From contig NZ_LELA01000049.1 of NCBI RefSeq assembly GCF_001677955.1, forward strand, positions 1-64,000: DNA of 64,000 bases, written 5' to 3'. The position numbers and the translations under genes are program-made. The notes under the pieces are model-generated. The model worked only from the letters and a program-made list of their open reading frames with translations. It was not told where the DNA came from and made no database searches. This document shows, one piece after another, positions 1 through 64,000 of the stretch. Each line of letters opens with the position of its first letter. Within the stretch, counting starts at the first letter, position 1. Origin of the DNA: Chryseobacterium sp. BGARF1 (lineage in GTDB: Bacteria; Bacteroidota; Bacteroidia; Flavobacteriales; Weeksellaceae).

Positions 1-87
1 AACAAGCAACAAGCAACAAGCAACAAGCAACAAGCAACAAGCAACAAGCAACAAGCAACAAGCAACAAGCAACAAGCAACAAGCAAC
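1..87. repeat. Heptamer tandem repeat (AACAAGC)n abutting a start codon
   Basis: Twelve perfect copies of the 7-bp unit AACAAGC plus a partial AAC run from the window edge to the base before the ATG of the OsmC gene. The array probably continues to the left. It leaves no room for a conventional ribosome binding site or promoter next to the gene, so the promoter must lie in or beyond the array. Copy number is likely to vary by slippage. Confidence 0.97.
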
Positions 88-513
88 ATGAAAATTACTT
101 TAAACAGACTCAACGACGATTTTTTATTTGAATGTACCAATGCTCAGGGAAATTCAATTTTATTAGATAATACCTCTCAACCTGGTGCAAAAGGAGTTTC
201 TCCTATGGAAAGCGTTTTGATGGCAGTTGCAGGTTGTAGTGGAATTGACGTGGTTTCAATTTTAAAAAAACAAAGGCAGGAAATCACAGGCTTTAAAGCT
301 GAAGTGGAAGGTGAAAGAGTTCAGGTGGATGATGCAAAACCATTCAAATCAATTACGGTAAAGTTTTTATTGGAAGGAAATATCGACCCTAAAAAAGCTT
401 TAAAAGCATCAGAATTATCTTTTGAAAAATACTGTTCGGTTTCAAAAACTTTAGAACCTAATGTAGAAATCGGGTACGAAGTTTTCGTAAACGGAGAGAA
501 AGTTGAGCAATAG
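88..513 (+). CDS. OsmC family peroxiredoxin-like protein
   Basis: 141 residues, the usual size for the OsmC/Ohr superfamily, whose members reduce organic hydroperoxides or are of unknown function. The two cysteines expected of the fold are present: Cys50 in the VAGCSGIDVV stretch at the start of the central helix, and Cys116 in FEKYCSVSK. There is no signal peptide, so it should be cytoplasmic. The ATG follows directly on a heptamer repeat array. The gene converges on a GH63-like gene and shares a hairpin terminator with it. The fold assignment is firm. Whether it is an OsmC, Ohr or YhfA-type member cannot be settled by eye. Confidence 0.9.
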   Translation: MKITLNRLNDDFLFECTNAQGNSILLDNTSQPGAKGVSPMESVLMAVAGCSGIDVVSILKKQRQEITGFKAEVEGERVQVDDAKPFKSITVKFLLEGNIDPKKALKASELSFEKYCSVSKTLEPNVEIGYEVFVNGEKVEQ

Positions 514-527
514 AGTGGGAGAGTTTT

Positions 528-579
528 AGTGTTTGAGAGTTATTGAATAAGAAAATATTTTCAACAACTCTCAAACACT
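528..579. terminator. Bidirectional hairpin between convergent osmC-like and GH63 genes
   Basis: AGTGTTTGAGAGTT at 528-541 pairs perfectly with AACTCTCAAACACT at 566-579. The stem continues inward with TTGAA/TTCAA after one mismatch. It lies between the 3' ends of two convergent genes. The T-tract is weak, so termination is an inference from position and stem strength. Confidence 0.6.
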
Positions 580-604
580 ACTTCACTCAAACCCTCCAAC
601 TCAA

Positions 605-3217
605 TTACGCCAGTCTCGGCTTCATCAGTTTTGCCACAGTTGCAGTCCATCCAGTTTGATGCGAAGCTCCAACTCCACGACCATTATCCCCGTGGAAATA
701 TTCATAAAATGTGATGTAATCTTTGAAGTGCGGGTCATAATTAAATTTATAATTCCCGCCGTTAAAAGCGCGTTGTCCGCTTTCATCTTTTAAGAAAATA
801 GAGCAGAGCCTTCCACTGATATTTTGGGCAACTTCATCTAAGTTTTTCTTTTCACCACTTCCAGTAGGTAATTCTACTTTTAAACTATTTCCATAATAAA
901 AATGGAAACGCTGTAGGCTTTCAACAATCAGGAAATTAATCGGAAACCAAATCGGACCGCGCCAATTGCTGTTTCCGCCAAACATTCTGCTGTCACTTTC
1001 TGCAGGCGTATAATAAACTACATTTTGGTTACCGTGCACCGTAAACACAAACGGATTTTCTTCATAAACCTTAGACATTGCACGAATTCCGTAAGAACTT
1101 AGAAATTCTTTTTCATCCAACATTCTTGTCAAAACTTTTGTAAGTCGGTTTTTACGGAGAATACTCATCAAATGTTTTCTGCCGCTCCCTTCTTCATCCC
1201 AGTGAGAAACTAAAGATGTCAGTTCAGGTTTATTTTTTAAAACCCATTCCATTCTCGCACGGAAATTTGGCATTTTGCTTAGCAGATGATGGTCGATAAT
1301 TTCAACTGCAAATAAAGGAATCAGCCCTACGATACTTCTCAATCTTAAAGAAACACTTTCTCCGTTTGCCAACTGTAAAACATCGTAAAAGAATCCGTCT
1401 TCCTCATTCCAAAGACCTTCTTTGCCTTCACCCATGTTTTCCATGGCTTCAGCAATATAAAGATAATGCTCAAAAAATTTGATGGCCATATCTTCGTAAA
1501 CCTGATAATATTGAGCCAATTCCATAGAAATTCGCATCATATTTAATGCGTACATTGCCATCCAGCTTGTTCCATCGGCTTGCTCAAGATGTTCACCGTC
1601 TTTCAGTTCCATATTTCGGTCAAAAGCACCAATGTTATCCAATCCTAAAAATCCGCCGCCAAAAATATTTTTACCGCTTTTATCTTTTCGGTTAACCCAC
1701 CATGTAAAGTTGAGCAATAGTTTCTGGAAAACTTTTTCAAGGAATAAAAGGTCTGGTTTTCCGTTGGTTTTTTCATCAATTTTAAAAACTCTGAAGCACG
1801 ACCACGCATGAACAGGCGGATTGACATCACTCAGATTCCATTCATAAGCAGGCATTTGTCCGTTCGGATGCATGTACCATTCTTTAGTAAGCAAAAGCAA
1901 TTGATTTTTTGCAAAATCAGCATCAATAATTGAAAACGGAACACAGTGGAATGCCAAATCCCAAGTCGCATACCAAGGATATTCCCATTTATCGGGCATT
2001 GAGATGATGTCTTTATTGTGAAGATGTTCCCATTCTGTATTTCTTACATAATGATTAAAATCTCTCGGAGCTTCATAATTTGGGTCACCTTTTAACCATT
2101 TTCCTACGTTGTAATGATAGAATTGCTTGTTCCAAAGAAGCCCTGCAAAAGCCTGTCGCTGCACATTTTTTTCGTCATCATTAAATATATCCTGCTGAAT
2201 TTCATCATAAAATTCATTCGCCTCATTCATTCTTGCGTTAAAGATATCATCAAACTGATAAAATGCATCATCCATATCATAAGGTGACAATCTGAATTCA
2301 AAAATTTCAGACTGACCTCCTTCGATGACTTCATCAATGATGAAAGCTGCTTTTGTCCCCTTTCTTTCAGGATTTACAGTGTTTTGTTGATGAATAATAT
2401 AATCGTTGATTCCATCTTTATAGTAAGTATTTTCTACAGACGGAGTGCCATGAAGTTTGGGGTTATTGGTTTCATTTTCACAGAAAACCTGTTCTGCATT
2501 TTTATTTTTTGAATAAAACTTTTTAATGGGAAGACTGTCGTGAACCACGTTGATACAGCCTTCTTTTCCGCTTTCTACCTGACCTTTGTATTCATTATAG
2601 CCCCATTTCCAGTTATTTCTAAACCAAGTTGTAGGCAAAATAACAATCGGGGCAGCTTGGTTACTTCTGTTGCAGACAGTAACACGAATTAAAATATCGT
2701 GAGCGTCAGATTTACAGTATTCTATGAAAATATCAAAATATTCATCCTTATCAAAAATTCCTGTATCGAAAAGTTCATATTCAGGTTCTTTTTTGGTACG
2801 TCTTGCATTTTCTGCTACGATATCATCATAAGGAAATTCGGTGATAGGATACTTGTACACCATTTTCATATAGCTGTGAGTTGGTGTATTATCAAGATAG
2901 TAGAAAATTTCTTTAATATCTTCTCCGTGATTTCCTTGTGGATTGCTCAGCCCGAAAAGACGTTCTTTTATTCTTTTATCTTTTTTATTCCAAAATGAAA
3001 GAGCGAAGCAGAAAAGTTGCTTGGTATCCGAAATTCCAGCGATACCTTCTTCTCCCCAACGATACGTGTGGCTTTCTGCAATGTCGTGGTTGGCAAAATG
3101 CCAAGCATTTCCGTTGGGGCTGTAGTCTTCACGTACATTTCCCCATTGTCTGTTGCTTACATAGGGACCCCAGTTTTTCCAGTCTTTATCTTGTAATCTT
3201 TGCTTTTCGATATTCAT
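605..3217 (-). CDS. GH63-like (MGH1-type) glycoside hydrolase
   Basis: 870 residues of a long (alpha/alpha)6-barrel glucosidase of the GH63/MGH1-like type, related to bacterial glucosidases and mannosylglycerate hydrolases. Recognisable stretches are an N-terminal RQWGNVREDYSPNGNAW, a central YEWNLSDVNPPVHAW around the active site, ADGTSWMAMYALNMMRI, and the C-terminal GGNSNWRGPIWFPINF. No signal peptide is seen, which suggests cytoplasmic processing of an oligosaccharide or compatible solute. It stands alone on the minus strand and converges on the osmC-like gene. The substrate cannot be told from sequence. The family call is well supported and the exact specificity is not. Confidence 0.85.
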   Translation of the reverse strand: MNIEKQRLQDKDWKNWGPYVSNRQWGNVREDYSPNGNAWHFANHDIAESHTYRWGEEGIAGISDTKQLFCFALSFWNKKDKRIKERLFGLSNPQGNHGEDIKEIFYYLDNTPTHSYMKMVYKYPITEFPYDDIVAENARRTKKEPEYELFDTGIFDKDEYFDIFIEYCKSDAHDILIRVTVCNRSNQAAPIVILPTTWFRNNWKWGYNEYKGQVESGKEGCINVVHDSLPIKKFYSKNKNAEQVFCENETNNPKLHGTPSVENTYYKDGINDYIIHQQNTVNPERKGTKAAFIIDEVIEGGQSEIFEFRLSPYDMDDAFYQFDDIFNARMNEANEFYDEIQQDIFNDDEKNVQRQAFAGLLWNKQFYHYNVGKWLKGDPNYEAPRDFNHYVRNTEWEHLHNKDIISMPDKWEYPWYATWDLAFHCVPFSIIDADFAKNQLLLLTKEWYMHPNGQMPAYEWNLSDVNPPVHAWSCFRVFKIDEKTNGKPDLLFLEKVFQKLLLNFTWWVNRKDKSGKNIFGGGFLGLDNIGAFDRNMELKDGEHLEQADGTSWMAMYALNMMRISMELAQYYQVYEDMAIKFFEHYLYIAEAMENMGEGKEGLWNEEDGFFYDVLQLANGESVSLRLRSIVGLIPLFAVEIIDHHLLSKMPNFRARMEWVLKNKPELTSLVSHWDEEGSGRKHLMSILRKNRLTKVLTRMLDEKEFLSSYGIRAMSKVYEENPFVFTVHGNQNVVYYTPAESDSRMFGGNSNWRGPIWFPINFLIVESLQRFHFYYGNSLKVELPTGSGEKKNLDEVAQNISGRLCSIFLKDESGQRAFNGGNYKFNYDPHFKDYITFYEYFHGDNGRGVGASHQTGWTATVAKLMKPRLA

Positions 3218-3368
3218 TTTCAGCCATTTTCATTGCTAAGTTAATTTTTTTGATAAATAATTCCAATTTTTTTAATCTGAATAATTCTTAACAATCTTCT
3301 CAAAACCCTGCTGTGATTACGTTTTATATTATTTGTTAATTTTTTTTAATTTTTAAAATAAAAAGTTT

Positions 3369-3376
3369 TATCTTTG
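3369..3376 (+). promoter_or_regulatory. Bacteroidota -7 promoter element for the methionine block
   Basis: TATCTTTG matches the Bacteroidota -7 consensus TAnnTTTG and lies about 30 bp before the SAM riboswitch. This is the expected position for a promoter whose transcript starts with the riboswitch. A clear -33 TTTG at the usual spacing is not visible. Confidence 0.6.
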
Positions 3377-3405
3377 CACCATTCGTTCATTTACATATTG
3401 AAAAT

Positions 3406-3513
3406 GTTATCAAGAAAGGTTGAGGGATATAGACCCTATGAAACCTTAGCAACCCTTTGCGCAAGCAGAGAAGGTGCTACGTTCTACCAAATAATTTATT
3501 TTGGACAGATAAC
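3406..3513 (+). promoter_or_regulatory. SAM-I (S-box) riboswitch
   Basis: Conserved S-box blocks appear in order: TTATCAAGAAAGG, the GAGGGA...GACCCTATGAAACC region, TTAGCAACCC, and GAAGGTGCTACGTTCTACC. Closing helix P1 forms between GTTATC (3406-3411) and GATAAC (3508-3513). This class binds S-adenosylmethionine and normally turns off methionine genes, which fits metX and the following genes. Just downstream, GCCAT (3532-3536) and ATGGC (3541-3545) form a small hairpin that covers a possible start codon and precedes a T-rich stretch. It may be part of the expression platform, which is otherwise not obvious. Confidence 0.93.
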
Positions 3514-3576
3514 TTACTGAAGTTCTTTTCAGCCATTCTCATGGCATTTTCAAATTTATTTTTAATAATATATAAT

Positions 3577-4515
3577 TTGAAAACAGAACTGCAACATATT
3601 AATTTTTTGTACAAAACCGATTCTCTAAGAGAATATCATATCCCGTTAAGCTATCAGCTTTTTGGGAAAGAGCTTTTTTCAGCACCCATTATTTTGTTAA
3701 ATCATGCCTTAACCGGAAACTCAAACGTTGCCGGAGAAAAAGGCTGGTGGAAACAACTGATTGGTGAAAATCAGGTAATTGATACAAGTAAATATACTGT
3801 ACTCTGTTTCAATATTCCCGGAAATGGATATGACGATTTTTTTATTGACGAATATTCAGATTTTACTCCTTCAGATATTGCAAATATATTTCTGAAAGGC
3901 CTCGAATCTTTAAATATTAAAAACTTATACGCTCTGATTGGAGGATCTTTGGGTGGAGGAATTGGTTGGGAAATGCTTTCAAAAAAAGCAAATTTAGCCG
4001 AAATTTTTATTCCGATTGCCTGTGATTCTAAAACTCATGATTGGTTGCATGCTCAATGTCTCGTTCAGAAATTTTTATTAAATGGAAATGATGAACCACT
4101 TCAAAAAGCTAGAATCCATGCAATGTTGTGCTACAGAACTCCTCAGTCTTTAAACGAAAGATTTCAAAATAAATTCAACTCAGAAAAACAACAGCTAGAA
4201 TCTGAAGACTGGCTGACTTATCATGGTAATTCTCTTGCCGAAAGATTTAGTTTAAAATCTTATCAACTGATGAATCATTTACTGATGAATATAAATACAA
4301 AGGAAAATATGTTGGAGAAAATTCAGGCACGAATGCACATGATCTCTGTAGATACAGATTTGTTTTTTCCTGCCTCTGAAATCAGAAACGGCTTTGAAAA
4401 GCTAAAGGAAAATAAAAGAGATGTTTTCTATCACGAGATCAAATCAGTTCATGGGCACGACGCCTTCTTAATGGAATACAGTCAATTAAATAATATCATA
4501 AATAACATTTTGTAG
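3577..4515 (+). CDS. metX: MetX-like homoserine O-acetyltransferase
   Basis: Alpha/beta-hydrolase acyltransferase activating homoserine for methionine synthesis. Visible features are the oxyanion/Leu-Asn-His block LLNHALTGNS, the nucleophile elbow GGSLGGG, the catalytic Asp in VDTDLFFP and the catalytic His in VHGHDAF near the C-terminus. The TTG at 3577 begins MKTELQHINFLYKTD, where family homology seems to start, and gives 312 residues. An ATG at 3541 would add a non-homologous hydrophobic stretch, and an upstream ATG at 3457 lies inside the riboswitch and cannot be right. Acetyl rather than succinyl transfer is inferred from the family. The gene is the first after the SAM riboswitch. Confidence 0.88.
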   Translation: MKTELQHINFLYKTDSLREYHIPLSYQLFGKELFSAPIILLNHALTGNSNVAGEKGWWKQLIGENQVIDTSKYTVLCFNIPGNGYDDFFIDEYSDFTPSDIANIFLKGLESLNIKNLYALIGGSLGGGIGWEMLSKKANLAEIFIPIACDSKTHDWLHAQCLVQKFLLNGNDEPLQKARIHAMLCYRTPQSLNERFQNKFNSEKQQLESEDWLTYHGNSLAERFSLKSYQLMNHLLMNINTKENMLEKIQARMHMISVDTDLFFPASEIRNGFEKLKENKRDVFYHEIKSVHGHDAFLMEYSQLNNIINNIL

Positions 4516-4570
4516 GAAAAAAGGAGTTAAAGGTAACTCTGTCTTATAAAAAAATTAAAAAAGGTTACAG

Positions 4571-6112
4571 ATGAAAAGTAATGCAAACGAAATAAAATTT
4601 TTAAAGAACAGATCAATCATCAAATTTGAAGGAGAAGATTTTTTAGGTGAAATAGGGATTGATGGAAGAGTGTTTAAAGCGCTTACATTTGCGCGTATCA
4701 GTGTAGGAATAATTTCTCAGCAGGCGGTAGAAAACGGATTGTCAATTTTGGTACACGAAGATGATTCTGAAAAAGCAGTAAACTGTCTTATCGAAGAGTT
4801 TGCTACGGAAAGAAGATCAGGAAAAGTTACTCAGATTTACAGCATCAACAATGTTTCTGTCATTGGTTTTGTGGCAGAAGATTTAAATAAAATACTTTCA
4901 GAATTAGCAAGAAACAACGTTTTTCCATTGCTTTTAAACCAGAATTCAAGCGAGAAACGTATCAATATTGTTGTGACATCTTCTCAGGATGAGAAAACTA
5001 AAAATATCATTGAATCTGAAATTTTCAAAAAACCAAAAACAGTTCACTTGGCAATTATCGGTCACGGAAATGTGGGGAAGACTTTGATAGAGCAGGTTTT
5101 ACATTCTTCGGAAGAAATTAAAAGAAGAAAAAATATACATCTTAAAGTCGTTGCTGTTGCCAATTCTAGAAAAATTGCTTTCAACAAAAAAGGTTTTGAC
5201 AACCAATGGAGCAATGAGGTTTTTGCCTCTGAAAAAACTTCTAATGTAGATGAATTAATTAATTTCTCTAAAGAAAACCAGCTTGAAAATCTTATTGTTG
5301 TTGATAATACAGCAAGTACAGATTTTGTTAAAAACTACCATGCTTTGGCAGAAAATGGGTTCGATTTAGTTTCTTCAAATAAAATTTTCAACACTTTACC
5401 TATTGAAGAATACCGTAAACTAAGATATACGTTGAACAAAAATAACAAACGTTATTTGTATGAAACCAATGTTGGTGCAGGTTTACCGTTAATTGATACC
5501 ATAAAACTTTTGCATCTTTCTGGTGAAAATATCACAAGAATTAAAGGTGTTTTTTCAGGAACATTAAGTTATGTATTCAACAATTTTTCTTTGAGAGATG
5601 ATAAGTTTTCAACCATTGTTAATGAAGCCTTAGAAAAAGGTTTCACGGAGCCAGACCCAAGAGAAGATCTATCAGGGAACGATGTGGCGAGAAAATTATT
5701 GATCTTGGCGAGAGAATTAGATTTAATTAATGAGTTTAATGATATCAACATTCAAAACCTAGTTCCGGAAGCTTTATTGTCTATCTCAAAACAGGAATTC
5801 CTTTCAAGATTGGAAGACTTAGATGAAGAATACGATGAAATTAAGAAAAGCCAAGAGCCTGGCCACGTTTTAAGATATGTAGGAGATTTGCATGGAGATT
5901 TACAGAAAGAAAAAGGTAACCTCGATGTAAAACTAATCTCAGTGCCTGCAACTTCGGCTTTAGGACAGTTAAAAGGTTCAGATTCTATTTTTGAAATCTA
6001 TACCGAAAGTTATGGTGAAAACCCAATTGTCATCATGGGAGCCGGAGCCGGAGCAAAAGTAACGGCAAGAGGAGTTTTCGGAGATATTTTAAGATTAAGT
6101 GAAACGAAATAA
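4571..6112 (+). CDS. Homoserine dehydrogenase with N-terminal ACT region
   Basis: 513 residues. Residues 1 to about 155 resemble the paired ACT regulatory domains of aspartokinase (for example GRVFKALTFARISVGIISQ), but no kinase catalytic domain precedes them. From about residue 160 a Rossmann motif (AIIGHGNVGKTL) begins homoserine dehydrogenase, with the conserved YETNVGAGLPLIDTIK and IKGVFSGTLSYVFN blocks. It reduces aspartate semialdehyde to homoserine, the substrate of MetX. It follows metX by 55 bp and is probably in the SAM-controlled transcript. It looks like the C-terminal two-thirds of a ThrA-type bifunctional enzyme that lacks its kinase. The enzyme call is firm. Confidence 0.9.
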   Translation: MKSNANEIKFLKNRSIIKFEGEDFLGEIGIDGRVFKALTFARISVGIISQQAVENGLSILVHEDDSEKAVNCLIEEFATERRSGKVTQIYSINNVSVIGFVAEDLNKILSELARNNVFPLLLNQNSSEKRINIVVTSSQDEKTKNIIESEIFKKPKTVHLAIIGHGNVGKTLIEQVLHSSEEIKRRKNIHLKVVAVANSRKIAFNKKGFDNQWSNEVFASEKTSNVDELINFSKENQLENLIVVDNTASTDFVKNYHALAENGFDLVSSNKIFNTLPIEEYRKLRYTLNKNNKRYLYETNVGAGLPLIDTIKLLHLSGENITRIKGVFSGTLSYVFNNFSLRDDKFSTIVNEALEKGFTEPDPREDLSGNDVARKLLILARELDLINEFNDINIQNLVPEALLSISKQEFLSRLEDLDEEYDEIKKSQEPGHVLRYVGDLHGDLQKEKGNLDVKLISVPATSALGQLKGSDSIFEIYTESYGENPIVIMGAGAGAKVTARGVFGDILRLSETK

Positions 6113-6161
6113 ACACGTAGGATGCTGGAAGATGAAAGTTTGAAGTCTTTCATCGCCGAAA

Positions 6162-6210
6162 AGTCCCGAAGGGACGATTTAAATCAAGGTAGGATGAAAT
6201 CCTATCAAAA
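6162..6210. repeat. 49-bp double-hairpin element, copy 1
   Basis: Two small hairpins joined by GATTTAAATCA. The first is GTCCC-gaa-GGGAC. The second is GGTAGGAT-gaa-ATCCTATC. It lies between the homoserine dehydrogenase gene and metZ. A second copy of equal length lies at 7750-7798 and keeps both stems through compensatory changes. Confidence 0.85.
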
Positions 6211-6244
6211 ATAACAAATCAAATTATAACAATATAGTAACATG

Positions 6245-6281
6245 TCAATTTAAAAATTTAAAAAAATCATAATTAAATTGA
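6245..6281. promoter_or_regulatory. AT-rich dyad upstream of metZ
   Basis: TCAATTTAA (6245-6253) and TTAAATTGA (6273-6281) are perfect inverted 9-mers just before metZ. It could be an operator or an RNA hairpin. In AT-rich DNA the significance is limited. Confidence 0.3.
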
Positions 6282-6308
6282 TGCATTACTAAAAAGATAA
6301 ATAAGTTT

Positions 6309-7511
6309 ATGAGCGATAATAATCAACCAAAAACTAACAACGAGCAACTGTTAACAAACTTCGAGACTCTTGCCATTCGCTCTCAAACCGAAAGATCTCA
6401 GTTTGACGAGCATTCTACACCTTTATATCTTACTTCAAGCTTTGTTTTTGAAGATGCAGAAGATATGAGAGCGAGCTTTGCAGAAGAAAAATCAAAAAAC
6501 TTGTACAGCCGATTTTCAAATCCGAATGTTACAGAATTTACTGACAAAATCGTTAAAATGGAAGGCGCAGAAGCTGGTTATGCTTTTGCAACGGGAATGG
6601 CGGCAATTTATTCAACTTTTGCCACTTTGCTAAATACAGGAGATCATATTGTAAGCTGTCAGTCGGTTTTCGGATCTACGCATACGTTGTTTACCAAGTA
6701 TTTCCCAAAATGGAATATTGAAACCACTTATTTCAAAGCAGAAGATGCTGAAAATGTAGAACAATACATTCAACCCAATACAAAAATCTTGTACTTGGAA
6801 ACGCCAACCAATCCGGCGATTGAAGTATTAGATTTAGAATTTTTCGGACAAATTGCAAAGAAACACAATCTAATTTTCATTGTGGATAACTGTTTCGCAA
6901 CGCCATATTTACAACAGCCAATAAAATACGGTGCAGATATCGTTGTTCACTCGGCTACAAAATTAATTGACGGTCAAGGTCGTGTTTTAGGTGGAGTTGC
7001 GGTTGGAAGAGAAGATTTGATTCGCGAGATTTATCTTTTTGCAAGAAATACAGGTCCTGCAATGTCACCTTTCAACGCTTGGGTTTTGTCTAAAAGTTTA
7101 GAAACTTTGGCAATCCGAGTAGAAAAACATTGTGAAAATGCTTTAAAAGTTGCAGAATTTTTAGAAAGCCATCCGAATGTAGAACTAACGAAATATCCTT
7201 TCTTGCCGTCTCATCCGAGTTATGAAATAGCTAAAAAACAAATGAAACTGGGCGGAAATATTGTAGCATTCGAAATCAAAGGAGGTATCGAAGGGGGAAG
7301 AAACTTTTTAGATAAAATAAAAATGTGCTCACTTTCTGCCAATCTTGGCGATACCAGAACGATTGTTACGCATCCCGCATCAACAACGCATTCCAAGTTG
7401 TCTGATGAAGAAAGAAATGAAGTGGGAATTACCGCAGGTTTGGTTCGTTGCTCGGTAGGTTTGGAGAACGTGGAAGATATTATTGCAGATTTAAAGCAGG
7501 CTTTGGATTAA
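6309..7511 (+). CDS. metZ: O-acyl-homoserine sulfhydrylase, trans-sulfuration PLP enzyme
   Basis: 400 residues, the full length of the Cys/Met metabolism PLP family. The family signature is clear: YSRFSNPNV near the start, the cofactor-stacking FATGMAAI block, LETPTNPAIEVLD, IVDNCFATPYLQQP, and the PLP lysine Lys218 in HSATKLIDGQGRVLGG. The DGQGR after the lysine is characteristic of the MetZ-type O-succinyl/O-acetylhomoserine sulfhydrylases. With MetX upstream, O-acetylhomoserine plus sulfide to homocysteine is the likely reaction. The gene sits between two copies of a 49-bp hairpin element but stays collinear with the methionine block. Confidence 0.9.
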   Translation: MSDNNQPKTNNEQLLTNFETLAIRSQTERSQFDEHSTPLYLTSSFVFEDAEDMRASFAEEKSKNLYSRFSNPNVTEFTDKIVKMEGAEAGYAFATGMAAIYSTFATLLNTGDHIVSCQSVFGSTHTLFTKYFPKWNIETTYFKAEDAENVEQYIQPNTKILYLETPTNPAIEVLDLEFFGQIAKKHNLIFIVDNCFATPYLQQPIKYGADIVVHSATKLIDGQGRVLGGVAVGREDLIREIYLFARNTGPAMSPFNAWVLSKSLETLAIRVEKHCENALKVAEFLESHPNVELTKYPFLPSHPSYEIAKKQMKLGGNIVAFEIKGGIEGGRNFLDKIKMCSLSANLGDTRTIVTHPASTTHSKLSDEERNEVGITAGLVRCSVGLENVEDIIADLKQALD

Positions 7512-7520
7512 TTCAATAGC

Positions 7521-7545
7521 AACGGGCTTTAACCCGTTTTAGTGG
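7521..7545 (+). terminator. Weak hairpin after metZ
   Basis: AACGGG (7521-7526) pairs with CCCGTT (7533-7538) and is followed by TTTAG, just after the metZ stop. It may be a weak terminator or the edge of the repeat-rich region that follows. Confidence 0.35.
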
Positions 7546-7584
7546 ATGAGTTGAGTATAAGGCTTTAGCCGAAACTTAATTATT

Positions 7585-7719
7585 TGGGCAGCTTTTCCGC
7601 CTTCCACTCCCGCTTTTTTGCCTCCGCTTCGCTCCGGCAAAAAGAGCTCCGCTCAAGTCGGGCCGCAAAGATTCAGCGTAAAAGTCAGCCTTGTCAAGGT
7701 TCAAAACCTTGACAAGGCT
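7585..7719. repeat. REP-like mosaic element, copy A
   Basis: A GC-rich block starting TTGGGCAGCTTTTCCGCCTT and ending GCTCAAGTCGGGCCGCAA is followed by a perfect 15-bp stem with a CAA loop (arms 7687-7701 and 7705-7719). The same arrangement recurs at 45155-45223 and 48570-48708 with different stem sequences. It occupies most of the 315-bp gap between metZ and metH. Confidence 0.85.
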
Positions 7720-7749
7720 TAGAAATAAAAAGTTTGAAATAAATAAAAG

Positions 7750-7798
7750 AGTCCTGCAAGGACGATTTAAATCAGAATAGGATAAAATCCTATTAAAA
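7750..7798. repeat. 49-bp double-hairpin element, copy 2
   Basis: Stems GTCCT-gca-AGGAC and AATAGGAT-aaa-ATCCTATT are joined by GATTTAAATCA. Compared with copy 1, a C-G pair in stem one is a T-A pair here, and two pairs at the base of stem two are changed together. It ends 28 bp before metH. Confidence 0.85.
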
Positions 7799-7826
7799 TG
7801 AAAAGAACAATTTCAAAAAAAGTAAA

Positions 7827-8837
7827 ATGAAAAATTCAGAACAACTATACAAAGCATTATCCGAAAGAATTTTAATTCTCGATGGAGCAATGGGAACGAT
7901 GCTTCAGCGATACAAATTTGAAGAAGAAGATTACCGAGGCGAACGTTTCAAAGACTGGGAACACCCGGTAAAAGGAAATAATGACTTACTTTCTTTGACT
8001 CAACCCGAAGCCATTGAAGAAGTTCACAGAAAATACCTAGAATCAGGAGCCGATATTTTGGAAACCAATACATTTTCAGGAACTACGATTGCGATGGCAG
8101 ATTACCACATGGAAGACTTGGTCTACGAACTGAATTACGAGTCTGCAAAAATTGCCAGAAAAGTTTGTGATGAGTTTACCGCTAAAAATCCGGATAAACC
8201 AAGATTTGTTGCAGGTTCTATTGGGCCCACCAACAGAACAGCAAGTTTAAGTCCGGATGTAAATGACCCTGGTTTTCGTGCGATTACTTTTGAAGAATTA
8301 AGACTAGCTTACAAACAACAGTCTGAAGCTTTATTAGATGGCGGTTCAGACATTCTTTTGGTAGAAACAATTTTCGATACTTTGAATGCAAAAGCCGCAT
8401 TATTTGCAATTGATGAAATTCAGGAAGAAAGAGGAATTGAAATTCCGATCATGGTTTCGGGAACGATTACGGATGCTTCAGGAAGAACGTTGAGTGGACA
8501 AACCGCAGAAGCTTTTTTGATTTCCGTTTCGCATTTAAATTTATTAAGTGTCGGGTTCAATTGTGCTTTGGGAGCAAACCAATTAACGCCTTATTTGGAA
8601 ACATTAGCGCATAACTCAGACTTTTTTGTTTCGGCATATCCTAACGCAGGTTTACCAAATGCTTTCGGGCAATATGACGAATCTCCCGAATTTATGGCTG
8701 AGCAGATTAGAGAATATGTAGAAAAAGGATTAATCAATATTATTGGTGGATGTTGTGGTACAACGCCGGAACATATCAAAGCAATCGCTGATTTAGTAGA
8801 TAAATACGAACCAAGAAAGTTGTCGGTTGTTAGTTGA
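7827..8837 (+). CDS. metH: Methionine synthase, homocysteine-binding half (split MetH)
   Basis: 336 residues matching only the N-terminal homocysteine S-methyltransferase module of cobalamin-dependent MetH. The start [32 protein letters not shown] and the zinc ligands are visible: a Cys in GFNCALG and the adjacent pair in [10 protein letters not shown]. The pterin, B12 and activation domains are in a separate gene at 9222. The last residues (LSVVS) are encoded by a TTGTCGG-type repeat. The halves presumably assemble to methylate homocysteine. The gene is collinear with the SAM-riboswitch block. Confidence 0.9.
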
Positions 8838-8848
8838 TGGTTGTCGGT
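8820..8848. repeat. Left flanking heptamer-type repeat of the IVP insertion
   Basis: Degenerate copies of a 7-bp TTGTCGG/TTGTTAG/TTGATGG unit overlap the end of the metH N-half gene and precede the IVP gene. The reverse complement of this unit forms the repeat at 9245-9274 on the other side, so the IVP gene is flanked by inverted repeat arrays. Confidence 0.75.
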
Positions 8849-8854
8849 GTAAAT

Positions 8855-9232
8855 ATGAAAATAAATATGGAATATACAAGTTTGGAAGTATGGATAGAAT
8901 CGCGAAAATTAACCAATTTAGTTTACGAAAAAACTAAAAAATTTCCCAAAGAAGAACTTTTTGGATTAACTAATCAAATCAGAAGATGCTCCGTCTCAAT
9001 ACCATCAAATATTGCAGAAGGTTGTGGCAGAAGAACTTCTAATGATACAATACAGTTTTTGCATATTGCAAAAGGTTCTTTATTTGAATTGGAAACACAG
9101 ATCTACTTATCATTGGATCAAAACTATATTTCTGAATTCGAATTTAATGAAGTTTCAAACCAAGTTTTAGTTTGCAAAAAATTAATCAACGGTTTTATTA
9201 ACTATTATAAAAAGTTGAACAATGGAAAATAA
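8855..9232 (+). CDS. Four-helix-bundle protein, IVP/S23 family
   Basis: About 125 residues of the family first found in 23S rRNA intervening sequences. The signature is [13 protein letters not shown] near the start followed by [18 protein letters not shown] and IAEGCGRR. It should form a four-helix bundle; its cellular role is unknown. Possible starts are ATGs at 8837, 8855 and 8867; the first lies inside the repeat, and homology begins near 8867. It splits the two halves of metH and overlaps the second half by 11 bp. Flanking inverted heptamer repeats suggest that the gene arrived with its repeats as a unit. Confidence 0.85.
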
Positions 9233-11936
9233 CAGTATAAATCTGACAACCGACAACCAACAACCAACAACCAAATATCTTCGTTTGTCAGGCCTCGAGC
9301 CTTTAATTATAACTCCGGAATCAAATTTCATCAACGTTGGTGAAAGAACGAATGTTGCCGGATCTAAAAAGTTTTTAAGATTAATAAAGGAAGAAAAATT
9401 TTCTGAAGCTTTAGATATTGCCCGTGATCAGGTCGATGGAGGCGCTCAGATTCTTGATGTTAATTTTGACGACGGTTTGATCGATGGAAAAGCTTCTATG
9501 ATCAAATTCCTTAACCTGATCGGTTCTGAACCGGATATTTCTAAAATTCCAATCATGGTTGATTCTTCCAAATGGGAGATTTTGGAAGCAGGTCTTCAGG
9601 TTGTACAAGGGAAATGTGTAGTCAATTCTATCAGTTTAAAAGAAGGAAAAGAAGAGTTTGTAAAACACGCCAAAGCAATCAAAAGATACGGAGCAGCTGT
9701 TATTGTAATGGCTTTTGATGAGATTGGGCAAGCTGATAATTACGAAAGAAGACTTGAGATTACCAAACGTTCTTATGATATTTTGGTTGATGAGGTTAAG
9801 TTTCCTGCAGAAGATATTATTTTCGATTTAAATATATTTCCGGTAGCAACCGGGATGGAAGAACACCGAAGAAACGCAATCGATTTCATCGAAGCAACAC
9901 GTTGGGTTCGTCAAAATCTTCCTTATGCTTCGGTGAGTGGAGGAGTTTCTAATGTTTCGTTTTCTTTCCGAGGAAACGATACAGTGCGAGAAGCGATGCA
10001 CTCGGTTTTTCTTTATCATGCCATCCAGGCGGGGATGAATATCGGAATTGTAAACCCGGCAATGCTCGAGGTTTATGATCAAATCAATAAAGAACTTTTA
10101 GAACTTGTTGAAGATGTAATTCTTGATAAAAGGGATGATGCAACGGAACGTCTTTTAGATTATTCTGAACGAAATAAATCGGTAAAGAAAGAAAAAGTTG
10201 AAGAATTAGAATGGCGTACCCATCCATTGCAGGAGAGAATTACACATTCTTTGGTAAAAGGAATCGATCGTTTTATTGAAGAAGATGTAGAAGAGGCAAG
10301 GTTAGAATCTGCAAGGCCTCTTCATGTTATCGAAGTTAATCTAATGACGGGAATGGGTGTTGTTGGAGATCTATTTGGTGCCGGAAAAATGTTTCTTCCT
10401 CAGGTTGTAAAATCTGCCCGTGTTATGAAAAAAGCGGTGGCTTATCTTCAACCATTTATTGAAGCTGAAAAAGACGAAAAACAAAAAGCTAACGGGAAAA
10501 TTTTAATGGCGACGGTAAAAGGAGACGTGCATGATATCGGAAAAAATATTGTGAGTGTGGTTTTGGGTTGTAACAATTACGAAATTGTCGATTTAGGTGT
10601 AATGGTTCCTGCCGAAAAAATTATACAAGCTGCAATTGAACATAAAGTTGATGTTATTGGTTTAAGTGGATTGATTACACCAAGTTTGGATGAAATGGTA
10701 TACATCGCATCAGAACTAGAACGTCAGAATCTTAATTTTCCTTTATTGATAGGTGGTGCAACGACTTCAAAAGCGCATACTGCAGTTAAGATTGATTTAA
10801 AATATAAAAATGCGGTCGTTCATGTGAATGATGCTTCTCGTGCGGTAAATGTTGTAAGTTCTCTTTTGGGAGACCGAAATAAAGAATATGTAGATGACCT
10901 TAAAAATGACTACTCAGATTTTCGTGAAAAGTTTTTGAACAGACAGGTTGATAAAGAGTACGTTTCTCTGGAACAGGCAAGAGCTGATAAATTTAAAATC
11001 GATTGGGAAAATGAAGAAATATTCACTCCAAATCAATTAGGAATTCAGGTTTTTGAAAATCAGGATCTAGCAGAATTGATTCCGTTCATCGATTGGTCTC
11101 CATTTTTCAGAAGTTGGGATCTGCATGGGAAATATCCGAATATTCTTGAAGATGAGGTGGTAGGTGAGCAAGCCAAAGAACTATTTGCAGACGGACAGAA
11201 AATTCTAAAGAAAATTGTTGATGAGAAGTTATTAACAGCAAAAGCAATCTTCGGAATTTTTAAAGCTAATTCAAACGAAACCGATGATATTTTTATTTAT
11301 GATGAAAATGATCAGGAGCAAGTTAAATTTTTAACGCTAAGACAGCAGGTTCAAAAGTCAAAAGGTAAAGATTACTTGGCATTAAGTGATTTTATTGCCC
11401 CAAAAAGTACAGGAAAAACGGATTACATGGGTGCTTTTTGTGTTTGTACAGGCTTTGGAACTGATGAACTATCAGATCAATATGAAAAAGATAATGACGA
11501 CTACAACGGCATTATGGTAAAAGCTATTGCCGATCGTTTTGCAGAAGCTTATGCTGAATTTTTACATAAAAAAGTGCGTACAGAATATTGGGGCTATACC
11601 AATCAGGAAAATTTAAGCAATGAAGAATTGATTGCAGAAAAATATAAAGGAATCCGTCCTGCTCCCGGTTATCCTGCGTGTCCGGATCACTTAGAAAAAC
11701 ATGCGATTTGGAATCTTTTGAAAGTGAAAGAAAATATTGGAGTTTACCTTACCGAAAGTTTAGCGATGTTTCCTACAGCGGCAGTTTCCGGATATTATTT
11801 TGGAAGTCCACATGCAAAGTATTTTGGTTTAGGAAAAATCACAGAAGAGCAGGTGAAAGAATATTCAGAAAGAAAAGGAATTTCTTTAAGAGAGGCGAAG
11901 AAATGGTTATCTCCAAATTTAGCAGATGGAATTTAA
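9222..11936 (+). CDS. metH: Methionine synthase, pterin/B12/activation half (split MetH)
   Basis: 904 residues carrying the rest of MetH. A methyltetrahydrofolate domain starts with [14 protein letters not shown]. The helical cap contains [20 protein letters not shown]. The B12 domain has the DxHxxG ligand motif GDVHDIGKN near residue 437 and [13 protein letters not shown]. The activation domain has the SAM-binding [12 protein letters not shown] at about 812-823. The first about 18 residues (including [11 protein letters not shown]) are encoded by a heptamer repeat and look non-ancestral; family homology starts at [11 protein letters not shown]. The start overlaps the IVP gene by 11 bp, so translation may be coupled to it. 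Confidence 0.93.
9245..9274. repeat. Right flanking heptamer-type repeat of the IVP insertion
   Basis: Tandem CAACCGA/CAACCAA-type 7-bp units lie inside the first codons of the metH C-half gene, inverted with respect to 8820-8848. The unit length of 7 is not a multiple of 3, so slippage here would shift the frame of the downstream protein unless an internal start (for example the TTG in LRLSG) is used. Confidence 0.8.
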
Positions 11937-11938
11937 TG

Positions 11939-11974
11939 TTTTAGTTTTTTGGTGGCAACGGTAAAAAACTAAAA
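11939..11974 (+). terminator. Hairpin between metH C half and metF
   Basis: TTTTAGTTTTTT (11939-11950) and AAAAAACTAAAA (11963-11974) form a perfect 12-bp stem with a GC-rich loop. It may attenuate or terminate transcription before metF. The lack of a following T-tract weakens the call. Confidence 0.35.
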
Positions 11975-12009
11975 TTCAATTCAAAAAAATTAAAACTTAC
12001 TATTATTAA

Positions 12010-12969
12010 ATGAAAATCACAGACCATATAAAAAACGCAAACGGAAAAGCTTTATTTTCCCTGGAAGTTGTTCCGCCTCAAAAAGGAATTGGGATTGAAG
12101 ATCTATATAAAAATATCGACCCTTTAATGGAATTTAAACCTCCATTTATTGATGTTACAACTTCTCGTGAAGAATATATTTATATCGACAAAGGAAATGG
12201 TTTGATGGAGCGCCGAATCACCAGAATGCGCCCGGGAACTTTAGGTATCTGTGCCGCTATTCAGCATAAATATAATGTAGATACTGTTCCACATCTGCTT
12301 TGTGGAGGTTTTACGAAAGAAGAAACAGAATATCTTCTGGTCGACTGTATGTACTTAGGAATTGATAATATTATGGCGCTTCGTGGCGATGCCATGAAAG
12401 GACATCAGTATTTTGAACCAACATTGGGTGGTCATGCAAGTGCAATGGATTTAGTAGGTCAAATCAATAATTTAGGACGTGGGAAATATCTTCATAATGA
12501 TGAGCAGATTTGTGACGAGCACAATAAGTTTTGCATTGGTGTTGCCGGTTATCCTGAAAAACATATGGAAGCCCCTTCAATGAACTATGATTTGAAATGG
12601 TTGAAACAAAAAGTAGATGCAGGAGCAGATTATATCGTTACCCAAATGTTTTTTGATAATAAAAAGTATATCGAGTTTGTTACTAAAGCTCGTGAAATGG
12701 GTATCACAGTTCCTATTATTCCTGGTATCAAACCTATTGCAACAAAGAATCACCTGAAGCTTTTACCACAAGTTTTTAAAATAGATTTGCCTGAAGATTT
12801 AATTAATGCTGTTGAAGGTGCAAAAAATAATGAAGCCGTAAAACAAATTGGGATTGAATGGGCGATCAGTCAATGTCGAGAATTATTAGATTTTCAAGTG
12901 CCTGTCCTACATTTTTATTCAATGGGGAAAAGTGATAATATTAAGAAAGTGGCGGGAGAGCTGTTTTAA
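12010..12969 (+). CDS. metF: Methylenetetrahydrofolate reductase
   Basis: 319 residues, the size of bacterial FAD-dependent MetF. Typical blocks are FSLEVVPPQKG at the N-terminus, PHLLCGGFTKEETEYLL, NIMALRGDAMKG, the GADYIVTQMFFD strand and IIPGIKPI. It reduces 5,10-methylene-THF to 5-methyl-THF, the methyl donor used by the split MetH immediately upstream. It is the last gene of the collinear methionine block and is followed by a strong hairpin terminator. Confidence 0.94.
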   Translation: MKITDHIKNANGKALFSLEVVPPQKGIGIEDLYKNIDPLMEFKPPFIDVTTSREEYIYIDKGNGLMERRITRMRPGTLGICAAIQHKYNVDTVPHLLCGGFTKEETEYLLVDCMYLGIDNIMALRGDAMKGHQYFEPTLGGHASAMDLVGQINNLGRGKYLHNDEQICDEHNKFCIGVAGYPEKHMEAPSMNYDLKWLKQKVDAGADYIVTQMFFDNKKYIEFVTKAREMGITVPIIPGIKPIATKNHLKLLPQVFKIDLPEDLINAVEGAKNNEAVKQIGIEWAISQCRELLDFQVPVLHFYSMGKSDNIKKVAGELF

Positions 12970-12989
12970 ATAAAGTAATATTTGATTTG

Positions 12990-13020
12990 AAGCCTTGTTA
13001 AAAAAAAACAAGGCTTTCTT
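12990..13020. terminator. Terminator after metF, shared with convergent gene
   Basis: AAGCCTTGTT (12990-12999) pairs with AACAAGGCTT (13007-13016) across a loop of seven A and is followed by TCTTGTTTG. It lies between convergent genes and probably works in both directions. Confidence 0.8.
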
Positions 13021-13054
13021 GTTTGTAGTTTTGGGTTTTAATTGAAATATAAAA

Positions 13055-14206
13055 CTACAATTCCGGATGCCTTTCAAATTCTTTATTCCTATCAAACAAA
13101 TACCGATAAGTTGCCAATTTTCGAGTAACTGTAGTATCAAGATTTTCTGCAATTTTTATCATTTTAGGATTAAAATCACCGATCCATTGCAGCTCAGTGG
13201 TTTTGAAGTCGGTATGTTTTCTTAAATGTTGAGTACCTTCCCAGATCATGTATCCTTCAAGACCTTTTTTCTGCCATTCTGGGACAACACCGAAAACGAG
13301 ACCTACCATTTTCTCATTCTTTTTGAACTTTTTAACCCACAAAAATTTTAATTTTTCAATAATCCCGAATTTTCCGTTCAGATATTTGAACCATTGATTA
13401 AGGTCAGGAATATTCATCCACATGGCAACAGGTTTTTCATTTTCATACACAAACCATGAGATATGTTCATTGATAATGGGCTTCATTGTCTTAAACATTT
13501 TTATGGTTTTAGATTCGTCTAAACATTTTCCTTGACCGTGTGAAGCCCAGGCTTTATTGTAAACCTCAGTAAAATCCTTTGCAAATTTCTCCAGATTATT
13601 CTTCTTCATGGGTTTTGCCGAAATCTCAGGATTTTTGCTGTGCTTTGCATGCATCACGGTGAAAACTCTCGAAACTTCTGCAAAAATAGGTCTCGAAAAA
13701 CAAAGCTGTTCAAAATATATTTTAAATCCATAATTTACAAAAAGCTCTTTGTAATAAGGAAAATTGTAATTCATGCAATATAAAGGTTCAATAAAACCTT
13801 CTGTCAGAAGTCCCCAGAATTTATCACGCTCTCCGAAGTTAATTGGGCCATCCATCGCTTCGATTTCTCTTTCCTGAAGCCAGTTTTTACAGTAATCAAA
13901 AATGAAATTGGCAGTTTCCTGATTGTCGATGCAATCAAAAAATCCAATTCCGCCAGTGGGCTGGTCTTGTTCGTAAGATTTGTTAATAAAAACGGCAATT
14001 TTTCCAACGGTTTCAGATTTTTTTTTAAATAAAAGTCTTACACATTCTCCGTTTTTATAGAATTTATTTTTTTCAGAATTAAAAACTTCGTTGATGTCTT
14101 TGTCTAAAGGTCTGATGTAATTTTTGTCATGTTGATAAAGTCTTGCCGGGAAATCGAGAAACTCCTTTTTTTGTTGGGTATTTTGTACTTCTTCAACCGT
14201 GATCAT
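13055..14206 (-). CDS. YghO-like GNAT-fold protein
   Basis: 383 residues. The N-terminal part (VEEVQNTQQKKEFLDFPARL, then KNYIRPLDKDINEVF), the central GPINFGERDKFWGLLTEGF and the MNYNFPYYKELFVNYGFK block match a widespread family of about 380-residue proteins related to YghO, which has a GNAT acyltransferase-like fold. No substrate is known. No signal peptide or membrane segment is evident. It is divergent from folE and converges on metF. The family is recognised with fair confidence; calling it an active acetyltransferase would be an inference. Confidence 0.7.
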   Translation of the reverse strand: MITVEEVQNTQQKKEFLDFPARLYQHDKNYIRPLDKDINEVFNSEKNKFYKNGECVRLLFKKKSETVGKIAVFINKSYEQDQPTGGIGFFDCIDNQETANFIFDYCKNWLQEREIEAMDGPINFGERDKFWGLLTEGFIEPLYCMNYNFPYYKELFVNYGFKIYFEQLCFSRPIFAEVSRVFTVMHAKHSKNPEISAKPMKKNNLEKFAKDFTEVYNKAWASHGQGKCLDESKTIKMFKTMKPIINEHISWFVYENEKPVAMWMNIPDLNQWFKYLNGKFGIIEKLKFLWVKKFKKNEKMVGLVFGVVPEWQKKGLEGYMIWEGTQHLRKHTDFKTTELQWIGDFNPKMIKIAENLDTTVTRKLATYRYLFDRNKEFERHPEL

Positions 14207-14280
14207 AACTTTTTAGCAGAATAAAACCGAAAGGTAATATTTTTAAGGATAAATTGAAATAGCCGAAAAGATTTTATCCG

Positions 14281-14288
14281 TATTTTTG
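14281..14288 (+). promoter_or_regulatory. -7 promoter element of folE
   Basis: TATTTTTG matches TAnnTTTG and lies 17 bp before the folE start codon. The -33 element is not clear. Confidence 0.5.
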
Positions 14289-14305
14289 TTGAAAAATTAT
14301 TTAAA

Positions 14306-14974
14306 ATGGTTGATTTTACCGATAACGATGATGATATTTTTACAGGGAAAGAGCATACGCCGATCCGTGAAGATGCTTTTGAGAAATCGCCACAGGAAAA
14401 AATAGAAAAAATTACCGAGCTTTTTGGTGAGATTATGGAAACTTTAGGTCTTGATATGACCGACGATTCTTTAAAAGATTCTCCAAAAAGAGTTGCGAAA
14501 ATGTATGTGAACGAAATTTTCGGAGGACTTCTTCCTGAAAATAAACCTGGAATTTCTACCTTTTCAAATAAATATAAATACCGCCAAATGTTGGTGGAAA
14601 AAGATATTACGGTGTACTCATTCTGTGAACATCATTTTTTACCGATCATAGGAAGAGCACACGTTGCTTATATTTCTAGCGGTGAAGTAATAGGTCTTTC
14701 AAAAATCAACAGAATTGTTGATTATTATGCAAAAAGACCGCAGGTACAGGAAAGACTGACCATGCAAATCGTGGATGCACTAAAAGATGCACTGGGAACA
14801 CAGAATGTGGCCTGTATTATTGATGCAAAACATCTTTGCGTAAACTGCAGAGGAATAAAAGATACCGCAAGTTCTACGATCACAGCAGAATTGAGCGGAA
14901 TTTTCAGAACCAATCCTATTACAAGACAAGAGTTTCTACATTATGTAGGAAGTCATGCGAAATTGGATTATTAA
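14306..14974 (+). CDS. folE: GTP cyclohydrolase I
   Basis: 222 residues, type IA enzyme. Zinc and active-site residues are present: Cys107 and His109/His110 in SFCEHHFLP, and Cys178 in KHLCVNCRG. The conserved GLSKINRIVDYYAKRPQVQE segment is also present in order. It converts GTP to dihydroneopterin triphosphate for folate. Folate supports MetF and MetH upstream, although this gene is in a separate transcription unit. A short N-terminal acidic extension precedes the catalytic core. Its stop is directly followed by a small gene. Confidence 0.95.
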   Translation: MVDFTDNDDDIFTGKEHTPIREDAFEKSPQEKIEKITELFGEIMETLGLDMTDDSLKDSPKRVAKMYVNEIFGGLLPENKPGISTFSNKYKYRQMLVEKDITVYSFCEHHFLPIIGRAHVAYISSGEVIGLSKINRIVDYYAKRPQVQERLTMQIVDALKDALGTQNVACIIDAKHLCVNCRGIKDTASSTITAELSGIFRTNPITRQEFLHYVGSHAKLDY

Positions 14975-14975
14975 A

Positions 14976-15266
14976 ATGGAAAAAAATGGAATTATTCTTT
15001 ATGAAAAAGCTAATAACTTTATATTTGATTTCCTAGTTAAAGAAATTTTAAATCCTTATAAAGGGGTTTTAATTGAGAAGATAGACGACGGTTTCGATAC
15101 AAAATATTATGATTTTAGTATAGATAAATATTTTTTTACTTTACATCAGACTCCAATGTTAGGAATTTTATTTTTCCCAACGGAGAACAAAAGTTTGAAA
15201 GAAGATTTTAGTTTTTACGAGGAGCTTTCATCTTTACTTAAAAATAGATTAAATGATAAAATTTAG
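14976..15266 (+). CDS. Small protein of unknown function downstream of folE
   Basis: 96 residues starting at an ATG one base after the folE stop codon. An earlier in-frame ATG at 14955 would overlap folE and is less likely. The protein is acidic and aromatic (DDGFDTKYYDFSIDKYFFTL), with no signal peptide, membrane segment or recognised motif. The tight spacing implies cotranscription with folE and translational coupling. No homology is recognised. Coding character is supported by normal codon usage and an uninterrupted frame, but the function is unknown. Confidence 0.6.
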   Translation: MEKNGIILYEKANNFIFDFLVKEILNPYKGVLIEKIDDGFDTKYYDFSIDKYFFTLHQTPMLGILFFPTENKSLKEDFSFYEELSSLLKNRLNDKI

Positions 15267-15290
15267 AAAAGTTTCAACACAGATTTTCAT

Positions 15291-15320
15291 CACAACAATT
15301 ATTTGTTGTGGATAGTTTTT
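15291..15320 (+). terminator. Hairpin terminator after folE unit
   Basis: CACAACAA (15291-15298) pairs with TTGTTGTG (15303-15310) across a TTAT loop, with GTTTTTATC shortly downstream. Confidence 0.55.
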
Positions 15321-15332
15321 ATCATGAAGAAA

Positions 15333-15377
15333 TCTCAAATTTCAAACCTCAAACCTCAAACCTCAAATTTCAAATCA
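15333..15377. repeat. Heptamer tandem repeat upstream of cysS
   Basis: About six copies of a 7-bp TCAAACC/TCAAATT unit end a few bases before the cysS ATG. Like the array at 1-87 it has a 7-bp period and sits where the ribosome binding region should be. Confidence 0.85.
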
Positions 15378-15381
15378 AATT

Positions 15382-16848
15382 ATGCAACTAAAAATATACA
15401 ACTCGCTTGCGGGAGAAAAAGAAATATTTAAACCAATTTTAGAAGGAAATGTAGGAATGTACGTTTGTGGACCAACTGTTTACAGCAATGTGCATTTGGG
15501 AAATGTGCGAACTTTTCTTTCTTTCGATTTTATTTACAGAAGTTTAACGCATCTTGGGTATAAGGTAAGATATGTAAGAAATATTACCGATGCAGGTCAC
15601 CTTACCGATGATGGAGATGTAAATAACGACCGTTTTGTAAAGCAAACCCGTCTTGAAAAGTTAGAACCTATGGAAATTGTGCAGAAATATACTGTAGATT
15701 TTCACAAGGTTTTAGATATGTTCAATCTATTACCTCCAAATATTGAACCTACTGCAACTGGTCACATCGTTGAGCAGATTGAGCTGACTCAAAAATTAAT
15801 TGAAACAGGTTTCGCTTACGAAAGCAATGGTTCTGTTTATTTTGATGTTTTGGAATATAATGCAAGAGGTTTAAATTACGGTGAACTTTCAAAACGTAAT
15901 ATTGAAGAGCTTTTTGCCAACACAAGAGATTTAGACGGACAAGGAGAAAAGAAGAATCCTCAGGATTTTGCATTGTGGAAAAAAGCTTCTCCTGCACACA
16001 TTATGCGTTGGAATTCGCCTTGGGGAGAAGGTTTCCCGGGATGGCATCTTGAATGTACTGCAATGAGCACGAAATATTTAGGTGAAACTTTCGATATTCA
16101 CGGTGGCGGAATGGATTTGAAATTTCCGCATCACGAGTGTGAAATTGCACAGGGAAAAGCTTGCAACGGAGCTTCTCCGGTAAATTACTGGATGCATGCT
16201 AATATGTTGACAATGAATGCTCAGCGTATGAGTAAGTCAACAGGGAATTATATTTTACCAATGCAATTGGTTTCTGGTGAGAATGATTTTTTTGAAAAAC
16301 CTTTCCATCCTGCTATCGTTCGTTTTTGCTTTTTACAGGCACATTACAGAAGTGTTTTAGATATTTCTAATGATGCAATGTTGGCGAGCGAAAAAGGATT
16401 CAGCCGCTTAATGGAAGCATTAAAAATATTAAATTCAATCACTCCGAATGACGAAAAACAATCTGGTTTTAGTTTGGAAGATTGGAAAACAAAATGTTAT
16501 GATGCTTTAACGGATGATTTTAATTCACCTGTTCTGATTGCTCATTTATTTGAAGCAGTAAAGTTTATTTTTGCTTTAAAAGACGAAAAAGAAACGATTT
16601 CTGCTAAAGATCTGGAAGATTTAAAATCTATACTAAATGCTTTTGTTTTTGATGTTTTAGGATTGCAGAATATCGAAGAAAATAATAATGAAAAACTTGA
16701 TCAGACGTTACAGGTTTTAATTGAATTGAGAAATCAGGCAAGAAAATCTAAGAACTTCGACCTATCAGACCAGATCAGAGATAAACTTTTAGCAGAAGGA
16801 ATTGAGCTAAAAGACGGAAGAGAAGGCACAACGTACTCTATTTCTTGA
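15382..16848 (+). CDS. cysS: Cysteinyl-tRNA synthetase
   Basis: 488 residues, class I synthetase. It shows the HIGH-like motif [10 protein letters not shown] after YVCGPTVY, zinc ligands in YVCGPTVY and [10 protein letters not shown], the second zinc block [10 protein letters not shown], and the KMSKS-like loop [11 protein letters not shown]. The C-terminal DALR-type helical region ends in a short [14 protein letters not shown] segment. It charges tRNA-Cys. The start codon is preceded by a heptamer repeat rather than a visible ribosome binding site. A strong terminator follows, so the gene is monocistronic or the end of its unit. Confidence 0.96.
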
Positions 16849-16870
16849 TCTTATTATTCATAAAATTTAC

Positions 16871-16908
16871 ATCCCTTTCAAATTAATCATTTGAAAGGGA
16901 TTTTTTAT
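16871..16908 (+). terminator. Intrinsic terminator after cysS
   Basis: CCCTTTCAAA pairs with TTTGAAAGGG across TTAATCA and is followed by ATTTTTTATT, a typical GC-plus-T-tract terminator. Confidence 0.85.
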
Positions 16909-16916
16909 TAACTTTG
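16909..16916 (+). promoter_or_regulatory. -7 promoter element of the T9SS cargo gene
   Basis: TAACTTTG matches TAnnTTTG, 25 bp before the start codon and directly after the cysS terminator. Confidence 0.5.
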
Positions 16917-16941
16917 AAAACATCCATTAAAACTATTAACT

Positions 16942-18327
16942 ATGATAAAAAAACTATCTTCTTTTATTCTTGTGTTCTTTTCATATCTGGTATTGTTTTC
17001 TCAATTTAGTTGGTCAAAAATGAACACATTATATCCTTCGAGTGTCGATAATGTTTCTATTCATTACAGTATTGTTAACGAGCAGGTTATTTGGGCTAAT
17101 TATTGGAATACTAATGGTAGGGTAGCTTTCACAAAAAGTACGAATGGAGGAACTACATGGAATATGATACCCACGGTATTTCAATACAATGACTATAATT
17201 TTTCAGTTACAGATTTTTTTGCAGCTTCAGAAAATGTTGCCTTTTTAGCAACCACTTATCAAAATAACATTGGAAGAGGGCGTTTGTACAAAACCACAGA
17301 TGGTGGTAATACTTGGAATTCAATAAAAGATTTTACCACAGGTTTAAGTTACGTTCATTTTTGGGATACAAATGTTGGGATTGTTGTTTGCTATCCAGAT
17401 ATGAGCAACAGCGGGCCAAAAAAAATCGAGATATTTAAAACTACAGATGGTGGAGCGACATGGATTCCGAAAGGAGGTGCTTTGCTTACGAATTCAAAAC
17501 CTAATCAAATTCCTAGATATATAAAAGATGAATTGGGTGATTCTTTTTGGTTTGGTTCTAGTGATGGAGAGATTATTAAAACTAATGATAAGGGTACGAC
17601 TTGGACGGTAACACAAAGTCCTTACACTACATCTCATTATGAGCTTGACAGCAAAAGTTTAGGACATTTTGCAATTATTAATTCTAATACGGCATATTTT
17701 ACAGACTATAATACTGGAAAACTATATAAAACGACGGATGGTTTTTTAACAGAGCAATATGTAAGTGATCCAGGGTTTGGTAGACAAACCTTTATAGAAA
17801 AAATACCAAATACTGATATTTTAATTGCTGTATCTGGAAGCTACAATCCGGGAAGTTCAAGAGGTTCAAAATTCAGTAAGGATGGTGGTCTTACTTGGGT
17901 TCTTATTAATAATGTAGGTAGAGCACTTGTGAAGTCTAAAGGAATTGATGCTACCTTTGCATTTGGATGGGATGGTTTAGGAGGAGATGGTGATTATTGG
18001 AGAATCGTAAAATTAGCTGGAAGACCAATTGAACCTCAGAATCCTCAGAATCCGGGGACTCCCCAAAATCCGGGCAATCCTCAAACGGGGTCAGGAAGTG
18101 ATTCTGATATTTTTGCAATTTATCCTATTCCTACAGGTGATTATCTGCATATTAAATCAAAAGTACTACTAGATTCTTTTTCTATTTGGGATTTTTCCGG
18201 AAGATTGATTTGGAAGGGAAAAAGTGCAGATAATAGAATAAATGTTTCAGGACTTAGCAAAGGCGTTTATTCAGTTTCTGTATTGCATCAAGGGATGCAT
18301 CATTATAGAAAATTTATCAAAGAATAA
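16942..18327 (+). CDS. Secreted Asp-box repeat protein with T9SS sorting domain
   Basis: 461 residues. An N-terminal signal peptide (MIKKLSSFILVFFSYLVLF) is followed by a beta-propeller-like region with repeated Asp-box motifs: STNGGTTWN, TTDGGNTWN, TTDGGATWI, TNDKGTTWT and SKDGGLTWV. This resembles YCF48/BNR proteins. A Pro/Asn-Gln linker (near residue 365-385) leads to a C-terminal type A sorting domain starting IYPIPTGDYLHIKSK and ending YRKFIKE. It should be exported by Sec, then secreted or anchored by the type IX system. The binding target is unknown. Terminators on both sides indicate its own transcription unit. Confidence 0.85.
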   Translation: MIKKLSSFILVFFSYLVLFSQFSWSKMNTLYPSSVDNVSIHYSIVNEQVIWANYWNTNGRVAFTKSTNGGTTWNMIPTVFQYNDYNFSVTDFFAASENVAFLATTYQNNIGRGRLYKTTDGGNTWNSIKDFTTGLSYVHFWDTNVGIVVCYPDMSNSGPKKIEIFKTTDGGATWIPKGGALLTNSKPNQIPRYIKDELGDSFWFGSSDGEIIKTNDKGTTWTVTQSPYTTSHYELDSKSLGHFAIINSNTAYFTDYNTGKLYKTTDGFLTEQYVSDPGFGRQTFIEKIPNTDILIAVSGSYNPGSSRGSKFSKDGGLTWVLINNVGRALVKSKGIDATFAFGWDGLGGDGDYWRIVKLAGRPIEPQNPQNPGTPQNPGNPQTGSGSDSDIFAIYPIPTGDYLHIKSKVLLDSFSIWDFSGRLIWKGKSADNRINVSGLSKGVYSVSVLHQGMHHYRKFIKE

Positions 18328-18344
18328 ATATCTTCATCAAAAAA

Positions 18345-18384
18345 AACACTCTCATTACTTTTGTTTTGAGAGTGTTTTTTTTAT
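18345..18384 (+). terminator. Intrinsic terminator
   Basis: AACACTCTCA (18345-18354) pairs with TGAGAGTGTT (18367-18376), followed by a run of T. Confidence 0.85.
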
Positions 18385-18448
18385 TTACTTATTCAAGAAA
18401 ATTATTTAACTTAGTAAGACTAAAACAATTACAAATAAAAATTAACAC

Positions 18449-19612
18449 ATGAAAAAACATTTATTCCCTATTATCTTATTATTACTTGGAAATACAGTTA
18501 GTGCACAGCAGGATTTTTTTGCATTGGCAGGAAAAGATTCTCCAAGAATTGAGTTCAATGATTTCCGTGCGATGAATTCAGACGGAACTTCCGGTGAAAG
18601 TATTTTTACGGTTTCTTCGGAAGCAAAAGTAATTTCTCAATCAAGAAAAGCCTCGATTACTGAAGACAAAAACTCTTACAATCATGCTCAGTCTATGACT
18701 TTGGCTGCATTAGCGTATGATCCTTCAGGTAATAATCTGGTGTATATGCCTATGTTTTCATCTAATATTTATGTTTTAAATCAGAAAACAAAAGAAATCA
18801 CTTTAGTTGAAAATACCGTTGCAAGAGTTACATCTTGTGATATCAATTCGCATATTACAAGAATGACAACTGGTTATGATGGAAATATTTACGCCATTAA
18901 CAATGCAGGAACACAATTTATTCAAATCAGTAAAAAAAATAATCAGTACGTTGTAAATGATCTTGGCATCATTAAAGACGATGCTTCAAACAGTAAAAAT
19001 TCGTTCACTGCAATGGAAACTGGTTTTGGTGGCGATATGATTGCTGATGCAGATAATAATTTCTACGTTTTTGCAGCTTCTGGAAATGTATTTAAAATTT
19101 CAACGAAAGAATTAAAGGCAAAATTTTTAGGTAAAATCACAGGTTTACCCGATAATTATTCTGTAAATGGAGCAGCGGTAAATTCTAAAGGAAAAGTAGT
19201 AATTGCAAGCGCAAAAGGAGCTGCTTTGTATGAATTGAATCTTAATAATCTGGAAGCAAAACAACTTCCTGGTGAACAGAATCTGCATATTTATGATTTG
19301 GCAAGTAAATATTTTGCGAATGACAGAGTTGCTGTTGCAAACACATTGGCAAATATTGACGTTTATCCAACAAAAGTTGATGAGCAGACAATTACCGTAA
19401 ATGTAAATGATAAAGCTATTAAAGGAAATATTAAAGTGAATGTTTTCGATGCTTCTGGGAAATCAGTGATGTCAACAACTTTATCTGTAAAAGACGGAAA
19501 TCTTAATCAGCAGATTCAACTTAGAAATCTGGTAACCGGAACTTATGTGGTGAGCGTCGCAGAAGAATCTGGAAAAAACTTATTGTCTAAGAAAATTTTG
19601 GTTACTAAATAA
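18449..19612 (+). CDS. Secreted protein with T9SS sorting domain
   Basis: 387 residues. The signal peptide is MKKHLFPIILLLLGNTVSAQ. The body resembles an NHL/SMP-30-like propeller, with repeated short strands such as VYMPMFSSNIYVLN, IYAINNAGTQFIQI and FYVFAASGNVFKIS; no catalytic motif was recognised. The last about 75 residues form a T9SS type A sorting domain (VFDASGKSVMSTTL, GTYVVSVAEESGK and a terminal KKILVTK). It is predicted to be secreted or surface-bound. It lies next to another T9SS cargo gene but is separated by a terminator. Function is unknown beyond the export route. Confidence 0.8.
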   Translation: MKKHLFPIILLLLGNTVSAQQDFFALAGKDSPRIEFNDFRAMNSDGTSGESIFTVSSEAKVISQSRKASITEDKNSYNHAQSMTLAALAYDPSGNNLVYMPMFSSNIYVLNQKTKEITLVENTVARVTSCDINSHITRMTTGYDGNIYAINNAGTQFIQISKKNNQYVVNDLGIIKDDASNSKNSFTAMETGFGGDMIADADNNFYVFAASGNVFKISTKELKAKFLGKITGLPDNYSVNGAAVNSKGKVVIASAKGAALYELNLNNLEAKQLPGEQNLHIYDLASKYFANDRVAVANTLANIDVYPTKVDEQTITVNVNDKAIKGNIKVNVFDASGKSVMSTTLSVKDGNLNQQIQLRNLVTGTYVVSVAEESGKNLLSKKILVTK

Positions 19613-19637
19613 ATTGACTTTTTTATAATATTTAAAG

Positions 19638-19668
19638 ACCTTTTCTCTGTATTGAGGAAAGGTTTTTT
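19638..19668 (+). terminator. Intrinsic terminator
   Basis: ACCTTTTCTC (19638-19647) pairs with GAGGAAAGGT (19654-19663) with one mismatch, followed by six T. Confidence 0.8.
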
Positions 19669-19738
19669 AACGAATATTTGACATTGCAACAGCTTGTTTT
19701 TCAATTTTTAAGCGTATTTTTAAAGAAAATAGACATCG

Positions 19739-22384
19739 ATGAAATTATATTTTAATATTGAATATCATGCAAGATCCGGCGAAAAACTAGAGTTGCTTAT
19801 TGATGAAAAAGATTCTGCCAATCGAAGTTACATGATGTTTTACTCTGACAACTTATGGAAATGTGAGGTAGATTTTTTTTCTAAAACAATAGCTTACAAA
19901 TATCAGCTTAAAGATGAGAGAGGAAATGTTTTGCGTGAAGAATTTGTTAAGCATCATTTAAATTTCTCTCATAATTATAAAGAGTTTTTAATTTTTGATG
20001 AATGGAACAGTAAAAATTTTCCTGAAAACTATCTGAACAATAAAATTCTCAGAAACAAACTTTCTCAATTAGTTCCAAGGAAAATTTCGGTCTTAAAAAA
20101 ACATACTCATTTATTTAGAATTGAAGCACCGGTTTATAATCCGGACTGGGAAATTGTTTTAATAGGAAATACCCCTTCTTTAGGGAATTGGAGTTCTGAT
20201 AATTCAATTCCTTTATCTCAGACTGATTTCGGAATTTGGGAAGCTTCTGTTGATATTCCGGAAATCCAGCTTATTCAATATAAATACGCAATTTTTGATA
20301 CAATTGAAGGAAAAGTAATTGATATAGAAAGTGGTGAAAATAGGTCGACAATGCCTAATCAACAAAAAGATGTTTTGCAAATCATAGCAAATCATTATTT
20401 CAGGTTTAGATCTTACCAAATGTATCATGATGCAGGGGTTGCGGTTCCTGTTTTTTCTTTAAGAACTGAAGATGGTTTTGGTGTAGGAGAATTTTCTGAT
20501 TTAAAAAAGCTGGCAGATTGGGCAGATAAAGCTTCATTAGGAATTATTCAGATCTTACCAATCAATGATACTTCTGCCAATTATTCATGGACAGATTCTT
20601 ATCCTTATGCGACAATTTCGGTGTATGCTTTACATCCCCAATATATTTCTATAGAAAATCTTGATTTTGAATTACCGAAAGAATTAGTTGAAGGGTTTCT
20701 TGCGGAAAAATCAGAATTAAATTCTTTAGAGTTAATTGATTACGAAAAGATGATTTCTGCAAAATGGAAATACTTAAAAGCTATTTTCAATACCGAAAAA
20801 GAGAAGATTTATAAAGACAGAAGCTTCAAAAAATTCATTAAAGATAATGAAGAATGGCTTTTACCGTATTCTGCATTTTGTGTTTTGAGAGACAAATACA
20901 AAACACCAAATTTCAACGAGTGGAAAGCCCATAAAAAATATATTGCAGGTAAGATTGCACCTTTTTTCTCAGCAAAAAATAAAGACTATGATGCTTCGAT
21001 GCTTCATGCATGGGTACAGTTTCAGCTTCATAAACAATTGAAAGATGCCGTTGATTATACTCATGGTTTAGGGATTTCGTTGAAAGGAGATTTACCGATT
21101 GGAATTTATAGGCATTCTGTTGAAGCATGGGCGGAACCAGATCTATTTGGAATGGATTTTCAGGCAGGTGCACCTCCTGATCAGTTTACAGAGATCGGGC
21201 AGAATTGGGAATTTCCAACTTACAACTGGGAAGCGATGAAAGCAGATGATTACAGGTGGTGGAAAAACAGGTTTAAAGCATTAGAACAGTATTTTGATGC
21301 AATGAGGATCGATCATATTTTAGGATTTTTCAGGATCTGGAGAATGCCGATTTCGGCAACTCAGGGTATTTTAGGATATTTTTATCCTGCAGTTCCGGTA
21401 GTTTTGGATGAATTTAAAGCGAGACATATCCCTTTTGATTTTGAAAGATATTGCAAGCCTTTTATTAATGATGAAATTCTATGGAAATATTTTGGGGAAG
21501 AAACTTTTAACGCTTTACAGTTTATCAATAAAAATTCAGACGGAACTTATCAATTTAAAGAAGAATTCAATACGCAAAGAAAGATTGCTAATCATTTTAA
21601 AGATAAACCTGTGGATATTTCTAAAAAATTAATTTCGCTTTGTGCGAATGTTTTGTTCTTGACTGAAGAAAAAAACGACGAAACGGTTTATCATCCGAGA
21701 TTTAACATTTTTAAAACTGAATCTTACCAATATCTTTCTGATTGGGAAAGGAAATCTATTTACGAGCTTTATCAGGATTATTTCTTTAAAAGGCAGGATG
21801 AATTGTGGAAAGAAAACGCAATAGAAAAGCTTCCGGTAATTTTAAATGCCACAAATATGTTGATCTGCGGTGAAGATTTGGGGATGATTCCTGATTGTGT
21901 ACCTGAAGTGATGGATGAATTGGCGATTGTCGCATTGAAAGTTCAACGTATGCCTTCCGGAAATATTTCTTTCTATAACCCTAAAAAAGCAGATTATATG
22001 AATGTGGTGACGGCTTCTTCGCACGACAGTTCAACGCTTCGTCAATGGTGGAAAGAAGATCCTCAGTTAACGCAAACTTATTTTAATCAACAATTGAATC
22101 AAAATGGAAAAGCGCCCAATAATTTAGAACCTTATTTAGCCGAAATTATAATGAAACAGCATCTTTACAACGATGCAATGTTAGCAATTTTCCCTATTCA
22201 GGATTTCTTTGCAATCGATAAAAATTTAGTCAATTCGAAGATTGAGAATGAGAGAATTAATAATCCTGCAGTGTTTCCGCACTATTGGTGTTATAGAATG
22301 CATGTAAACATTGAAAATTTAACAGAAAATGTAGAATTTAATCAAAAGATTTCAAAATGGATTAATGAAAGTGGTAGAAGTTGA
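19739..22384 (+). CDS. malQ: 4-alpha-glucanotransferase (GH77) with starch-binding domains
   Basis: 881 residues, longer than E. coli MalQ because of an N-terminal extension of about 220 residues. The extension contains two CBM20-like starch-binding modules; the second has IVLIGNTPSLGNW. The GH77 core shows the nucleophile Asp in MRIDHILGFFRIW, the acid/base Glu in ICGEDLGMIPDCVPE, and the third carboxylate in ASSHDSSTLRQWW. It transfers alpha-1,4-glucan segments between maltodextrins or glycogen. No signal peptide is seen, so it should be cytoplasmic. It stands alone between terminators. The enzyme family is certain; the preferred glucan is inferred. Confidence 0.93.
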   Translation: MKLYFNIEYHARSGEKLELLIDEKDSANRSYMMFYSDNLWKCEVDFFSKTIAYKYQLKDERGNVLREEFVKHHLNFSHNYKEFLIFDEWNSKNFPENYLNNKILRNKLSQLVPRKISVLKKHTHLFRIEAPVYNPDWEIVLIGNTPSLGNWSSDNSIPLSQTDFGIWEASVDIPEIQLIQYKYAIFDTIEGKVIDIESGENRSTMPNQQKDVLQIIANHYFRFRSYQMYHDAGVAVPVFSLRTEDGFGVGEFSDLKKLADWADKASLGIIQILPINDTSANYSWTDSYPYATISVYALHPQYISIENLDFELPKELVEGFLAEKSELNSLELIDYEKMISAKWKYLKAIFNTEKEKIYKDRSFKKFIKDNEEWLLPYSAFCVLRDKYKTPNFNEWKAHKKYIAGKIAPFFSAKNKDYDASMLHAWVQFQLHKQLKDAVDYTHGLGISLKGDLPIGIYRHSVEAWAEPDLFGMDFQAGAPPDQFTEIGQNWEFPTYNWEAMKADDYRWWKNRFKALEQYFDAMRIDHILGFFRIWRMPISATQGILGYFYPAVPVVLDEFKARHIPFDFERYCKPFINDEILWKYFGEETFNALQFINKNSDGTYQFKEEFNTQRKIANHFKDKPVDISKKLISLCANVLFLTEEKNDETVYHPRFNIFKTESYQYLSDWERKSIYELYQDYFFKRQDELWKENAIEKLPVILNATNMLICGEDLGMIPDCVPEVMDELAIVALKVQRMPSGNISFYNPKKADYMNVVTASSHDSSTLRQWWKEDPQLTQTYFNQQLNQNGKAPNNLEPYLAEIIMKQHLYNDAMLAIFPIQDFFAIDKNLVNSKIENERINNPAVFPHYWCYRMHVNIENLTENVEFNQKISKWINESGRS

Positions 22385-22428
22385 TTAAAATTATTGTGTT
22401 GAAAATCAATTATTTAAAAATATTTATG

Positions 22429-22464
22429 AAGAAGTTTTATCTGTTGATTTAACTTCTTTTTTTT
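22429..22464 (+). terminator. Intrinsic terminator after malQ
   Basis: AAGAAGTT (22429-22436) pairs with AACTTCTT (22451-22458), followed by TTTTTTA. Confidence 0.65.
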
Positions 22465-22522
22465 ATCTACATCCAAAAGACAAGAATGAAAGTTCTGGAT
22501 TAACCAATTAACGATCAATAAA

Positions 22523-23497
22523 ATGAAAAATATATTTATAGGATTTGCATTAAGTTTAGCAACGTTATCTTTTGCTCAGCAATATCCAAATAACGGAGGA
22601 TATAATGATGGGTATTATGGAAATAATGACGGCTACTACAGTGATGATGATGACAGGAATTATTTTCCGGATGATTATTACTACAATTATCCACAAGATT
22701 ATTATCCTACAGATTATTACCAGAGTTATTACAATGATTACAGACAGAGTATCATCAATGTCAACTGGAACGGATTTTTTGCTCAGCATAGATTAAACCG
22801 TTGGCAAATTGATCAGATTATGTACCTGAATAATTTATACTCAAGTTTTGCTTCGTGGAATAATTTCTACCGTTACAACCCAGACAGATGGTATTACGAT
22901 AGATTTTATGCAATGGAAAGAATTTTAGGACCAAGAGTATTTGTAGTTTTCCAAAACAACTATTATCACGGTTCTAGCCCGATTGTCTATTTCCAGAATT
23001 ACAGAAGAACACATTATGTTCCGACATACCGAGTAATGCCTCGATATAGAAATGTGAATATCAATATTTATAGAGTTGACAGAAACAGCTTCCGTAGAAA
23101 TGATAACCCAACTTTAAATGTTGTAAGATCTTCACGAGCGGGAAGTATTAGAAATGGAAATTCTTCCGGTGGTTTTAGAAATTCAGATTCCAATAATGGC
23201 ATAAGAAATAACAACGGAAATAACGGGATCAGAAACAATAACGGAAATGGTGGAGTAAGAAGTAATAATGGAGGATTCAGAAATGATAATGGACGAAATG
23301 AAGGTGGACAAAGACAGAGAGAAGCTACTCCAAGACCTGAGAACAATACTCCAAGAAATAACGGAAATGGAGGTTTCAGATCACAACCGAGAAACGAAAA
23401 TTCTAGTCCGAGACAACAAAATAATGCTCCAAGACAGCAGAATAATTCTAATGAAGGAAGAAATTCTGGCTTCAGAGGGAATTTAGTAAGAAATTAA
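22523..23497 (+). CDS. Secreted low-complexity Tyr/Asn/Arg-rich protein
   Basis: 324 residues. A signal peptide (MKNIFIGFALSLATLSFAQ) is followed by a Tyr/Asp/Asn-rich stretch (about residues 20-75) and a compact middle containing WNGFFAQHRLNRWQIDQI. The C-terminal 130 residues are of very low complexity, with repeats such as GIRNNNGNNGIRNNNGN, and rich in Arg, Asn and Gln. The acidic/aromatic N-part and basic C-part are of opposite charge. No family is recognised with certainty. It is likely periplasmic or surface-associated. A strong terminator follows. Function is unknown. Confidence 0.75.
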   Translation: MKNIFIGFALSLATLSFAQQYPNNGGYNDGYYGNNDGYYSDDDDRNYFPDDYYYNYPQDYYPTDYYQSYYNDYRQSIINVNWNGFFAQHRLNRWQIDQIMYLNNLYSSFASWNNFYRYNPDRWYYDRFYAMERILGPRVFVVFQNNYYHGSSPIVYFQNYRRTHYVPTYRVMPRYRNVNINIYRVDRNSFRRNDNPTLNVVRSSRAGSIRNGNSSGGFRNSDSNNGIRNNNGNNGIRNNNGNGGVRSNNGGFRNDNGRNEGGQRQREATPRPENNTPRNNGNGGFRSQPRNENSSPRQQNNAPRQQNNSNEGRNSGFRGNLVRN

Positions 23498-23525
23498 TTT
23501 TCATATATTATATTTGAGTGGTGTT

Positions 23526-23560
23526 GAGAGTAGATTTCTTATCTACTCTCTTTTTTATTT
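23526..23560 (+). terminator. Intrinsic terminator
   Basis: GAGAGTAGAT (23526-23535) pairs perfectly with ATCTACTCTC (23541-23550), followed by TTTTTTATTTT. Confidence 0.88.
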
Positions 23561-23677
23561 TAAAAAGTGTTGAGATATTAATAATTAAATTTAACATTAT
23601 TTATGAATTTCATTTTTAACTTATTGTGGAATTCAGTATCAAAAAGATATAACAAAACAATTAATTAATTTAAGCAC

Positions 23678-24133
23678 ATGAAAAAATTAGTATTAGCCGC
23701 AGCCTTTATCGTAACAGGAAGTTTTGCAATGGCACAGCAGGTAAATCCTCAAGATAAAAAGATCAACAGAGAGGAAATGCATAAAAAAATGGAACTGAAG
23801 CAGCAGGAAAGAATTTCTGAAATGCAGAAAGAATTAAATCTGAATGAAGCTCAGGTTGCAAAAATAAAAAATCTTCAAGAAAAGCGTAAAGCTGATATGA
23901 AAGCAGAGTTTGAAAAAAACAAAGGCGAAAGACAGGCGAAAATGGAGAAAATGAAAGCCAAAAGACAGCAAATGGATAATGAGATGAAAAGCATCCTGAC
24001 TCCGGAACAGTATGATAAATGGCAGGTTTCTAGAAAAGCTAAAATGGAAGAAAGAAAAGCGATGATGAAAGAAAGAGGGATGAAGCATGATAGAAAAATG
24101 ATGGCAAAACCTCAGTCTGGAACCTCAATATAA
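23678..24133 (+). CDS. Small exported, highly charged helical protein (Spy/DUF4890-like)
   Basis: 151 residues with signal peptide MKKLVLAAAFIVTGSFAMAQ. The mature part is almost entirely helical and rich in Lys, Glu and Met, with heptad character. It includes LNLNEAQVAKIKNLQEKR and ILTPEQYDKWQ, which recalls the LTxxQ motifs of Spy/CpxP-like periplasmic proteins. A periplasmic chaperone or envelope-stress role is a guess from this resemblance. It has its own upstream region and terminator. Bacteroidota relatives are often labelled DUF4890, but that name has not been checked here. Confidence 0.7.
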   Translation: MKKLVLAAAFIVTGSFAMAQQVNPQDKKINREEMHKKMELKQQERISEMQKELNLNEAQVAKIKNLQEKRKADMKAEFEKNKGERQAKMEKMKAKRQQMDNEMKSILTPEQYDKWQVSRKAKMEERKAMMKERGMKHDRKMMAKPQSGTSI

Positions 24134-24172
24134 GCTGATATAGAAGTTTATAATTTTGATTTTTAATGTTAG

Positions 24173-24202
24173 AAGGGCAGAAGTAATTTTGCCCTTTTTT
24201 AT
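24173..24202 (+). terminator. Intrinsic terminator
   Basis: AAGGGCA (24173-24179) pairs with TGCCCTT (24190-24196), followed by TTTTATA. Confidence 0.75.
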
Positions 24203-24255
24203 ATTCAATCTAAATCTAAATTTTGTGAAAACTTTTCAATTCGCCTTTTAATCCG

Positions 24256-24263
24256 TAATTTTG
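24256..24263 (+). promoter_or_regulatory. -7 promoter element of ferritin
   Basis: TAATTTTG matches TAnnTTTG, 17 bp before the ferritin start codon. No convincing -33 element or Fur-like site was seen. Confidence 0.5.
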
Positions 24264-24280
24264 AATATAAATTTTTTATT

Positions 24281-24790
24281 ATGGTAAGTGAAAAAATTGC
24301 ACAGCTAATAAACGAACAAATCGCTCACGAGCAATATGCGGCTCAATATTATCTTTCTATGTCTGCTTGGTTTTCAGCAAAAGATCTTGACGGAATTGCC
24401 AATTACTTCAGAGTTCAAAGCAAAGAAGAATTGATGCATGCCGACAAAATGTTTGATTACTTAAACGATGTGGGTGGCGAAATTATCTTAGGGGAAATTG
24501 CAAAACCACCACATGAGTTTGAGAATGCAACAGATATTTTTGAAAAAGCTTTGGCACACGAAAAGACGGTAACCAAAAGTATTTTCAACATTGTGAAAAA
24601 TGCAAATGAAGAAGGAGATTTTGCAACAACTTCATTCTTGCAATGGTTCATAATTGAGCAGGTAGAAGAGGAAGCGAGTGCTTCTCAGTACGTAACAAAA
24701 ATCAAAATGGTTTGTGATAACCCTTCGGCATTATATCTTTTTGACCAAGAATTGGCGAAGAGAGTTTTTGTAGCAGATCCTACAGCTTAA
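24281..24790 (+). CDS. ftnA: Ferritin
   Basis: 169 residues, the size of prokaryotic haem-free ferritin. Ferroxidase ligands are visible: Glu in NEQIAHEQYAAQYYL, the ExxH pair in SKEELMHADKM, the glutamate of ALAHEKTVTKS, and the later Glu in FIIEQVEEEASA. The C-terminal fifth helix (NPSALYLFDQELAKR) is present. It stores iron as ferric mineral in a 24-mer shell in the cytoplasm. It is monocistronic and shares a strong bidirectional terminator with the convergent helicase gene. Confidence 0.95.
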   Translation: MVSEKIAQLINEQIAHEQYAAQYYLSMSAWFSAKDLDGIANYFRVQSKEELMHADKMFDYLNDVGGEIILGEIAKPPHEFENATDIFEKALAHEKTVTKSIFNIVKNANEEGDFATTSFLQWFIIEQVEEEASASQYVTKIKMVCDNPSALYLFDQELAKRVFVADPTA

Positions 24791-24813
24791 AAATATTTTT
24801 TTAAATAGTAAAT

Positions 24814-24847
24814 TTCGGCGGTACCTTTGGTGTCGCCGAAGTTTTTT
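24814..24847. terminator. Bidirectional terminator between ferritin and helicase gene
   Basis: A stem of up to 12 bp: TTCGGCG (24814-24820) with CGCCGAA (24834-24840), extended inward by two G-U pairs and ACC/GGT around a TTT loop, followed by GTTTTTTT. On the other strand a T-run is provided by the upstream A-rich stretch. Confidence 0.88.
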
Positions 24848-24852
24848 TAACT

Positions 24853-27800
24853 TTATAAATTCTCAGGAATATAAATCAACTGTGTTTTAATAACTCTCAT
24901 TCCGAGATGCTCTAAAACAGATTGATAGGTTTCAATTTGTTGATCGTTCTTTTCGGTTTCCATTCCGGTTTTAAAATCAACAATGATATAACCTTCATCA
25001 CCTTTTAAAATTCTGTCGGGACGATACATTTTACTGATTCCTCTTTCGGAGATCATGATGTCTTTTTCGTTGATGACCTTCCATTTTTCATCAAAAAACT
25101 CTGAATATTGATGAATAATCTTTTGGAGGTCGTCTTTAATATTCGCTTTTTCTTCTAGCGTAATCTGACCTTCCAAAACATACGTTTCCAAAACCTTATC
25201 AATATCTTTTTCGGTATTGATCTTTGAAAGCAATTCGTGTACAAATAAACCGATTCTCACTTTCTCGTTTCGCACCTGATAGTTTTTTGAAGGCGTCGCG
25301 ATCTTTATCGAGCTTGTATTTTCATGCTCGTTTCTCAGGTTCTGAATATTTTCAGTTTTAAATTCAGATTTTTTGTGAATAATTTGTTTTTTCAGCATTT
25401 CAGGATGGGTTTCATACAAATCAAACTCATCAAGGTCTTGCAGGTTTTTAGACTGTACAAATTCTAAAATTTCTAGATTATTCGAAGTCTTATTCTGTTT
25501 CTGAAGATAAAAAAACAATTGTTCTACGGGTCTTGTTGTCGCCACATATTGCAAACAAAGTCTATCAACAAAATTTTTGTAAGAGTTTTCTTGATTAAAC
25601 TTTTCTATTCCTTCATCGTACACTTCAAGGTTTTTATTGAACTGATTAATGTTGACCGATTTTAAAACTGATTTTTCATCTGTTTCAAACCAGTTGCTAA
25701 ATTCAGAATCACGGTTTTTATTCATCATTGGAATGAAAACAACCGGAAATTCAAGACCTTTTGCTTTGTGAATGGTCATGATCTGGATCGCGTCAATATT
25801 TTCAGAAGCCTGAATGGTATAGGTTGATGCTTCTTCGTCCCAATATTTCAAAAATTCTTTGGTACTTGCTCCTGCATTTTGGGTGAAATTGAAAAGCATT
25901 TCCAAAAAGTTGAGAAGGAAATCTGTTTCTTTATGCTCAATCGAAAACTCGTTGATATAATATTCAATAAAATTATAAAGATTAAATTTCGGAAAATGAT
26001 CCTGCTTTAGCTTTAAAAAATATTTTTCTTCGATAAACTGAATAATAGTTTCATGTTGTTCTAAAGCTAGAATTTCTTTCATATCTAAAGTAAAATCTGG
26101 CATGCTGATTCTTCCGAGTCTGTTGAGGTAAAACATCATCATAATAAGATGAGGTTTGTTTTTCGGATTGGTTTCCCATTTCAAAAACTCAACAACGGCT
26201 TTTAAAGTATTCGATAATTCTAAGGTTAAACCTTTATCCGAAATCGTTTTGATGTTGGTTTCTTCTCCGTGATAATTGACTTTTAAATTCCCCAATTTTT
26301 GTGAATACGAGAAAATATCAAAATTTCCACGACAGAGAATGGTAATGTCAGAAAATTTGAATCCATTATCCAAGCATTCCTGAATGTCTTTCTGCATTTT
26401 TTCAGAAACATCATTGTAGAAATCCTCATTGGTTAAATTTTCAATCAGATTTACCTTTACCCTTCCATCAATTTTTGCTTTTGGGTTTTGTTCGCCATCC
26501 ACTCCAAAAATATGTTGGTGTTCTTCTTCAAGGTTTAAAGAATGAAAATGATACAGCTCATTATTAAACTGTACAATATTTTTAGCACTTCGCCAATTGT
26601 CTTTTAAAACTAACAATTCTGCTTCTTTAGGTGCAAATTCTTTTTTGTTGATAATATCCAACATCAGTTTACTTTCACCCCCACGAAAGCGATAAATACT
26701 CTGTTTGGGGTCTCCCACCAAAGTAAAAGAAGTATTTTCTGTCGAAATACTGTGGTCTCTTAACGGAACAAAATTTTGCCATTGTAATTCTGAAGTATCC
26801 TGAAATTCATCAAAAAAATAATGCTGAAACTGCGCTCCTACTTTTTCATAAATAAAAGCAGAAGGCTCATTTTTAAGATTTTCATTAATGAGAATATTAA
26901 ATTTTGAAAGCAAAACCAGATCATTTTCTTCCTCAATTTTTCTTAGTTCATCCTGAATATCTTTGTTGACTTTTAAAGGCAATAAAGCGGAAAGTATTTT
27001 TTCTTTTTTCTGAGTTTCGATAAACAGAAGAATGAGTTTCATTCTGTTTTCAAGAAGTGGCTCCAGAATTTCTGAAATTTCTGCGTCTTTATGTTTGGAT
27101 TTTGCTGCGGCTCCTTTTCTGTATTTTTCAACCACAGATTCTTCTGTCGAGCTTGGAAAAGGAAATCCTGGTCTTTTTTTCTGATAAAAATCAACTACTT
27201 TTGGAAAAAATCCACCAATTCCATTTTTCCCCTGCGCAAAATCTTCGATCTCAATATTTCTCGATTTAAATAATTCAATTGATTGTAAAGCTAATTCTAA
27301 AGACTGCTTTTTGTTGGATGTAATTTCTTTCCTTAACGTGTTTTTGATGTTTTCATAATTCTCATCATCAAATTCTTTATTGTCTTTCAGATGTTCATAA
27401 TGAATGTCTTTTACAAATTCTTTCGCAGAATCGTAAAGGTTTTTATTCAGATTAATTCTTTCATTATTTTCTAAACTGTAATCTACATAATCCATAAATG
27501 AATTAGAAATATTTTCATTTTCTCCAATCTGGTCAAGCATTTTGTCGACAGCTTCAATTAAAAATGGTTCTGCATCAATTTCAAGATTAAAATTTTTAGC
27601 TAAACCCAATTCATAAGAAAAACTTCGCACCAATCGAGAATTAAAACGGTCAATCGTTCCGATATTTAAGGTAGAATAATTATGAAGAATATAGTCTAAA
27701 AGCTTTTTAGAACGGTTGTGAAGTTCATCAATCGTTATTTTCGGACCTTCGTTTTCAAATGCTTTCTGAATGTTTTTGAGGTCATTATTATCTCTGTAAT

Positions 27801-28005
27801 TTTCTGCTGTAAACTTTTCCAGCCATGAAAGAATTCTTTCCTTCATTTCGTTGGCTGCTTTGTTGGTAAACGTTAATGCCAAAATATTTCTGATTGATTG
27901 ATGTTGGTTGGGATATCTCAGACAAATCATCAAAAGCCTTTGTACAAGAGCATAAGTTTTCCCTGAACCGGCAGATGCATTGATTACAGTATATGAATTT
28001 GACAT
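24853..28005 (-). CDS. RecB/AddA-like UvrD helicase with C-terminal nuclease domain
   Basis: 1050 residues, superfamily 1A helicase. Walker A (NASAGSGKTYAL) is at residues 9-20, motif Ia is LALTFTNKAANEMKERI, the DExx box is FDEFQDTSELQW, motif III is VGDPKQSIYRFRGGE, and motif V is MTIHKAKGLEFPVVF. The C-terminus has a PD-(D/E)xK nuclease signature (YIIVDFKTGMET). This matches the helicase-nuclease subunit of RecBCD/AddAB double-strand-break repair. Such enzymes usually need an AddB-like partner, and none is encoded beside it. It is cytoplasmic and stands alone. Whether to call it AddA or RecB is not settled. Confidence 0.88.
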   Translation of the reverse strand: MSNSYTVINASAGSGKTYALVQRLLMICLRYPNQHQSIRNILALTFTNKAANEMKERILSWLEKFTAENYRDNNDLKNIQKAFENEGPKITIDELHNRSKKLLDYILHNYSTLNIGTIDRFNSRLVRSFSYELGLAKNFNLEIDAEPFLIEAVDKMLDQIGENENISNSFMDYVDYSLENNERINLNKNLYDSAKEFVKDIHYEHLKDNKEFDDENYENIKNTLRKEITSNKKQSLELALQSIELFKSRNIEIEDFAQGKNGIGGFFPKVVDFYQKKRPGFPFPSSTEESVVEKYRKGAAAKSKHKDAEISEILEPLLENRMKLILLFIETQKKEKILSALLPLKVNKDIQDELRKIEEENDLVLLSKFNILINENLKNEPSAFIYEKVGAQFQHYFFDEFQDTSELQWQNFVPLRDHSISTENTSFTLVGDPKQSIYRFRGGESKLMLDIINKKEFAPKEAELLVLKDNWRSAKNIVQFNNELYHFHSLNLEEEHQHIFGVDGEQNPKAKIDGRVKVNLIENLTNEDFYNDVSEKMQKDIQECLDNGFKFSDITILCRGNFDIFSYSQKLGNLKVNYHGEETNIKTISDKGLTLELSNTLKAVVEFLKWETNPKNKPHLIMMMFYLNRLGRISMPDFTLDMKEILALEQHETIIQFIEEKYFLKLKQDHFPKFNLYNFIEYYINEFSIEHKETDFLLNFLEMLFNFTQNAGASTKEFLKYWDEEASTYTIQASENIDAIQIMTIHKAKGLEFPVVFIPMMNKNRDSEFSNWFETDEKSVLKSVNINQFNKNLEVYDEGIEKFNQENSYKNFVDRLCLQYVATTRPVEQLFFYLQKQNKTSNNLEILEFVQSKNLQDLDEFDLYETHPEMLKKQIIHKKSEFKTENIQNLRNEHENTSSIKIATPSKNYQVRNEKVRIGLFVHELLSKINTEKDIDKVLETYVLEGQITLEEKANIKDDLQKIIHQYSEFFDEKWKVINEKDIMISERGISKMYRPDRILKGDEGYIIVDFKTGMETEKNDQQIETYQSVLEHLGMRVIKTQLIYIPENL

Positions 28006-28112
28006 TTTTTACGAAATATTTTATGCAATTTAGATAAATTTTATTTGAAAATTTAACAAAATGAAGTCGATATTTTAACAGTTTTGAAGTTTAAATTCAA
28101 AAAAAATATTAA

Positions 28113-28144
28113 AACCCGTTAAGTCTGGTTAAACTTGCTGGGTT
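28113..28144. promoter_or_regulatory. Imperfect dyad over the promoter of the triple-paralog operon
   Basis: AACCCGTTAAGT (28113-28124) and ACTTGCTGGGTT (28133-28144) pair over 12 positions with one mismatch and two G-T pairs. The dyad lies just before the -7 element at 28160 and covers its presumed -33 region, the right place for an operator. No regulator is known. Confidence 0.4.
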
Positions 28145-28159
28145 AATGAAAAATAACTT

Positions 28160-28167
28160 TAGTTTTG
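28160..28167 (+). promoter_or_regulatory. -7 promoter element of the triple-paralog operon
   Basis: TAGTTTTG matches TAnnTTTG, 19 bp before the GTG start. CTTG at 28134-28137, 22 bp upstream, may be the -33 element. Confidence 0.5.
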
Positions 28168-28186
28168 CTTAATAAAACCATAATCT

Positions 28187-28933
28187 GTGAAATTTAAATT
28201 ACTCTTTATTTTATCTCTTATTTCTTTCGTTCAAATGAATGCTCAAAACTATATTTTTGGGAAGATTTCATCTGAAGATTTATCTGAAGTTCCCAATGTA
28301 ACCGTTATTAATATGCGTACTAATGAGCAAGCTCTTACCAACAGAGATGGTCATTTTATGGTTTCGGGAAGAGAGGGTGATATTCTTCGTTTTTTTAAAA
28401 ACGGATTTGAAAGAACAGATCGAAAAGTTTCCAAAGAAAATGTAGAATCTCCAATGAACGTAAAGTTGTTGAGAGCTGCAGAATTAATCGCCGAAGTGGA
28501 AATCAAAAAAGGACTCAGTGGAGACTTGAAGATTGATTCTAAAATGATGAATCCTCCAAAAAAAGTTGAGAAACTGAAAGCCGATATTAATAATTATCTT
28601 AAACAAAAATCTGACCCTAGAATTTTAGCGGCAAGACCCGGTGAATTTGTGCAGCCAAAAGGACAGGGGTTCTCTATTGGAAAGGTGAAAAATAAATGGG
28701 ATGACCTTGATCTTGCAAATTATCTGGCATATGCTTTAGGAGACCAGTATTTTAAAGATTTGAAAATTGAAAAACCTTTTATCAATCATTTTATCAATTA
28801 CGTTCTTGCTGGTGGATTTGAAAGGGCGAAAATTTTGAAATATGGTTTTGTAAGCGATGCGGATTTGATGAGATTTCAAAGGGCGATTTTAATGAAAATT
28901 GATTCCTATCGAGCGCCGCAAACTCAAAAATAA
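28187..28933 (+). CDS. Exported CarboxypepD_reg-like protein, paralog 1 of 3
   Basis: 248 residues from a GTG start. The signal peptide (KFKLLFILSLISFVQMNAQ) precedes a CarboxypepD_reg-like beta-sandwich at about 20-95 (IFGKISSEDLSEVPNVTVIN, then LTNRDGHFMVSGREGD). Next comes the motif EVEI...SGDLKIDSK, then a helical C-terminal half. The motif GD(L/F)xxDSK followed by KK and a helix is shared with the next two genes, showing that they are tandem duplicates. It is likely periplasmic; there is no lipobox and no T9SS signal. The gap to the next gene is 6 bp. Function is unknown. Confidence 0.75.
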   Translation: MKFKLLFILSLISFVQMNAQNYIFGKISSEDLSEVPNVTVINMRTNEQALTNRDGHFMVSGREGDILRFFKNGFERTDRKVSKENVESPMNVKLLRAAELIAEVEIKKGLSGDLKIDSKMMNPPKKVEKLKADINNYLKQKSDPRILAARPGEFVQPKGQGFSIGKVKNKWDDLDLANYLAYALGDQYFKDLKIEKPFINHFINYVLAGGFERAKILKYGFVSDADLMRFQRAILMKIDSYRAPQTQK

Positions 28934-28939
28934 ACATAA

Positions 28940-29722
28940 ATGATGAGAAAAAATCTTGCTGTATTTTTCTTTTTTCTTACAATATATTTCTTTGGTCAGC
29001 ACAAAATAACGGGAAAAACCTTGAGTGAAAACGATATGATTGTCGCCTCAGTTTTGGTCGTCAATATTTCGAATGATCAAAAGGTCTACAGTAATTCTTT
29101 AGGTGAATTTTCTATCGAAGGTTCAGAAAAAGATGAAATCAGGTTTGTCAAAAAAGGATACGAAAGAGCTTCAAGAAAAGTTGTGGATGTAGAATCCTCA
29201 ATGAATGTTGTTCTGGTGAGAATTCCGGAAGAGATAGAAGAAGTAGAAATAATTTCTACAACCGGAGATTTAGCAAAAGATTCTAAAAGGCTGACTAAAA
29301 TAGACAAAAAAGAGCAGCTTCAAAAAGATATTGGTCTTCCGAAACCTCCTGAAAAGCCTCGTGAAGTTCCGGCGGAAGTAAAGAAAGTCTTATTGGCCGC
29401 AGCTTTTGGAAACGTTAATGTGCAGGCTGTTTATGATTTGATAAGCGGAAAATCCAGAAGGCAGAAAAGATGGTATAAATATGAAGATGTGCAAGACGAT
29501 ATTCTTTGGATAAGAAAAAGAATTGATGATGACGATTTTGTGAAAGATGGAATTCCTGTAGAAAGAATTTCAGAATTTTTAGAATTCAGTTTCATCATCA
29601 AACCAGAAATAAGGTCTTATGTGAAAGCTAAAAATATTTCCAGAGTAATGTTTAATTTGGATGAAGTTATTCCTGTTTATGTAGATAGGCTCAAAGAAAA
29701 TAATACGAAATATAAAGAATGA
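28940..29722 (+). CDS. Exported CarboxypepD_reg-like protein, paralog 2 of 3
   Basis: 260 residues with signal peptide MRKNLAVFFFFLTIYFFGQ. The beta-sandwich (ITGKTLSENDMIVASVLVVN, YSNSLGEFSIEGSEKDEI) is followed by EVEIISTTGDLAKDSKRL, equivalent to the motif in the flanking genes. The C-terminal half diverges: a proline-rich link (LPKPPEKPREVP) and a basic segment SGKSRRQKRWYKYEDVQ that the other two lack. The stop overlaps the next start by 4 bp, so the genes form one operon with coupled translation. Function is unknown. Confidence 0.75.
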   Translation: MMRKNLAVFFFFLTIYFFGQHKITGKTLSENDMIVASVLVVNISNDQKVYSNSLGEFSIEGSEKDEIRFVKKGYERASRKVVDVESSMNVVLVRIPEEIEEVEIISTTGDLAKDSKRLTKIDKKEQLQKDIGLPKPPEKPREVPAEVKKVLLAAAFGNVNVQAVYDLISGKSRRQKRWYKYEDVQDDILWIRKRIDDDDFVKDGIPVERISEFLEFSFIIKPEIRSYVKAKNISRVMFNLDEVIPVYVDRLKENNTKYKE

Positions 29723-30537
29723 AAATGAAGGTTGCTTTTCATAAATTGGTAACTGTAGTTGCTTTATTAACGATAATTTTCACATTTTCACAGCAACAAA
29801 TTTTAGGTAAAATTGTTGATGAAGACCACAATGATATGAATGCTGTTTTGATCTTTAATACCACGCAAAATATAAAAACATACAGCAATATTTCTGGTGA
29901 ATTTTCAATTGAGGCAAAAGAAAATGATGAAGTGAAGTTTATAAAAGAAGGCTTTTACAGGATCGATAAAATTATTAAAAAAGAAACATTCAATTCTCAA
30001 TTGCAAATACAGCTCGTAAGAGCCGAAGCGTTGATTCAGGAAGTGGAAATTGATTATAAACCTTCAGGAGATTTTGCGAAAGACAGTAAACGTTTAGATG
30101 ATTCTAAGAAAGTGGCTTCCTTGAAATCTGAGCTGAATGATTACATGAAATCTGAATTAAATGAGCCACTTCCTAAAAATGAGATTTCAAAAACTTTTAA
30201 AGGGCATGATTTTCAGGCAGGACATTTAAGTTTAGATATTTTAGAAACTATTGCAACGATAATTTTTTTGACTAAAAAAGGCTCTATAACAAAAATTACC
30301 ACTCCCAATTATATAGAAACTCAGAATTTTCTTGCTAAAGTGAAAGCTGAAGTAGATCTAACAATGTTTGAAAAATACGGAATGGATGAGGAAAAAATAG
30401 ACTATTTCCTGGCCTATGCTGAGAAAGTAAATCATCTTTCGAAAAAATATCGCAAAGATTTTAATGCGGCTGCCATTCTGAGTGAACTTCAGAATGCGTT
30501 TGTAGAATACTCTAAATTAAATAAACTAAGCGAGTAA
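29719..30537 (+). CDS. Exported CarboxypepD_reg-like protein, paralog 3 of 3
   Basis: 272 residues. The signal peptide (VAFHKLVTVVALLTIIFTFSQ) is followed by the sandwich (ILGKIVDEDHNDMNAVLIFN, YSNISGEFSIEAKENDEV), the shared EVEIDYKPSGDFAKDSKRL motif and a helical C-terminus. It starts in the ATGA overlap with paralog 2. The three proteins keep the N-terminal domain but have different C-terminal halves, as if presenting different partners or ligands. The operon ends at a strand switch next to a DnaA-box cluster. Function is unknown. Confidence 0.75.
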   Translation: MKMKVAFHKLVTVVALLTIIFTFSQQQILGKIVDEDHNDMNAVLIFNTTQNIKTYSNISGEFSIEAKENDEVKFIKEGFYRIDKIIKKETFNSQLQIQLVRAEALIQEVEIDYKPSGDFAKDSKRLDDSKKVASLKSELNDYMKSELNEPLPKNEISKTFKGHDFQAGHLSLDILETIATIIFLTKKGSITKITTPNYIETQNFLAKVKAEVDLTMFEKYGMDEEKIDYFLAYAEKVNHLSKKYRKDFNAAAILSELQNAFVEYSKLNKLSE

Positions 30538-30571
30538 TTTTTATTCAAATAAAATGTATGAATATTTTAAA

Positions 30572-30653
30572 TAGTTATCCACAAATTTCTTAGTTATCCA
30601 CATATTTTATTTTAATATGTATAAAAAAGATATGCACAATCCTTTGTGGAAAT
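30572..30653. promoter_or_regulatory. Cluster of DnaA boxes
   Basis: Two perfect TTATCCACA boxes at 30575-30583 and 30594-30602, in 12-bp identical contexts 19 bp apart. A one-mismatch box ATATGCACA lies at 30630-30638 and a weaker inverted TGTGGAAAT at 30645-30653. The surrounding DNA is very AT-rich. This is the arrangement of a DnaA-binding locus: oriC, a titration site or a DnaA-controlled site. It lies between convergent genes, not beside dnaA. Confidence 0.6.
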
Positions 30654-30674
30654 CAACGTAATCTGTTTGTAAAA

Positions 30675-30710
30675 AAAATCCAAAGCAGATAACTTTGGAT
30701 TTTATATTTT
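30675..30710. terminator. Bidirectional terminator at the strand switch
   Basis: AAAATCCAAAG (30675-30685) pairs perfectly with CTTTGGATTTT (30693-30703), loop CAGATAA, with a T-rich tail on + and an A-run before the stem that serves the minus strand. Confidence 0.85.
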
Positions 30711-31223
30711 TTAATGATAAACGATATCGTAGATTTCGTCTTTTACATCTTTTAAATTTTCTGGAGAATAATTCGCAAGAAGCCACATTGGAAGGCTTTT
30801 TTTTCCTTCGCCATAGCTTGGCTGTACGTAAGTGTCGTCAATCAGAGTAAAGCCGTTTCTTTGATAAAACGAAAAGCGTCGTTTAGCATCTTCGTTTAAA
30901 TGTTCAGGCTCAATCTCTAAAATAATTCTTGGGTAATTTGTAAATAAATAATCAGTAATGTGTGACCCCAGTTTTTGATTTCTGAATTGGGAGAAAACTT
31001 CAAAATGCTCTACAAAAACAAAGTTGCTTAATTCCCAAATGATAAGATATCCAATGTTTTCTGAATCGTGCAAAACAGAAATTACTTTTACTTTCTGATG
31101 CCCGAATAATTGTAAAAATTTATGCCAATCTCTTCTTTCGTCTTCCGGAAAAGAGGTTGAGTATGAGTTGTAAATCTGTTGCACGCGATAATCATCGGGT
31201 GCAGTAATCTGTAAAAATTCCAT
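30711..31223 (-). CDS. GNAT family N-acetyltransferase
   Basis: 170 residues with a GNAT layout: an N-terminal strand-helix (YNSYSTSFPEDERRDWHKF), central strands around IGYLIIWELSNFVFVEHFEV, an acetyl-CoA loop in SQFRNQKLGSHITDYLF, and a final FYQRNGFTLID strand. It transfers an acyl group to an unknown substrate in the cytoplasm. It is the last gene of a three-gene minus-strand unit with PspC and DUF2851 genes, 2 bp after the PspC gene. The substrate cannot be inferred. Confidence 0.82.
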   Translation of the reverse strand: MEFLQITAPDDYRVQQIYNSYSTSFPEDERRDWHKFLQLFGHQKVKVISVLHDSENIGYLIIWELSNFVFVEHFEVFSQFRNQKLGSHITDYLFTNYPRIILEIEPEHLNEDAKRRFSFYQRNGFTLIDDTYVQPSYGEGKKSLPMWLLANYSPENLKDVKDEIYDIVYH

Positions 31224-31225
31224 AG

Positions 31226-31447
31226 TTAAAGGTCAAAAACGCTTGGTCGTCTGGTGATAAAAATGTCTTTTATCCAAAGAATAAAAGCCAAACCAAGATA
31301 AATTAGAAAGAAAAATCCTGCCGTTGCAAAGGTAGAATAGATAAAGAAAATTCTCAGTTTAGAAACCGGAATTCCCAGTTTAGCACCCATTCTTGTGAGT
31401 ACACCAAACCATTCGCGTTCCATTTTGTGGCGTAGATTATCAAACAT
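31226..31447 (-). CDS. PspC-domain membrane protein
   Basis: 73 residues, essentially one PspC domain: an amphipathic N-terminus with LGIPVSKLRIFFIYSTF, followed by a strongly hydrophobic segment (TAGFFFLIYLGLAFILW) and a short basic tail. In other bacteria PspC proteins respond to envelope stress, but short Bacteroidota forms are uncharacterised. It is predicted to be in the inner membrane. It lies 4 bp after the DUF2851 gene and 2 bp before the GNAT gene, so the three form an operon. Confidence 0.82.
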   Translation of the reverse strand: MFDNLRHKMEREWFGVLTRMGAKLGIPVSKLRIFFIYSTFATAGFFFLIYLGLAFILWIKDIFITRRPSVFDL

Positions 31448-31451
31448 TTTT

Positions 31452-32717
31452 TTAAGATTCTTTTAAAATTTTAAATCCGATACTGCAATTTAAGCAATTT
31501 TTTTCTTTACAATAGTTTTTAAAATGATAAATCAGGCTTTGACTTTCTATAGAGGTTTTCGTTTTTAAACCTAATTTCTTCCATTCTTTAATAATAGAAT
31601 TTTTTTCTGATTGAATCTCACTGTAAAAAGATAAGATTTCGTCACCGATATTTTCATTCTGATGTTTGTGATAGGCATATTTTACAGGAAGAATAGTATT
31701 CAAAATAATCAGTTCAATGAAATCTTTTGTTAAAACTTTGGGATGATGGATAGAAGATATTTTACCAAAATTAAAATGGTCAGTCCAATAGTCTGAAGCC
31801 TGAATTTCTTTGAAAATTTCAAACAAACTATTTGTGTTTTGTGCTGAAATAATTTTTGAAAATAAATTCTGATGCTGAAAATAGAGGTCTGCAAACTGTG
31901 ACAAACGTATTGTCGGAAAATTGGGTGGTCTCAGTCGAAGAAACTTTGGGCGAATCGTGATTTCAGGGATGTTATATTTAGCTTTAAGAAAATCAAATTC
32001 TCTTTTCCAGATTTTCATTTGTGAATCTTGTGGATTTTCAAGCCAGCCTGAAACTCCGAAAAACAATGCTTCAAGCTGTGTTTTATTTTGCCGTATTTTA
32101 TTGATAATCGTAAAATCAATGCTTTCCGCAATCTGTTTAAATAGCAAAGCATTTACAGTTAAGCCAAAAGAGTAGGCGAGATGATGAAACATAACGGCTT
32201 CATAATTGTTTTTGTGACGTTGTAAATCGTCTTCTATTTCTAAAGATTTTTCCTCTAGCTTTTTAAGCAAATTTTCTTCATGAAAGTTAATGGGGATTTT
32301 CTTGATACTGAAAATCTTTTCACATGGTATAAATTGGTTTTCCTTTAAAAGATTTTCATATTTCTGAAAAACATTTCTGTCGATATAGTCTTTCAGTTCA
32401 AGAGTAGGGATATTCTGGTCTGCGAAATCTTTGATATCGACATCATTCTGAAAAACGACATGCAAAATAATATTCTGATAGGCAGGGTCTTTTGAATGTT
32501 GATGAAAAATCCAGTCGGAAGATTTTACATGAAGCTCGATGTTGCCGGCAAGGATAATGTTTTTGGTTTTGATTTTTGCCATTAAAAAATCGGGCCCGGA
32601 ATCGGTATTCCATCGTCCAAAATCTAAAATTTCAACAGAATCTCCGTTGGTGTCTGTAAAATCGAAATGGGTGAATACTTTAAAATTCCAAAGATATTGA
32701 AGCAATTTCTCGTTCAT
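31452..32717 (-). CDS. DUF2851 family protein
   Basis: 421 residues. Recognised as DUF2851 by its N-terminal LLQYLWNFKVF, DFGRWNTDSGPDFLMAKIK and NIELHVKSSDW, its central FRLRPPNFPTIRLSQFA-like segment (here RLRPPNFPTIRLSQFADL), and a C-terminal cysteine cluster (NYCKEKNCLNCSIGF). The DSGPDF...ELHVKSSDW arrangement resembles a PD-(D/E)xK-like nuclease core. The C-terminal cysteines may bind a metal. Function is unknown in the family. It is cytoplasmic and first in the unit with PspC and GNAT genes. Confidence 0.85.
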   Translation of the reverse strand: MNEKLLQYLWNFKVFTHFDFTDTNGDSVEILDFGRWNTDSGPDFLMAKIKTKNIILAGNIELHVKSSDWIFHQHSKDPAYQNIILHVVFQNDVDIKDFADQNIPTLELKDYIDRNVFQKYENLLKENQFIPCEKIFSIKKIPINFHEENLLKKLEEKSLEIEDDLQRHKNNYEAVMFHHLAYSFGLTVNALLFKQIAESIDFTIINKIRQNKTQLEALFFGVSGWLENPQDSQMKIWKREFDFLKAKYNIPEITIRPKFLRLRPPNFPTIRLSQFADLYFQHQNLFSKIISAQNTNSLFEIFKEIQASDYWTDHFNFGKISSIHHPKVLTKDFIELIILNTILPVKYAYHKHQNENIGDEILSFYSEIQSEKNSIIKEWKKLGLKTKTSIESQSLIYHFKNYCKEKNCLNCSIGFKILKES

Positions 32718-32818
32718 CAGTTGTGATTTTGTATTACAACTAATGTAGCGAAAATATTCATCGATTTATCAATTATTTTTTTTATAAAAAGTTGCTTCAA
32801 TGGAGTTTAGGTTGCAAT

Positions 32819-33000
32819 GAAGTAATTATTTCCGAAAATATGCTGCAGCTCTACAGGAAGCTTTCAGGTTCTTCCGAAAGGTTCATGCAGGGCTGCAGGG
32901 GACTTTCGGGGACTATGGAAACCTTCTCGCACCCTAGTAAGAAGCTTTCGGCAAGTTCCGAAAGTCTGTCGCAGCCCTGCAACAAACTTTCGAGAAAAAT
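32819..33000. repeat. 42-bp periodic palindromic repeat array
   Basis: Half-units of 21 bp alternate. A-units begin at 32861, 32903, 32945 and (partial) 32987, with CTTTCGG facing CCGAAAG (perfect in the third). B-units begin at 32840, 32882, 32924 and 32966 and are rich in GCAGGGCTGC/GCAGCCCTGC-type palindromes. A half-copy starts at 32819. The block is GC-rich against its surroundings. Because 21 is a multiple of 3, both strands read as short heptad-repeat ORFs, but coding is doubtful. Confidence 0.85.
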
Positions 33001-33013
33001 CTAGTTTCAAAAA

Positions 33014-33042
33014 AAAATCAGAGCAATTTGCTCTGATTTTAT
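33014..33042. terminator. Terminator downstream of bshA
   Basis: AAAATCAGAGCA (33014-33025) pairs with TGCTCTGATTTT (33029-33040) across ATT. On the minus strand it follows the bshA stop and ends in a long T-run (the A-run at 33009-33017). Confidence 0.85.
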
Positions 33043-33060
33043 AATCTATTTTCAATGAAT

Positions 33061-34209
33061 TTAAGCTTTGGTGAGTTCGCCTTTAAAATTCTCAATCGTT
33101 GTTTTGTACATCTCCTCATAAATGGGAAGAATATTTTTTAAGTCAAATTTTACCGCTTGTTCTTTAGCGTTAATCTTCATTTGTGCTAAAAGCTCATCGT
33201 TGCTCAATAATTTGATACAGTAATTGCTCATTGCTTCTACGTTACCGATTTCAGCTAAAAAGCCTGTTTCGCCCTGAATGTTTACTTCAGGAATTCCACC
33301 TGCGTTTGAACTGATTACAGGAGTATATGCTGCCATCGCTTCTAAAGCTGCCAAACCAAAACTTTCTTGCTCGGAAGGCAATAAAAAGACATCTGAAAGC
33401 TGTAAAACTCTATACAAATCATTTACTTTCCCTAATAATCTTATTTTTGAAATTAAATCAGGGTTTTCTTCTAAGAATTGATTTACTTTTTCCATATCGG
33501 GACCTTCGCCGATGATAATGAGTTTAGATTTTACTTTCTTTTCAACGTTTTTAAAGATTTGTAAAACTTCATCCACACGTTTTACCGGACGTAAATTGGA
33601 AACGTGAATCAGTATTTTTTCGTCGGGACTTGCAAACTGTGTTCTCTGACATTCATTAAGTTCATCAAATTCAGAATTGTCAATGAAATTGGTGATGACC
33701 TGAATTTCTTTTTTAATATTGAAAAACTGCAGCGTATCTTTTTTCAGACTTTCAGAAACAGAAGTAATGGCATCCGATTTATTAATAGAAAATTCTACTG
33801 CATGTTTGTAACTTGGATGTTGCCCTACCAAAGTAATATCTGTTCCGTGCAATGTGGTTACCAAAGGAACATCGTTATTGTCTTCCTTCAACATTTGCTT
33901 CGCTGTAAAAGCTGCATAAGCATAAGGAATGGCATAATGAGCGTGAAGCAAATCTAGTTTATAAAGATTCACAACACGGTAAATCATTGAGCTCAATGCA
34001 ATATCATAAGGTTGATATTGGAAAAGAGGATAGGTCTGAACATTTACTTTATGAAAGAAAATATTCGGATTGGTGATATCTAATCTTGCAGGAAGTGCCG
34101 AGCTGATGAAATGTACTTCATAGCCTTTGTTGGCAAGAGACATCCCTAGTTCTGTTGCCACAATTCCGCTTCCGCCGTATGTTGGGTAGCAAAGTATGCC
34201 TATTTTCAT
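33061..34209 (-). CDS. bshA: N-acetyl-alpha-D-glucosaminyl L-malate synthase
   Basis: 382-residue GT4 glycosyltransferase that makes GlcNAc-malate from UDP-GlcNAc and L-malate, the first step of bacillithiol synthesis. Typical BshA features are the start GILCYPTYGGSGIVATELG, HFISSALPARLD, LLHAHYAIPYAYAAF, TTLHGTDITLVG, and the nucleotide-sugar E-x7-E block in PSEQESFGLAALEAMA. It is cytoplasmic. It is 10 bp downstream of a GH3 hexosaminidase gene in the same unit. bshB and bshC are not in the window. Confidence 0.93.
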   Translation of the reverse strand: MKIGILCYPTYGGSGIVATELGMSLANKGYEVHFISSALPARLDITNPNIFFHKVNVQTYPLFQYQPYDIALSSMIYRVVNLYKLDLLHAHYAIPYAYAAFTAKQMLKEDNNDVPLVTTLHGTDITLVGQHPSYKHAVEFSINKSDAITSVSESLKKDTLQFFNIKKEIQVITNFIDNSEFDELNECQRTQFASPDEKILIHVSNLRPVKRVDEVLQIFKNVEKKVKSKLIIIGEGPDMEKVNQFLEENPDLISKIRLLGKVNDLYRVLQLSDVFLLPSEQESFGLAALEAMAAYTPVISSNAGGIPEVNIQGETGFLAEIGNVEAMSNYCIKLLSNDELLAQMKINAKEQAVKFDLKNILPIYEEMYKTTIENFKGELTKA

Positions 34210-34219
34210 TGTACTGTTG

Positions 34220-35950
34220 TTATTTTGAAGTGGTGAATTCTGTTGATTTTGAATATTTAAATGGGTCTAAAGTTATTCCCATTCCTGGTTTTAATTCGTC
34301 ATTAACCAAAACAGGAAGTTTTCCCGGAATTATAGTCTTTCCACGAAATGCATCTGCAGTTGCCGTCATAGAATCATCATTGTTTTCGTAAGAAACCAGA
34401 ACGGTGGAAACTTTAGAAATATCAATATCCTTCAAAGCATATGCGCTTCCAAAAACATTTAGAATAACATTTTGGCTTTTAGTTAAATCTGCCAATATTT
34501 TTTTAGATTCTGCTGAAATTTTGTAAGGTTTGTAAGCGGTAGAGTTGTCTTTATGAAACCCAACAATTACCGTTGAGTTTGCCGGAATTGTATTGATTTC
34601 TGAAGCTTTTTTAATAATAACTTTAACATCTAGTTTTAACCTGTTTTCAAAAGTCTGATAAGGAGCTTCTTCTAACGGAATATAGTAATAAGTTGAGTTA
34701 TAATTTAACGGCAGTAATTTCTTTTCATCTTTCAATAATGTTAAAGCATTTGAATAAAGATTTTGAACCAATTTTGTATGCGAATCATTATTGAGGTCGT
34801 AGTTTACATTTTCAGGATTTTTCGGAGTGTATTGATTTAAGCCTAAAAAATATTTAGTTAAAAGAATTTTCTTTACACTTTCTTCCACTCTCGATTGTGA
34901 AATTTCTCCTTTATCAATTGCTTTCTGAATAAGTTTTTTACCTTCTGCAACACCTTGGGAAAAAAGCATGATGTCATTTCCTGCTTTAAAAGCTAAAGCA
35001 TCTAGTTCTCCTGGTTTGTATTTATTAGCTACAGCACCCATGTTTAAAGCATCTGTGATGATTAAACCCTTGTAGCCCCATTTGTCTTTTAGTAAATCTG
35101 TGATAATCTTTTTTGAAACAGAAGCAGGGATTCCTTTTCCTGACTCCAGACTAGGAACGTATAAATGCGCAACCATGACGCCGCCAATTCCTTTATTCAT
35201 TAAAGCTTTGAAAGGTGCTAATTCTATTTTATTTAATCTTTCCAAATTGTGAGAAACGACTGGAAGGTCGAGATGAGAGTCTGTACTGGTATCACCATGT
35301 CCCGGAAAATGTTTAATCGCCGCAAGAATATTGTGGTCTTGTAATCCGTTGGCATAAGATAAAGCGGATTGAGTAACATTAGAAACTTCTGAGCCAAAGC
35401 TTCTGTTCCCAATAATCGGATTATTTGGATTGGTATTGACATCAACCACAGGTGCGAAATCCCAATTGATGCCCATTCTTTTGCAGTCTTCGGCGATTTT
35501 CGCAGCCATTTTATAAATGAGATCTTTATCCTGAATAGCACCCAATGTCATCGCCCATGGAAACTTGTGAGCGGTGTTGATTCTTTGATATAGTCCCCAT
35601 TCAGCATCCATTCCAATCATCAAGGGAACTTTTGATTTTTGCTGAAATTCATTCACCAGATTGATTTCTTTTGCCGCATCATCTTGCATCAGAATTAATC
35701 CGCCAATTTTATCATTTATAACAATATTTCTTACCTGATTGATATGGTTTTCGTCTTTATTGGTATAAAGCGCCACAATAAAAAGCTGACCCAGTTTTTC
35801 ATCCTGTGAAAGACTGTTGTAAGTTTGGTTTACCCATTCTTTTGCTTTTTTTAAATCTTGCTTTGAAATATCTTTGGGCTGATATTGTGCCGAAAGATTT
35901 AAACTGAATAAAATGGTAATTAAGAGAAAATTAAAAACTAATTTCTTCAT
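34220..35950 (-). CDS. GH3 beta-N-acetylhexosaminidase, exported
   Basis: 576 residues with signal peptide MKKLVFNFLLITILFSLNLSAQ. The GH3 hallmark KHFPGHGDTSTDSHLDLP, which provides the His/Asp acid-base pair of NagZ-type enzymes, is present. So are the nucleophile Asp in LIITDALNMGAV and the ligand segment GMDAEWGLYQRI. A C-terminal beta domain of about 200 residues follows. It should release GlcNAc from cell-wall or glycan fragments in the periplasm or outside. It precedes bshA in the same unit. Confidence 0.9.
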   Translation of the reverse strand: MKKLVFNFLLITILFSLNLSAQYQPKDISKQDLKKAKEWVNQTYNSLSQDEKLGQLFIVALYTNKDENHINQVRNIVINDKIGGLILMQDDAAKEINLVNEFQQKSKVPLMIGMDAEWGLYQRINTAHKFPWAMTLGAIQDKDLIYKMAAKIAEDCKRMGINWDFAPVVDVNTNPNNPIIGNRSFGSEVSNVTQSALSYANGLQDHNILAAIKHFPGHGDTSTDSHLDLPVVSHNLERLNKIELAPFKALMNKGIGGVMVAHLYVPSLESGKGIPASVSKKIITDLLKDKWGYKGLIITDALNMGAVANKYKPGELDALAFKAGNDIMLFSQGVAEGKKLIQKAIDKGEISQSRVEESVKKILLTKYFLGLNQYTPKNPENVNYDLNNDSHTKLVQNLYSNALTLLKDEKKLLPLNYNSTYYYIPLEEAPYQTFENRLKLDVKVIIKKASEINTIPANSTVIVGFHKDNSTAYKPYKISAESKKILADLTKSQNVILNVFGSAYALKDIDISKVSTVLVSYENNDDSMTATADAFRGKTIIPGKLPVLVNDELKPGMGITLDPFKYSKSTEFTTSK

Positions 35951-36062
35951 GATTTTTGAATATGAACAAAAATACGATTAAAAAAATGATGAATACTAAA
36001 GTTTTTGTGATTTTTGGTATATGTTTTGATTCCGCCTTTAGTAATATTAAAACTTATTTAAA

Positions 36063-36593
36063 ATGAAAAAAATTATTCCATTTTTAATGCTTGCATTTGT
36101 CAGTATATTTACCGTTAGTTGTGATAATAATGATGATGTGGTTCAAGTACCTGTAGACTATGATACTTATTCTACAGCATATGATATAGCCCCTAATTTT
36201 GCTAGAGTTAATAGCTCATTATATGAATATGTCAATACTTTTAAAAGTCCTTTAGTTGAATCTGATGTGGTACTTGTTTATATGCAAATTGACACAACAA
36301 ATAATGGATCTCCTGTTTGGAAATTATTACCATATACCTTCTTTACTAATAATGCAAATAATGATGAGGTTGATTATGGTTTTGATTTCAGTAAATTTGA
36401 TTTTAGCATCACTGTTAATGCAACATTGAATCTTGATAGCAATTCTAATTCTGTTTATTATACGAACAAAAGATTTAGATTAGTAATTGTACCAGCTAAA
36501 ACTGGGAAAAATGGAGGAGTAGATTACAATGATTACAACAGTGTTGTTAAGTTCTATAACATTGATGAATCAAAAATTAAGCTTCAAAACTAA
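36063..36593 (+). CDS. Putative lipoprotein of unknown function
   Basis: 176 residues. The signal peptide ends in a lipobox (FTVSC), with Cys20 followed by DNNDD, a typical Bacteroidota surface or outer-membrane lipoprotein start. The mature part is beta-rich and acidic (VLVYMQIDTTNNGSPVWKLL, RFRLVIVPAKTGK). It is a lone + gene among minus-strand genes and is followed by a strong bidirectional terminator. No family was recognised with confidence. Confidence 0.7.
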   Translation: MKKIIPFLMLAFVSIFTVSCDNNDDVVQVPVDYDTYSTAYDIAPNFARVNSSLYEYVNTFKSPLVESDVVLVYMQIDTTNNGSPVWKLLPYTFFTNNANNDEVDYGFDFSKFDFSITVNATLNLDSNSNSVYYTNKRFRLVIVPAKTGKNGGVDYNDYNSVVKFYNIDESKIKLQN

Positions 36594-36622
36594 AGAGTAT
36601 CTTTTCAAATTTTTATAATAAA

Positions 36623-36660
36623 AAAAGCGCCGAAAAATTATTTTTCGGCGCTTTTGATTT
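36623..36660. terminator. Strong bidirectional terminator
   Basis: AAAAGCGCCGAAAAA (36623-36637) and TTTTTCGGCGCTTTT (36641-36655) form a perfect 15-bp stem with a TTA loop between the convergent lipoprotein gene and ribA. Confidence 0.92.
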
Positions 36661-36672
36661 ATTTGATTTAGA

Positions 36673-37266
36673 TTATTTCTGGTCATCTAAAAAATGACCG
36701 AAGAAATCTTTTTTTGTCTGTAAATATTCTTTACTATTTTCATTTGCAGGGATTTGCAACGGAACTCTCGAGTTGAGATTGATGTTGCTTTCCTGTACAA
36801 ATTTTACCTTTTCAGGATTATTGGTTAAAAGGTTGATGTTTTCAATTTTCAGCTGATTCAGAATTTCGATGGCTACACCAAAATTTCGGTCATCGGCAGG
36901 TAAGCCTAGTTCCAGATTTGCCTGTACTGTATCAAAGCCTTTTTCCTGAAGAGAATATGCTTTAAGTTTATTAATAATTCCGATATTTCTGCCTTCCTGA
37001 CGGAGATAAATGATGAGTCCGCCATTTTCGTGCATATATTTCATTGCTGCATCAAGCTGTTGCCCGCATTCACATTTTTTTGAATGGAAAACTTCTCCGG
37101 TAATGCATTCAGAATGAAAACGTACATTGACAGGTTGAGAAAAATCTGTATTTTCTGCGACTACCGCCATGTGTGGCATCCAATCACTTTCATCTTCCGA
37201 AAAAGCAATCATTCGGAAATTACCGTGCTCTGTAGGAACATTAGCTTCCGCCTGAATTTTAATCAT
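36673..37266 (-). CDS. ribA: GTP cyclohydrolase II
   Basis: 197 residues, a stand-alone RibA without a RibB domain. Features are the TEHGNFRMIAF start, RFHSECITGEVF with its Cys, the zinc cluster SKKCECGQQLD, and the active-site YLRQEGRNIGIINKL; the C-terminal LLTNNPEKVKFV follows. It opens GTP to the first riboflavin intermediate. It is the last gene of a minus-strand cluster of envelope genes, 13 bp after a lipoprotein gene. Its metabolic link to them is not evident. Confidence 0.95.
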   Translation of the reverse strand: MIKIQAEANVPTEHGNFRMIAFSEDESDWMPHMAVVAENTDFSQPVNVRFHSECITGEVFHSKKCECGQQLDAAMKYMHENGGLIIYLRQEGRNIGIINKLKAYSLQEKGFDTVQANLELGLPADDRNFGVAIEILNQLKIENINLLTNNPEKVKFVQESNINLNSRVPLQIPANENSKEYLQTKKDFFGHFLDDQK

Positions 37267-37279
37267 TGAATTGTTTTGT

Positions 37280-37735
37280 TTATTTTTTTCCGTTCACAGA
37301 ATCTTCTATTACGGTAATGTTTGTTTTAAGTCTTACCAAATATCTATTTAATACTTCATCTTCATCTTTCTTCAGATATTTTCTTAGTTTCTGAATGTTT
37401 TTGTAAGATTTTTCCAGATTTCTGATGGTCTTATTTTTACCTGAATTATTTCCTGCAGCTACAGCATATAAGTAATTTTGAAGAGTATATTTCAAATTAC
37501 TGACTTCGTCATTTACGGCAGTGTTAGAAAACTTAGGAAATGTAGAAATTAGATTAGTGATTTCTGAGGCATTTACATTTTCGGTAATATTGATGCTTAT
37601 ACTTTTTGAGTTTTCAGGGTCAATAGATTTTGAATCACTTGAAAACGTGTTTGATAAAGGTGATAAATTCAGCTTTTCGGTGGCACAAGAAGAAGTGATT
37701 AATATCAGTATTCCTAAAAAAAGTAGTCGTTTCAT
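37280..37735 (-). CDS. Putative lipoprotein, helical
   Basis: 151 residues. The lipobox is ITSSC (Cys17) after the hydrophobic LLFLGILILI, followed by a Ser/Asn-rich linker and a helical, Lys-rich C-terminal half (IRNLEKSYKNIQKLRKYLKK). It overlaps the upstream DUF4254 gene by 4 bp, so translation is probably coupled. Membrane-anchored; function is unknown. Confidence 0.7.
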   Translation of the reverse strand: MKRLLFLGILILITSSCATEKLNLSPLSNTFSSDSKSIDPENSKSISINITENVNASEITNLISTFPKFSNTAVNDEVSNLKYTLQNYLYAVAAGNNSGKNKTIRNLEKSYKNIQKLRKYLKKDEDEVLNRYLVRLKTNITVIEDSVNGKK

Positions 37736-38343
37736 TTTTGCTCCTTTTGGTAAAGGATTGGGTTAAGACTTTCATCGTTGTACATTTTCATTTGTTTGTA
37801 CACTTTCATCTTAACATCACCGTTTTCAATATCTGTAAGTAATTGAATAATTGAAGTTGACAAATCTTCTTTTTGAGTAAGCAGTACGTCTAATTTTGCC
37901 TGGCAATTTATACGATGCTCCTCTGAAGCAGATTCTCTGTTGGCTTCCAATGACATATGATAAACCTTTAATGCTAAAATAGATAATCTGTCAACAGCCC
38001 AAGCCGGAGTTTCAGTATTTATTTTCGCATTAAATTTAGGAGTAATATTTTTGTATTTATCTAAAAACCAACTGTCTATAAATTCTACCAAATCAGTCCT
38101 TTTTTGATTTGAAGAATCTATTGTTCTCTTTAATTGAAGAGCCTCAACAGGGTCTATGTTTTCATCTCTAATAATATCCTCTAAATGCCATTGAACGGTA
38201 TCAATCCAGTTTTTAGCATACAAAATCCGTTCCAAACTCTCTGTTTCAAAAGGATTTGTCACAGGTGTCTCAACGCTGTCAAATACATGATAATCTTCAA
38301 TTGATTGGTTGAAGGTCTTCCAGGCAGTATCGGTGAAATTCAT
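37732..38343 (-). CDS. DUF4254 family protein
   Basis: 203 residues, helical, with features recognised from the DUF4254 family: SIEDYHVFDSV, NPFETESLERILYAKNWID, TVQWHLEDIIRDENIDP and RLSILALKVYHM. No signal peptide. Cytoplasmic; unknown function, although members are often near lipopolysaccharide/envelope genes, as here. It overlaps the downstream lipoprotein gene and follows tatA by 16 bp. Confidence 0.8.
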   Translation of the reverse strand: MNFTDTAWKTFNQSIEDYHVFDSVETPVTNPFETESLERILYAKNWIDTVQWHLEDIIRDENIDPVEALQLKRTIDSSNQKRTDLVEFIDSWFLDKYKNITPKFNAKINTETPAWAVDRLSILALKVYHMSLEANRESASEEHRINCQAKLDVLLTQKEDLSTSIIQLLTDIENGDVKMKVYKQMKMYNDESLNPILYQKEQK

Positions 38344-38359
38344 AGAAATGAAGAATTAT

Positions 38360-38575
38360 TTAGTTGCTTTTTGAGGTGTCGTTTGAAGTAGTGTTTTCGG
38401 TGGTTTTTGTCTCCGGTTTATCTTCTTCTTTAATAGCATCTTTAAATTCTTTAATTCCAGAACCCATACCTCTCATCAATTCAGGGATTTTTTTACCTCC
38501 GAAAAGTAATAAAAGGATGATGGCAACGATAAGGATGTGCTGCCAAGATAACGCAAGTATTGTTAATGTGTACAT
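38360..38575 (-). CDS. tatA: Sec-independent translocase subunit TatA/TatE
   Basis: 71 residues with the TatA plan: a short N-terminal membrane helix (WQHILIVAIILLLLFGGKKI), the FGGKKIPELMRGMG hinge, an amphipathic helix (GSGIKEFKDAIKEE) and a polar tail. It forms the Tat pore with TatC, which is not in the window. It lies between the EnvC-like and DUF4254 genes in the same minus-strand cluster. Confidence 0.9.
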   Translation of the reverse strand: MYTLTILALSWQHILIVAIILLLLFGGKKIPELMRGMGSGIKEFKDAIKEEDKPETKTTENTTSNDTSKSN

Positions 38576-38606
38576 TTCTTAATTTTTTTGCAAAGTTAAT
38601 CTTTTT

Positions 38607-40166
38607 TTAATATGAAACCCAACCTAAAGGGTCAACTGCATTGTTTCCATTCCAGATCTGGAAATCAAGCGTATACGTTCCGTCAAAATCCTGAGCAACT
38701 GCTCCTACCACCGTTCCTGCAGAAACCTGTTGGTTCTTAGAAACTGTTGTGCTGCTAAGATTTGAATAGATGGTAAAATAATCACCATGTTTTATCATTA
38801 CCGTTCTTGTTCCGTCTGCAGAAGGAATTACCTGAGATACAACTCCTGGGAAAACTGCTCTTGCAGAAGTTACTTTAGCTACAGATATTTTGATTCCGTT
38901 ATTTTCTTCCCAAATCGATTTAAAAACAGGATGTTGCTGTCTTCCGAATCTGTGAGTGATTGTTCCTTGAGCAGGCATAGAAATTCTTCCTTTACTTGAT
39001 GCAAAATTACTTCCTGCAGCTGGAGCAGATACCCCATAATTGGTCATTGCTTTTGTTTCTGCCGCTTTCTTGTCACTTTCTTTTTTCTTTTCTAAAGCTT
39101 CTTCAGCAGCTTTTGCTGCGTTTAGTTTTGCAGTGGCTTCTTTAGACCTTAATTCAGCATCTTCAGATGCTTTTTTAGCTGCAATCTTTCTAGCCTCGTC
39201 TTTTGCACTGGCCTCACTTTTTGCGGCTTCTTCATTTCTTTTTCTCTCTTCTTCAGCTCTTTTAGCAACTAAATCTGCTGCTTTTTTTGCTTCCGCTTCT
39301 GCTAGTTTTCTTTCTTTTTCTAAGGCTTCAGCACGTGCTTTTGCTTCAGCTTCAATTCTTGCTTTTTCTCTGTCTGCCGCGATTTTTGCTAAACGAATTT
39401 TTTCAGCTTCAGCTTTTCTTCTGCTTTCTTCTTCAGCTTTTGCAATTCTTATTTCTTCAGCAATAATGGCTCTTATTTGACCTTCTAAAGCTTTAGATTG
39501 AGTTTGTTTTTGTCTAAGGTCAGCGGTAAGTTTGGTTTCGTTTTTCTTGAAATCTGTTACCAATTGTTCTTTTTGGGTACGCTCAACACTAATTGTTGTT
39601 AAATCTTTTTTCTGATTAACCAAAAGGTTTTCTTTTTCGTTGGCTGATTTCTTTTTCTGTTCAACAGATTTTTTCAACGCAACTGCAGCAGCTGTTATTT
39701 CTGCCGCTTTCTTATCTTGATTATCAGAATACTTTTTAAGATATTGTACTCTTCTTAAAGCTTCTCCTAAACTTTTTGATGAAAGGATAAAAGTCACTTT
39801 ATTTTGTACTCCTTTGTTTTTATATGCATTCACCAAAACATGAGCAAAGTTTTTTCTTAAAACAGCAAGCTCTCTATTTTGACGATTAATTTCAAGTTGA
39901 CGAAGATAAATCTCATCTTCAATAAATCTTTTTTCTTTTTGAGTATTGTTGTAAACCTTTTCTCTAAGCGCTAATTTCTGATTAACGCTGTTCAAATAAG
40001 ATATAGACAATTTAGATTCGTTTCTAGTCTTTGCCAAATCTGAATTTATCTGAGATATCTGTTTTTTTAGGTCAGCATTTTGCTTTTGCAACTGTTCTTT
40101 GGTTTGTTGAGCATATTGTAAACCAAACAGCAAAATGCCTATTAAAAAGCTAATTTTTTTAATCAT
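38607..40166 (-). CDS. EnvC-like murein hydrolase activator with degenerate LytM domain
   Basis: 519 residues. The signal peptide (MIKKISFLIGILLFGLQYAQ) is followed by a long coiled coil (about 22-240), an Ala/Glu/Lys-rich helical stretch (240-370), and a C-terminal M23/LytM fold starting around RISMPAQGTITHRFG. Two zinc-ligand positions have been lost: the normal GxDI aspartate is Lys in GIKISV, and the HxH-type pair is LDFQI. Peptidase activity is therefore unlikely, and it resembles EnvC, which activates cell-separation amidases. Periplasmic. It overlaps the DUF4292 lipoprotein gene by 4 bp. Confidence 0.87.
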   Translation of the reverse strand: MIKKISFLIGILLFGLQYAQQTKEQLQKQNADLKKQISQINSDLAKTRNESKLSISYLNSVNQKLALREKVYNNTQKEKRFIEDEIYLRQLEINRQNRELAVLRKNFAHVLVNAYKNKGVQNKVTFILSSKSLGEALRRVQYLKKYSDNQDKKAAEITAAAVALKKSVEQKKKSANEKENLLVNQKKDLTTISVERTQKEQLVTDFKKNETKLTADLRQKQTQSKALEGQIRAIIAEEIRIAKAEEESRRKAEAEKIRLAKIAADREKARIEAEAKARAEALEKERKLAEAEAKKAADLVAKRAEEERKRNEEAAKSEASAKDEARKIAAKKASEDAELRSKEATAKLNAAKAAEEALEKKKESDKKAAETKAMTNYGVSAPAAGSNFASSKGRISMPAQGTITHRFGRQQHPVFKSIWEENNGIKISVAKVTSARAVFPGVVSQVIPSADGTRTVMIKHGDYFTIYSNLSSTTVSKNQQVSAGTVVGAVAQDFDGTYTLDFQIWNGNNAVDPLGWVSY

Positions 40167-41005
40167 TTAATATCAATTTTCTTATAATTGGCTGGAACAG
40201 AATAAGGTGTTTCCATCCTCGAAAAGTCAAATTTCGTGTTTTCCATCAAAATTTGACTTGTTTTGGAACCTTTTATAATTATTTTAACATTTTTTGGTAG
40301 CTTTACTTCATTAGGAAAGGTCTCCCAGTTTTCATATACGATTTCAATAGCATCATTGGATTTTACATCCTGTAATTTTACCCAATTTAAATTAAAATCT
40401 TCAGTATACTGCATTTCTACTTTGTATTCTCGTGTAATCTCGTTGCTTACAATTTTTTGATTGGTAATTGAAGTCAGTTGATATCCCTGAGAATTTTTTA
40501 CAATTTTAGAATTACTGTTGGTAATTTGCATAAATGTACGTCCCATCAACAGTTTTTCTAAAGTTGTATAATTAATAAAATTTACATTCAAAAGATTATT
40601 AAGATAGTCAAAGTCTGAATCGATATAATTTTTATTATATTTATCCATAGCTTTGATGCCTTCGGGAGTAATAATTGCTCTGGCTGCAGGAATTATCAAA
40701 AATGAAATATTAGACCATATTTTTTTATCACTTTCGATATAAATAGTCGCATCAAGCGGACTTACTCTCAAATCGCTTGCTGTAATCTTACTATTTATTT
40801 TTACGTGTTCAAATTTAGGATGAATTAATATATTCTGGTAAAAAGCTATACGATCCTGAATGTTTTTGGCATCTTTGGAATCATTTTGATCTGAATTTTG
40901 AATCTGGATGCTGTCGTTCTCAGAAGAATTCTGATGAAGTGCTTTTCTGCTTTTACAGGAAAGTACTGTGAGTGTTATAATCAGTAAGATAGCCCAGTTT
41001 TTCAT
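40163..41005 (-). CDS. DUF4292 family lipoprotein
   Basis: 280 residues with a lipobox (LTVLSC, Cys17) followed by a polar linker. The mature part resembles the DUF4292 family (LolA/LolB-like beta fold): KINSKITASDLRVSPLDATI, ISFLIIPAARAIITPEGIKA, KYNKNYIDSDFDYLNNLL. It may handle lipid or lipoprotein at the envelope, but no member is characterised. It is translationally coupled to the EnvC-like gene, an association that recurs in this group as far as I know. Confidence 0.82.
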   Translation of the reverse strand: MKNWAILLIITLTVLSCKSRKALHQNSSENDSIQIQNSDQNDSKDAKNIQDRIAFYQNILIHPKFEHVKINSKITASDLRVSPLDATIYIESDKKIWSNISFLIIPAARAIITPEGIKAMDKYNKNYIDSDFDYLNNLLNVNFINYTTLEKLLMGRTFMQITNSNSKIVKNSQGYQLTSITNQKIVSNEITREYKVEMQYTEDFNLNWVKLQDVKSNDAIEIVYENWETFPNEVKLPKNVKIIIKGSKTSQILMENTKFDFSRMETPYSVPANYKKIDIK

Positions 41006-41088
41006 ATAAAGGTTTTATAGTTTTTGGCAAATGTGCTCATTTTGATTTCATCTGCAATGTATAATAATCTTTTTACAATATTAACGCC

Positions 41089-41122
41089 AAACCACACAAA
41101 ATGTTTTTGTGTGGTTTTTCTC
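41089..41122. terminator. Hairpin between nucleotidyltransferase and DUF4292 genes
   Basis: AAACCACACAAAA (41089-41101) pairs with TTTTGTGTGGTTT (41105-41117). The T-run is on the + side, so its use by the minus-strand genes is uncertain; it may attenuate transcription inside the cluster. Confidence 0.5.
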
Positions 41123-41141
41123 AACGTTATTTTATTTAAAT

Positions 41142-42158
41142 TTATTTTGATAAAAAATCCAAAACTGAAAAATCTCCTAAAGAAATTTCTCTGGCGACAC
41201 CATAATAATGAGCCGAGCTTCCAATCATGGAGTTGGAAAGATTTCCGTGATCAATGATGGTCTTCTCCTGAATCAATGAGTTGTCAATATTAGAGTTGAT
41301 TACTTTCGTTCCTTTTCCTAATGAAACGTAAGGGCCGATTTTTGAATTTGAAATTTCTACTCCTTCTCCAATATAGCAAGGCTGAATAATCAAAGAATTT
41401 TGAATATTCGCTGATTCAGGGTATTCTGTAAATTCATCTTTTTCATATTCTAAAATTTTACCGTTTGTTTCAACAGTTGCATTCTTGTTTCCACAATCCA
41501 TCCAGTCATCTACTTTTCCTAAAGAAAATTTAGCGCCGGCTTGACGAAGGTTTTCTAATGCAGTTGTCAGTTGATATTCTCCACTTACTTTAATGTTATT
41601 ATCCATGATGTGGTTAATCTCAGACATCAGTTTTTCTGCTGAATTAAAGTAGTAAATACCAATGATAGCCAAATCTGAAACAAAAGTTGCCGGTTTTTCA
41701 ACAAAATCTGTGATAAAACCGTAGTCATCTAATTTTACAACGCCAAAAGCAGAAGGGTCATCTACTTTTTTCACCCAGATTACTCCGTCAGAATTGGTGT
41801 CTAAAGTGAAATCTGCTCTGAAAAGTGTGTCTGCATAAGCGATTACAATATTTCCCTGCATAGATTCTTCAGCACATTTTATTGAGTGAGCTGTCCCAAG
41901 AGGTTCTAGCTGATGATAAATAGTTCCTTTTGCGCCAAGTTTTTCGGCTATTTTAAGTAATGATGCTTCAACCTCAGCTCCAAAATCTCCGATAATAAAT
42001 GCTACTTCTTCAATTTTTTCACCTGCCACTTTAGCGATATCTTCTACCAATCTCTGTACAATCGGTTTTCCTGCAATCGGAATCAATGGTTTTGGAACAG
42101 TTAATGTATGTGGTCTCAATCTTGAGCCCTTTCCAGCCATTGGAACAATAATTTTCAT
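41142..42158 (-). CDS. Sugar-1-phosphate nucleotidyltransferase with left-handed beta-helix
   Basis: 338 residues. The signature is MAGKGSRLRPHTLTVPKPL at the start, with the metal Asp in VIAYADTLFRADF and the substrate-site VEKPATFV. From about 250, hexapeptide repeats follow (NSLIIQPCYIGEGVEI, NSKIGPYVSLGKGTKV). It makes an NDP-sugar, probably of RmlA/GlmU type; the sugar cannot be inferred. It is 31 bp downstream of a flippase gene, consistent with polysaccharide or lipid-linked glycan synthesis. Confidence 0.88.
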   Translation of the reverse strand: MKIIVPMAGKGSRLRPHTLTVPKPLIPIAGKPIVQRLVEDIAKVAGEKIEEVAFIIGDFGAEVEASLLKIAEKLGAKGTIYHQLEPLGTAHSIKCAEESMQGNIVIAYADTLFRADFTLDTNSDGVIWVKKVDDPSAFGVVKLDDYGFITDFVEKPATFVSDLAIIGIYYFNSAEKLMSEINHIMDNNIKVSGEYQLTTALENLRQAGAKFSLGKVDDWMDCGNKNATVETNGKILEYEKDEFTEYPESANIQNSLIIQPCYIGEGVEISNSKIGPYVSLGKGTKVINSNIDNSLIQEKTIIDHGNLSNSMIGSSAHYYGVAREISLGDFSVLDFLSK

Positions 42159-42189
42159 ATGGGAATATTTGTTTTGTTTATAAGTTTAT

Positions 42190-43665
42190 TTAAGGTCTTC
42201 TCAGTATTTTATTGATCATTGTTCTTTCGTTGTATGCTAAAAATGCAATGAAGAAAAGAAACAATCCGTTTCCAATTAAATAATTGTGACGGAAATAATA
42301 AAATGATATCATCGAAATAGCAATAGATAACGAGAGATAAATTGCTATTTTGGATGTATTATAATGAATGGGATATTGCGATTTCCCCCAAAGGTATGAA
42401 ATAATCATCATACTTGTATAGGTGATTAATGCTGCAAAAGCACTTGCCCAATATCCATATGTAGGAATAAATGTGAAGTTGATGAAAATGGTAATGGCTG
42501 CTCCGATTAAAGAGATATACAAACCAACTCTTGTTTGATCTGAAAGTTTATACCAAATCGATAGATTTAAATAAATACCTAAAAATAATGCACCTAACAT
42601 TACAAACGGAATGATCTCAATTCCTTCAAAGTATTCTGGATTACCAAGATATTTTTCAGCAATCCATTGAAGATTTACCATTAATCCCATGTAAATTAAG
42701 CAATTGCAAATCACAAAAATATCCATTAAAACTGCATAAGTTTTATGGTTGTTTTTATCTTTAAAACTTGAAAAAAAGTAGGGTTCAATCCCTAATTGAT
42801 AGGCCTGTCTGAAAACCGTTATGAACGTCGCAATCTTATAAACAGCACCATAAACTCCAATTTGATGCTTTGCTTCTTCTTTTGGAAGCCAAAATTTTAA
42901 AAACTGACGGTCTAAAGTTTGATTGATAATTCCTGCTAATCCTGCAATCATTACCGGCCAGGAATAATTCATGATTCTTTTCCAAAGTTTAAAGTCAAAT
43001 TTTTTAAAGCTAAAATTTACAAACTCTTTTCCCACAATCAGTAAAGTTATGATGCTTTGAACTAAATTAGCTATAAAAACATATCCGACACCAAATTTTG
43101 CATTGTATTTAATTCCTAAAATTCCATTAGGGTAATTGGGAAGCCATTTGATGAAAAATACAACAAGAAAATAATACGCTAAAGCTCCAATAACTTTTGA
43201 AAGCATATATTGTATAGGCTTTCCTTCTAATCTCAAAATTGCTGAAGGTATTGTCGCAAAAGCATCAATGGAAAGCATAAAAAGAAATATAACCAGATAA
43301 TTAACCTGATCAGGAGTTTCAAAAGCATTTGCAAGATCTTGCCTGAAAACATATCCTAAAATCAAATAAATAAAACCAGCTCCCAAAATACTTAGAGCAC
43401 AGGTAGAAACCAAAGTTTTCTTATCAATATCACCTTCCTGTGCAAAACGGAAAAATGAAGTTTCCATCCCATGGGTAAGAAAAACAGTAATTACTCCAGC
43501 AATAGAATACCAATCTACGAAAGGTGACGAAGCAGAAGGTCCGAAAGCTTTTGTTACGATGGGTGCAATAAGAAAAGGGAAGATTCTTACCAATACAGAA
43601 CTGAGCCCGTAAACAGCGGTTTGTCCAAATAGTTTCTTATACAATTTTAGGTTTTTAAAATGCAA
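42190..43665 (-). CDS. Oligosaccharide flippase (Wzx/MATE-like)
   Basis: 491 residues with about 12-14 membrane helices spread evenly. The N-terminal YKKLFGQTAVYGLSSVLVRI and the positively charged cytoplasmic loops fit polysaccharide biosynthesis/export flippases. It should flip lipid-linked sugars across the inner membrane. It is first in the unit with the nucleotidyltransferase and divergent from pyrC. The substrate is unknown. Confidence 0.87.
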   Translation of the reverse strand: MHFKNLKLYKKLFGQTAVYGLSSVLVRIFPFLIAPIVTKAFGPSASSPFVDWYSIAGVITVFLTHGMETSFFRFAQEGDIDKKTLVSTCALSILGAGFIYLILGYVFRQDLANAFETPDQVNYLVIFLFMLSIDAFATIPSAILRLEGKPIQYMLSKVIGALAYYFLVVFFIKWLPNYPNGILGIKYNAKFGVGYVFIANLVQSIITLLIVGKEFVNFSFKKFDFKLWKRIMNYSWPVMIAGLAGIINQTLDRQFLKFWLPKEEAKHQIGVYGAVYKIATFITVFRQAYQLGIEPYFFSSFKDKNNHKTYAVLMDIFVICNCLIYMGLMVNLQWIAEKYLGNPEYFEGIEIIPFVMLGALFLGIYLNLSIWYKLSDQTRVGLYISLIGAAITIFINFTFIPTYGYWASAFAALITYTSMMIISYLWGKSQYPIHYNTSKIAIYLSLSIAISMISFYYFRHNYLIGNGLFLFFIAFLAYNERTMINKILRRP

Positions 43666-43725
43666 ATGTAAATATTAGAATTCACAATTTTCTGATTGAT
43701 GTTTAAAAATCACTTTGGAAAATAT

Positions 43726-43733
43726 TAAATTTG
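43726..43733 (+). promoter_or_regulatory. -7 promoter element of pyrC
   Basis: TAAATTTG matches TAnnTTTG, 31 bp before the pyrC start codon, in the divergent 99-bp region. Confidence 0.5.
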
Positions 43734-43764
43734 TGCAATATCAATCTTATATCTAAAAGTAAAA

Positions 43765-45102
43765 ATGAAAATTCTTATAAAAAATGCTCAAATCGTCAAC
43801 GAAGGAAAAATTATTAAAAGTGATATTCTGATTGAAAACGATTTGATTTCTAAAATCGATTCTCAAATTTCTGAAGATGCCGACCAAATCATTGATGCTT
43901 CCGGAAAATATCTTTTGCCAGGAGTAATTGATGATCAGGTCCATTTCCGTGAACCGGGTTTGACCCATAAAGGCGATATCGAATCTGAATCTCGTTCAGC
44001 CATTGCAGGAGGAACAACCAGTTTTATTGAGCAGCCAAACACAGTTCCTAATGCGGTTACGCAGGAATTGTTAGCTGACAAATATGAAATTGCTTCTCAA
44101 AAAGCCTACGCAAATTACGGTTTCATGATGGGTGGAACGAATGATAATTTGGAAGAAGTTTTAAAAACAAACCCAAGAAATGTTCCCGGAATTAAATTAT
44201 TTCTTGGTTCTTCTACAGGGAATATGTTGGTTGATAATCCTGAAACTTTAGAAAATATTTTCAGCAATACAAAAATGCTGATTGCCGTTCATTGTGAAGA
44301 TGAGGCAACGATTCGTGAAAACACTCAAAAATATCTAGATGAATATGGTGAAGATATTCCTGTGAAATTTCATCATTTGATCAGAAGCGAAGAAGCTTGT
44401 TATAAATCTTCTTCAAAAGCAGTTGAACTGGCGAAAAAAACAGGAGCAAGACTTCACGTTTTTCACCTTTCCACGGCAAAAGAAATGGAACTTTTCAGAA
44501 ATGATATTCCTTTAAAAGATAAAAAAATCACTGCGGAAGTTTGTGTTCATCATTTAACTTTTACAAATGAAGATTATGATACAAAAGGCGGATTAATCAA
44601 ATGGAATCCTGCGGTAAAAACTCAAAATGACAAAGATGCACTTTGGGAAGCGTTGTTGGATGACAGAATTGATGTGATTGCAACAGATCATGCGCCTCAC
44701 ACTTGGGAAGAAAAGCAGAATGTGTATACAAAATGTCCTTCCGGGGCGCCGTTGGTACAACATTCTTTGGTGGTGATGCTTGAAAATTATATTAACGGAA
44801 AAATTTCTTTAGAGAGAATTGTTGAGAAAATGTCTCATAATCCTGCGATTTTGTTCAGAATTGAAAAAAGAGGGTTCATTAAAGAGGGTTACAAAGCAGA
44901 TCTAGTTTTGGTTGATTTAAATGAAAAATGGACGGTCGAAAAAGAAAATATCCTGTACAAGTGCGGTTGGAGCCCGTTGGAAGGGATGAGTTTCCATTCT
45001 AAAGTGACTCACACTTTCGTTAATGGAAATCTGGTTTATGAAAATGGTAAAGTCAACGAAGAAAAATTCGGCGAACGTTTGCTTTTTGAAGTTCAAGAAT
45101 AA
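43765..45102 (+). CDS. pyrC: Dihydroorotase
   Basis: 445 residues, class I amidohydrolase. Metal ligands are in DDQVHFREPG (His, with DDQVHF in place of the usual DxHxH), the carboxylated lysine in GIKLFLGSSTG, His in LIAVHCEDE and RLHVFHLSTA, and the Asp in VIATDHAPHTWEEK. It closes carbamoyl-aspartate to dihydroorotate in pyrimidine synthesis. It is a single gene, divergent from the flippase. Allantoinase is an alternative for this family, but the length and motif pattern favour dihydroorotase. Confidence 0.88.
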   Translation: MKILIKNAQIVNEGKIIKSDILIENDLISKIDSQISEDADQIIDASGKYLLPGVIDDQVHFREPGLTHKGDIESESRSAIAGGTTSFIEQPNTVPNAVTQELLADKYEIASQKAYANYGFMMGGTNDNLEEVLKTNPRNVPGIKLFLGSSTGNMLVDNPETLENIFSNTKMLIAVHCEDEATIRENTQKYLDEYGEDIPVKFHHLIRSEEACYKSSSKAVELAKKTGARLHVFHLSTAKEMELFRNDIPLKDKKITAEVCVHHLTFTNEDYDTKGGLIKWNPAVKTQNDKDALWEALLDDRIDVIATDHAPHTWEEKQNVYTKCPSGAPLVQHSLVVMLENYINGKISLERIVEKMSHNPAILFRIEKRGFIKEGYKADLVLVDLNEKWTVEKENILYKCGWSPLEGMSFHSKVTHTFVNGNLVYENGKVNEEKFGERLLFEVQE

Positions 45103-45154
45103 ATTACAAAAACTAATTATATCAATAGAGTAGGCTTTAGCTTAAGCATAATTT

Positions 45155-45223
45155 TTTGCTCAAGTCGTGCTGCGATTATACTGCATCACCAAACCTCACA
45201 GGTTTCTAAAACCTGTGAGGTTT
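45155..45223. repeat. REP-like mosaic element, copy B
   Basis: TTGCTCAAGTCGTGCTGCGA is followed by a perfect 15-bp stem AAACCTCACAGGTTT with loop CTA (arms 45191-45205, 45209-45223). It matches copies at 7585 and 48570. The preceding TAGGCTTTAGCTTAAG (45132 on) also resembles the lead-in of copy A. Confidence 0.85.
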
Positions 45224-45373
45224 TAAAATTCATTTTTAAAAATTTCTTTAGCAAATCTATGACCATTTACTTGTAAAAAATAAATCGTATGCTCAGGTTA
45301 ATACTATAAATGCTATTGGGAAAAAATAGAAACGGAGAATGTTCGTTTTGGTTAATTACAAAGAACAATTGAT

Positions 45374-45564
45374 GTCATTTTAAAAGTAATTTCCAAAAAG
45401 TGGAGCTTAAGAATTGTGGTAAAAGACTAGTGTATAGTGAGAAAATGCCAGTTGTTGTAGAATATATTTTTGGTGATTACAGCAGAACACTGAAAACTGT
45501 GATTGCATCATTTTCGACTTAGGAAGAAATCGCAGAAAATATTAGGAAAGATTTTTTTGCTTAA
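45374..45564 (+). pseudogene. Decayed ORF, family unknown
   Basis: One + frame reads about 48 codons to a single in-frame TAG at 45520 and then 13 more codons to TAA at 45562-45564. The sequence around MPVVVEYIFGDYSRTLKTV and EEIAENIRKDFFA looks protein-like. It is preceded by another stop. It may be a gene remnant in the otherwise gene-free 45103-45601 region. No family is recognised. Confidence 0.35.
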
Positions 45565-45601
45565 TTTTAAGAAGCTAATATCAAAAAAAGAAATTAGTCA
45601 A

Positions 45602-46243
45602 TTACCAATCGGTGCTTTTTTCGAAATATAAAATACCGTTTTTAGTTTTAAGTATATCACCGTCATTTTCAAGGTTTTTTAATATACGGCTCACTACTTC
45701 TCGGGAGGTACCTAAATTATTGGCAATTTCTTGATGGGTTATTCTTAAAGGGTTTCCGTGATTAATCTGTACTTGGTCTTTAATAAAGTTTAAAATTCTT
45801 TTATCAAGTTTATAATACATCGCATTATTTACCTTAGAAACAATATCCGAAAGTCTGTTTTTGTATTCCAAATAAAAAACTTTGTTGATTTCAGGGTATT
45901 TCACCAGCCATTGGTGCAGTTTTTCTACAGGGATGAGTATAAGCTGAGAATCTTTTACAGCCACAGAATAAACGCTGCTTATATAGTTGCTGAAAATAGA
46001 TGAAAATGTCATAGAGCAACTTTCGCATGGTTTTACATAATAATGGATAAATTCGTTTCCATCATTCAGAGAAAACACTTTTAGTGATCCTTTAGATAAG
46101 ATAGGAACAAACCTGTTTCTTTGTCCTTCTCTCAGAATTTCGTCTTTAGCAACTACATTTTGTATGAGGACATTATATTCAAACTCATTGAGAAAATCCT
46201 TTCCAAGAAAGCCAAACTTTTTTACAATAGTTTTTCGGTACAT
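45602..46243 (-). CDS. Crp/Fnr family transcriptional regulator
   Basis: 213 residues. An N-terminal cyclic-nucleotide-binding-like beta-roll (KDEILREGQRNRFVPILSKG) is followed by a long dimer helix and a C-terminal HTH_Crp domain (LRITHQEIANNLGTSREVVSRIL). The beta-roll lacks a clear cAMP phosphate-binding cassette, as is usual for Bacteroidota members, whose effectors are mostly unknown. There are Cys residues (ESCSM) but not an Fnr four-Cys pattern. It stands alone in a repeat-rich, gene-poor area. Confidence 0.88.
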   Translation of the reverse strand: MYRKTIVKKFGFLGKDFLNEFEYNVLIQNVVAKDEILREGQRNRFVPILSKGSLKVFSLNDGNEFIHYYVKPCESCSMTFSSIFSNYISSVYSVAVKDSQLILIPVEKLHQWLVKYPEINKVFYLEYKNRLSDIVSKVNNAMYYKLDKRILNFIKDQVQINHGNPLRITHQEIANNLGTSREVVSRILKNLENDGDILKTKNGILYFEKSTDW

Positions 46244-46616
46244 TAAATTTATTTCAAGTATTATTAAATAATAGCCTCCATTTTAAAAATTATCAAAAAA
46301 GCTTTAAGGCGTAGTTTGATATGTTTACCTATCCGTTTTTTTTGTGTCTTTTTTTGAAGATAAGCTTCGCAGAAAGAAAAAATCTATGTAAGCAGATTTA
46401 AAATGATGCTGAAGCAACGATTAAAAACTTGGCCGAAGCGTATTCAGTCTTTAATAGAATTAATTTTATAACATCTTAAAAGACGATTCTAAAAAAATCG
46501 AAATAAATGAAAACATATAATGTGTTTTTGTATTTTTAAATGATCAGTTTGCAAATTAGCTTCCGTAATTAGCCAAAATTTGGCTATACATTCTATTCAT
46601 TAAAAATTGAATGTCA
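46244..46616. other. 373-bp gap without a supported gene
   Basis: AT-rich sequence upstream of the Crp/Fnr gene. No ORF with protein-like character was found. It holds a perfect odd palindrome, TAGCCAAAATTTGGCTA, at 46570-46586, close to the 3' end of the next minus-strand gene. Otherwise nothing was recognised. Confidence 0.6.
46570..46586. promoter_or_regulatory. 17-bp perfect palindrome, possible operator
   Basis: TAGCCAAA and TTTGGCTA flank a single central A. No T-tract follows, so a protein-binding site is more likely than a terminator. No binding protein is known. Confidence 0.3.
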
Positions 46617-47075
46617 TCAAGAAAACTTCATCAGGCTTTGATGATGTTCGTACAGCCCGTCCAATAAAAGAGATTGCACTTTATTTACAGCAAACTGTCT
46701 TAATACAGTTAAGTTTTTTTCGGAATAATCTTTAAATCTGTCTGGGTGAAAACCAACAGGATCCTGTAACAAATTTGTGACGATAAAATCTTTGTCAATA
46801 AAGAGATGATTAAACCTCATTTTAATAGTTTCGGAGAATTCGTGAGTGAAAAATTCATTAAAACCAATATGCACGACGGTAGATTTTTCATTAAGGATAT
46901 CGATTGCACTTAAATCTTTTGCAAAAATAATTTTTTTTGGCTGTAATATTAATTCTCTTTTTTTATTAATTAATATTAAAGTGTGTTCATAGGTGATGAT
47001 AATATTGTAAAAATAATCGAAACAATTTTTATTCAAGCTCAAAACAGCTACTTTGAAATCTTTCATATTATTCAT
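46617..47075 (-). CDS. Protein of unknown function
   Basis: 152 residues (or 149 from the second Met). Alternating strand/helix pattern (FKVAVLSLNKNCFDYFYNII, HTLILINKKRELIL, TVVHIGFNEFFTHEF). No signal peptide or recognised motif. The mid region IGFNEFFTHEFSETIKMRF hints at a small globular cytoplasmic protein. It is an orphan in a repeat-rich region between Crp/Fnr and AraC regulators. Codon usage is AT-rich like its surroundings. It may be a recent acquisition or lineage-specific. Confidence 0.5.
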   Translation of the reverse strand: MNNMKDFKVAVLSLNKNCFDYFYNIIITYEHTLILINKKRELILQPKKIIFAKDLSAIDILNEKSTVVHIGFNEFFTHEFSETIKMRFNHLFIDKDFIVTNLLQDPVGFHPDRFKDYSEKNLTVLRQFAVNKVQSLLLDGLYEHHQSLMKFS

Positions 47076-47524
47076 TTTGTACTAGTATGTGGTGTTAAAA
47101 ATTAAGTGCTTTTTAAAGAACAGGATGGTCTTTAATCAGACATTTTTTTTCTGAACAAAAAGACAGAATAGTTTTTAATTTAAAATTGTAATTATTCATT
47201 TAAAAAAAAAGCAAATACAGAAGTTTTAAACGTAATAATTAATTATTTCGACTAAATAAGAATTATTATGAATAACAAAAATGATAAATAGGAAGATTAC
47301 GAAACGGTGATAAAAGTCACAAAATTTTCTTTTTTTAGTTAAATAGATGGGGTACAGTAAAAGAAAAATGCCTTCAAAACAGAAAAGGCATTTATAAAAT
47401 TGTAATAAACGGAAAAAAACAATATTTTCGAATTCAGAAAAGACAGAAAATAATATCAATAAAGACAGTATCAAAAATAGTTTAGGAAGATGATTAATAA
47501 GAATGGGCTTTAGTCAAAACATAA

Positions 47525-47606
47525 TTTTCTCTCGCAAATCAAGCAAATTTTGCAGATAATTGAATAGAAAAAAATCTGCATAATCAGCCAAATCTGCGAG
47601 AGAAAA
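47525..47606. repeat. Nested inverted repeat
   Basis: The outer arms TTTTCTCTCGCA (47525-47536) and TGCGAGAGAAAA (47595-47606) are perfect 12-mers. Inside them TGCAGAT (47551-47557) and ATCTGCA (47574-47580) form a second stem. It could extrude as a cruciform or act as a transcription terminator. Confidence 0.7.
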
Positions 47607-47608
47607 AA

Positions 47609-47645
47609 ACAATCATTTGTGAAAATCTGAGGAATCTGTGGGAGA
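47609..47645. repeat. 37-bp direct repeat, copy 1
   Basis: Begins ACAATCATTTGTGAAAATCT and ends GTGGGAGA. It matches 49863-49899 at 33 of 37 positions. Each copy lies near the 3' end (this copy) or 5' side (the other copy) of the AraC/aldo-keto reductase gene pair, so the two flank it. Confidence 0.8.
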
Positions 47646-47646
47646 G

Positions 47647-48552
47647 TTAATTAAAAGACTGTCTAAATTCCAACGGTGACATATTTGTCTTCTTTTTAAA
47701 AAGTGTAGAAAAAGACTGCGAATGCTCAAAGCCTAGTTCATACGCAATTTCGCTTATCGAAAGCTCAGTCGTCGAAAGCTTTTCTTTTGCTTTATTAATG
47801 AGTTTTTCATGAATGTGTTGCTGAGTATTTTGTCCGGTATGAACGCGCAAAAGATCACTCAAGTAATTTGGAGAAAGATTCATCGCTTCTGCAATTTGAT
47901 GAACCGTTAAAAGTCCTTTTTCAGAAGATTCCTGATTAAAATAATCATTCAAAAAAGTTTCGAATTTCGTTAAAAGTTGATGTGTTCCACTTTTTCTGGT
48001 GATGAATTGTCGCTCATAAAAACGCTTCGAATAATTCAAAAGCAATTCAATCTGCGACAAGATAATTTCTTGCGTATGATAATCAATATGCAGACATTCT
48101 TTATCGATTTTGTACATGATCTCAAGAAGGTCATTCTCTTCATCCTCAGATAAATGTAACGCTTCATTCACAGCATAAGAGAAAAATCCATAAGAAGAAA
48201 TGGTCTTTGCTAAATTATGTTTCAACAGAAGATCTTCATGAAAGATTAACAAATAACCCGTATTTTCACACTCCATTGTCTTTAGATCCAGATACTGCAC
48301 CTGATTCGGAGCCGTAAAACTCAAAACCCCTTTGTCATAATCGTAATGTTGCTGTCCGTATTTTATTTTTCCGGTTGCATTTCGTTTCAGAGCAACACAA
48401 TAATATCTGCTTACAAAACCCTTCCACGTATCATCTTCAATAAAAACAGTTTCAGAAAGATCGATAACGCTTACCATCGGATGCTTCGGTTCAGGAAGCG
48501 AAAGCAGTCTGTGAAAAGCAGAAATAGATTTTATAGTGTTCATAATTTTCAA
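47647..48552 (-). CDS. AraC family transcriptional regulator
   Basis: 301 residues. An N-terminal cupin-like sensing domain (FTAPNQVQYLDLKTME) is followed by a C-terminal AraC DNA-binding domain with both HTH units: LTVHQIAEAMNLSPNYLSDL and ELSISEIAYELGFEHSQSFS, then FKKKTNMSPLEFR. This type often controls a neighbouring aldo/keto reductase, and such a gene lies upstream on the same strand, 185 bp away. The inducer is unknown. Confidence 0.9.
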   Translation of the reverse strand: MKIMNTIKSISAFHRLLSLPEPKHPMVSVIDLSETVFIEDDTWKGFVSRYYCVALKRNATGKIKYGQQHYDYDKGVLSFTAPNQVQYLDLKTMECENTGYLLIFHEDLLLKHNLAKTISSYGFFSYAVNEALHLSEDEENDLLEIMYKIDKECLHIDYHTQEIILSQIELLLNYSKRFYERQFITRKSGTHQLLTKFETFLNDYFNQESSEKGLLTVHQIAEAMNLSPNYLSDLLRVHTGQNTQQHIHEKLINKAKEKLSTTELSISEIAYELGFEHSQSFSTLFKKKTNMSPLEFRQSFN

Positions 48553-48569
48553 GTTTTTTTAATGATAAT

Positions 48570-48708
48570 TTGGGCAGCTTTATCCGCCTTCCGCTCCCAA
48601 TCTTTTGTTCGTCGTTCCTCCTCACAAAAGGATTTCCGCTCAAGTCGGGCTGCAATCATATTGCGTTTCATATATAAACCTCATAGGTTTCAAAAACCTA
48701 TGAGGTTT
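48570..48708. repeat. REP-like mosaic element, copy C
   Basis: TTGGGCAGCTTTATCCGCCT is followed by a GC-rich block, GCTCAAGTCGGGCTGCAATC, and a perfect 15-bp stem AAACCTCATAGGTTT with loop CAA (48676-48690/48694-48708). Compared with copy B the fold is kept while a C-G pair becomes T-A. Confidence 0.85.
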
Positions 48709-48737
48709 GAGTTATTTTTAAGAATTAAAGGTACAGA

Positions 48738-49745
48738 TTAATAATCCAAAAGTCCCATGCCGAATTCGTCATACGTTGCTCCGGTATCTGTTCCTAAAGG
48801 TACGATACTTTCCAGTTTCTGAAGTTCCGTTTCGGATAATTTGATTGTAGCTGCTTCGATATTTTGTTCAAGATACTTTCTGCGTTTCGTTCCCGGAATA
48901 GGAAGAATTCCTTTGCTAATGATCCACGCCAAAGCCAATTGTGATGAGGTGATATTTTTTTCTTGTGCAAGGTTTTCAATTGCTTCCACCAACTCGATAT
49001 TTTTTTTGAAATGCTCCCCTTGAAAACGAGGAATTCCTCTTCTGAAATCATTTTCAGGCAAGTCATCAATTGTACGAATCTGTCCGGATAAAAATCCTCT
49101 TCCAAGCGGAGAATACGCCACAAAACCAATTCCCAATTCGTTCAAAGTTTTGATAACACCTTTTTCTTCAACGGTTCTTTCAAAAAGAGAAAACTCACTT
49201 TGCACTGCCGAAATCGGATGAATTGCATGAGCTTTTTTCACCGTTTCAGAAGAAACTTCCGACAAACCAATGTAACCAATCTTACCTTCTTTTACTAATT
49301 CGCTCATTGCTCCGACCGTTTCCTCGATAGGTGTGTTTTTATCAAGACGATGCATATAATAAAGGTCAATGTAATCTGTTTTTAAATTTTTCAACGAACG
49401 TTCGACAGACTTTTTTACATAATCTTTTGTTCCGTTGATTTTCCAGGTTACCTGTTCGTTATCATCAATTTCCCAACCGAATTTTGTAGCGATAATATAC
49501 TCGTCGCGATTGCCCTCGATAGCTTTTGCAATTAATTGCTCGTTTTTGAAAGGGCCGTATAAATCGGCAGTGTCCAGAAAGTTTCCACCCAATTCTAGTG
49601 AGCGATGAATGGTTGCTATAGCTTCTTTTTCATCCGTTTTGCCATACATATCTGCATCGCCAAAACCTGTCATTCCCATACATCCCAAACCAATATTTGG
49701 AACGATTAAACCTTGGTTTCCTAATTTTACTTGATTCAATTTCAT
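48738..49745 (-). CDS. Aldo/keto reductase
   Basis: 335 residues, TIM-barrel AKR of the Tas/AKR11-13 type. The catalytic tetrad is visible: Asp and Tyr in FLDTADLYGPF, Lys in IIATKFGWE and His in YYMHRLD. The NADPH-site block GFVAYSPLGRGFLSG and the RKYLEQNIEAA segment follow. It reduces aldehydes or ketones; the substrate is unknown. It is next to an AraC regulator that may control it, and the pair is bracketed by 37-bp direct repeats. Confidence 0.92.
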   Translation of the reverse strand: MKLNQVKLGNQGLIVPNIGLGCMGMTGFGDADMYGKTDEKEAIATIHRSLELGGNFLDTADLYGPFKNEQLIAKAIEGNRDEYIIATKFGWEIDDNEQVTWKINGTKDYVKKSVERSLKNLKTDYIDLYYMHRLDKNTPIEETVGAMSELVKEGKIGYIGLSEVSSETVKKAHAIHPISAVQSEFSLFERTVEEKGVIKTLNELGIGFVAYSPLGRGFLSGQIRTIDDLPENDFRRGIPRFQGEHFKKNIELVEAIENLAQEKNITSSQLALAWIISKGILPIPGTKRRKYLEQNIEAATIKLSETELQKLESIVPLGTDTGATYDEFGMGLLDY

Positions 49746-49862
49746 ATTGTTGATTTTTATTGATACAAAATTCAGCAGAAATTAGAAACCGAATGTATGC
49801 AAAACCATGGTTGTCGTATGCAAATTACAGATTGTATTTTTTTAATTTAAAAAAGATATAAC

Positions 49863-49899
49863 ACAATCATCTGTGAAAATCTGTGAAATCCGTGGGAGA
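49863..49899. repeat. 37-bp direct repeat, copy 2
   Basis: Begins ACAATCATCTGTGAAAATCT and ends GTGGGAGA, four mismatches from copy 1 at 47609-47645. It contains a short internal periodicity (TGTGAAAATC, TGTGAAATCC). Confidence 0.8.
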
Positions 49900-49914
49900 A
49901 AAGTCGTAGCAGCT

Positions 49915-50000
49915 TTTGTCATTTCGAGGAACGAGAAATCTTTAATTTAAAATGGAAAATAGATTCTTCACTTCGCTCTCGCTCCATTCAGAATGACAAA
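49915..50000. repeat. Inverted-repeat element with TTTGTCATT termini
   Basis: TTTGTCATT (49915-49923) and AATGACAAA (49992-50000) bound a block containing CGAGGAACGAGAAATCT and AGATTCTTCACTTCGCTC, which also face each other in part. This resembles a short palindromic element seen in several Bacteroidota genomes. It fills most of the gap between the aldo/keto reductase and GH92 genes. Confidence 0.7.
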
Positions 50001-50074
50001 TGTTAAATAAATATTTGTGAAAATTAGTGTAAAATATTAGCGCAATTAGTGTTTAAAAATATTTAAATAAAAAA

Positions 50075-52369
50075 CTATTTTCTAGGTTTAGAAGACATAT
50101 AAAAGCTCAATTTTCCACCATTCATAATATCAGAATGTTTCAAAGTAAAGTTTTTAATTTCCTTTCCATTCAATAGAATTTTTTCAACATAGACATTCTT
50201 TGCACTTTGGTTGATAGCTTCAATTTCAAAAGTTTTTCCGTTTTCTAAATTCAAAATTGCGTTATCAATTGCGGGGCTTCCAATAGCATAATCTTCCGAA
50301 CCCGGAGCAACAGGATAAAATCCGAGCGAGCTCAAAATATACCAGGCACTCATTTGTCCTGCGTCATCATTTCCGCCCAATCCATCAGGTGTGGCTTTGT
50401 ACTGCATTTCCAAAATTCGTCTGATTTGCGCCTGAGTTTTCCAAGGTTGACCTGCCCAATTATAAAAATAAGCAACATGATGAGCCGGTTCGTTCCCGTG
50501 AACATATCCTCCGATAATTCCTTCTCGTGTAATGTCTTCAGTATCTGCGAAAAACTCGTCTGGTAAATGCATCGTGAACAATTCATCCAATTTTGAAGCA
50601 AATTTTTTCTTGCCGCCCATCAATTGAATTAATTCATCCGGATTTTGGGGAACGAAGAAACTGTAATTCCAAGAATTCCCTTCAATGAAACCTTGTCCGT
50701 GCGTGCTTAATGCATTAAAATCTTTCTTAAAACTTCCGTCTGCTAAGCGAGGACGCATAAATCCAACGGTTTTATCAAAATTATTTTTCCAGTTTTCAGA
50801 ACGTTTGATGAATTGATCATAAATTTCCGTTTCACCCAAATGTTTCGCCAGTTGAGCAATTGCCCAATCGTCGTAGGCATATTCTAGAGTATTTGAAACT
50901 GAAGTCCCACTTTTTTCGGCAGGAATGTATCCTTTATCTATATAATATCCGATTCCTTCATAATCTCTTTTATTGGCTGTTTCTACACAGGCTTTTAATG
51001 CAGCTTTTGCATCACCGTTATAATTTCCTTTAATAATCGCATCTGCAACAACGCTTACGCTGTGGTATCCGCTCATACACCAATTATCATTCGCGTAATG
51101 CGACCAAATTGGTAACATCTTCATCGAAAACTGATTGTAATGTGCCATCATCGATTTTACCATATCACCGTTTCTTTTGGTTTGAATGATATTAAAGAAA
51201 GGGTGTAATGCACGATAGGTATCCCAAAGTGAGAACGTTGTGTAATTGGTAAAACCTTCTGCTTTATGAATATTTTGGTCTAAACCTTTATATTCTCCGT
51301 TTACATCCGTATAAGTTGTCGGATTGATAAAAGTATGATACATTGCCGTATAAAAGTTTGTTTTCTCTGTTTCAGAGCCTTTAATAACGATTTTATTTAA
51401 TTCTTTATTCCAAATTTCCTGTGTTTGTGCTTTTACCTGGTCAAAAGATAAGTTTCCAGTCTCTTTTTCTAAATTTTCTAAAGCATTTGCTTGACTTACC
51501 GGTGAAATTGCAAGCTTAACTTCAATTGCTTCATTTTCATTCGTATCGAAATCAAAATACATTTTCAGATTTTTTCCTGCGATTTCCGGAAAGTTTTTCG
51601 TCTGGTCAAATTTTCTCCAAAATCCGCCATACACTTGTTTCCCGTCATAATTTTTCTGGCCGTAAGATTTAAATGGCTTTGAAAATGTCATCGCAAAATA
51701 AACCGTTCGTGTTCTTGCCCAGCCGTTGGTCTGTCGATAACCTGTGATGGTATTTCCGTTTTTTACACGAACGTAAGTCCAAACATTTTTACCATCATAA
51801 TTATAAATACCGGCCATCAAGTCTAAAATAATATGTGCCTGGTCAGATTTTGGGAAAGTGTAGCGATGAACACCGACTCTTGTCGTAGAAGTTAATTCGG
51901 CTAAAATATTGTGGTCGTCTAACTTTACTTTGTAATATCCAGCTTCTGCGGTTTCATTTGAGTGTGAAAATCTGCTTCTGTAACCACTTTCAGGATTTGT
52001 TGCTGTTCCGGGATTCAATTGTAATTTTCCAACAGTGGGCATTACCAGAAAATCTCCCAAATCAGAATGTCCTGTACCGCTAAAATGGGTTGAGCTGAAA
52101 CCTACTATTGTTTTATCTTCATAGCGATATCCTGCACAATATTTATAAACATCACCGTTGTATTTTCCATTCATTTCATAAGAAATAGTGTCTGTTTCAG
52201 GGCTGAGCTGAATGGCTCCAAAAGGTGCGGTGGCTCCGGGATATGTATGTCCCATTTTTTCTGTCCCGATCAAGGGGTTGACATATTGATGCAATTTTTC
52301 AAATTTTTGAGCTTTATTTAAACCAAAAATTAAAAGAAATATAAAAATAGGAGCTCCGGAATTTTTCAT
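50075..52369 (-). CDS. GH92 alpha-mannosidase, exported
   Basis: 764 residues. A signal peptide (GAPIFIFLLIFGLNKAQ) precedes the GH92 start YVNPLIGTEKMGHTYPGATA. Catalytic-region motifs are present: GNEPAHHVAYFYNW (catalytic Glu) and GLGGNDDAGQMSAWYILSS (catalytic Asps and calcium site). GH92 enzymes remove alpha-mannose, most often alpha-1,2, by inversion. It should act in the periplasm or outside. It stands alone, with no SusC/SusD partners nearby. Confidence 0.94.
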   Translation of the reverse strand: MKNSGAPIFIFLLIFGLNKAQKFEKLHQYVNPLIGTEKMGHTYPGATAPFGAIQLSPETDTISYEMNGKYNGDVYKYCAGYRYEDKTIVGFSSTHFSGTGHSDLGDFLVMPTVGKLQLNPGTATNPESGYRSRFSHSNETAEAGYYKVKLDDHNILAELTSTTRVGVHRYTFPKSDQAHIILDLMAGIYNYDGKNVWTYVRVKNGNTITGYRQTNGWARTRTVYFAMTFSKPFKSYGQKNYDGKQVYGGFWRKFDQTKNFPEIAGKNLKMYFDFDTNENEAIEVKLAISPVSQANALENLEKETGNLSFDQVKAQTQEIWNKELNKIVIKGSETEKTNFYTAMYHTFINPTTYTDVNGEYKGLDQNIHKAEGFTNYTTFSLWDTYRALHPFFNIIQTKRNGDMVKSMMAHYNQFSMKMLPIWSHYANDNWCMSGYHSVSVVADAIIKGNYNGDAKAALKACVETANKRDYEGIGYYIDKGYIPAEKSGTSVSNTLEYAYDDWAIAQLAKHLGETEIYDQFIKRSENWKNNFDKTVGFMRPRLADGSFKKDFNALSTHGQGFIEGNSWNYSFFVPQNPDELIQLMGGKKKFASKLDELFTMHLPDEFFADTEDITREGIIGGYVHGNEPAHHVAYFYNWAGQPWKTQAQIRRILEMQYKATPDGLGGNDDAGQMSAWYILSSLGFYPVAPGSEDYAIGSPAIDNAILNLENGKTFEIEAINQSAKNVYVEKILLNGKEIKNFTLKHSDIMNGGKLSFYMSSKPRK

Positions 52370-52436
52370 AAGATCTAAATAATGAAGTTATGTTAAATAT
52401 AAAAAAAATGTTTGCTAATAAATTACAGTATTGAAT

Positions 52437-54098
52437 CTAATCTATTTTATAAAAAAAGCGATTTAAAAAACCATAAACAAGATTTTTATCCTGCTTTTTA
52501 AAGTTATCGTCAATCATGATGGAGCCTTTTGGCTGAAATCTAATAATTGGTAGGTGATCATCAGCAATTTTTATTTTTTGATAGGGTATTCCGTGTTCTT
52601 CGAGTCTGTCGAGATTGCTAGAAAAATACCCTGCGTCAATTTTTACTGTTTTCCCGGAGTTCTTAAGCATGTCTAAAATATAATAGGTCTTTTCTGTCCC
52701 ATAAATATTTAAGACAGCAACTGATGAAAAGAAAAATAAAATATTAACAATTAAAATTCCTTTTAAAATAAAGAGGTTCTTGATCTTAGTATTATTGACC
52801 TCCAATATAAACAGCAATATCAGTGGGATCAGATAGAATTGTGGAATATATCTTATCCACCAAGGGTCAGAAATGATCAATACTGAAGCTAAGATTGGAA
52901 GAATGCTAATAAAAAGTATTTTTTGCTGATGAGTGAGATTTTTCAGACGTTTATAATTGACTATAAAAAATAATAATAGAACGATCAAAAAACCACCATA
53001 AAATATTCCAAATCCTCCTACACCAATATCTGCATCAGCCAACCGATTCAGCTCTTTTTGAGAAACACTGAATGGAATTTTATAAGACATGTTATCTTTA
53101 TCAAAAGAACCTGTTTTGGTAAATAATGTAAATGCGAGTTTTTCTATCCTATTATTATTTCTTACAAATCCTTCTGGTGCAAAGCGCTCAAGAATATCAA
53201 TTGAGCCTTCTCCTCTTAAGGGATAAAATACATGTTTTCCTTCTTTTAAATTTGTAATATATGGGTTGTAATTGCAGAATATTAACAAAAAAGAAGCGCA
53301 TAGTAATGGCAATACTAAGGCTTTAAGTGATGATATTTTTTTCAAAAACAATAAAATAACCAATATACAGACAGTCAGTACGCCCAATGTTGGCATTGAA
53401 GTAAATTTTAAACTTCCACCTATCGTTAAAGTTGCTATGATCAATGCTATATAAATTCTTTCTTTTGTTTTGATAAAAAGAAAAAGAGAACTCAAAAAGC
53501 AAATGATAAACGAATAGCTAAGGCCGTCTACATAAAAAGTTAAAATTTGTGAAATTACAACTGGATTGGCAGCTATGAGAAAAGCAAAGACCCATTGTCG
53601 TTTAAGATCAATACTAAGGAATTCCAAAACTTTTTTTGTGATCAGCAATGAAGCGATAAAAAGAAAAATATTTATGGCTTTCGCCGTTTCTATTTTACCC
53701 CAAAAATAATATATACAAGACTGTATGACCTCGGCTCCTTTTGGATAATGCTCCGTCCATATCTTCATCGTACGAGAATGAGATTCAAAGTAAATAGGAT
53801 CCCAGCCATTTTTCAACTGAATGATACTTTCCTGATGATAGCTTTGCCCGTCTGCAGAGAGATCAAAAAAATAACCGCTGATCAAAAAACCAAATAATAA
53901 AATGAGCGCTGTAATAAACCCAGAAATAAAATTAACTCTACAAATCAAGAAAGAAATGATGACCGCTAGTGGGTAATACAACCTCGTGATTGGAAAGTTT
54001 AAAAATAGGCCAAGTTGAGAAATAAGCAAGCAAATGAAAAGATGGAAAATAACAATAAATACTATTTTTTCGAGATAAATTTTATTCATATTCTGCAT
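52437..54098 (-). CDS. Polytopic membrane protein, probable GT-C-type glycosyltransferase
   Basis: 553 residues with about 11-12 membrane helices and a short soluble C-terminus. After the second or third helix a loop contains DLSADGQSYHQESIIQL followed by GWDPIY, resembling the acidic first periplasmic loop of GT-C enzymes that use lipid-phosphate sugars. It stands alone between GH92 and a two-component system. The assignment to GT-C is an inference from topology and this loop. An O-antigen-ligase-like or simply unknown membrane protein is also possible. Confidence 0.6.
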   Translation of the reverse strand: MQNMNKIYLEKIVFIVIFHLFICLLISQLGLFLNFPITRLYYPLAVIISFLICRVNFISGFITALILLFGFLISGYFFDLSADGQSYHQESIIQLKNGWDPIYFESHSRTMKIWTEHYPKGAEVIQSCIYYFWGKIETAKAINIFLFIASLLITKKVLEFLSIDLKRQWVFAFLIAANPVVISQILTFYVDGLSYSFIICFLSSLFLFIKTKERIYIALIIATLTIGGSLKFTSMPTLGVLTVCILVILLFLKKISSLKALVLPLLCASFLLIFCNYNPYITNLKEGKHVFYPLRGEGSIDILERFAPEGFVRNNNRIEKLAFTLFTKTGSFDKDNMSYKIPFSVSQKELNRLADADIGVGGFGIFYGGFLIVLLLFFIVNYKRLKNLTHQQKILFISILPILASVLIISDPWWIRYIPQFYLIPLILLFILEVNNTKIKNLFILKGILIVNILFFFSSVAVLNIYGTEKTYYILDMLKNSGKTVKIDAGYFSSNLDRLEEHGIPYQKIKIADDHLPIIRFQPKGSIMIDDNFKKQDKNLVYGFLNRFFYKID

Positions 54099-54166
54099 TT
54101 ATACAAATATAAAATATTGTAAGAATAAAAGATCAATTTAAAAAAATGAAATTGGAGATAAGATTA

Positions 54167-54847
54167 TTATTCAGAAAAGCGAAAACCAATTCCGTGAATG
54201 TTTTCTATCGTAACAGTATTTTCATCGGCAAAAACTTTTCGCAATCTTGAAATAAAAACATCAAGACTTCGTCCCATAAAATAATCATCATCGCCCCAGA
54301 TTGCCTTCAAAATATCCTGTCTTTTGAGGACGGTATTTTTATGACGAATAAAATACAAAAGCAAATCAGATTCTCTTTGAGTAAGCGTTATTGTATTTTG
54401 AGTGTCGTTTAAAGTATAGTTTTTAGGGTCAAAATTGTACTTTCCGACTTTATATTTTTGTGGAAAGGCTTCCGTTTTCTTGGAACGTTTTAGGAAAATT
54501 TCAATTTTTAAAATCAATTCTTCGATGCTGAAAGGTTTTACCAAATAATCATCTGCACCGATTTTCAAACCTTTAATTCGGTCTTCTTTTAAAGCTTTAG
54601 CAGAAGTGAAAATGATTGGAATTTCGGCATTTTTATCTCTTATTTTTTGTGCTAAATCGAAACCGTTCATTTCGGGCATCATAATATCGAGCAAACAAAT
54701 ATCAAAATCTTTGGTGTTGAACGCTTCAAATGCTGATTTTCCGTTGGAGCAATGCTCTATTTCATAATAATTTTCCAAGCTGTCCTGAATCAGGAAAGCT
54801 ATGGTTTCATCATCTTCTGCGTATAGAATTTTAGATTTATCCATCAT
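54167..54847 (-). CDS. OmpR/PhoB-type response regulator
   Basis: 226 residues. The receiver domain has the acidic pair in AEDDE, phospho-acceptor Asp54 in CLLDIMMPEM, Thr81 and Lys104 (LVKPFS). The winged-helix domain ends GRSLDVFISRLRKVF and IHGIGFRF. It lies 14 bp downstream of its histidine kinase gene. A second, similar pair lies at 58860-60873. Direct repeats TTAACA with 11-bp spacing upstream of the kinase gene are its likely target, implying control of itself and of the divergent DUF1573 gene. Confidence 0.92.
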   Translation of the reverse strand: MMDKSKILYAEDDETIAFLIQDSLENYYEIEHCSNGKSAFEAFNTKDFDICLLDIMMPEMNGFDLAQKIRDKNAEIPIIFTSAKALKEDRIKGLKIGADDYLVKPFSIEELILKIEIFLKRSKKTEAFPQKYKVGKYNFDPKNYTLNDTQNTITLTQRESDLLLYFIRHKNTVLKRQDILKAIWGDDDYFMGRSLDVFISRLRKVFADENTVTIENIHGIGFRFSE

Positions 54848-54861
54848 TACACAAATTTAAA

Positions 54862-56121
54862 TTAAAACGGAAAAAACAGAGTAATGGTGATGCCTTTATC
54901 TACATTGTTTTCAACTGATATTTTCCAGTTATGCTGCTGAACGATTTTTTTTACATAAAATAATCCCAGCCCAAACCCGTTGATTTCCTCACTATTATTG
55001 GCAGGAACTCTGTAAAATTTATCAAAAATATGATTAATGTTTTTAGCAGGAATGCCCATTCCGTTGTCTTTAAACTTTAAATATAAGCCTTTTGAATCTT
55101 TCACCGAAGAAATAAGAATTTCAGGTTTTGTTTCGCAGTATTTGATTGAGTTGTCTAAAAGGTTGTAAACGATATTGGTAAAGTGAAATTCATCTGCTAA
55201 AATTGAAATGTCATTTTCAATATTTATCTGAATGGAAATATTTTCATTTTTCTGTTTAATAGTTTCTGCAATCTCCTCAATAAACGGTTGCAAAATAATT
55301 TTTTGAGGTTTTAATGATAATCCTGAAGCATCGTTTTTCGCAATATTCAGTATTTTTTCAATATGATTATTCAGTTTATAACTTTGATTAATGATAATTG
55401 ATGTGTATGTTTTCAACTTAGAATTTTCTTGCACGACTTCTTGTTTGTTGAGCGCCTCCGAAGCTAATAATATTGATGATAACGGAGTTTTAAACTCATG
55501 CGTCATATTGTTGATAAAATCACGCTGCAATTCTGAAAATTTCTTCTGCTGAATAATCGTATAAATAGAATAAACATAAACCAAAAGAATGATAATCAGT
55601 GCGAAAGTAAGCAGATACCAAAAGCGTAATGAGCTGATGAGGTAAGTGGTTTTGTCGGGGAAACGTATTGAAAAGTAATAGGTAAGATTTTTATGTTTCG
55701 GAAACTGAATTACCTTTTCATTGGGCTCTTCCTGATGGCTCGTCATATATTTCCCATAAATCATTTGATCGCTGTGGCAATTGTATAAAGCGTAAACATA
55801 ATCTGTATTAATTTGAAATCTTGTAAATTCTGTTTTCAAATAATGCTCAAGAACAGCCGGATGGAATTCATTATTGATATTCACAACGTAATAATCATTC
55901 GCAATAATCTGAACAGGATTTTCGGTAAAAGAGGATTTTCCTTCAGACATTTTGTCGACAACCTCCATTAAAGCGATGTTTACTTTCTGATTAAATTTTC
56001 TATCCTCAAGATTATACGCTTGTTTGGTCCACAACAGTTGGGCTATCAAAATTCCGATGATAGCAACCAATCCGAGGCTTATAATAATATTGAGTTTCTT
56101 AATTCTCATTTTCAAAAGCAA
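54862..56121 (-). CDS. Sensor histidine kinase
   Basis: 419 residues. Two membrane helices (about 12-30 and 168-190) bracket a periplasmic sensor of about 135 residues. The dimerisation box holds phospho-accepting His208 (NNMTHEFKTPLSS). The ATP domain has N (VYNLLDNSIKYCE), G1 (KDNGMGIPA), F (FDKFYRVPA) and G2 (GFGLGLFYVKK) boxes. It phosphorylates the response regulator encoded 14 bp downstream. No PAS or HAMP domain is evident. The signal is unknown. It is divergent from the DUF1573 gene. Confidence 0.93.
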   Translation of the reverse strand: MLLKMRIKKLNIIISLGLVAIIGILIAQLLWTKQAYNLEDRKFNQKVNIALMEVVDKMSEGKSSFTENPVQIIANDYYVVNINNEFHPAVLEHYLKTEFTRFQINTDYVYALYNCHSDQMIYGKYMTSHQEEPNEKVIQFPKHKNLTYYFSIRFPDKTTYLISSLRFWYLLTFALIIILLVYVYSIYTIIQQKKFSELQRDFINNMTHEFKTPLSSILLASEALNKQEVVQENSKLKTYTSIIINQSYKLNNHIEKILNIAKNDASGLSLKPQKIILQPFIEEIAETIKQKNENISIQINIENDISILADEFHFTNIVYNLLDNSIKYCETKPEILISSVKDSKGLYLKFKDNGMGIPAKNINHIFDKFYRVPANNSEEINGFGLGLFYVKKIVQQHNWKISVENNVDKGITITLFFPF

Positions 56122-56154
56122 TATTATCCAAAAATATCTATAATTTTTTGATCA

Positions 56155-56192
56155 TTAACAACTCGTTAACAAATGTTTGATAACGGTTAACA
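56155..56192. promoter_or_regulatory. Direct-repeat array TTAACA, likely response-regulator site
   Basis: TTAACA at 56155 and 56166, TTGATA at 56177 and TTAACA at 56187: spacing of 11, 11 and 10 bp, one helical turn each. It lies between the divergent kinase gene and the DUF1573 gene. OmpR/PhoB regulators bind such direct repeats as head-to-tail dimers. An equivalent TTAACC array lies in front of the paralogous pair. Confidence 0.65.
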
Positions 56193-56279
56193 ACTTACAA
56201 TCGTTTTCAGCTCTACATTTGTTACAACAAAAAATAATTAATTAATATTTGATTTCATAACTACTAAAAATTTATACAC

Positions 56280-56690
56280 ATGAAAAATTTAAAAATTACA
56301 GCGCTTCTTGCGGTTTTGGCATTCTCTCCGTTTTATGCAAACGTATTTCCGGTAACTCCGGCTTCAATTGTTAAAAAAGTAGCAGAAGCTGCAAAATGGA
56401 AAGCAGAAATTATCGATGTAGGAAATATTCCTCAAGGGAAACCAAAAATCATCAGATTTGAATTTACCAATACTTCATCACAGCCAATTATGATTGATAA
56501 AGTTGCGCCATCATGCGGATGTACAACAGCTGATTACACAAAAACTAAAATTTTACCTGGAAAAACAGGATTTGTGGAAGCAAGCTACAATGCTGCAGCG
56601 GAAGGTCCATTTACAAAATCAGTTACGGTTAATCTGAGTGACAGTCAAAATCCGAAAATACTTTCTTTTAAAGGAACTGTTGTTAAGTAA
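56280..56690 (+). CDS. DUF1573 family exported protein
   Basis: 136 residues. A signal peptide (ITALLAVLAFSPFYANV) is followed by an immunoglobulin-like DUF1573 domain: IIDVGNIPQGKPKIIRFEF, then the cysteine-containing VAPSCGCTTADY and FKGTVVK at the end. The paired Cys in SCGC suggest a redox or disulfide role. Periplasmic. It is divergent from the two-component operon and probably regulated by it through TTAACA repeats. Function is unknown. Confidence 0.88.
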   Translation: MKNLKITALLAVLAFSPFYANVFPVTPASIVKKVAEAAKWKAEIIDVGNIPQGKPKIIRFEFTNTSSQPIMIDKVAPSCGCTTADYTKTKILPGKTGFVEASYNAAAEGPFTKSVTVNLSDSQNPKILSFKGTVVK

Positions 56691-56713
56691 TTAATTTAAT
56701 CTTGTTCAATATA

Positions 56714-56755
56714 AAAAACAGCCTGTCAATTATTTGACAGGCTGTTTTTGTTTTT
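56714..56755 (+). terminator. Intrinsic terminator after DUF1573
   Basis: AAAAACAGCCTGTCAA (56714-56729) pairs perfectly with TTGACAGGCTGTTTTT (56734-56749), loop TTAT, followed by GTTTTTT. Confidence 0.92.
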
Positions 56756-56798
56756 TGGAAAATCGTAAAGGTGCAAATTAAATCCAAAATATTATTTC

Positions 56799-56868
56799 TA
56801 AGGCGCAAGGATTTTTTTCTACAAAAAAATAAAAGTTTATTGAAAATCTTTGATTTTTCTGCGCCTTA
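56799..56868. repeat. Inverted repeat in the DUF1573-SDR gap
   Basis: TAAGGCGCA (56799-56807) and TGCGCCTTA (56860-56868) flank an AT-rich centre. TTGCGTCTTTGCGATTC follows at about 56890. It is the only notable structure in the 323-bp gap besides the terminator. Confidence 0.55.
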
Positions 56869-57013
56869 TAACAATATGAAGAGCAAATATTTGCGTCTTT
56901 GCGATTCTTCAACAATCTATTGTTTTAAAAAGAGCTATTTGTAGCATCATTTATCAATCTATTTTAAGGGATTACATTCTAATATTTATTATTTTTAAGA
57001 AAAAATAAAACGT

Positions 57014-57895
57014 ATGAATCTTTATACACAACCGATGTTGCGTGAAGACGCTCTAAAAGATAAAGTTGCTATTGTTACAGGAGGCGGAAGCGGTCTTGGA
57101 AAAGCAATGACCAAATATTTCCTGCAATTAGGAGCAAAAGTGGTGATTACTTCCAGAAATTTAGAAAAACTTCAGGTTACTGCGAAAGAATTGGAAGATG
57201 AGACGGGTGGAAAAGTTCTTTGTGTAGCTTGTGATGTAAGAAATTGGGATGAGGTTGAAGCGATGAAAGAAGCCACTTTAAAAGAATTCGGGAAAATTGA
57301 TATTCTTTTGAATAATGCTGCCGGAAATTTTATTTCACCTACAGAAAGATTAACGCACTCTGCATTCGATTCTATTTTAGATATTGTTTTAAAAGGAACA
57401 AAAAACTGTACACTTTCTATCGGAAAACACTGGATTGATTCAAAAACTCCGGGAACAGTTTTAAATATTGTAACGACTTATGCTTGGACGGGTTCGGCTT
57501 ACGTTGTTCCATCAGCTTGTGCAAAAGCGGGAGTTTTAGCAATGACAAGAAGTTTAGCAGTTGAGTGGGCAAAATACGGAATTCGTTTTAATGCGATTGC
57601 TCCTGGACCGTTTCCTACAAAAGGAGCTTGGGACAGATTGCTTCCGGGAGATCTGCAGGAGAAATTTGATATGAGAAAAAAAGTTCCGTTGAGAAGAGTA
57701 GGAGAACATCAGGAATTAGCAAACCTTGCTGCGTATCTGGTTTCAGATTATTCAGCTTATATGAATGGAGAAGTCGTTACAATCGATGGGGGAGAATGGC
57801 TTCAAGGCGCAGGTGAATTTAATATGCTGGAAGATATTCCACAGGAAATGTGGGATGCTTTGGAAGCAATGATTAAAGCAAAAAAATCGAATTAG
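57014..57895 (+). CDS. 2,4-dienoyl-CoA reductase-like SDR
   Basis: 293 residues. The Rossmann motif is TGGGSGLGKAM and the NNAAGNF segment is clear. The region TGSAYVVPSACAKAGVLAM followed by PGPFPTKGAW strongly resembles the DECR group of 2,4-dienoyl-CoA reductases, which reduce polyunsaturated acyl-CoA with NADPH during beta-oxidation. The classic YxxxK is replaced by SACAK, as in DECR, where the active-site Tyr lies elsewhere. It is cytoplasmic and monocistronic. Confidence 0.85.
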   Translation: MNLYTQPMLREDALKDKVAIVTGGGSGLGKAMTKYFLQLGAKVVITSRNLEKLQVTAKELEDETGGKVLCVACDVRNWDEVEAMKEATLKEFGKIDILLNNAAGNFISPTERLTHSAFDSILDIVLKGTKNCTLSIGKHWIDSKTPGTVLNIVTTYAWTGSAYVVPSACAKAGVLAMTRSLAVEWAKYGIRFNAIAPGPFPTKGAWDRLLPGDLQEKFDMRKKVPLRRVGEHQELANLAAYLVSDYSAYMNGEVVTIDGGEWLQGAGEFNMLEDIPQEMWDALEAMIKAKKSN

Positions 57896-57915
57896 TTATA
57901 ATTATGAATGATGAA

Positions 57916-57957
57916 TTTTTAGTTTCTGGTGATTTAATTATTGCTAATAACTAAAAA
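57916..57957 (+). terminator. Possible terminator after the SDR gene
   Basis: TTTTTAGTT (57916-57924) pairs with AACTAAAAA (57949-57957), with an inner GGTGAT facing ATCACC just outside the right arm. AT-rich and long-looped, so weak. Confidence 0.3.
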
Positions 57958-58027
57958 ACATCACCAATAAAGCTTCTCTATGAAACATAAGTTTTATTTT
58001 TGTTCTTTAATTTAAATAAAAACCCTA

Positions 58028-58855
58028 ATGAATTTCAGATTTTCAACTTTATTACTATTTGTTTTTGCATGGAGCTTTTCTCAGAATTTAAAAGTAATGT
58101 CTTTCAACATCAGACTCAATGTAGAATCTGATAAAGAAAACTCATGGACAAACAGAAAACAGGATGCGGTAGATTTATTAAGCTATTACCATCCAGATTA
58201 TTTCGGCGTTCAGGAAGCACTTCCGGAGCAGATGAAAGATATAAAAAATGGTTTAAAAAACTATGATTATGTAGGTGTAGGTAGAGACGATGGTAAAGAA
58301 AAAGGCGAATTTTCTGCGATATTTTATGATACCGAAAAATTGCAGGTGGTAAAATCGGGAACGTTCTGGCTTTCAGAAACTCCGGAAAAACCGTCAAAAG
58401 GTTGGGATGCTGCTTACAACAGAGTTTGTACGTATGCTGTTTTTAAAGATAAAAAATCGAAGAAAGAATTTTTGGCAATGAATCTTCATTTCGATCATGT
58501 AGGAGATGTGGCAAGAGTAAAATCTGCAGATTTGATTTTAAAGAAAATTAAAGAAATCAATCCTAAAAATTTACCTTTAACATTAAGCGGAGATTTTAAT
58601 CTGACAGACGATACAGAGCCTATCAAAATAATTTCTCAAAACCTGAAAGATACTTTTTACAACTCAGAAACAAAACCTTACGGACCAAAAGGAACATTTA
58701 CGGCATTCAACGTAACCGAAGTTCCGCAGGAAAGAATCGACTATATTTTTGTAAAAGGTTTTAAGATAAGATCTCATAGACATATCAACGACAGAAGAGA
58801 AAATCTGCTGTATCCGTCGGATCATTTCCCGGTTTTGACAGAGCTGCAGTTTTAA
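58028..58855 (+). CDS. Exported endonuclease/exonuclease/phosphatase family protein
   Basis: 275 residues. A signal peptide (MNFRFSTLLLFVFAWSFS) precedes the EEP domain with its metal and catalytic motifs in order: MSFNIRLN, GVQEALPEQ, MNLHFDHVGDVAR, LSGDFNLTDD and the final YPSDHFPV. Secreted Bacteroidota members of this type may act as phosphodiesterases or nucleases; the substrate is unknown. It ends 4 bp before the convergent response regulator gene. Confidence 0.88.
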   Translation: MNFRFSTLLLFVFAWSFSQNLKVMSFNIRLNVESDKENSWTNRKQDAVDLLSYYHPDYFGVQEALPEQMKDIKNGLKNYDYVGVGRDDGKEKGEFSAIFYDTEKLQVVKSGTFWLSETPEKPSKGWDAAYNRVCTYAVFKDKKSKKEFLAMNLHFDHVGDVARVKSADLILKKIKEINPKNLPLTLSGDFNLTDDTEPIKIISQNLKDTFYNSETKPYGPKGTFTAFNVTEVPQERIDYIFVKGFKIRSHRHINDRRENLLYPSDHFPVLTELQF

Positions 58856-58859
58856 AATA

Positions 58860-59546
58860 TTAATTCTCAGGAAAATCAATCTCAAATCCAATTCCTCTCA
58901 GGGATTGGATTTTTATTTTGTCGTCATGCTGAAAATATTTTCGCAGTCGGCTGATAAAAACATCAAGGCTTCTTCCGGTAAAATAATCGTTGGTTTCCCA
59001 TAAATTATCGAGAATGTCGTCTCGTTTGATGGTTTTATGATTGAATTTCAAAAGATAAAGCAAAAGATCTTTTTCACGAATGGTGAGTCTTATTTTTTCA
59101 TTAGGATGAGAAAGCAAAAGTTTTTCTGTATCTAAAATATAGCTTCCGATGCTGTATTGAGTAATTGTTTCCGAAACTAATGTTCTTTTTAGAATATTTT
59201 TAATTCTTAAAATTAATTCTTCCGGATCGCAAGGTTTTGAAATGTAATCATCTGCTCCGATTTTCAGTCCTGTCAGGCGATCTATTTTCTGATTTTTTGC
59301 CGTTAAAAATAAAAGTGGGAAATCGGGTTTAGTTTTTAAAATCATTTTTGCCAAAGAAAATCCGTCGAGTTTGGGCATCATAATATCTAAAATCCCAATA
59401 TGAAAAGGGAAATCTGACTGTAAAATCAGTAAAATATCTTCAGGATTCTGAAACCATACAACTTCAAAATCTTCAAGCTCGAGATATTGTTTCAGGATCA
59501 TTCCAAAATCTGAATCGTCTTCTGCCAATAAAATCTTAATCTTCAT
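58860..59546 (-). CDS. OmpR/PhoB-type response regulator (second pair)
   Basis: 228 residues, paralogous to the protein at 54167. Receiver: acidic pair in AEDDSD, phospho-acceptor Asp54 in GILDIMMPKL, Lys104 in ISKPCD. The winged-helix domain ends GRSLDVFISRLRKYF and LRGIGFEIDF. Its start overlaps the end of the kinase gene by 11 bp, so the two are translationally coupled. The likely target is the TTAACC array between the kinase and the outer-membrane protein gene. Confidence 0.92.
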   Translation of the reverse strand: MKIKILLAEDDSDFGMILKQYLELEDFEVVWFQNPEDILLILQSDFPFHIGILDIMMPKLDGFSLAKMILKTKPDFPLLFLTAKNQKIDRLTGLKIGADDYISKPCDPEELILRIKNILKRTLVSETITQYSIGSYILDTEKLLLSHPNEKIRLTIREKDLLLYLLKFNHKTIKRDDILDNLWETNDYFTGRSLDVFISRLRKYFQHDDKIKIQSLRGIGFEIDFPEN

Positions 59547-60873
59547 AGGGAATTGAAATTTTAAAAGTTGTTCCTATATTTACTTCACTCGTAATCTCAG
59601 TTTTTCCTCTATATTTTTCAACAATTTTTTTCACGAAAAATAACCCCAAACCTAAACCTTTGCTGTTGTGAATATTGTTGGATTGTATTCTGTAAAACTT
59701 TTCGAAAATATTTTTCAATTCGCTGTGTTCTATACCGTTTCCATTGTCTGCAACAATAATTTCGAGCTTATTTTGAATGGTTTTTATATCAATTTTAATT
59801 TCTGAAGCTCCATATTTTACACTGTTTTCGCAAAGATTTTTGATTACGGTTTCCATCAGTTTTTTGTTGAAAGGAAGTTCTTTTGAAACTGAATTATTAA
59901 GTTTAAAATCAGTGTTCTTGTAAGTAAAAGCCAGATCGTGAATGAAAAAATCCCAATTTTCTGGTTGAATGGCAACATTTTTTTCGTCAAAATCTTCGGG
60001 GTGAAGCTGTAACATTAAATCTTCAAGCCTTAAAATTTGTCGGTCAATTAAAGGTAAAATTTCCGGAGTAAATTCTTTTTTTAATGTTTTTGAGGCAATC
60101 TTCAACGTAGCAATTGGGGTTTTAAATTCGTGGGAAATATTATCAACAACAGTGTGCAAAACCTCAACCTGCTTCTGTTGTCTGATTAAATTTTTAACGG
60201 TGAAAATATATAAGACCAAGACACTCAGTAAAATAGCAACACAGCATAAAATAAGTAAAGTAAGATCTTGAAAAACAACAGTGTTGATATTTAAGATTTG
60301 AAAATCGGTCTGGCTCTTTACAAAAAAAGAATCGTCTCTTTCAAGTTGATCGCTTTTATCAGACCTCGAAGTGGAAGAGGTTTCCCATTTTCCGGTATTA
60401 GAAATTCCGGCTTTTGTAATCTTATTTCGCGTTTCGTATAAAGTGACAGGTTGATTGATCAGGTTTATATTTTTCGGAACATAAACAATGGATAAAAACT
60501 GAGTTCTTACAGCAACTTTATAGCCTTCTTTCTCAAATTTATGGTCTATATAATCGCTTAATTGATTTTGTGTTTGTTTTTTGTTTTTTTCGAAATAGTT
60601 TAAAAACTCTTTTTTGCTGATCTTCTTATTACTGAATTCTGCAAAGATTTTCCTTTGGCCTTCATCACCCAAATTACTTGAACCGCCAAGATTTTCCAGA
60701 TTATCGATGTAATCATCAATTCTATTATGAACATCGCTGTAGATTTCTCGCTTTTTTACCTGAGAAGTTTTGTACATAAAATATACCTGAATGCCCAATA
60801 ATAGCAGAAATAAAGCTGCAAAAAGAGAGATAAGATATTTGCTTTTAGAGATCATTGAAGCAAATATATACAT
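59536..60873 (-). CDS. Sensor histidine kinase (second pair)
   Basis: 445 residues (439 from an internal Met7 that begins MISKSKYLIS). Two membrane helices (about 10-31 and 205-230) bracket a periplasmic sensor of about 170 residues. The His box is NISHEFKTPIATL, and the ATP domain shows VIKNLCENSVKYG, ADNGNGIEHS, FEKFYRIQS and GLGLGLFFVKKI. It resembles the kinase at 54862. It is divergent from an outer-membrane barrel gene, which is a probable target. The signal is unknown. Confidence 0.92.
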   Translation of the reverse strand: MYIFASMISKSKYLISLFAALFLLLLGIQVYFMYKTSQVKKREIYSDVHNRIDDYIDNLENLGGSSNLGDEGQRKIFAEFSNKKISKKEFLNYFEKNKKQTQNQLSDYIDHKFEKEGYKVAVRTQFLSIVYVPKNINLINQPVTLYETRNKITKAGISNTGKWETSSTSRSDKSDQLERDDSFFVKSQTDFQILNINTVVFQDLTLLILCCVAILLSVLVLYIFTVKNLIRQQKQVEVLHTVVDNISHEFKTPIATLKIASKTLKKEFTPEILPLIDRQILRLEDLMLQLHPEDFDEKNVAIQPENWDFFIHDLAFTYKNTDFKLNNSVSKELPFNKKLMETVIKNLCENSVKYGASEIKIDIKTIQNKLEIIVADNGNGIEHSELKNIFEKFYRIQSNNIHNSKGLGLGLFFVKKIVEKYRGKTEITSEVNIGTTFKISIPYED

Positions 60874-60894
60874 TTCGTGAATGCGTTTTTACCA

Positions 60895-60922
60895 TTAACC
60901 TCGCATTAACCTTCCGTTAACC
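60895..60922. promoter_or_regulatory. Direct-repeat array TTAACC, likely response-regulator site
   Basis: TTAACC at 60895, 60906 and 60917, exactly 11 bp apart, in the divergent region between the kinase and outer-membrane protein genes. The pattern parallels the TTAACA array at 56155 in front of the other pair. Confidence 0.7.
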
Positions 60923-60999
60923 GAAATTCTCGGTGGCAATATTCAATTTTGTCACAGTAAAATATCAAACTCATTTGAATTAATTTAAAACTAACTGAA

Positions 61000-63372
61000 A
61001 TGTATAAATATCTTCTCTTTCTTATTTTCCCGGTTTTTATGTTTTCGCAGTCGCAGAAAATTTCCGGAACCGTTTTTAATGCTGATAAAGAAAAACTCGA
61101 TTCTGTAAAAGTGGAATTGTATAATCATGAGAACACTTTAATTAAATCTTTTTTTACCGATTCTGAAGGTCGATTTTCGTTTAATGATCTTTCATCACCA
61201 TCTTTTAAGCTGAAAATCAATAATGAAAAATATCTTTCATTTGAAAAAAATATTGATGTTAAAAACGAGAATGAAATTTTAAATATCATCTTAAAAAACG
61301 ATCAGAAAGATATTGAAGCGGTCACGATCACTAAGAAAAAACCATTAGTGAAAAGAAAAGTAGACCGTTTGGAATTTAATGTAGAAAACAGCAATATTTC
61401 TTCACTCAATGCTTGGGAAATCCTTAAAAAAACACCTCAGGTTACGATAAATAATGATGTTTTGGCGGTGAAAGGGGGAACGTCGGTTTTAATAACCATT
61501 AATGATAAAAAAATAATGATGTCGGGTGAAGAGCTCAAAAATTTTCTTGAAAACACACAAGGCGATGATGTGAGATCTGTAGAAGTTATTACCAACCCGC
61601 CTGCAAAATATGAAGCTCAAGGTGGTGCCGTTCTGAACATTGTAATGAAGAAAAATAAAATTGAAGGCTATCGTGGAATTCTTTCTTCAAAATACATTCA
61701 AACGCAATACGCAAAAGGAGTTGCAGGACTTTCTCAATATTACAAAAAAGATAAACTTTCGGTGATGGGAAGCTATTTTCGAGGAGGAGGAACGTATTAT
61801 CGTGAAGGTACAGATTATGTAAATTATCCTGAAGACGGCACAACTTGGATCAGTACGATGAACCGGAAAGATCAAAACAAAAGCCAGAATACAGTAAATT
61901 TTAATGTAGAATATGAAATCGATAGCCTTACAATAGCAAGTCTGAATTACTCCGGATTTTTTGCTCCTAAATCTTTTGGAACTTATTTTGTGCCGACTTT
62001 GATTTATAACACTCAGAATGTAGCTGAATCTAATTATACAACGATTAACGATCATCATTCCAGAACAATTAATAATTCATTAAGCTTTCAGATAGACCGA
62101 AAACTGAGTAAACAAAGCAGTCTTTCATGGATCAATTATTTTACAACAAACAATTCAAGCAAGTATCAGAATGTGTTGACCTATTTAAATTTTATTAATG
62201 AAAATACAAGGGAAACCAATTTTATGACCAACAATAAAAGTAATGTTCAGCTATATTCTACGCAATTTGATTATCAATGGAAAAATGAGAAGCTGGAATT
62301 GGAATCTGGTGCGAAATACAGCTTTGTAAAAACGAACAGTTTGCTTGATTTTTCGGATAATGAAAATGGACAATTTCAATACAGACCAGAAAAAAGCAGC
62401 CTTTTTGATTATAAAGAGCACAACTTTGGAATTTATACATCAATGGCCTATAATCTCGGAAAATGGAATTTCAAAGGCGGGCTTCGTGCTGAAATGACCG
62501 ACTTGGAAGGCGTAGTTTCTGAACCTTATGAAGTAAATAAAAACAATTATTGGAGCTTGTTTCCAACTTTTTATGCACAATATACTACAGAAAATAAACA
62601 TGAGTTTGGCTTCTCTTACGGGAAAAGAATTAGCAGACCTTTTTATTCATGGCTAAATCCGGCTAAATCATACTACAATTTGTTTTCTTATTATCAGGGA
62701 GATCCAAAATTAAAAGCGACTACCATTCATAATCTGAATCTTACCTATTCATTCAAAAACTGGAATTTAGATTTTTATTACCGAAAAGAACTTTTTCCGT
62801 CGATGGAAATCTCCTTTCAGCAGCATGAAAACAATAATCTGATTTATTATTTTACCAATATTGAGAAAGGGGAGGCTTTCGGTATGAGTCTTTACAAAAG
62901 CTTTGAAATAAAACCTTGGTGGAGTTTGATTGTTTCTGAAAACCTGGAGCACAACGAAAATTATTTTAAAGGAATAGATGGAGCTTTAAATAAAAATCAA
63001 GTCTGGAATTGGGTTTCAAATATCTCAACAAGCTTTACTTTAGACAAAAATTCAGACTGGAAAATGGAAGCCGGGCACAAATATTATTCGCCGGCGATTC
63101 AGGGAACATTCAGAATTTCCAGTCAATGGTCGGCTTATTTTGTAATGAACAGGAAGTTTTTCAACAAGAAATTAGAAGCAACATTTATTTTTAATGATAT
63201 TTTCAGATCAACACAGCAGAAGATAAGCACCAAATATGGCAATCAGGATAATTACTTTTTAGATTATCAGGATACTCAAGGTTTTACTTTTTCTTTGAAA
63301 TATAATTTTGGAAATCAGTCTGTGAAAAACTCAAAATCTATTAAAAAAGCTGATGAACAGGAGAGGTTATAA
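61000..63372 (+). CDS. Outer-membrane beta-barrel protein (OMP_b-brl type, TonB-receptor-like)
   Basis: 790 residues. A signal peptide (MYKYLLFLIFPVFMFSQ) is followed by a CarboxypepD_reg-like domain (KISGTVFNADKEKLDSVKVE, at 20-105), a plug-like segment (ISSLNAWEILKKTPQVTIN, EVITNPPAKYEAQGGAVLNI) and a long beta-barrel ending in KYNFGN. No clear TonB box was identified. It probably imports or exports an unknown solute at the outer membrane. It is divergent from a two-component system with TTAACC repeats between, so its expression is probably signal-dependent. Confidence 0.87.
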   Translation: MYKYLLFLIFPVFMFSQSQKISGTVFNADKEKLDSVKVELYNHENTLIKSFFTDSEGRFSFNDLSSPSFKLKINNEKYLSFEKNIDVKNENEILNIILKNDQKDIEAVTITKKKPLVKRKVDRLEFNVENSNISSLNAWEILKKTPQVTINNDVLAVKGGTSVLITINDKKIMMSGEELKNFLENTQGDDVRSVEVITNPPAKYEAQGGAVLNIVMKKNKIEGYRGILSSKYIQTQYAKGVAGLSQYYKKDKLSVMGSYFRGGGTYYREGTDYVNYPEDGTTWISTMNRKDQNKSQNTVNFNVEYEIDSLTIASLNYSGFFAPKSFGTYFVPTLIYNTQNVAESNYTTINDHHSRTINNSLSFQIDRKLSKQSSLSWINYFTTNNSSKYQNVLTYLNFINENTRETNFMTNNKSNVQLYSTQFDYQWKNEKLELESGAKYSFVKTNSLLDFSDNENGQFQYRPEKSSLFDYKEHNFGIYTSMAYNLGKWNFKGGLRAEMTDLEGVVSEPYEVNKNNYWSLFPTFYAQYTTENKHEFGFSYGKRISRPFYSWLNPAKSYYNLFSYYQGDPKLKATTIHNLNLTYSFKNWNLDFYYRKELFPSMEISFQQHENNNLIYYFTNIEKGEAFGMSLYKSFEIKPWWSLIVSENLEHNENYFKGIDGALNKNQVWNWVSNISTSFTLDKNSDWKMEAGHKYYSPAIQGTFRISSQWSAYFVMNRKFFNKKLEATFIFNDIFRSTQQKISTKYGNQDNYFLDYQDTQGFTFSLKYNFGNQSVKNSKSIKKADEQERL

Positions 63373-63453
63373 ATTTCTTTGATTGATCTGCCTAATTGAA
63401 AATTTTTAACAGAAAAAAGTATTGTACAGCAGGGAAATTTCTTTAATTAATGA

Positions 63454-63461
63454 TAGATTTG
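63454..63461 (+). promoter_or_regulatory. -7 promoter element of the FKBP gene
   Basis: TAGATTTG matches TAnnTTTG, 44 bp before the start codon at 63506. Confidence 0.5.
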
Positions 63462-63505
63462 CAGCAATTATGTAATTCGTTAATAGCAAATAATAAAATT
63501 ATCAA

Positions 63506-64000
63506 ATGAAAAAACAGACCATTGCATTATTTTGTATCGCAATATTTAGTATTTCGTGCGCTCAGAAAAATGATAAACAAGGCGATAGCAAATATACTGA
63601 TGACCAAAAAGCGTCATATTATATTGGTTTAAATATTGCCCAAAATATGAAACAAGAAGGTTTTAAGGTAGATGCAGATCTTTTGGCTCAGGCTATTAAA
63701 GAAGAAATGAACGGAACAAAGAAACTGATGCCGGCTGAAGAAATGAATGCTTTTATGCAGGATTTTATGCAGAAGCAAAATGAAAAAAAGCAATCTACTG
63801 CATTAGCACAAGCTGGTGAAAATAAGAAAAAAGGTCAGGATTTTCTTGCAAAAAATAAAAGCAATCCTAAGGTAAAAACTACTGCTTCAGGTTTACAGTA
63901 TGAGGTATTGCAGGAAGGTGACGGTAAAACAAAACCAACGGCTACAAACGTTGTACAGGTAAAATATACCGGCAAACTTTTAGACGGAACTGTTTTTGAT
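63506..64000 (+). CDS. FKBP-type peptidyl-prolyl isomerase lipoprotein (partial)
   Basis: The first 165 residues; the gene runs off the window. The signal peptide (KKQTIALFCIAIFSISC) ends in a lipobox with Cys18. A helical dimerisation region follows (YTDDQKASYYIGLNIAQNM, then EMNAFMQDFMQKQNEKK), and then the FKBP domain begins (KTTASGLQYEVLQEGDG, VQVKYTGKLLDGTVFD). This layout matches FkpA/Mip-type periplasmic isomerase chaperones that help outer-membrane and exported proteins fold. The start codon ATG is clear. Confidence 0.92.
   Translation, partial: MKKQTIALFCIAIFSISCAQKNDKQGDSKYTDDQKASYYIGLNIAQNMKQEGFKVDADLLAQAIKEEMNGTKKLMPAEEMNAFMQDFMQKQNEKKQSTALAQAGENKKKGQDFLAKNKSNPKVKTTASGLQYEVLQEGDGKTKPTATNVVQVKYTGKLLDGTVFD

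Follow-up and report, generated by a model that had tools for sequence, protein, structure and literature searches.

An S23/IVP gene within inverted heptamer arrays between the two halves of MetH in Chryseobacterium sp. BGARF1, and recurrence of the design across bacterial phyla

Introduction

Why does a gene of the S23/IVP family lie between the two halves of MetH, and how are the short inverted repeats at its edges related to it? The question is raised by the window analyzed here, a 64,000-nucleotide stretch of Chryseobacterium sp. BGARF1 (assembly GCF_001677955.1, contig NZ_LELA01000049.1). To our knowledge, the S23/IVP family has no known function beyond its occurrence in rRNA insertions. 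Many bacteria show an excess of heptamer tandem repeats, and detailed literature on heptameric repeats was said in 2015 to be absent (PMC4692102, in the part seen). In Coxiella, the portion of PMC4990558 available describes a 23S rRNA IVS with tandem GACAGAT ahead of the S23 ORF, a 28-bp stem and cleavage by RNase III where the first repeat begins.

The metH locus

The features of the locus are as follows.

7827 to 8837, + strand: homocysteine half of MetH (homocysteine S-methyltransferase); ORF, S-methyl_trans E 3e-101
8819 to 8848, + strand: 5' heptamer arm, GTTGTCG GTTGTTA GTTGATG GTTGTCG GT
8867 to 9232, + strand: IVP/S23 gene (PF05635, TIGR02436; four-helix bundle); 23S_rRNA_IVP E 7e-38
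9222 to 11936, + strand: C half of MetH (pterin/B12/activation); ORF, Pfam Pterin_bind, B12-binding_2, B12-binding and Met_synt_B12
9245 to 9274, + strand: 3' heptamer arm (inverted copy), GACAACC GACAACC AACAACC AACAACC AA

ORFs and Pfam matches agreed with the preliminary description that the homocysteine half and the pterin/B12/activation half are separate genes with an IVP gene between them, inside inverted heptamer arrays. The arms, about 400 nt apart, aligned as 8819-8845/9245-9271 (27 nt, 85% inverted match) and as 8825-8848/9249-9272 (24 nt, 92% inverted match). The arm score of the window was 41, compared with a mean of 16.6 in shuffles (sd 2.4, maximum 33), and 0 of 2000 shuffles scored as high. 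Around the IVP gene the arms make up terminal inverted repeats capable of stem formation, and the RNA fold of 8800-9300 gave a z of -4.16. While the repeat is indeed an inverted heptamer, it is not one fixed 7-mer of the TTGTCGG/CAACCGA type but a degenerate 7-letter unit built on a GTT core. The IVP frame is open over 8834-9232 and offers candidate ATGs at 8837, 8855 and 8867, the N-half TGA overlapping an ATG of this frame (TGATG); family-like N termini suggest that 8867 is the start.

The repeats were also said to encode the ends of both halves, and this was borne out. The N half takes its last residues, SVVS, and its TGA from the 5' arm; its tail reads EPRKLSVVS here and EPRKVKNFV in relative G001. 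The C half starts at 9222, overlapping the end of the IVP gene (9232) as described, and the 3' arm falls within a 16-residue N-terminal extension, residues 1-16 being new. In 23 same-genus relatives the C half begins M(K/R)YLRLSG; the ancestral ATG is ACC here, at 9270-9272 inside the 3' array, in keeping with the earlier proposal that the downstream gene took a new start. These comparisons indicate that the arrays overwrote coding ends at metH, namely the final codons of the N half together with the ancestral ATG of the C half. The cassette thereby accounts for an odd start-codon change and for a MetH extension which is largely repeat-encoded.

The metH gap in relatives

An insertion which split MetH was rejected, as in each of the 23 same-genus relatives sampled the halves are separate genes with no IVP gene between them; the split is therefore older than the cassette. 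This part of the preliminary description did not survive, while its notion of a compact IVP-plus-repeat cassette was supported. In the relatives the gap contained a desaturase gene (20), a desaturase remnant (2) or a hairpin of 8-nt period (1). An IVP gene was found at metH in 0/23, so that the contrary case of an IVP gene there lacking repeats was absent. The cassette occupies the gap where most relatives hold the desaturase, a gene which was not found in the BGARF1 genome. Read by eye, orthologous gaps in related species differed in content, holding the cassette, a gene-less hairpin, another IVP or another gene, and no clean empty site was recognized among them.

Recurrence of the design

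An IVP gene with mirrored 7- or 8-letter repeats recurs across bacterial phyla, the letters varying by place. The BGARF1 genome holds 13 IVP genes, with a lag-7 identity of 0.58 versus 0.22-0.35 at lags which are not multiples of 7. As to whether other IVP genes of this genome carry flanking repeats, the own partner arm was the best match in 12 of the 13 copies. We gathered 174 IVP loci (13 from this genome, 29 from the genus, 26 from the order, 26 from the phylum and 80 named); a frame could be assigned in 172, and the flanking sequence sufficed in 171. This sample is non-random: genus, order and phylum loci are those of the best-scoring copies, and named loci are the best 80 of 582, picked by likeness to the window IVP. 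With the period chosen among 5-12 nt, clear paired arms were observed in 112/171 pooled loci, with a period of 7 in 85, 8 in 26 and 9 in one, and none at 5, 6, 10, 11 or 12. The 59 loci without clear periodic arms (37 with an arm score <22, 22 more with no clear period) were left out of the period and tree counts. When lags of 3-15 nt were allowed at a score of at least 22, the peak fell at 7, 14, 8 or 9 in 129/134 IVP loci versus 38/115 control genes. Inverted repeats were common to GxxExxY genes as well, without a 7-nt period.

An arm score of at least 26 was reached by 53/80 named loci (best 80 of 582) versus 5.0% of mismatched pairs and by 9/12 plasmid loci versus 6.1%; for phylum loci the comparison was 14/26 versus 3.4% of mismatched pairs. 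The own partner ranked first in 13/26 order loci, 12/26 phylum loci and 29/80 named loci (best 80 of 582). With respect to the 29 top-scoring same-genus loci, it ranked first in only one, with a mean arm score of 28.3 for own and 30.8 for other partners, and a score of at least 28 was observed in 12/29 versus 15.0% of mismatched pairs. The partner ranking probably fails here because orthologous loci sharing arms inflate the mismatched pairs. Twelve of 28 plasmid S23 records, taken for differing organisms before their flanks were viewed, all showed the design by reading, although L349 had only about two units upstream.

The IVP protein and known systems

The AlphaFold model of the IVP (pLDDT 96.4) resembles 2gsc, 2rld and Avd 4dwl; Foldseek matched 4dwl chain D with a TM of 0.81 by query length (E 5.6e-3). 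Structures 2gsc and 2rld contain five chains each. Pfam and structure matches revealed a four-helix bundle only, with no transposase or nuclease domain. The fold is common with Avd of diversity-generating retroelements (4dwl, 8ub7), and the Avd NCBIfam score was 23 bits against a cut-off of 80. A diversity-generating retroelement was rejected, PF00078 reverse transcriptase having 0 matches in the own draft genome and being present in 3/14 control genomes.

REP repeats belong to RAYT transposases, and as in that system a single gene lies between inverted repeats with solo repeats scattered elsewhere; unlike it, the window has no Y1 transposase domain among its Pfam matches and the repeat sequence varies. 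DNA transposons and IS elements differ in having a transposase, and in the present case the terminal inverted repeats differ in sequence between loci. A close likeness is to the 23S rRNA IVSs with an S23 ORF in Coxiella and Leptospira, which have an S23 family protein and terminal inverted repeats round the ORF; in Coxiella tandem heptamers also adjoin the ORF (PMC4990558, seen in part). Heptamers beside an S23 ORF are thus already in print for 23S rRNA, and here they lie in an mRNA junction. Unlike 23S rRNA IVSs, the window cassette sits between two protein genes, its units vary by locus and 13 copies occur in the genome; an Rfam scan placed 0/20 other IVP loci in LSU rRNA. In a search of sources mostly without full text, PMC4990558 was the only paper found to tie S23/IVP genes to 7-nt repeats. 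Heptamers of Xanthomonas and Nostoc (PMC4692102) and of Beggiatoaceae, Cyanobacteria and Bacteroidetes (PMC4679880) are, in the parts of these papers seen, likewise 7 nt long, intergenic and near start or stop codons, with about 70 inverted pairs in Xanthomonas (PMC4692102). Word searches of both papers found no mention of S23 or four helix, nor, in PMC4679880, of intervening.

We consider it an even call that the cassette belongs with IVS-like elements, its S23/IVP gene being set in mirrored arrays of a short, variable unit between co-transcribed genes rather than in 23S rRNA. Speaking for this are the paired arms with a period of 7 or 8 nt, the tie between period and IVP clade, the prevalence of codirectional neighbors, the plasmid loci, the Coxiella IVS and the five chains of 2gsc and 2rld. 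The IVP, as a five-membered ring like 2gsc, 2rld and Avd, would probably recognize the array units through an AG- or GTT-type core, one per 7-8 nt. In met mRNA the arms may pair into a stem cleavable by RNase III, as in rRNA IVSs, so that insertion in an mRNA junction would be tolerated, and the element might spread via junctions of transcribed operons.

Orientation and solo arrays

The IVP gene was codirectional with both neighbors in 152/163 pooled loci (93%) versus 474/915 control triplets. Arrays without any IVP gene (solo arrays) were also found. Of 35 such arrays, 2 within ORFs and 2 at edges were excluded; the remaining 31 lay in codirectional (23), convergent (5) and divergent (3) gaps. 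All 23 in codirectional gaps had the same polarity, being G-rich when read inward from the edge of the gene. Sixteen solo arrays of G002 fitted the arms of G000 better than foreign sets (0/200 as good), while 8 solo arrays of G000 fitted its own IVP arms weakly (16/200 foreign sets as good).

These data bear on a DNA-level mobile element, to which we give about one chance in four: the arrays would be terminal inverted repeats read as DNA by the IVP, host recombination or replication would provide the movement, and solo arrays would be non-autonomous or decayed copies. The swapping of cassettes, solo hairpins and different IVPs at orthologous gaps (by eye) speaks for it, as do the single polarity above, the 8/31 solo arrays in convergent or divergent gaps and an IVP antisense to both neighbors in 3/12 plasmid loci. 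It sits poorly with a protein devoid of a transposase or nuclease domain, with ends which vary between loci and with the lack of a visible target duplication in the orthologous gaps read by eye, among which no clean empty site was recognized. The prevailing codirectionality also argues against it, although absence of an own promoter could produce this too.

Period, unit and protein clade

On the IVP protein tree the repeat period required 11 changes compared with 24.4 when shuffled (0/500 shuffles as low); this tree is based on few columns and on related rows, and its shuffles show clustering only. Period 8 occurred mostly in one IVP clade, and the same genus also holds period-7 IVPs. Units differed between loci and followed the tree less strongly than period; among period-7 loci motif and protein identity were weakly related (r 0.106; 12/500 permutations as high). 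A GTT-7-GTT pattern was present in 11/12 loci of the window clade versus 5/73 other period-7 loci. The matched arm part had a median of 3.7 units, and within the unit conserved and variable columns were seen, with a family-wide AG register above its null. A contiguous 3-nt core per locus was about equal to permutation. Comparison of 5 cassettes orthologous between G000 and G001 showed no clear arm covariation: arms paired across the two species scored about as high as arms paired within one species.

TRAP binds UAG/GAG triplets, and by analogy a pentameric IVP ring could wrap one arm unit by unit and control translation of the IVP and the next gene. The number of units per arm, the unit columns and AG register, a period which follows the protein and a 3' array which often ends at a start codon would suit such an mRNA regulator. 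We nevertheless regard it as improbable, since host genes vary from locus to locus, near relatives lack the cassette at orthologous junctions and high turnover is ill-suited to core-operon regulation.

The S23/IVP family and heptamer repeats are tied together by a period which tracks the protein and not the species. Beyond the IVS-like element itself, we tentatively propose, at somewhat worse than even odds, that S23/IVP proteins are repeat readers: each subfamily would recognize a short core per 7 (or 8) nt, would seed and maintain mirrored arrays of its particular unit between genes, and would be a main source of the unexplained bacterial heptamer excess, 23S rRNA IVSs being one niche. If so, the excess in Bacteroidota, Cyanobacteria and perhaps Xanthomonas would largely be traced to partnership with IVP. 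More modestly, the IVP-plus-mirrored-repeat design may partly explain the origin of many bacterial 7-letter repeats.

Array density

Across 9 genomes, array density did not track IVP number (rho 0.55, p 0.12, not significant). Several observations stand at odds with the IVS-like element: this missing dose relation, the lack of covariation, solo arrays in non-operon gaps and the antisense plasmid IVPs. The same applies to the 59 loci without clear periodic arms, the own-partner rankings, the weak relation of motif to protein identity at period 7, the 20 scanned loci outside 23S rRNA and the lag-8 arrays of G060 described below. Genome G045 has 1 IVP, yet 7 arrays of several motifs in 200 kb. 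In three IVP-less genomes, one of which (G175) has a strongly different GC, intergenic arrays of lag 7 numbered 2 (400 kb), 0 (200 kb) and 0 (200 kb) at a threshold of 0.71, and 0 at 0.78.

Neutral slippage, whereby the polymerase makes 7-nt arrays which IVP genes merely tolerate, is the least probable account: it can draw on arrays lacking an IVP, on G045 and on a polymerase-footprint idea cited for heptamer excess in the part of PMC4692102 seen, but lag-7 arrays are nearly absent from the IVP-less genomes (with the GC of G175 in mind), period 8 keeps mostly to one IVP clade within a genus that also has period 7, and the arms are paired and inverted.

IVP-less G060 contained 6 intergenic lag-8 arrays at a loose threshold, exceeding other lags. 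The design also suggests how an IVP gene can occupy a CRISPR operon without belonging to it.

The metH cassette and its junction in relatives

A gene of the IVP family (S23, or 23S-rRNA-intervening-sequence, protein; PF05635) lies between the two genes that encode MetH in the window and, as the preliminary description had it, is enclosed by inverted heptamer arrays. The features concerned are as follows.

7827-8837, homocysteine (Hcy, N) half of MetH
8819-8848 and 9245-9274, inverted heptamer arrays around the IVP gene
8834-9232, IVP frame
9222-11936, pterin/B12/activation (C) half of MetH

The inverted match of upstream and downstream flank (arm score) was 41 for this cassette, which was reached in 0 of 2000 dinucleotide shuffles.

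It had also been proposed that the cassette split MetH on insertion and that the downstream gene captured a new start. Comparison of the junction in 23 same-genus relatives, none of which carries an IVP gene there, did not bear out the split: the halves are separate genes in all 23, with a desaturase gene between them in 20, a desaturase remnant in two and a short hairpin of 8-nt period in one (G023). A search of the window's genome for the desaturase, present in the 20 relatives by direct comparison, found none. The new start was upheld. In the relatives the C half begins ATG-A(A/G)(A/G)-TAT (MKYLRLSG or MRYLRLSG), while in the window ACC, which belongs to the array, stands in place of this ATG; the frame opens at 9222, 16 codons before the relatives' start. 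The end of the N half, SVVS-TGA, is likewise array-encoded. Because the relatives' halves are already separate and the coding ends here are array-encoded, the cassette occupies the place of a former intervening gene, with the coding ends overwritten, and did not split MetH. In genome G001 the first residues of the gene upstream of metH (locus L022, ORF 70-1269) are followed by STDNHQPSTN, a stretch that resembles the translation of a GTTG-type heptamer array and in this is like the C half of the window's MetH.

Inverted heptamer arms at other IVP genes

PF05635 gave 14 rows in the window's genome, corresponding to 13 genes, as two rows form one broken gene. The best inverted-repeat match of the upstream flank was the gene's own downstream flank in 12 of the 13, and an arm score of at least 28 was found in 10/13 versus 17/667 sample genes, which take in the window IVP and one gene of another small type, GxxExxY (TIGR04256). 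Arm identity was 0.58 at lag 7 and 0.56, 0.54 and 0.54 at lags 14, 21 and 28, with 0.22-0.35 at lags other than multiples of 7 and about 0.28 within genes. The repeat units vary from locus to locus. The junctions include what we take to be groES-groEL and sufC-sufD. Seven GxxExxY genes of this genome (L120-L126) lie between locus-specific inverted repeats (own scores 32-65 in six of the seven) in which the 7-nt period is absent; such genes may be a second type that is paired with a repeat class of its own.

Distribution across bacteria

PF05635 was present in 58/59 genus, 53/119 order and 157/198 phylum genomes sampled, the last with completeness of 90% or more. Among 80 named loci, the best 80 of 582 by likeness to the window IVP, 53 scored at least 26 versus 5.0% of mismatched pairs. 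These loci are mostly from Bacteroidota, with Nitrospirae, KSB1, SAR324, Planctomycetota and others, and some MAG names, e.g. Klebsiella, look mislabelled; arms were not seen in several non-Bacteroidota members (L224, L251, L258). Own arms scored a mean of 31.5 versus 20.1 for those of others in the order (n=26) and 30.3 versus 17.7 in the phylum (n=26), best-scoring copies being used. This test failed in 29 same-genus loci (own 28.3, others 30.8), which we ascribe to orthologous loci sharing arms; the 7-nt period was clear in them, with identity of 0.63, 0.69 and 0.75 at lags 7, 14 and 21.

Clear paired arms were seen in 112 of 171 pooled loci, with a period of 7 nt in 85, 8 nt in 26 and 9 nt in one. 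Over lags 3-15, at a score of at least 22, the peak fell at 7, 14, 8 or 9 nt in 129/134 IVP loci versus 38/115 control genes. S23 genes were also found in 28 plasmid records, from which 12 loci were fetched (11 cyanobacterial, one Riemerella). On reading, arrays of 7 or 8 nt lay both upstream and downstream of the IVP gene in all 12, the upstream array of L349 having only about two units; nine scored at least 26 versus 6.1% of mismatched pairs. Cassettes on three cyanobacterial plasmids (L350, L352, L356) sit inside CRISPR operons (cas6-IVP-cas4, cas10-IVP-cmr3), likely as passengers.

Period and, less strongly, repeat unit follow the IVP protein

In an IVP tree of 112 rows and few columns, most of period 8 fell in a single supported clade (99/84; 18 of 22 rows) spanning Flavobacterium, Sphingobacterium, Niastella, KSB1 and Nitrospirae; the other IVPs from Flavobacterium are of period 7. 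The tree needed 11 period changes versus 24.4 in shuffles (0/500 as low), a comparison that shows clustering only and is helped by near-copies. With pairs sharing neighbours removed, unit similarity correlated with protein identity at period 8 (r 0.43; 0/500 permutations as high), and at period 7 r was only 0.106 (12/500 as high). GTT seven bases apart occurred in 11/12 arms of the window's IVP clade (fork 93/95) versus 5/73 other period-7 loci. The family-wide register was about W-W-A-G once per 7 nt (3.44 bits versus a null of 2.95) and A-A-G once per 8 nt (4.36 versus 2.44).

Known systems and possible target

Intergenic heptamers are already described in two papers (PMC4679880, PMC4692102), and a third describes, separately from these, heptamers beside one S23 ORF, in Coxiella (PMC4990558). 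In that S23 IVS, tandem GACAGAT directly precedes the ORF, and RNase III has its site where the first repeat begins; the build is the same as in the met cassette, which differs in lying in mRNA. Our literature search, covering few subscription papers, found nothing joining S23/IVP genes and heptamer repeats as a general rule.

The structure model of the IVP (pLDDT 96.4) matched the folds of 2gsc and 2rld best, IVP entries of five chains each, followed by Avd (4dwl) and the DGR RNP. From this we infer that the IVP may be a pentameric nucleic-acid binder, of which each protomer would read one repeat unit. RNA as its target is favoured by orientation, the IVP gene being codirectional with both neighbours in 152 of the 163 loci where both were seen versus 474/915 control triplets. 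In favour of a DNA target, or of neutrality, 8/31 arrays without an IVP gene (solo arrays) lie between divergent or convergent genes, 3/12 plasmid copies are antisense to both neighbours, and no arm covariation was visible.

Turnover and solo arrays

Read by eye, some orthologous gaps in G001 and G011 held the same cassette; others held a hairpin that had a different unit and no gene, a different IVP between arms of its own, a truncated IVP, a different gene, or nothing similar. The gap at C2:98073 of the window's genome (L003, L011) and its orthologues (L323, L340) carry different IVP proteins and different arms by species.

Arrays without an IVP gene were common in the genus and specific to 7 nt. 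Intergenic lag-7 arrays in IVP-less genomes, at a looser threshold, numbered two in 400 kb (G060), none in 200 kb (G163) and none in 200 kb (G175), G060 having six at lag 8 at that threshold; compared genomes had 10 in 305 kb (the window's), 21 in 400 kb (G002), three in 200 kb (G134) and two in 200 kb (G231). G045, with one IVP, had seven arrays of several units in 200 kb, and G019, with 11 IVPs, had three; over nine genomes the correlation of array density with IVP number was not significant. Because density does not track IVP number, relics or other causes are needed for the arrays. In G045 two pairs of 7-nt arrays look, by eye, inverted and nested over about 2 kb (L362:11653-13641). In the window, a CTCAAAC-type solo array (15326-15381), preceded by a 103-aa ORF with no Pfam match, extends to the start codon (15382) of a Cys-tRNA-synthetase-like gene, and a perfect (AACAAGC)n array occupies the contig end (1-87), directly 5' of an OsmC-like gene at 88.
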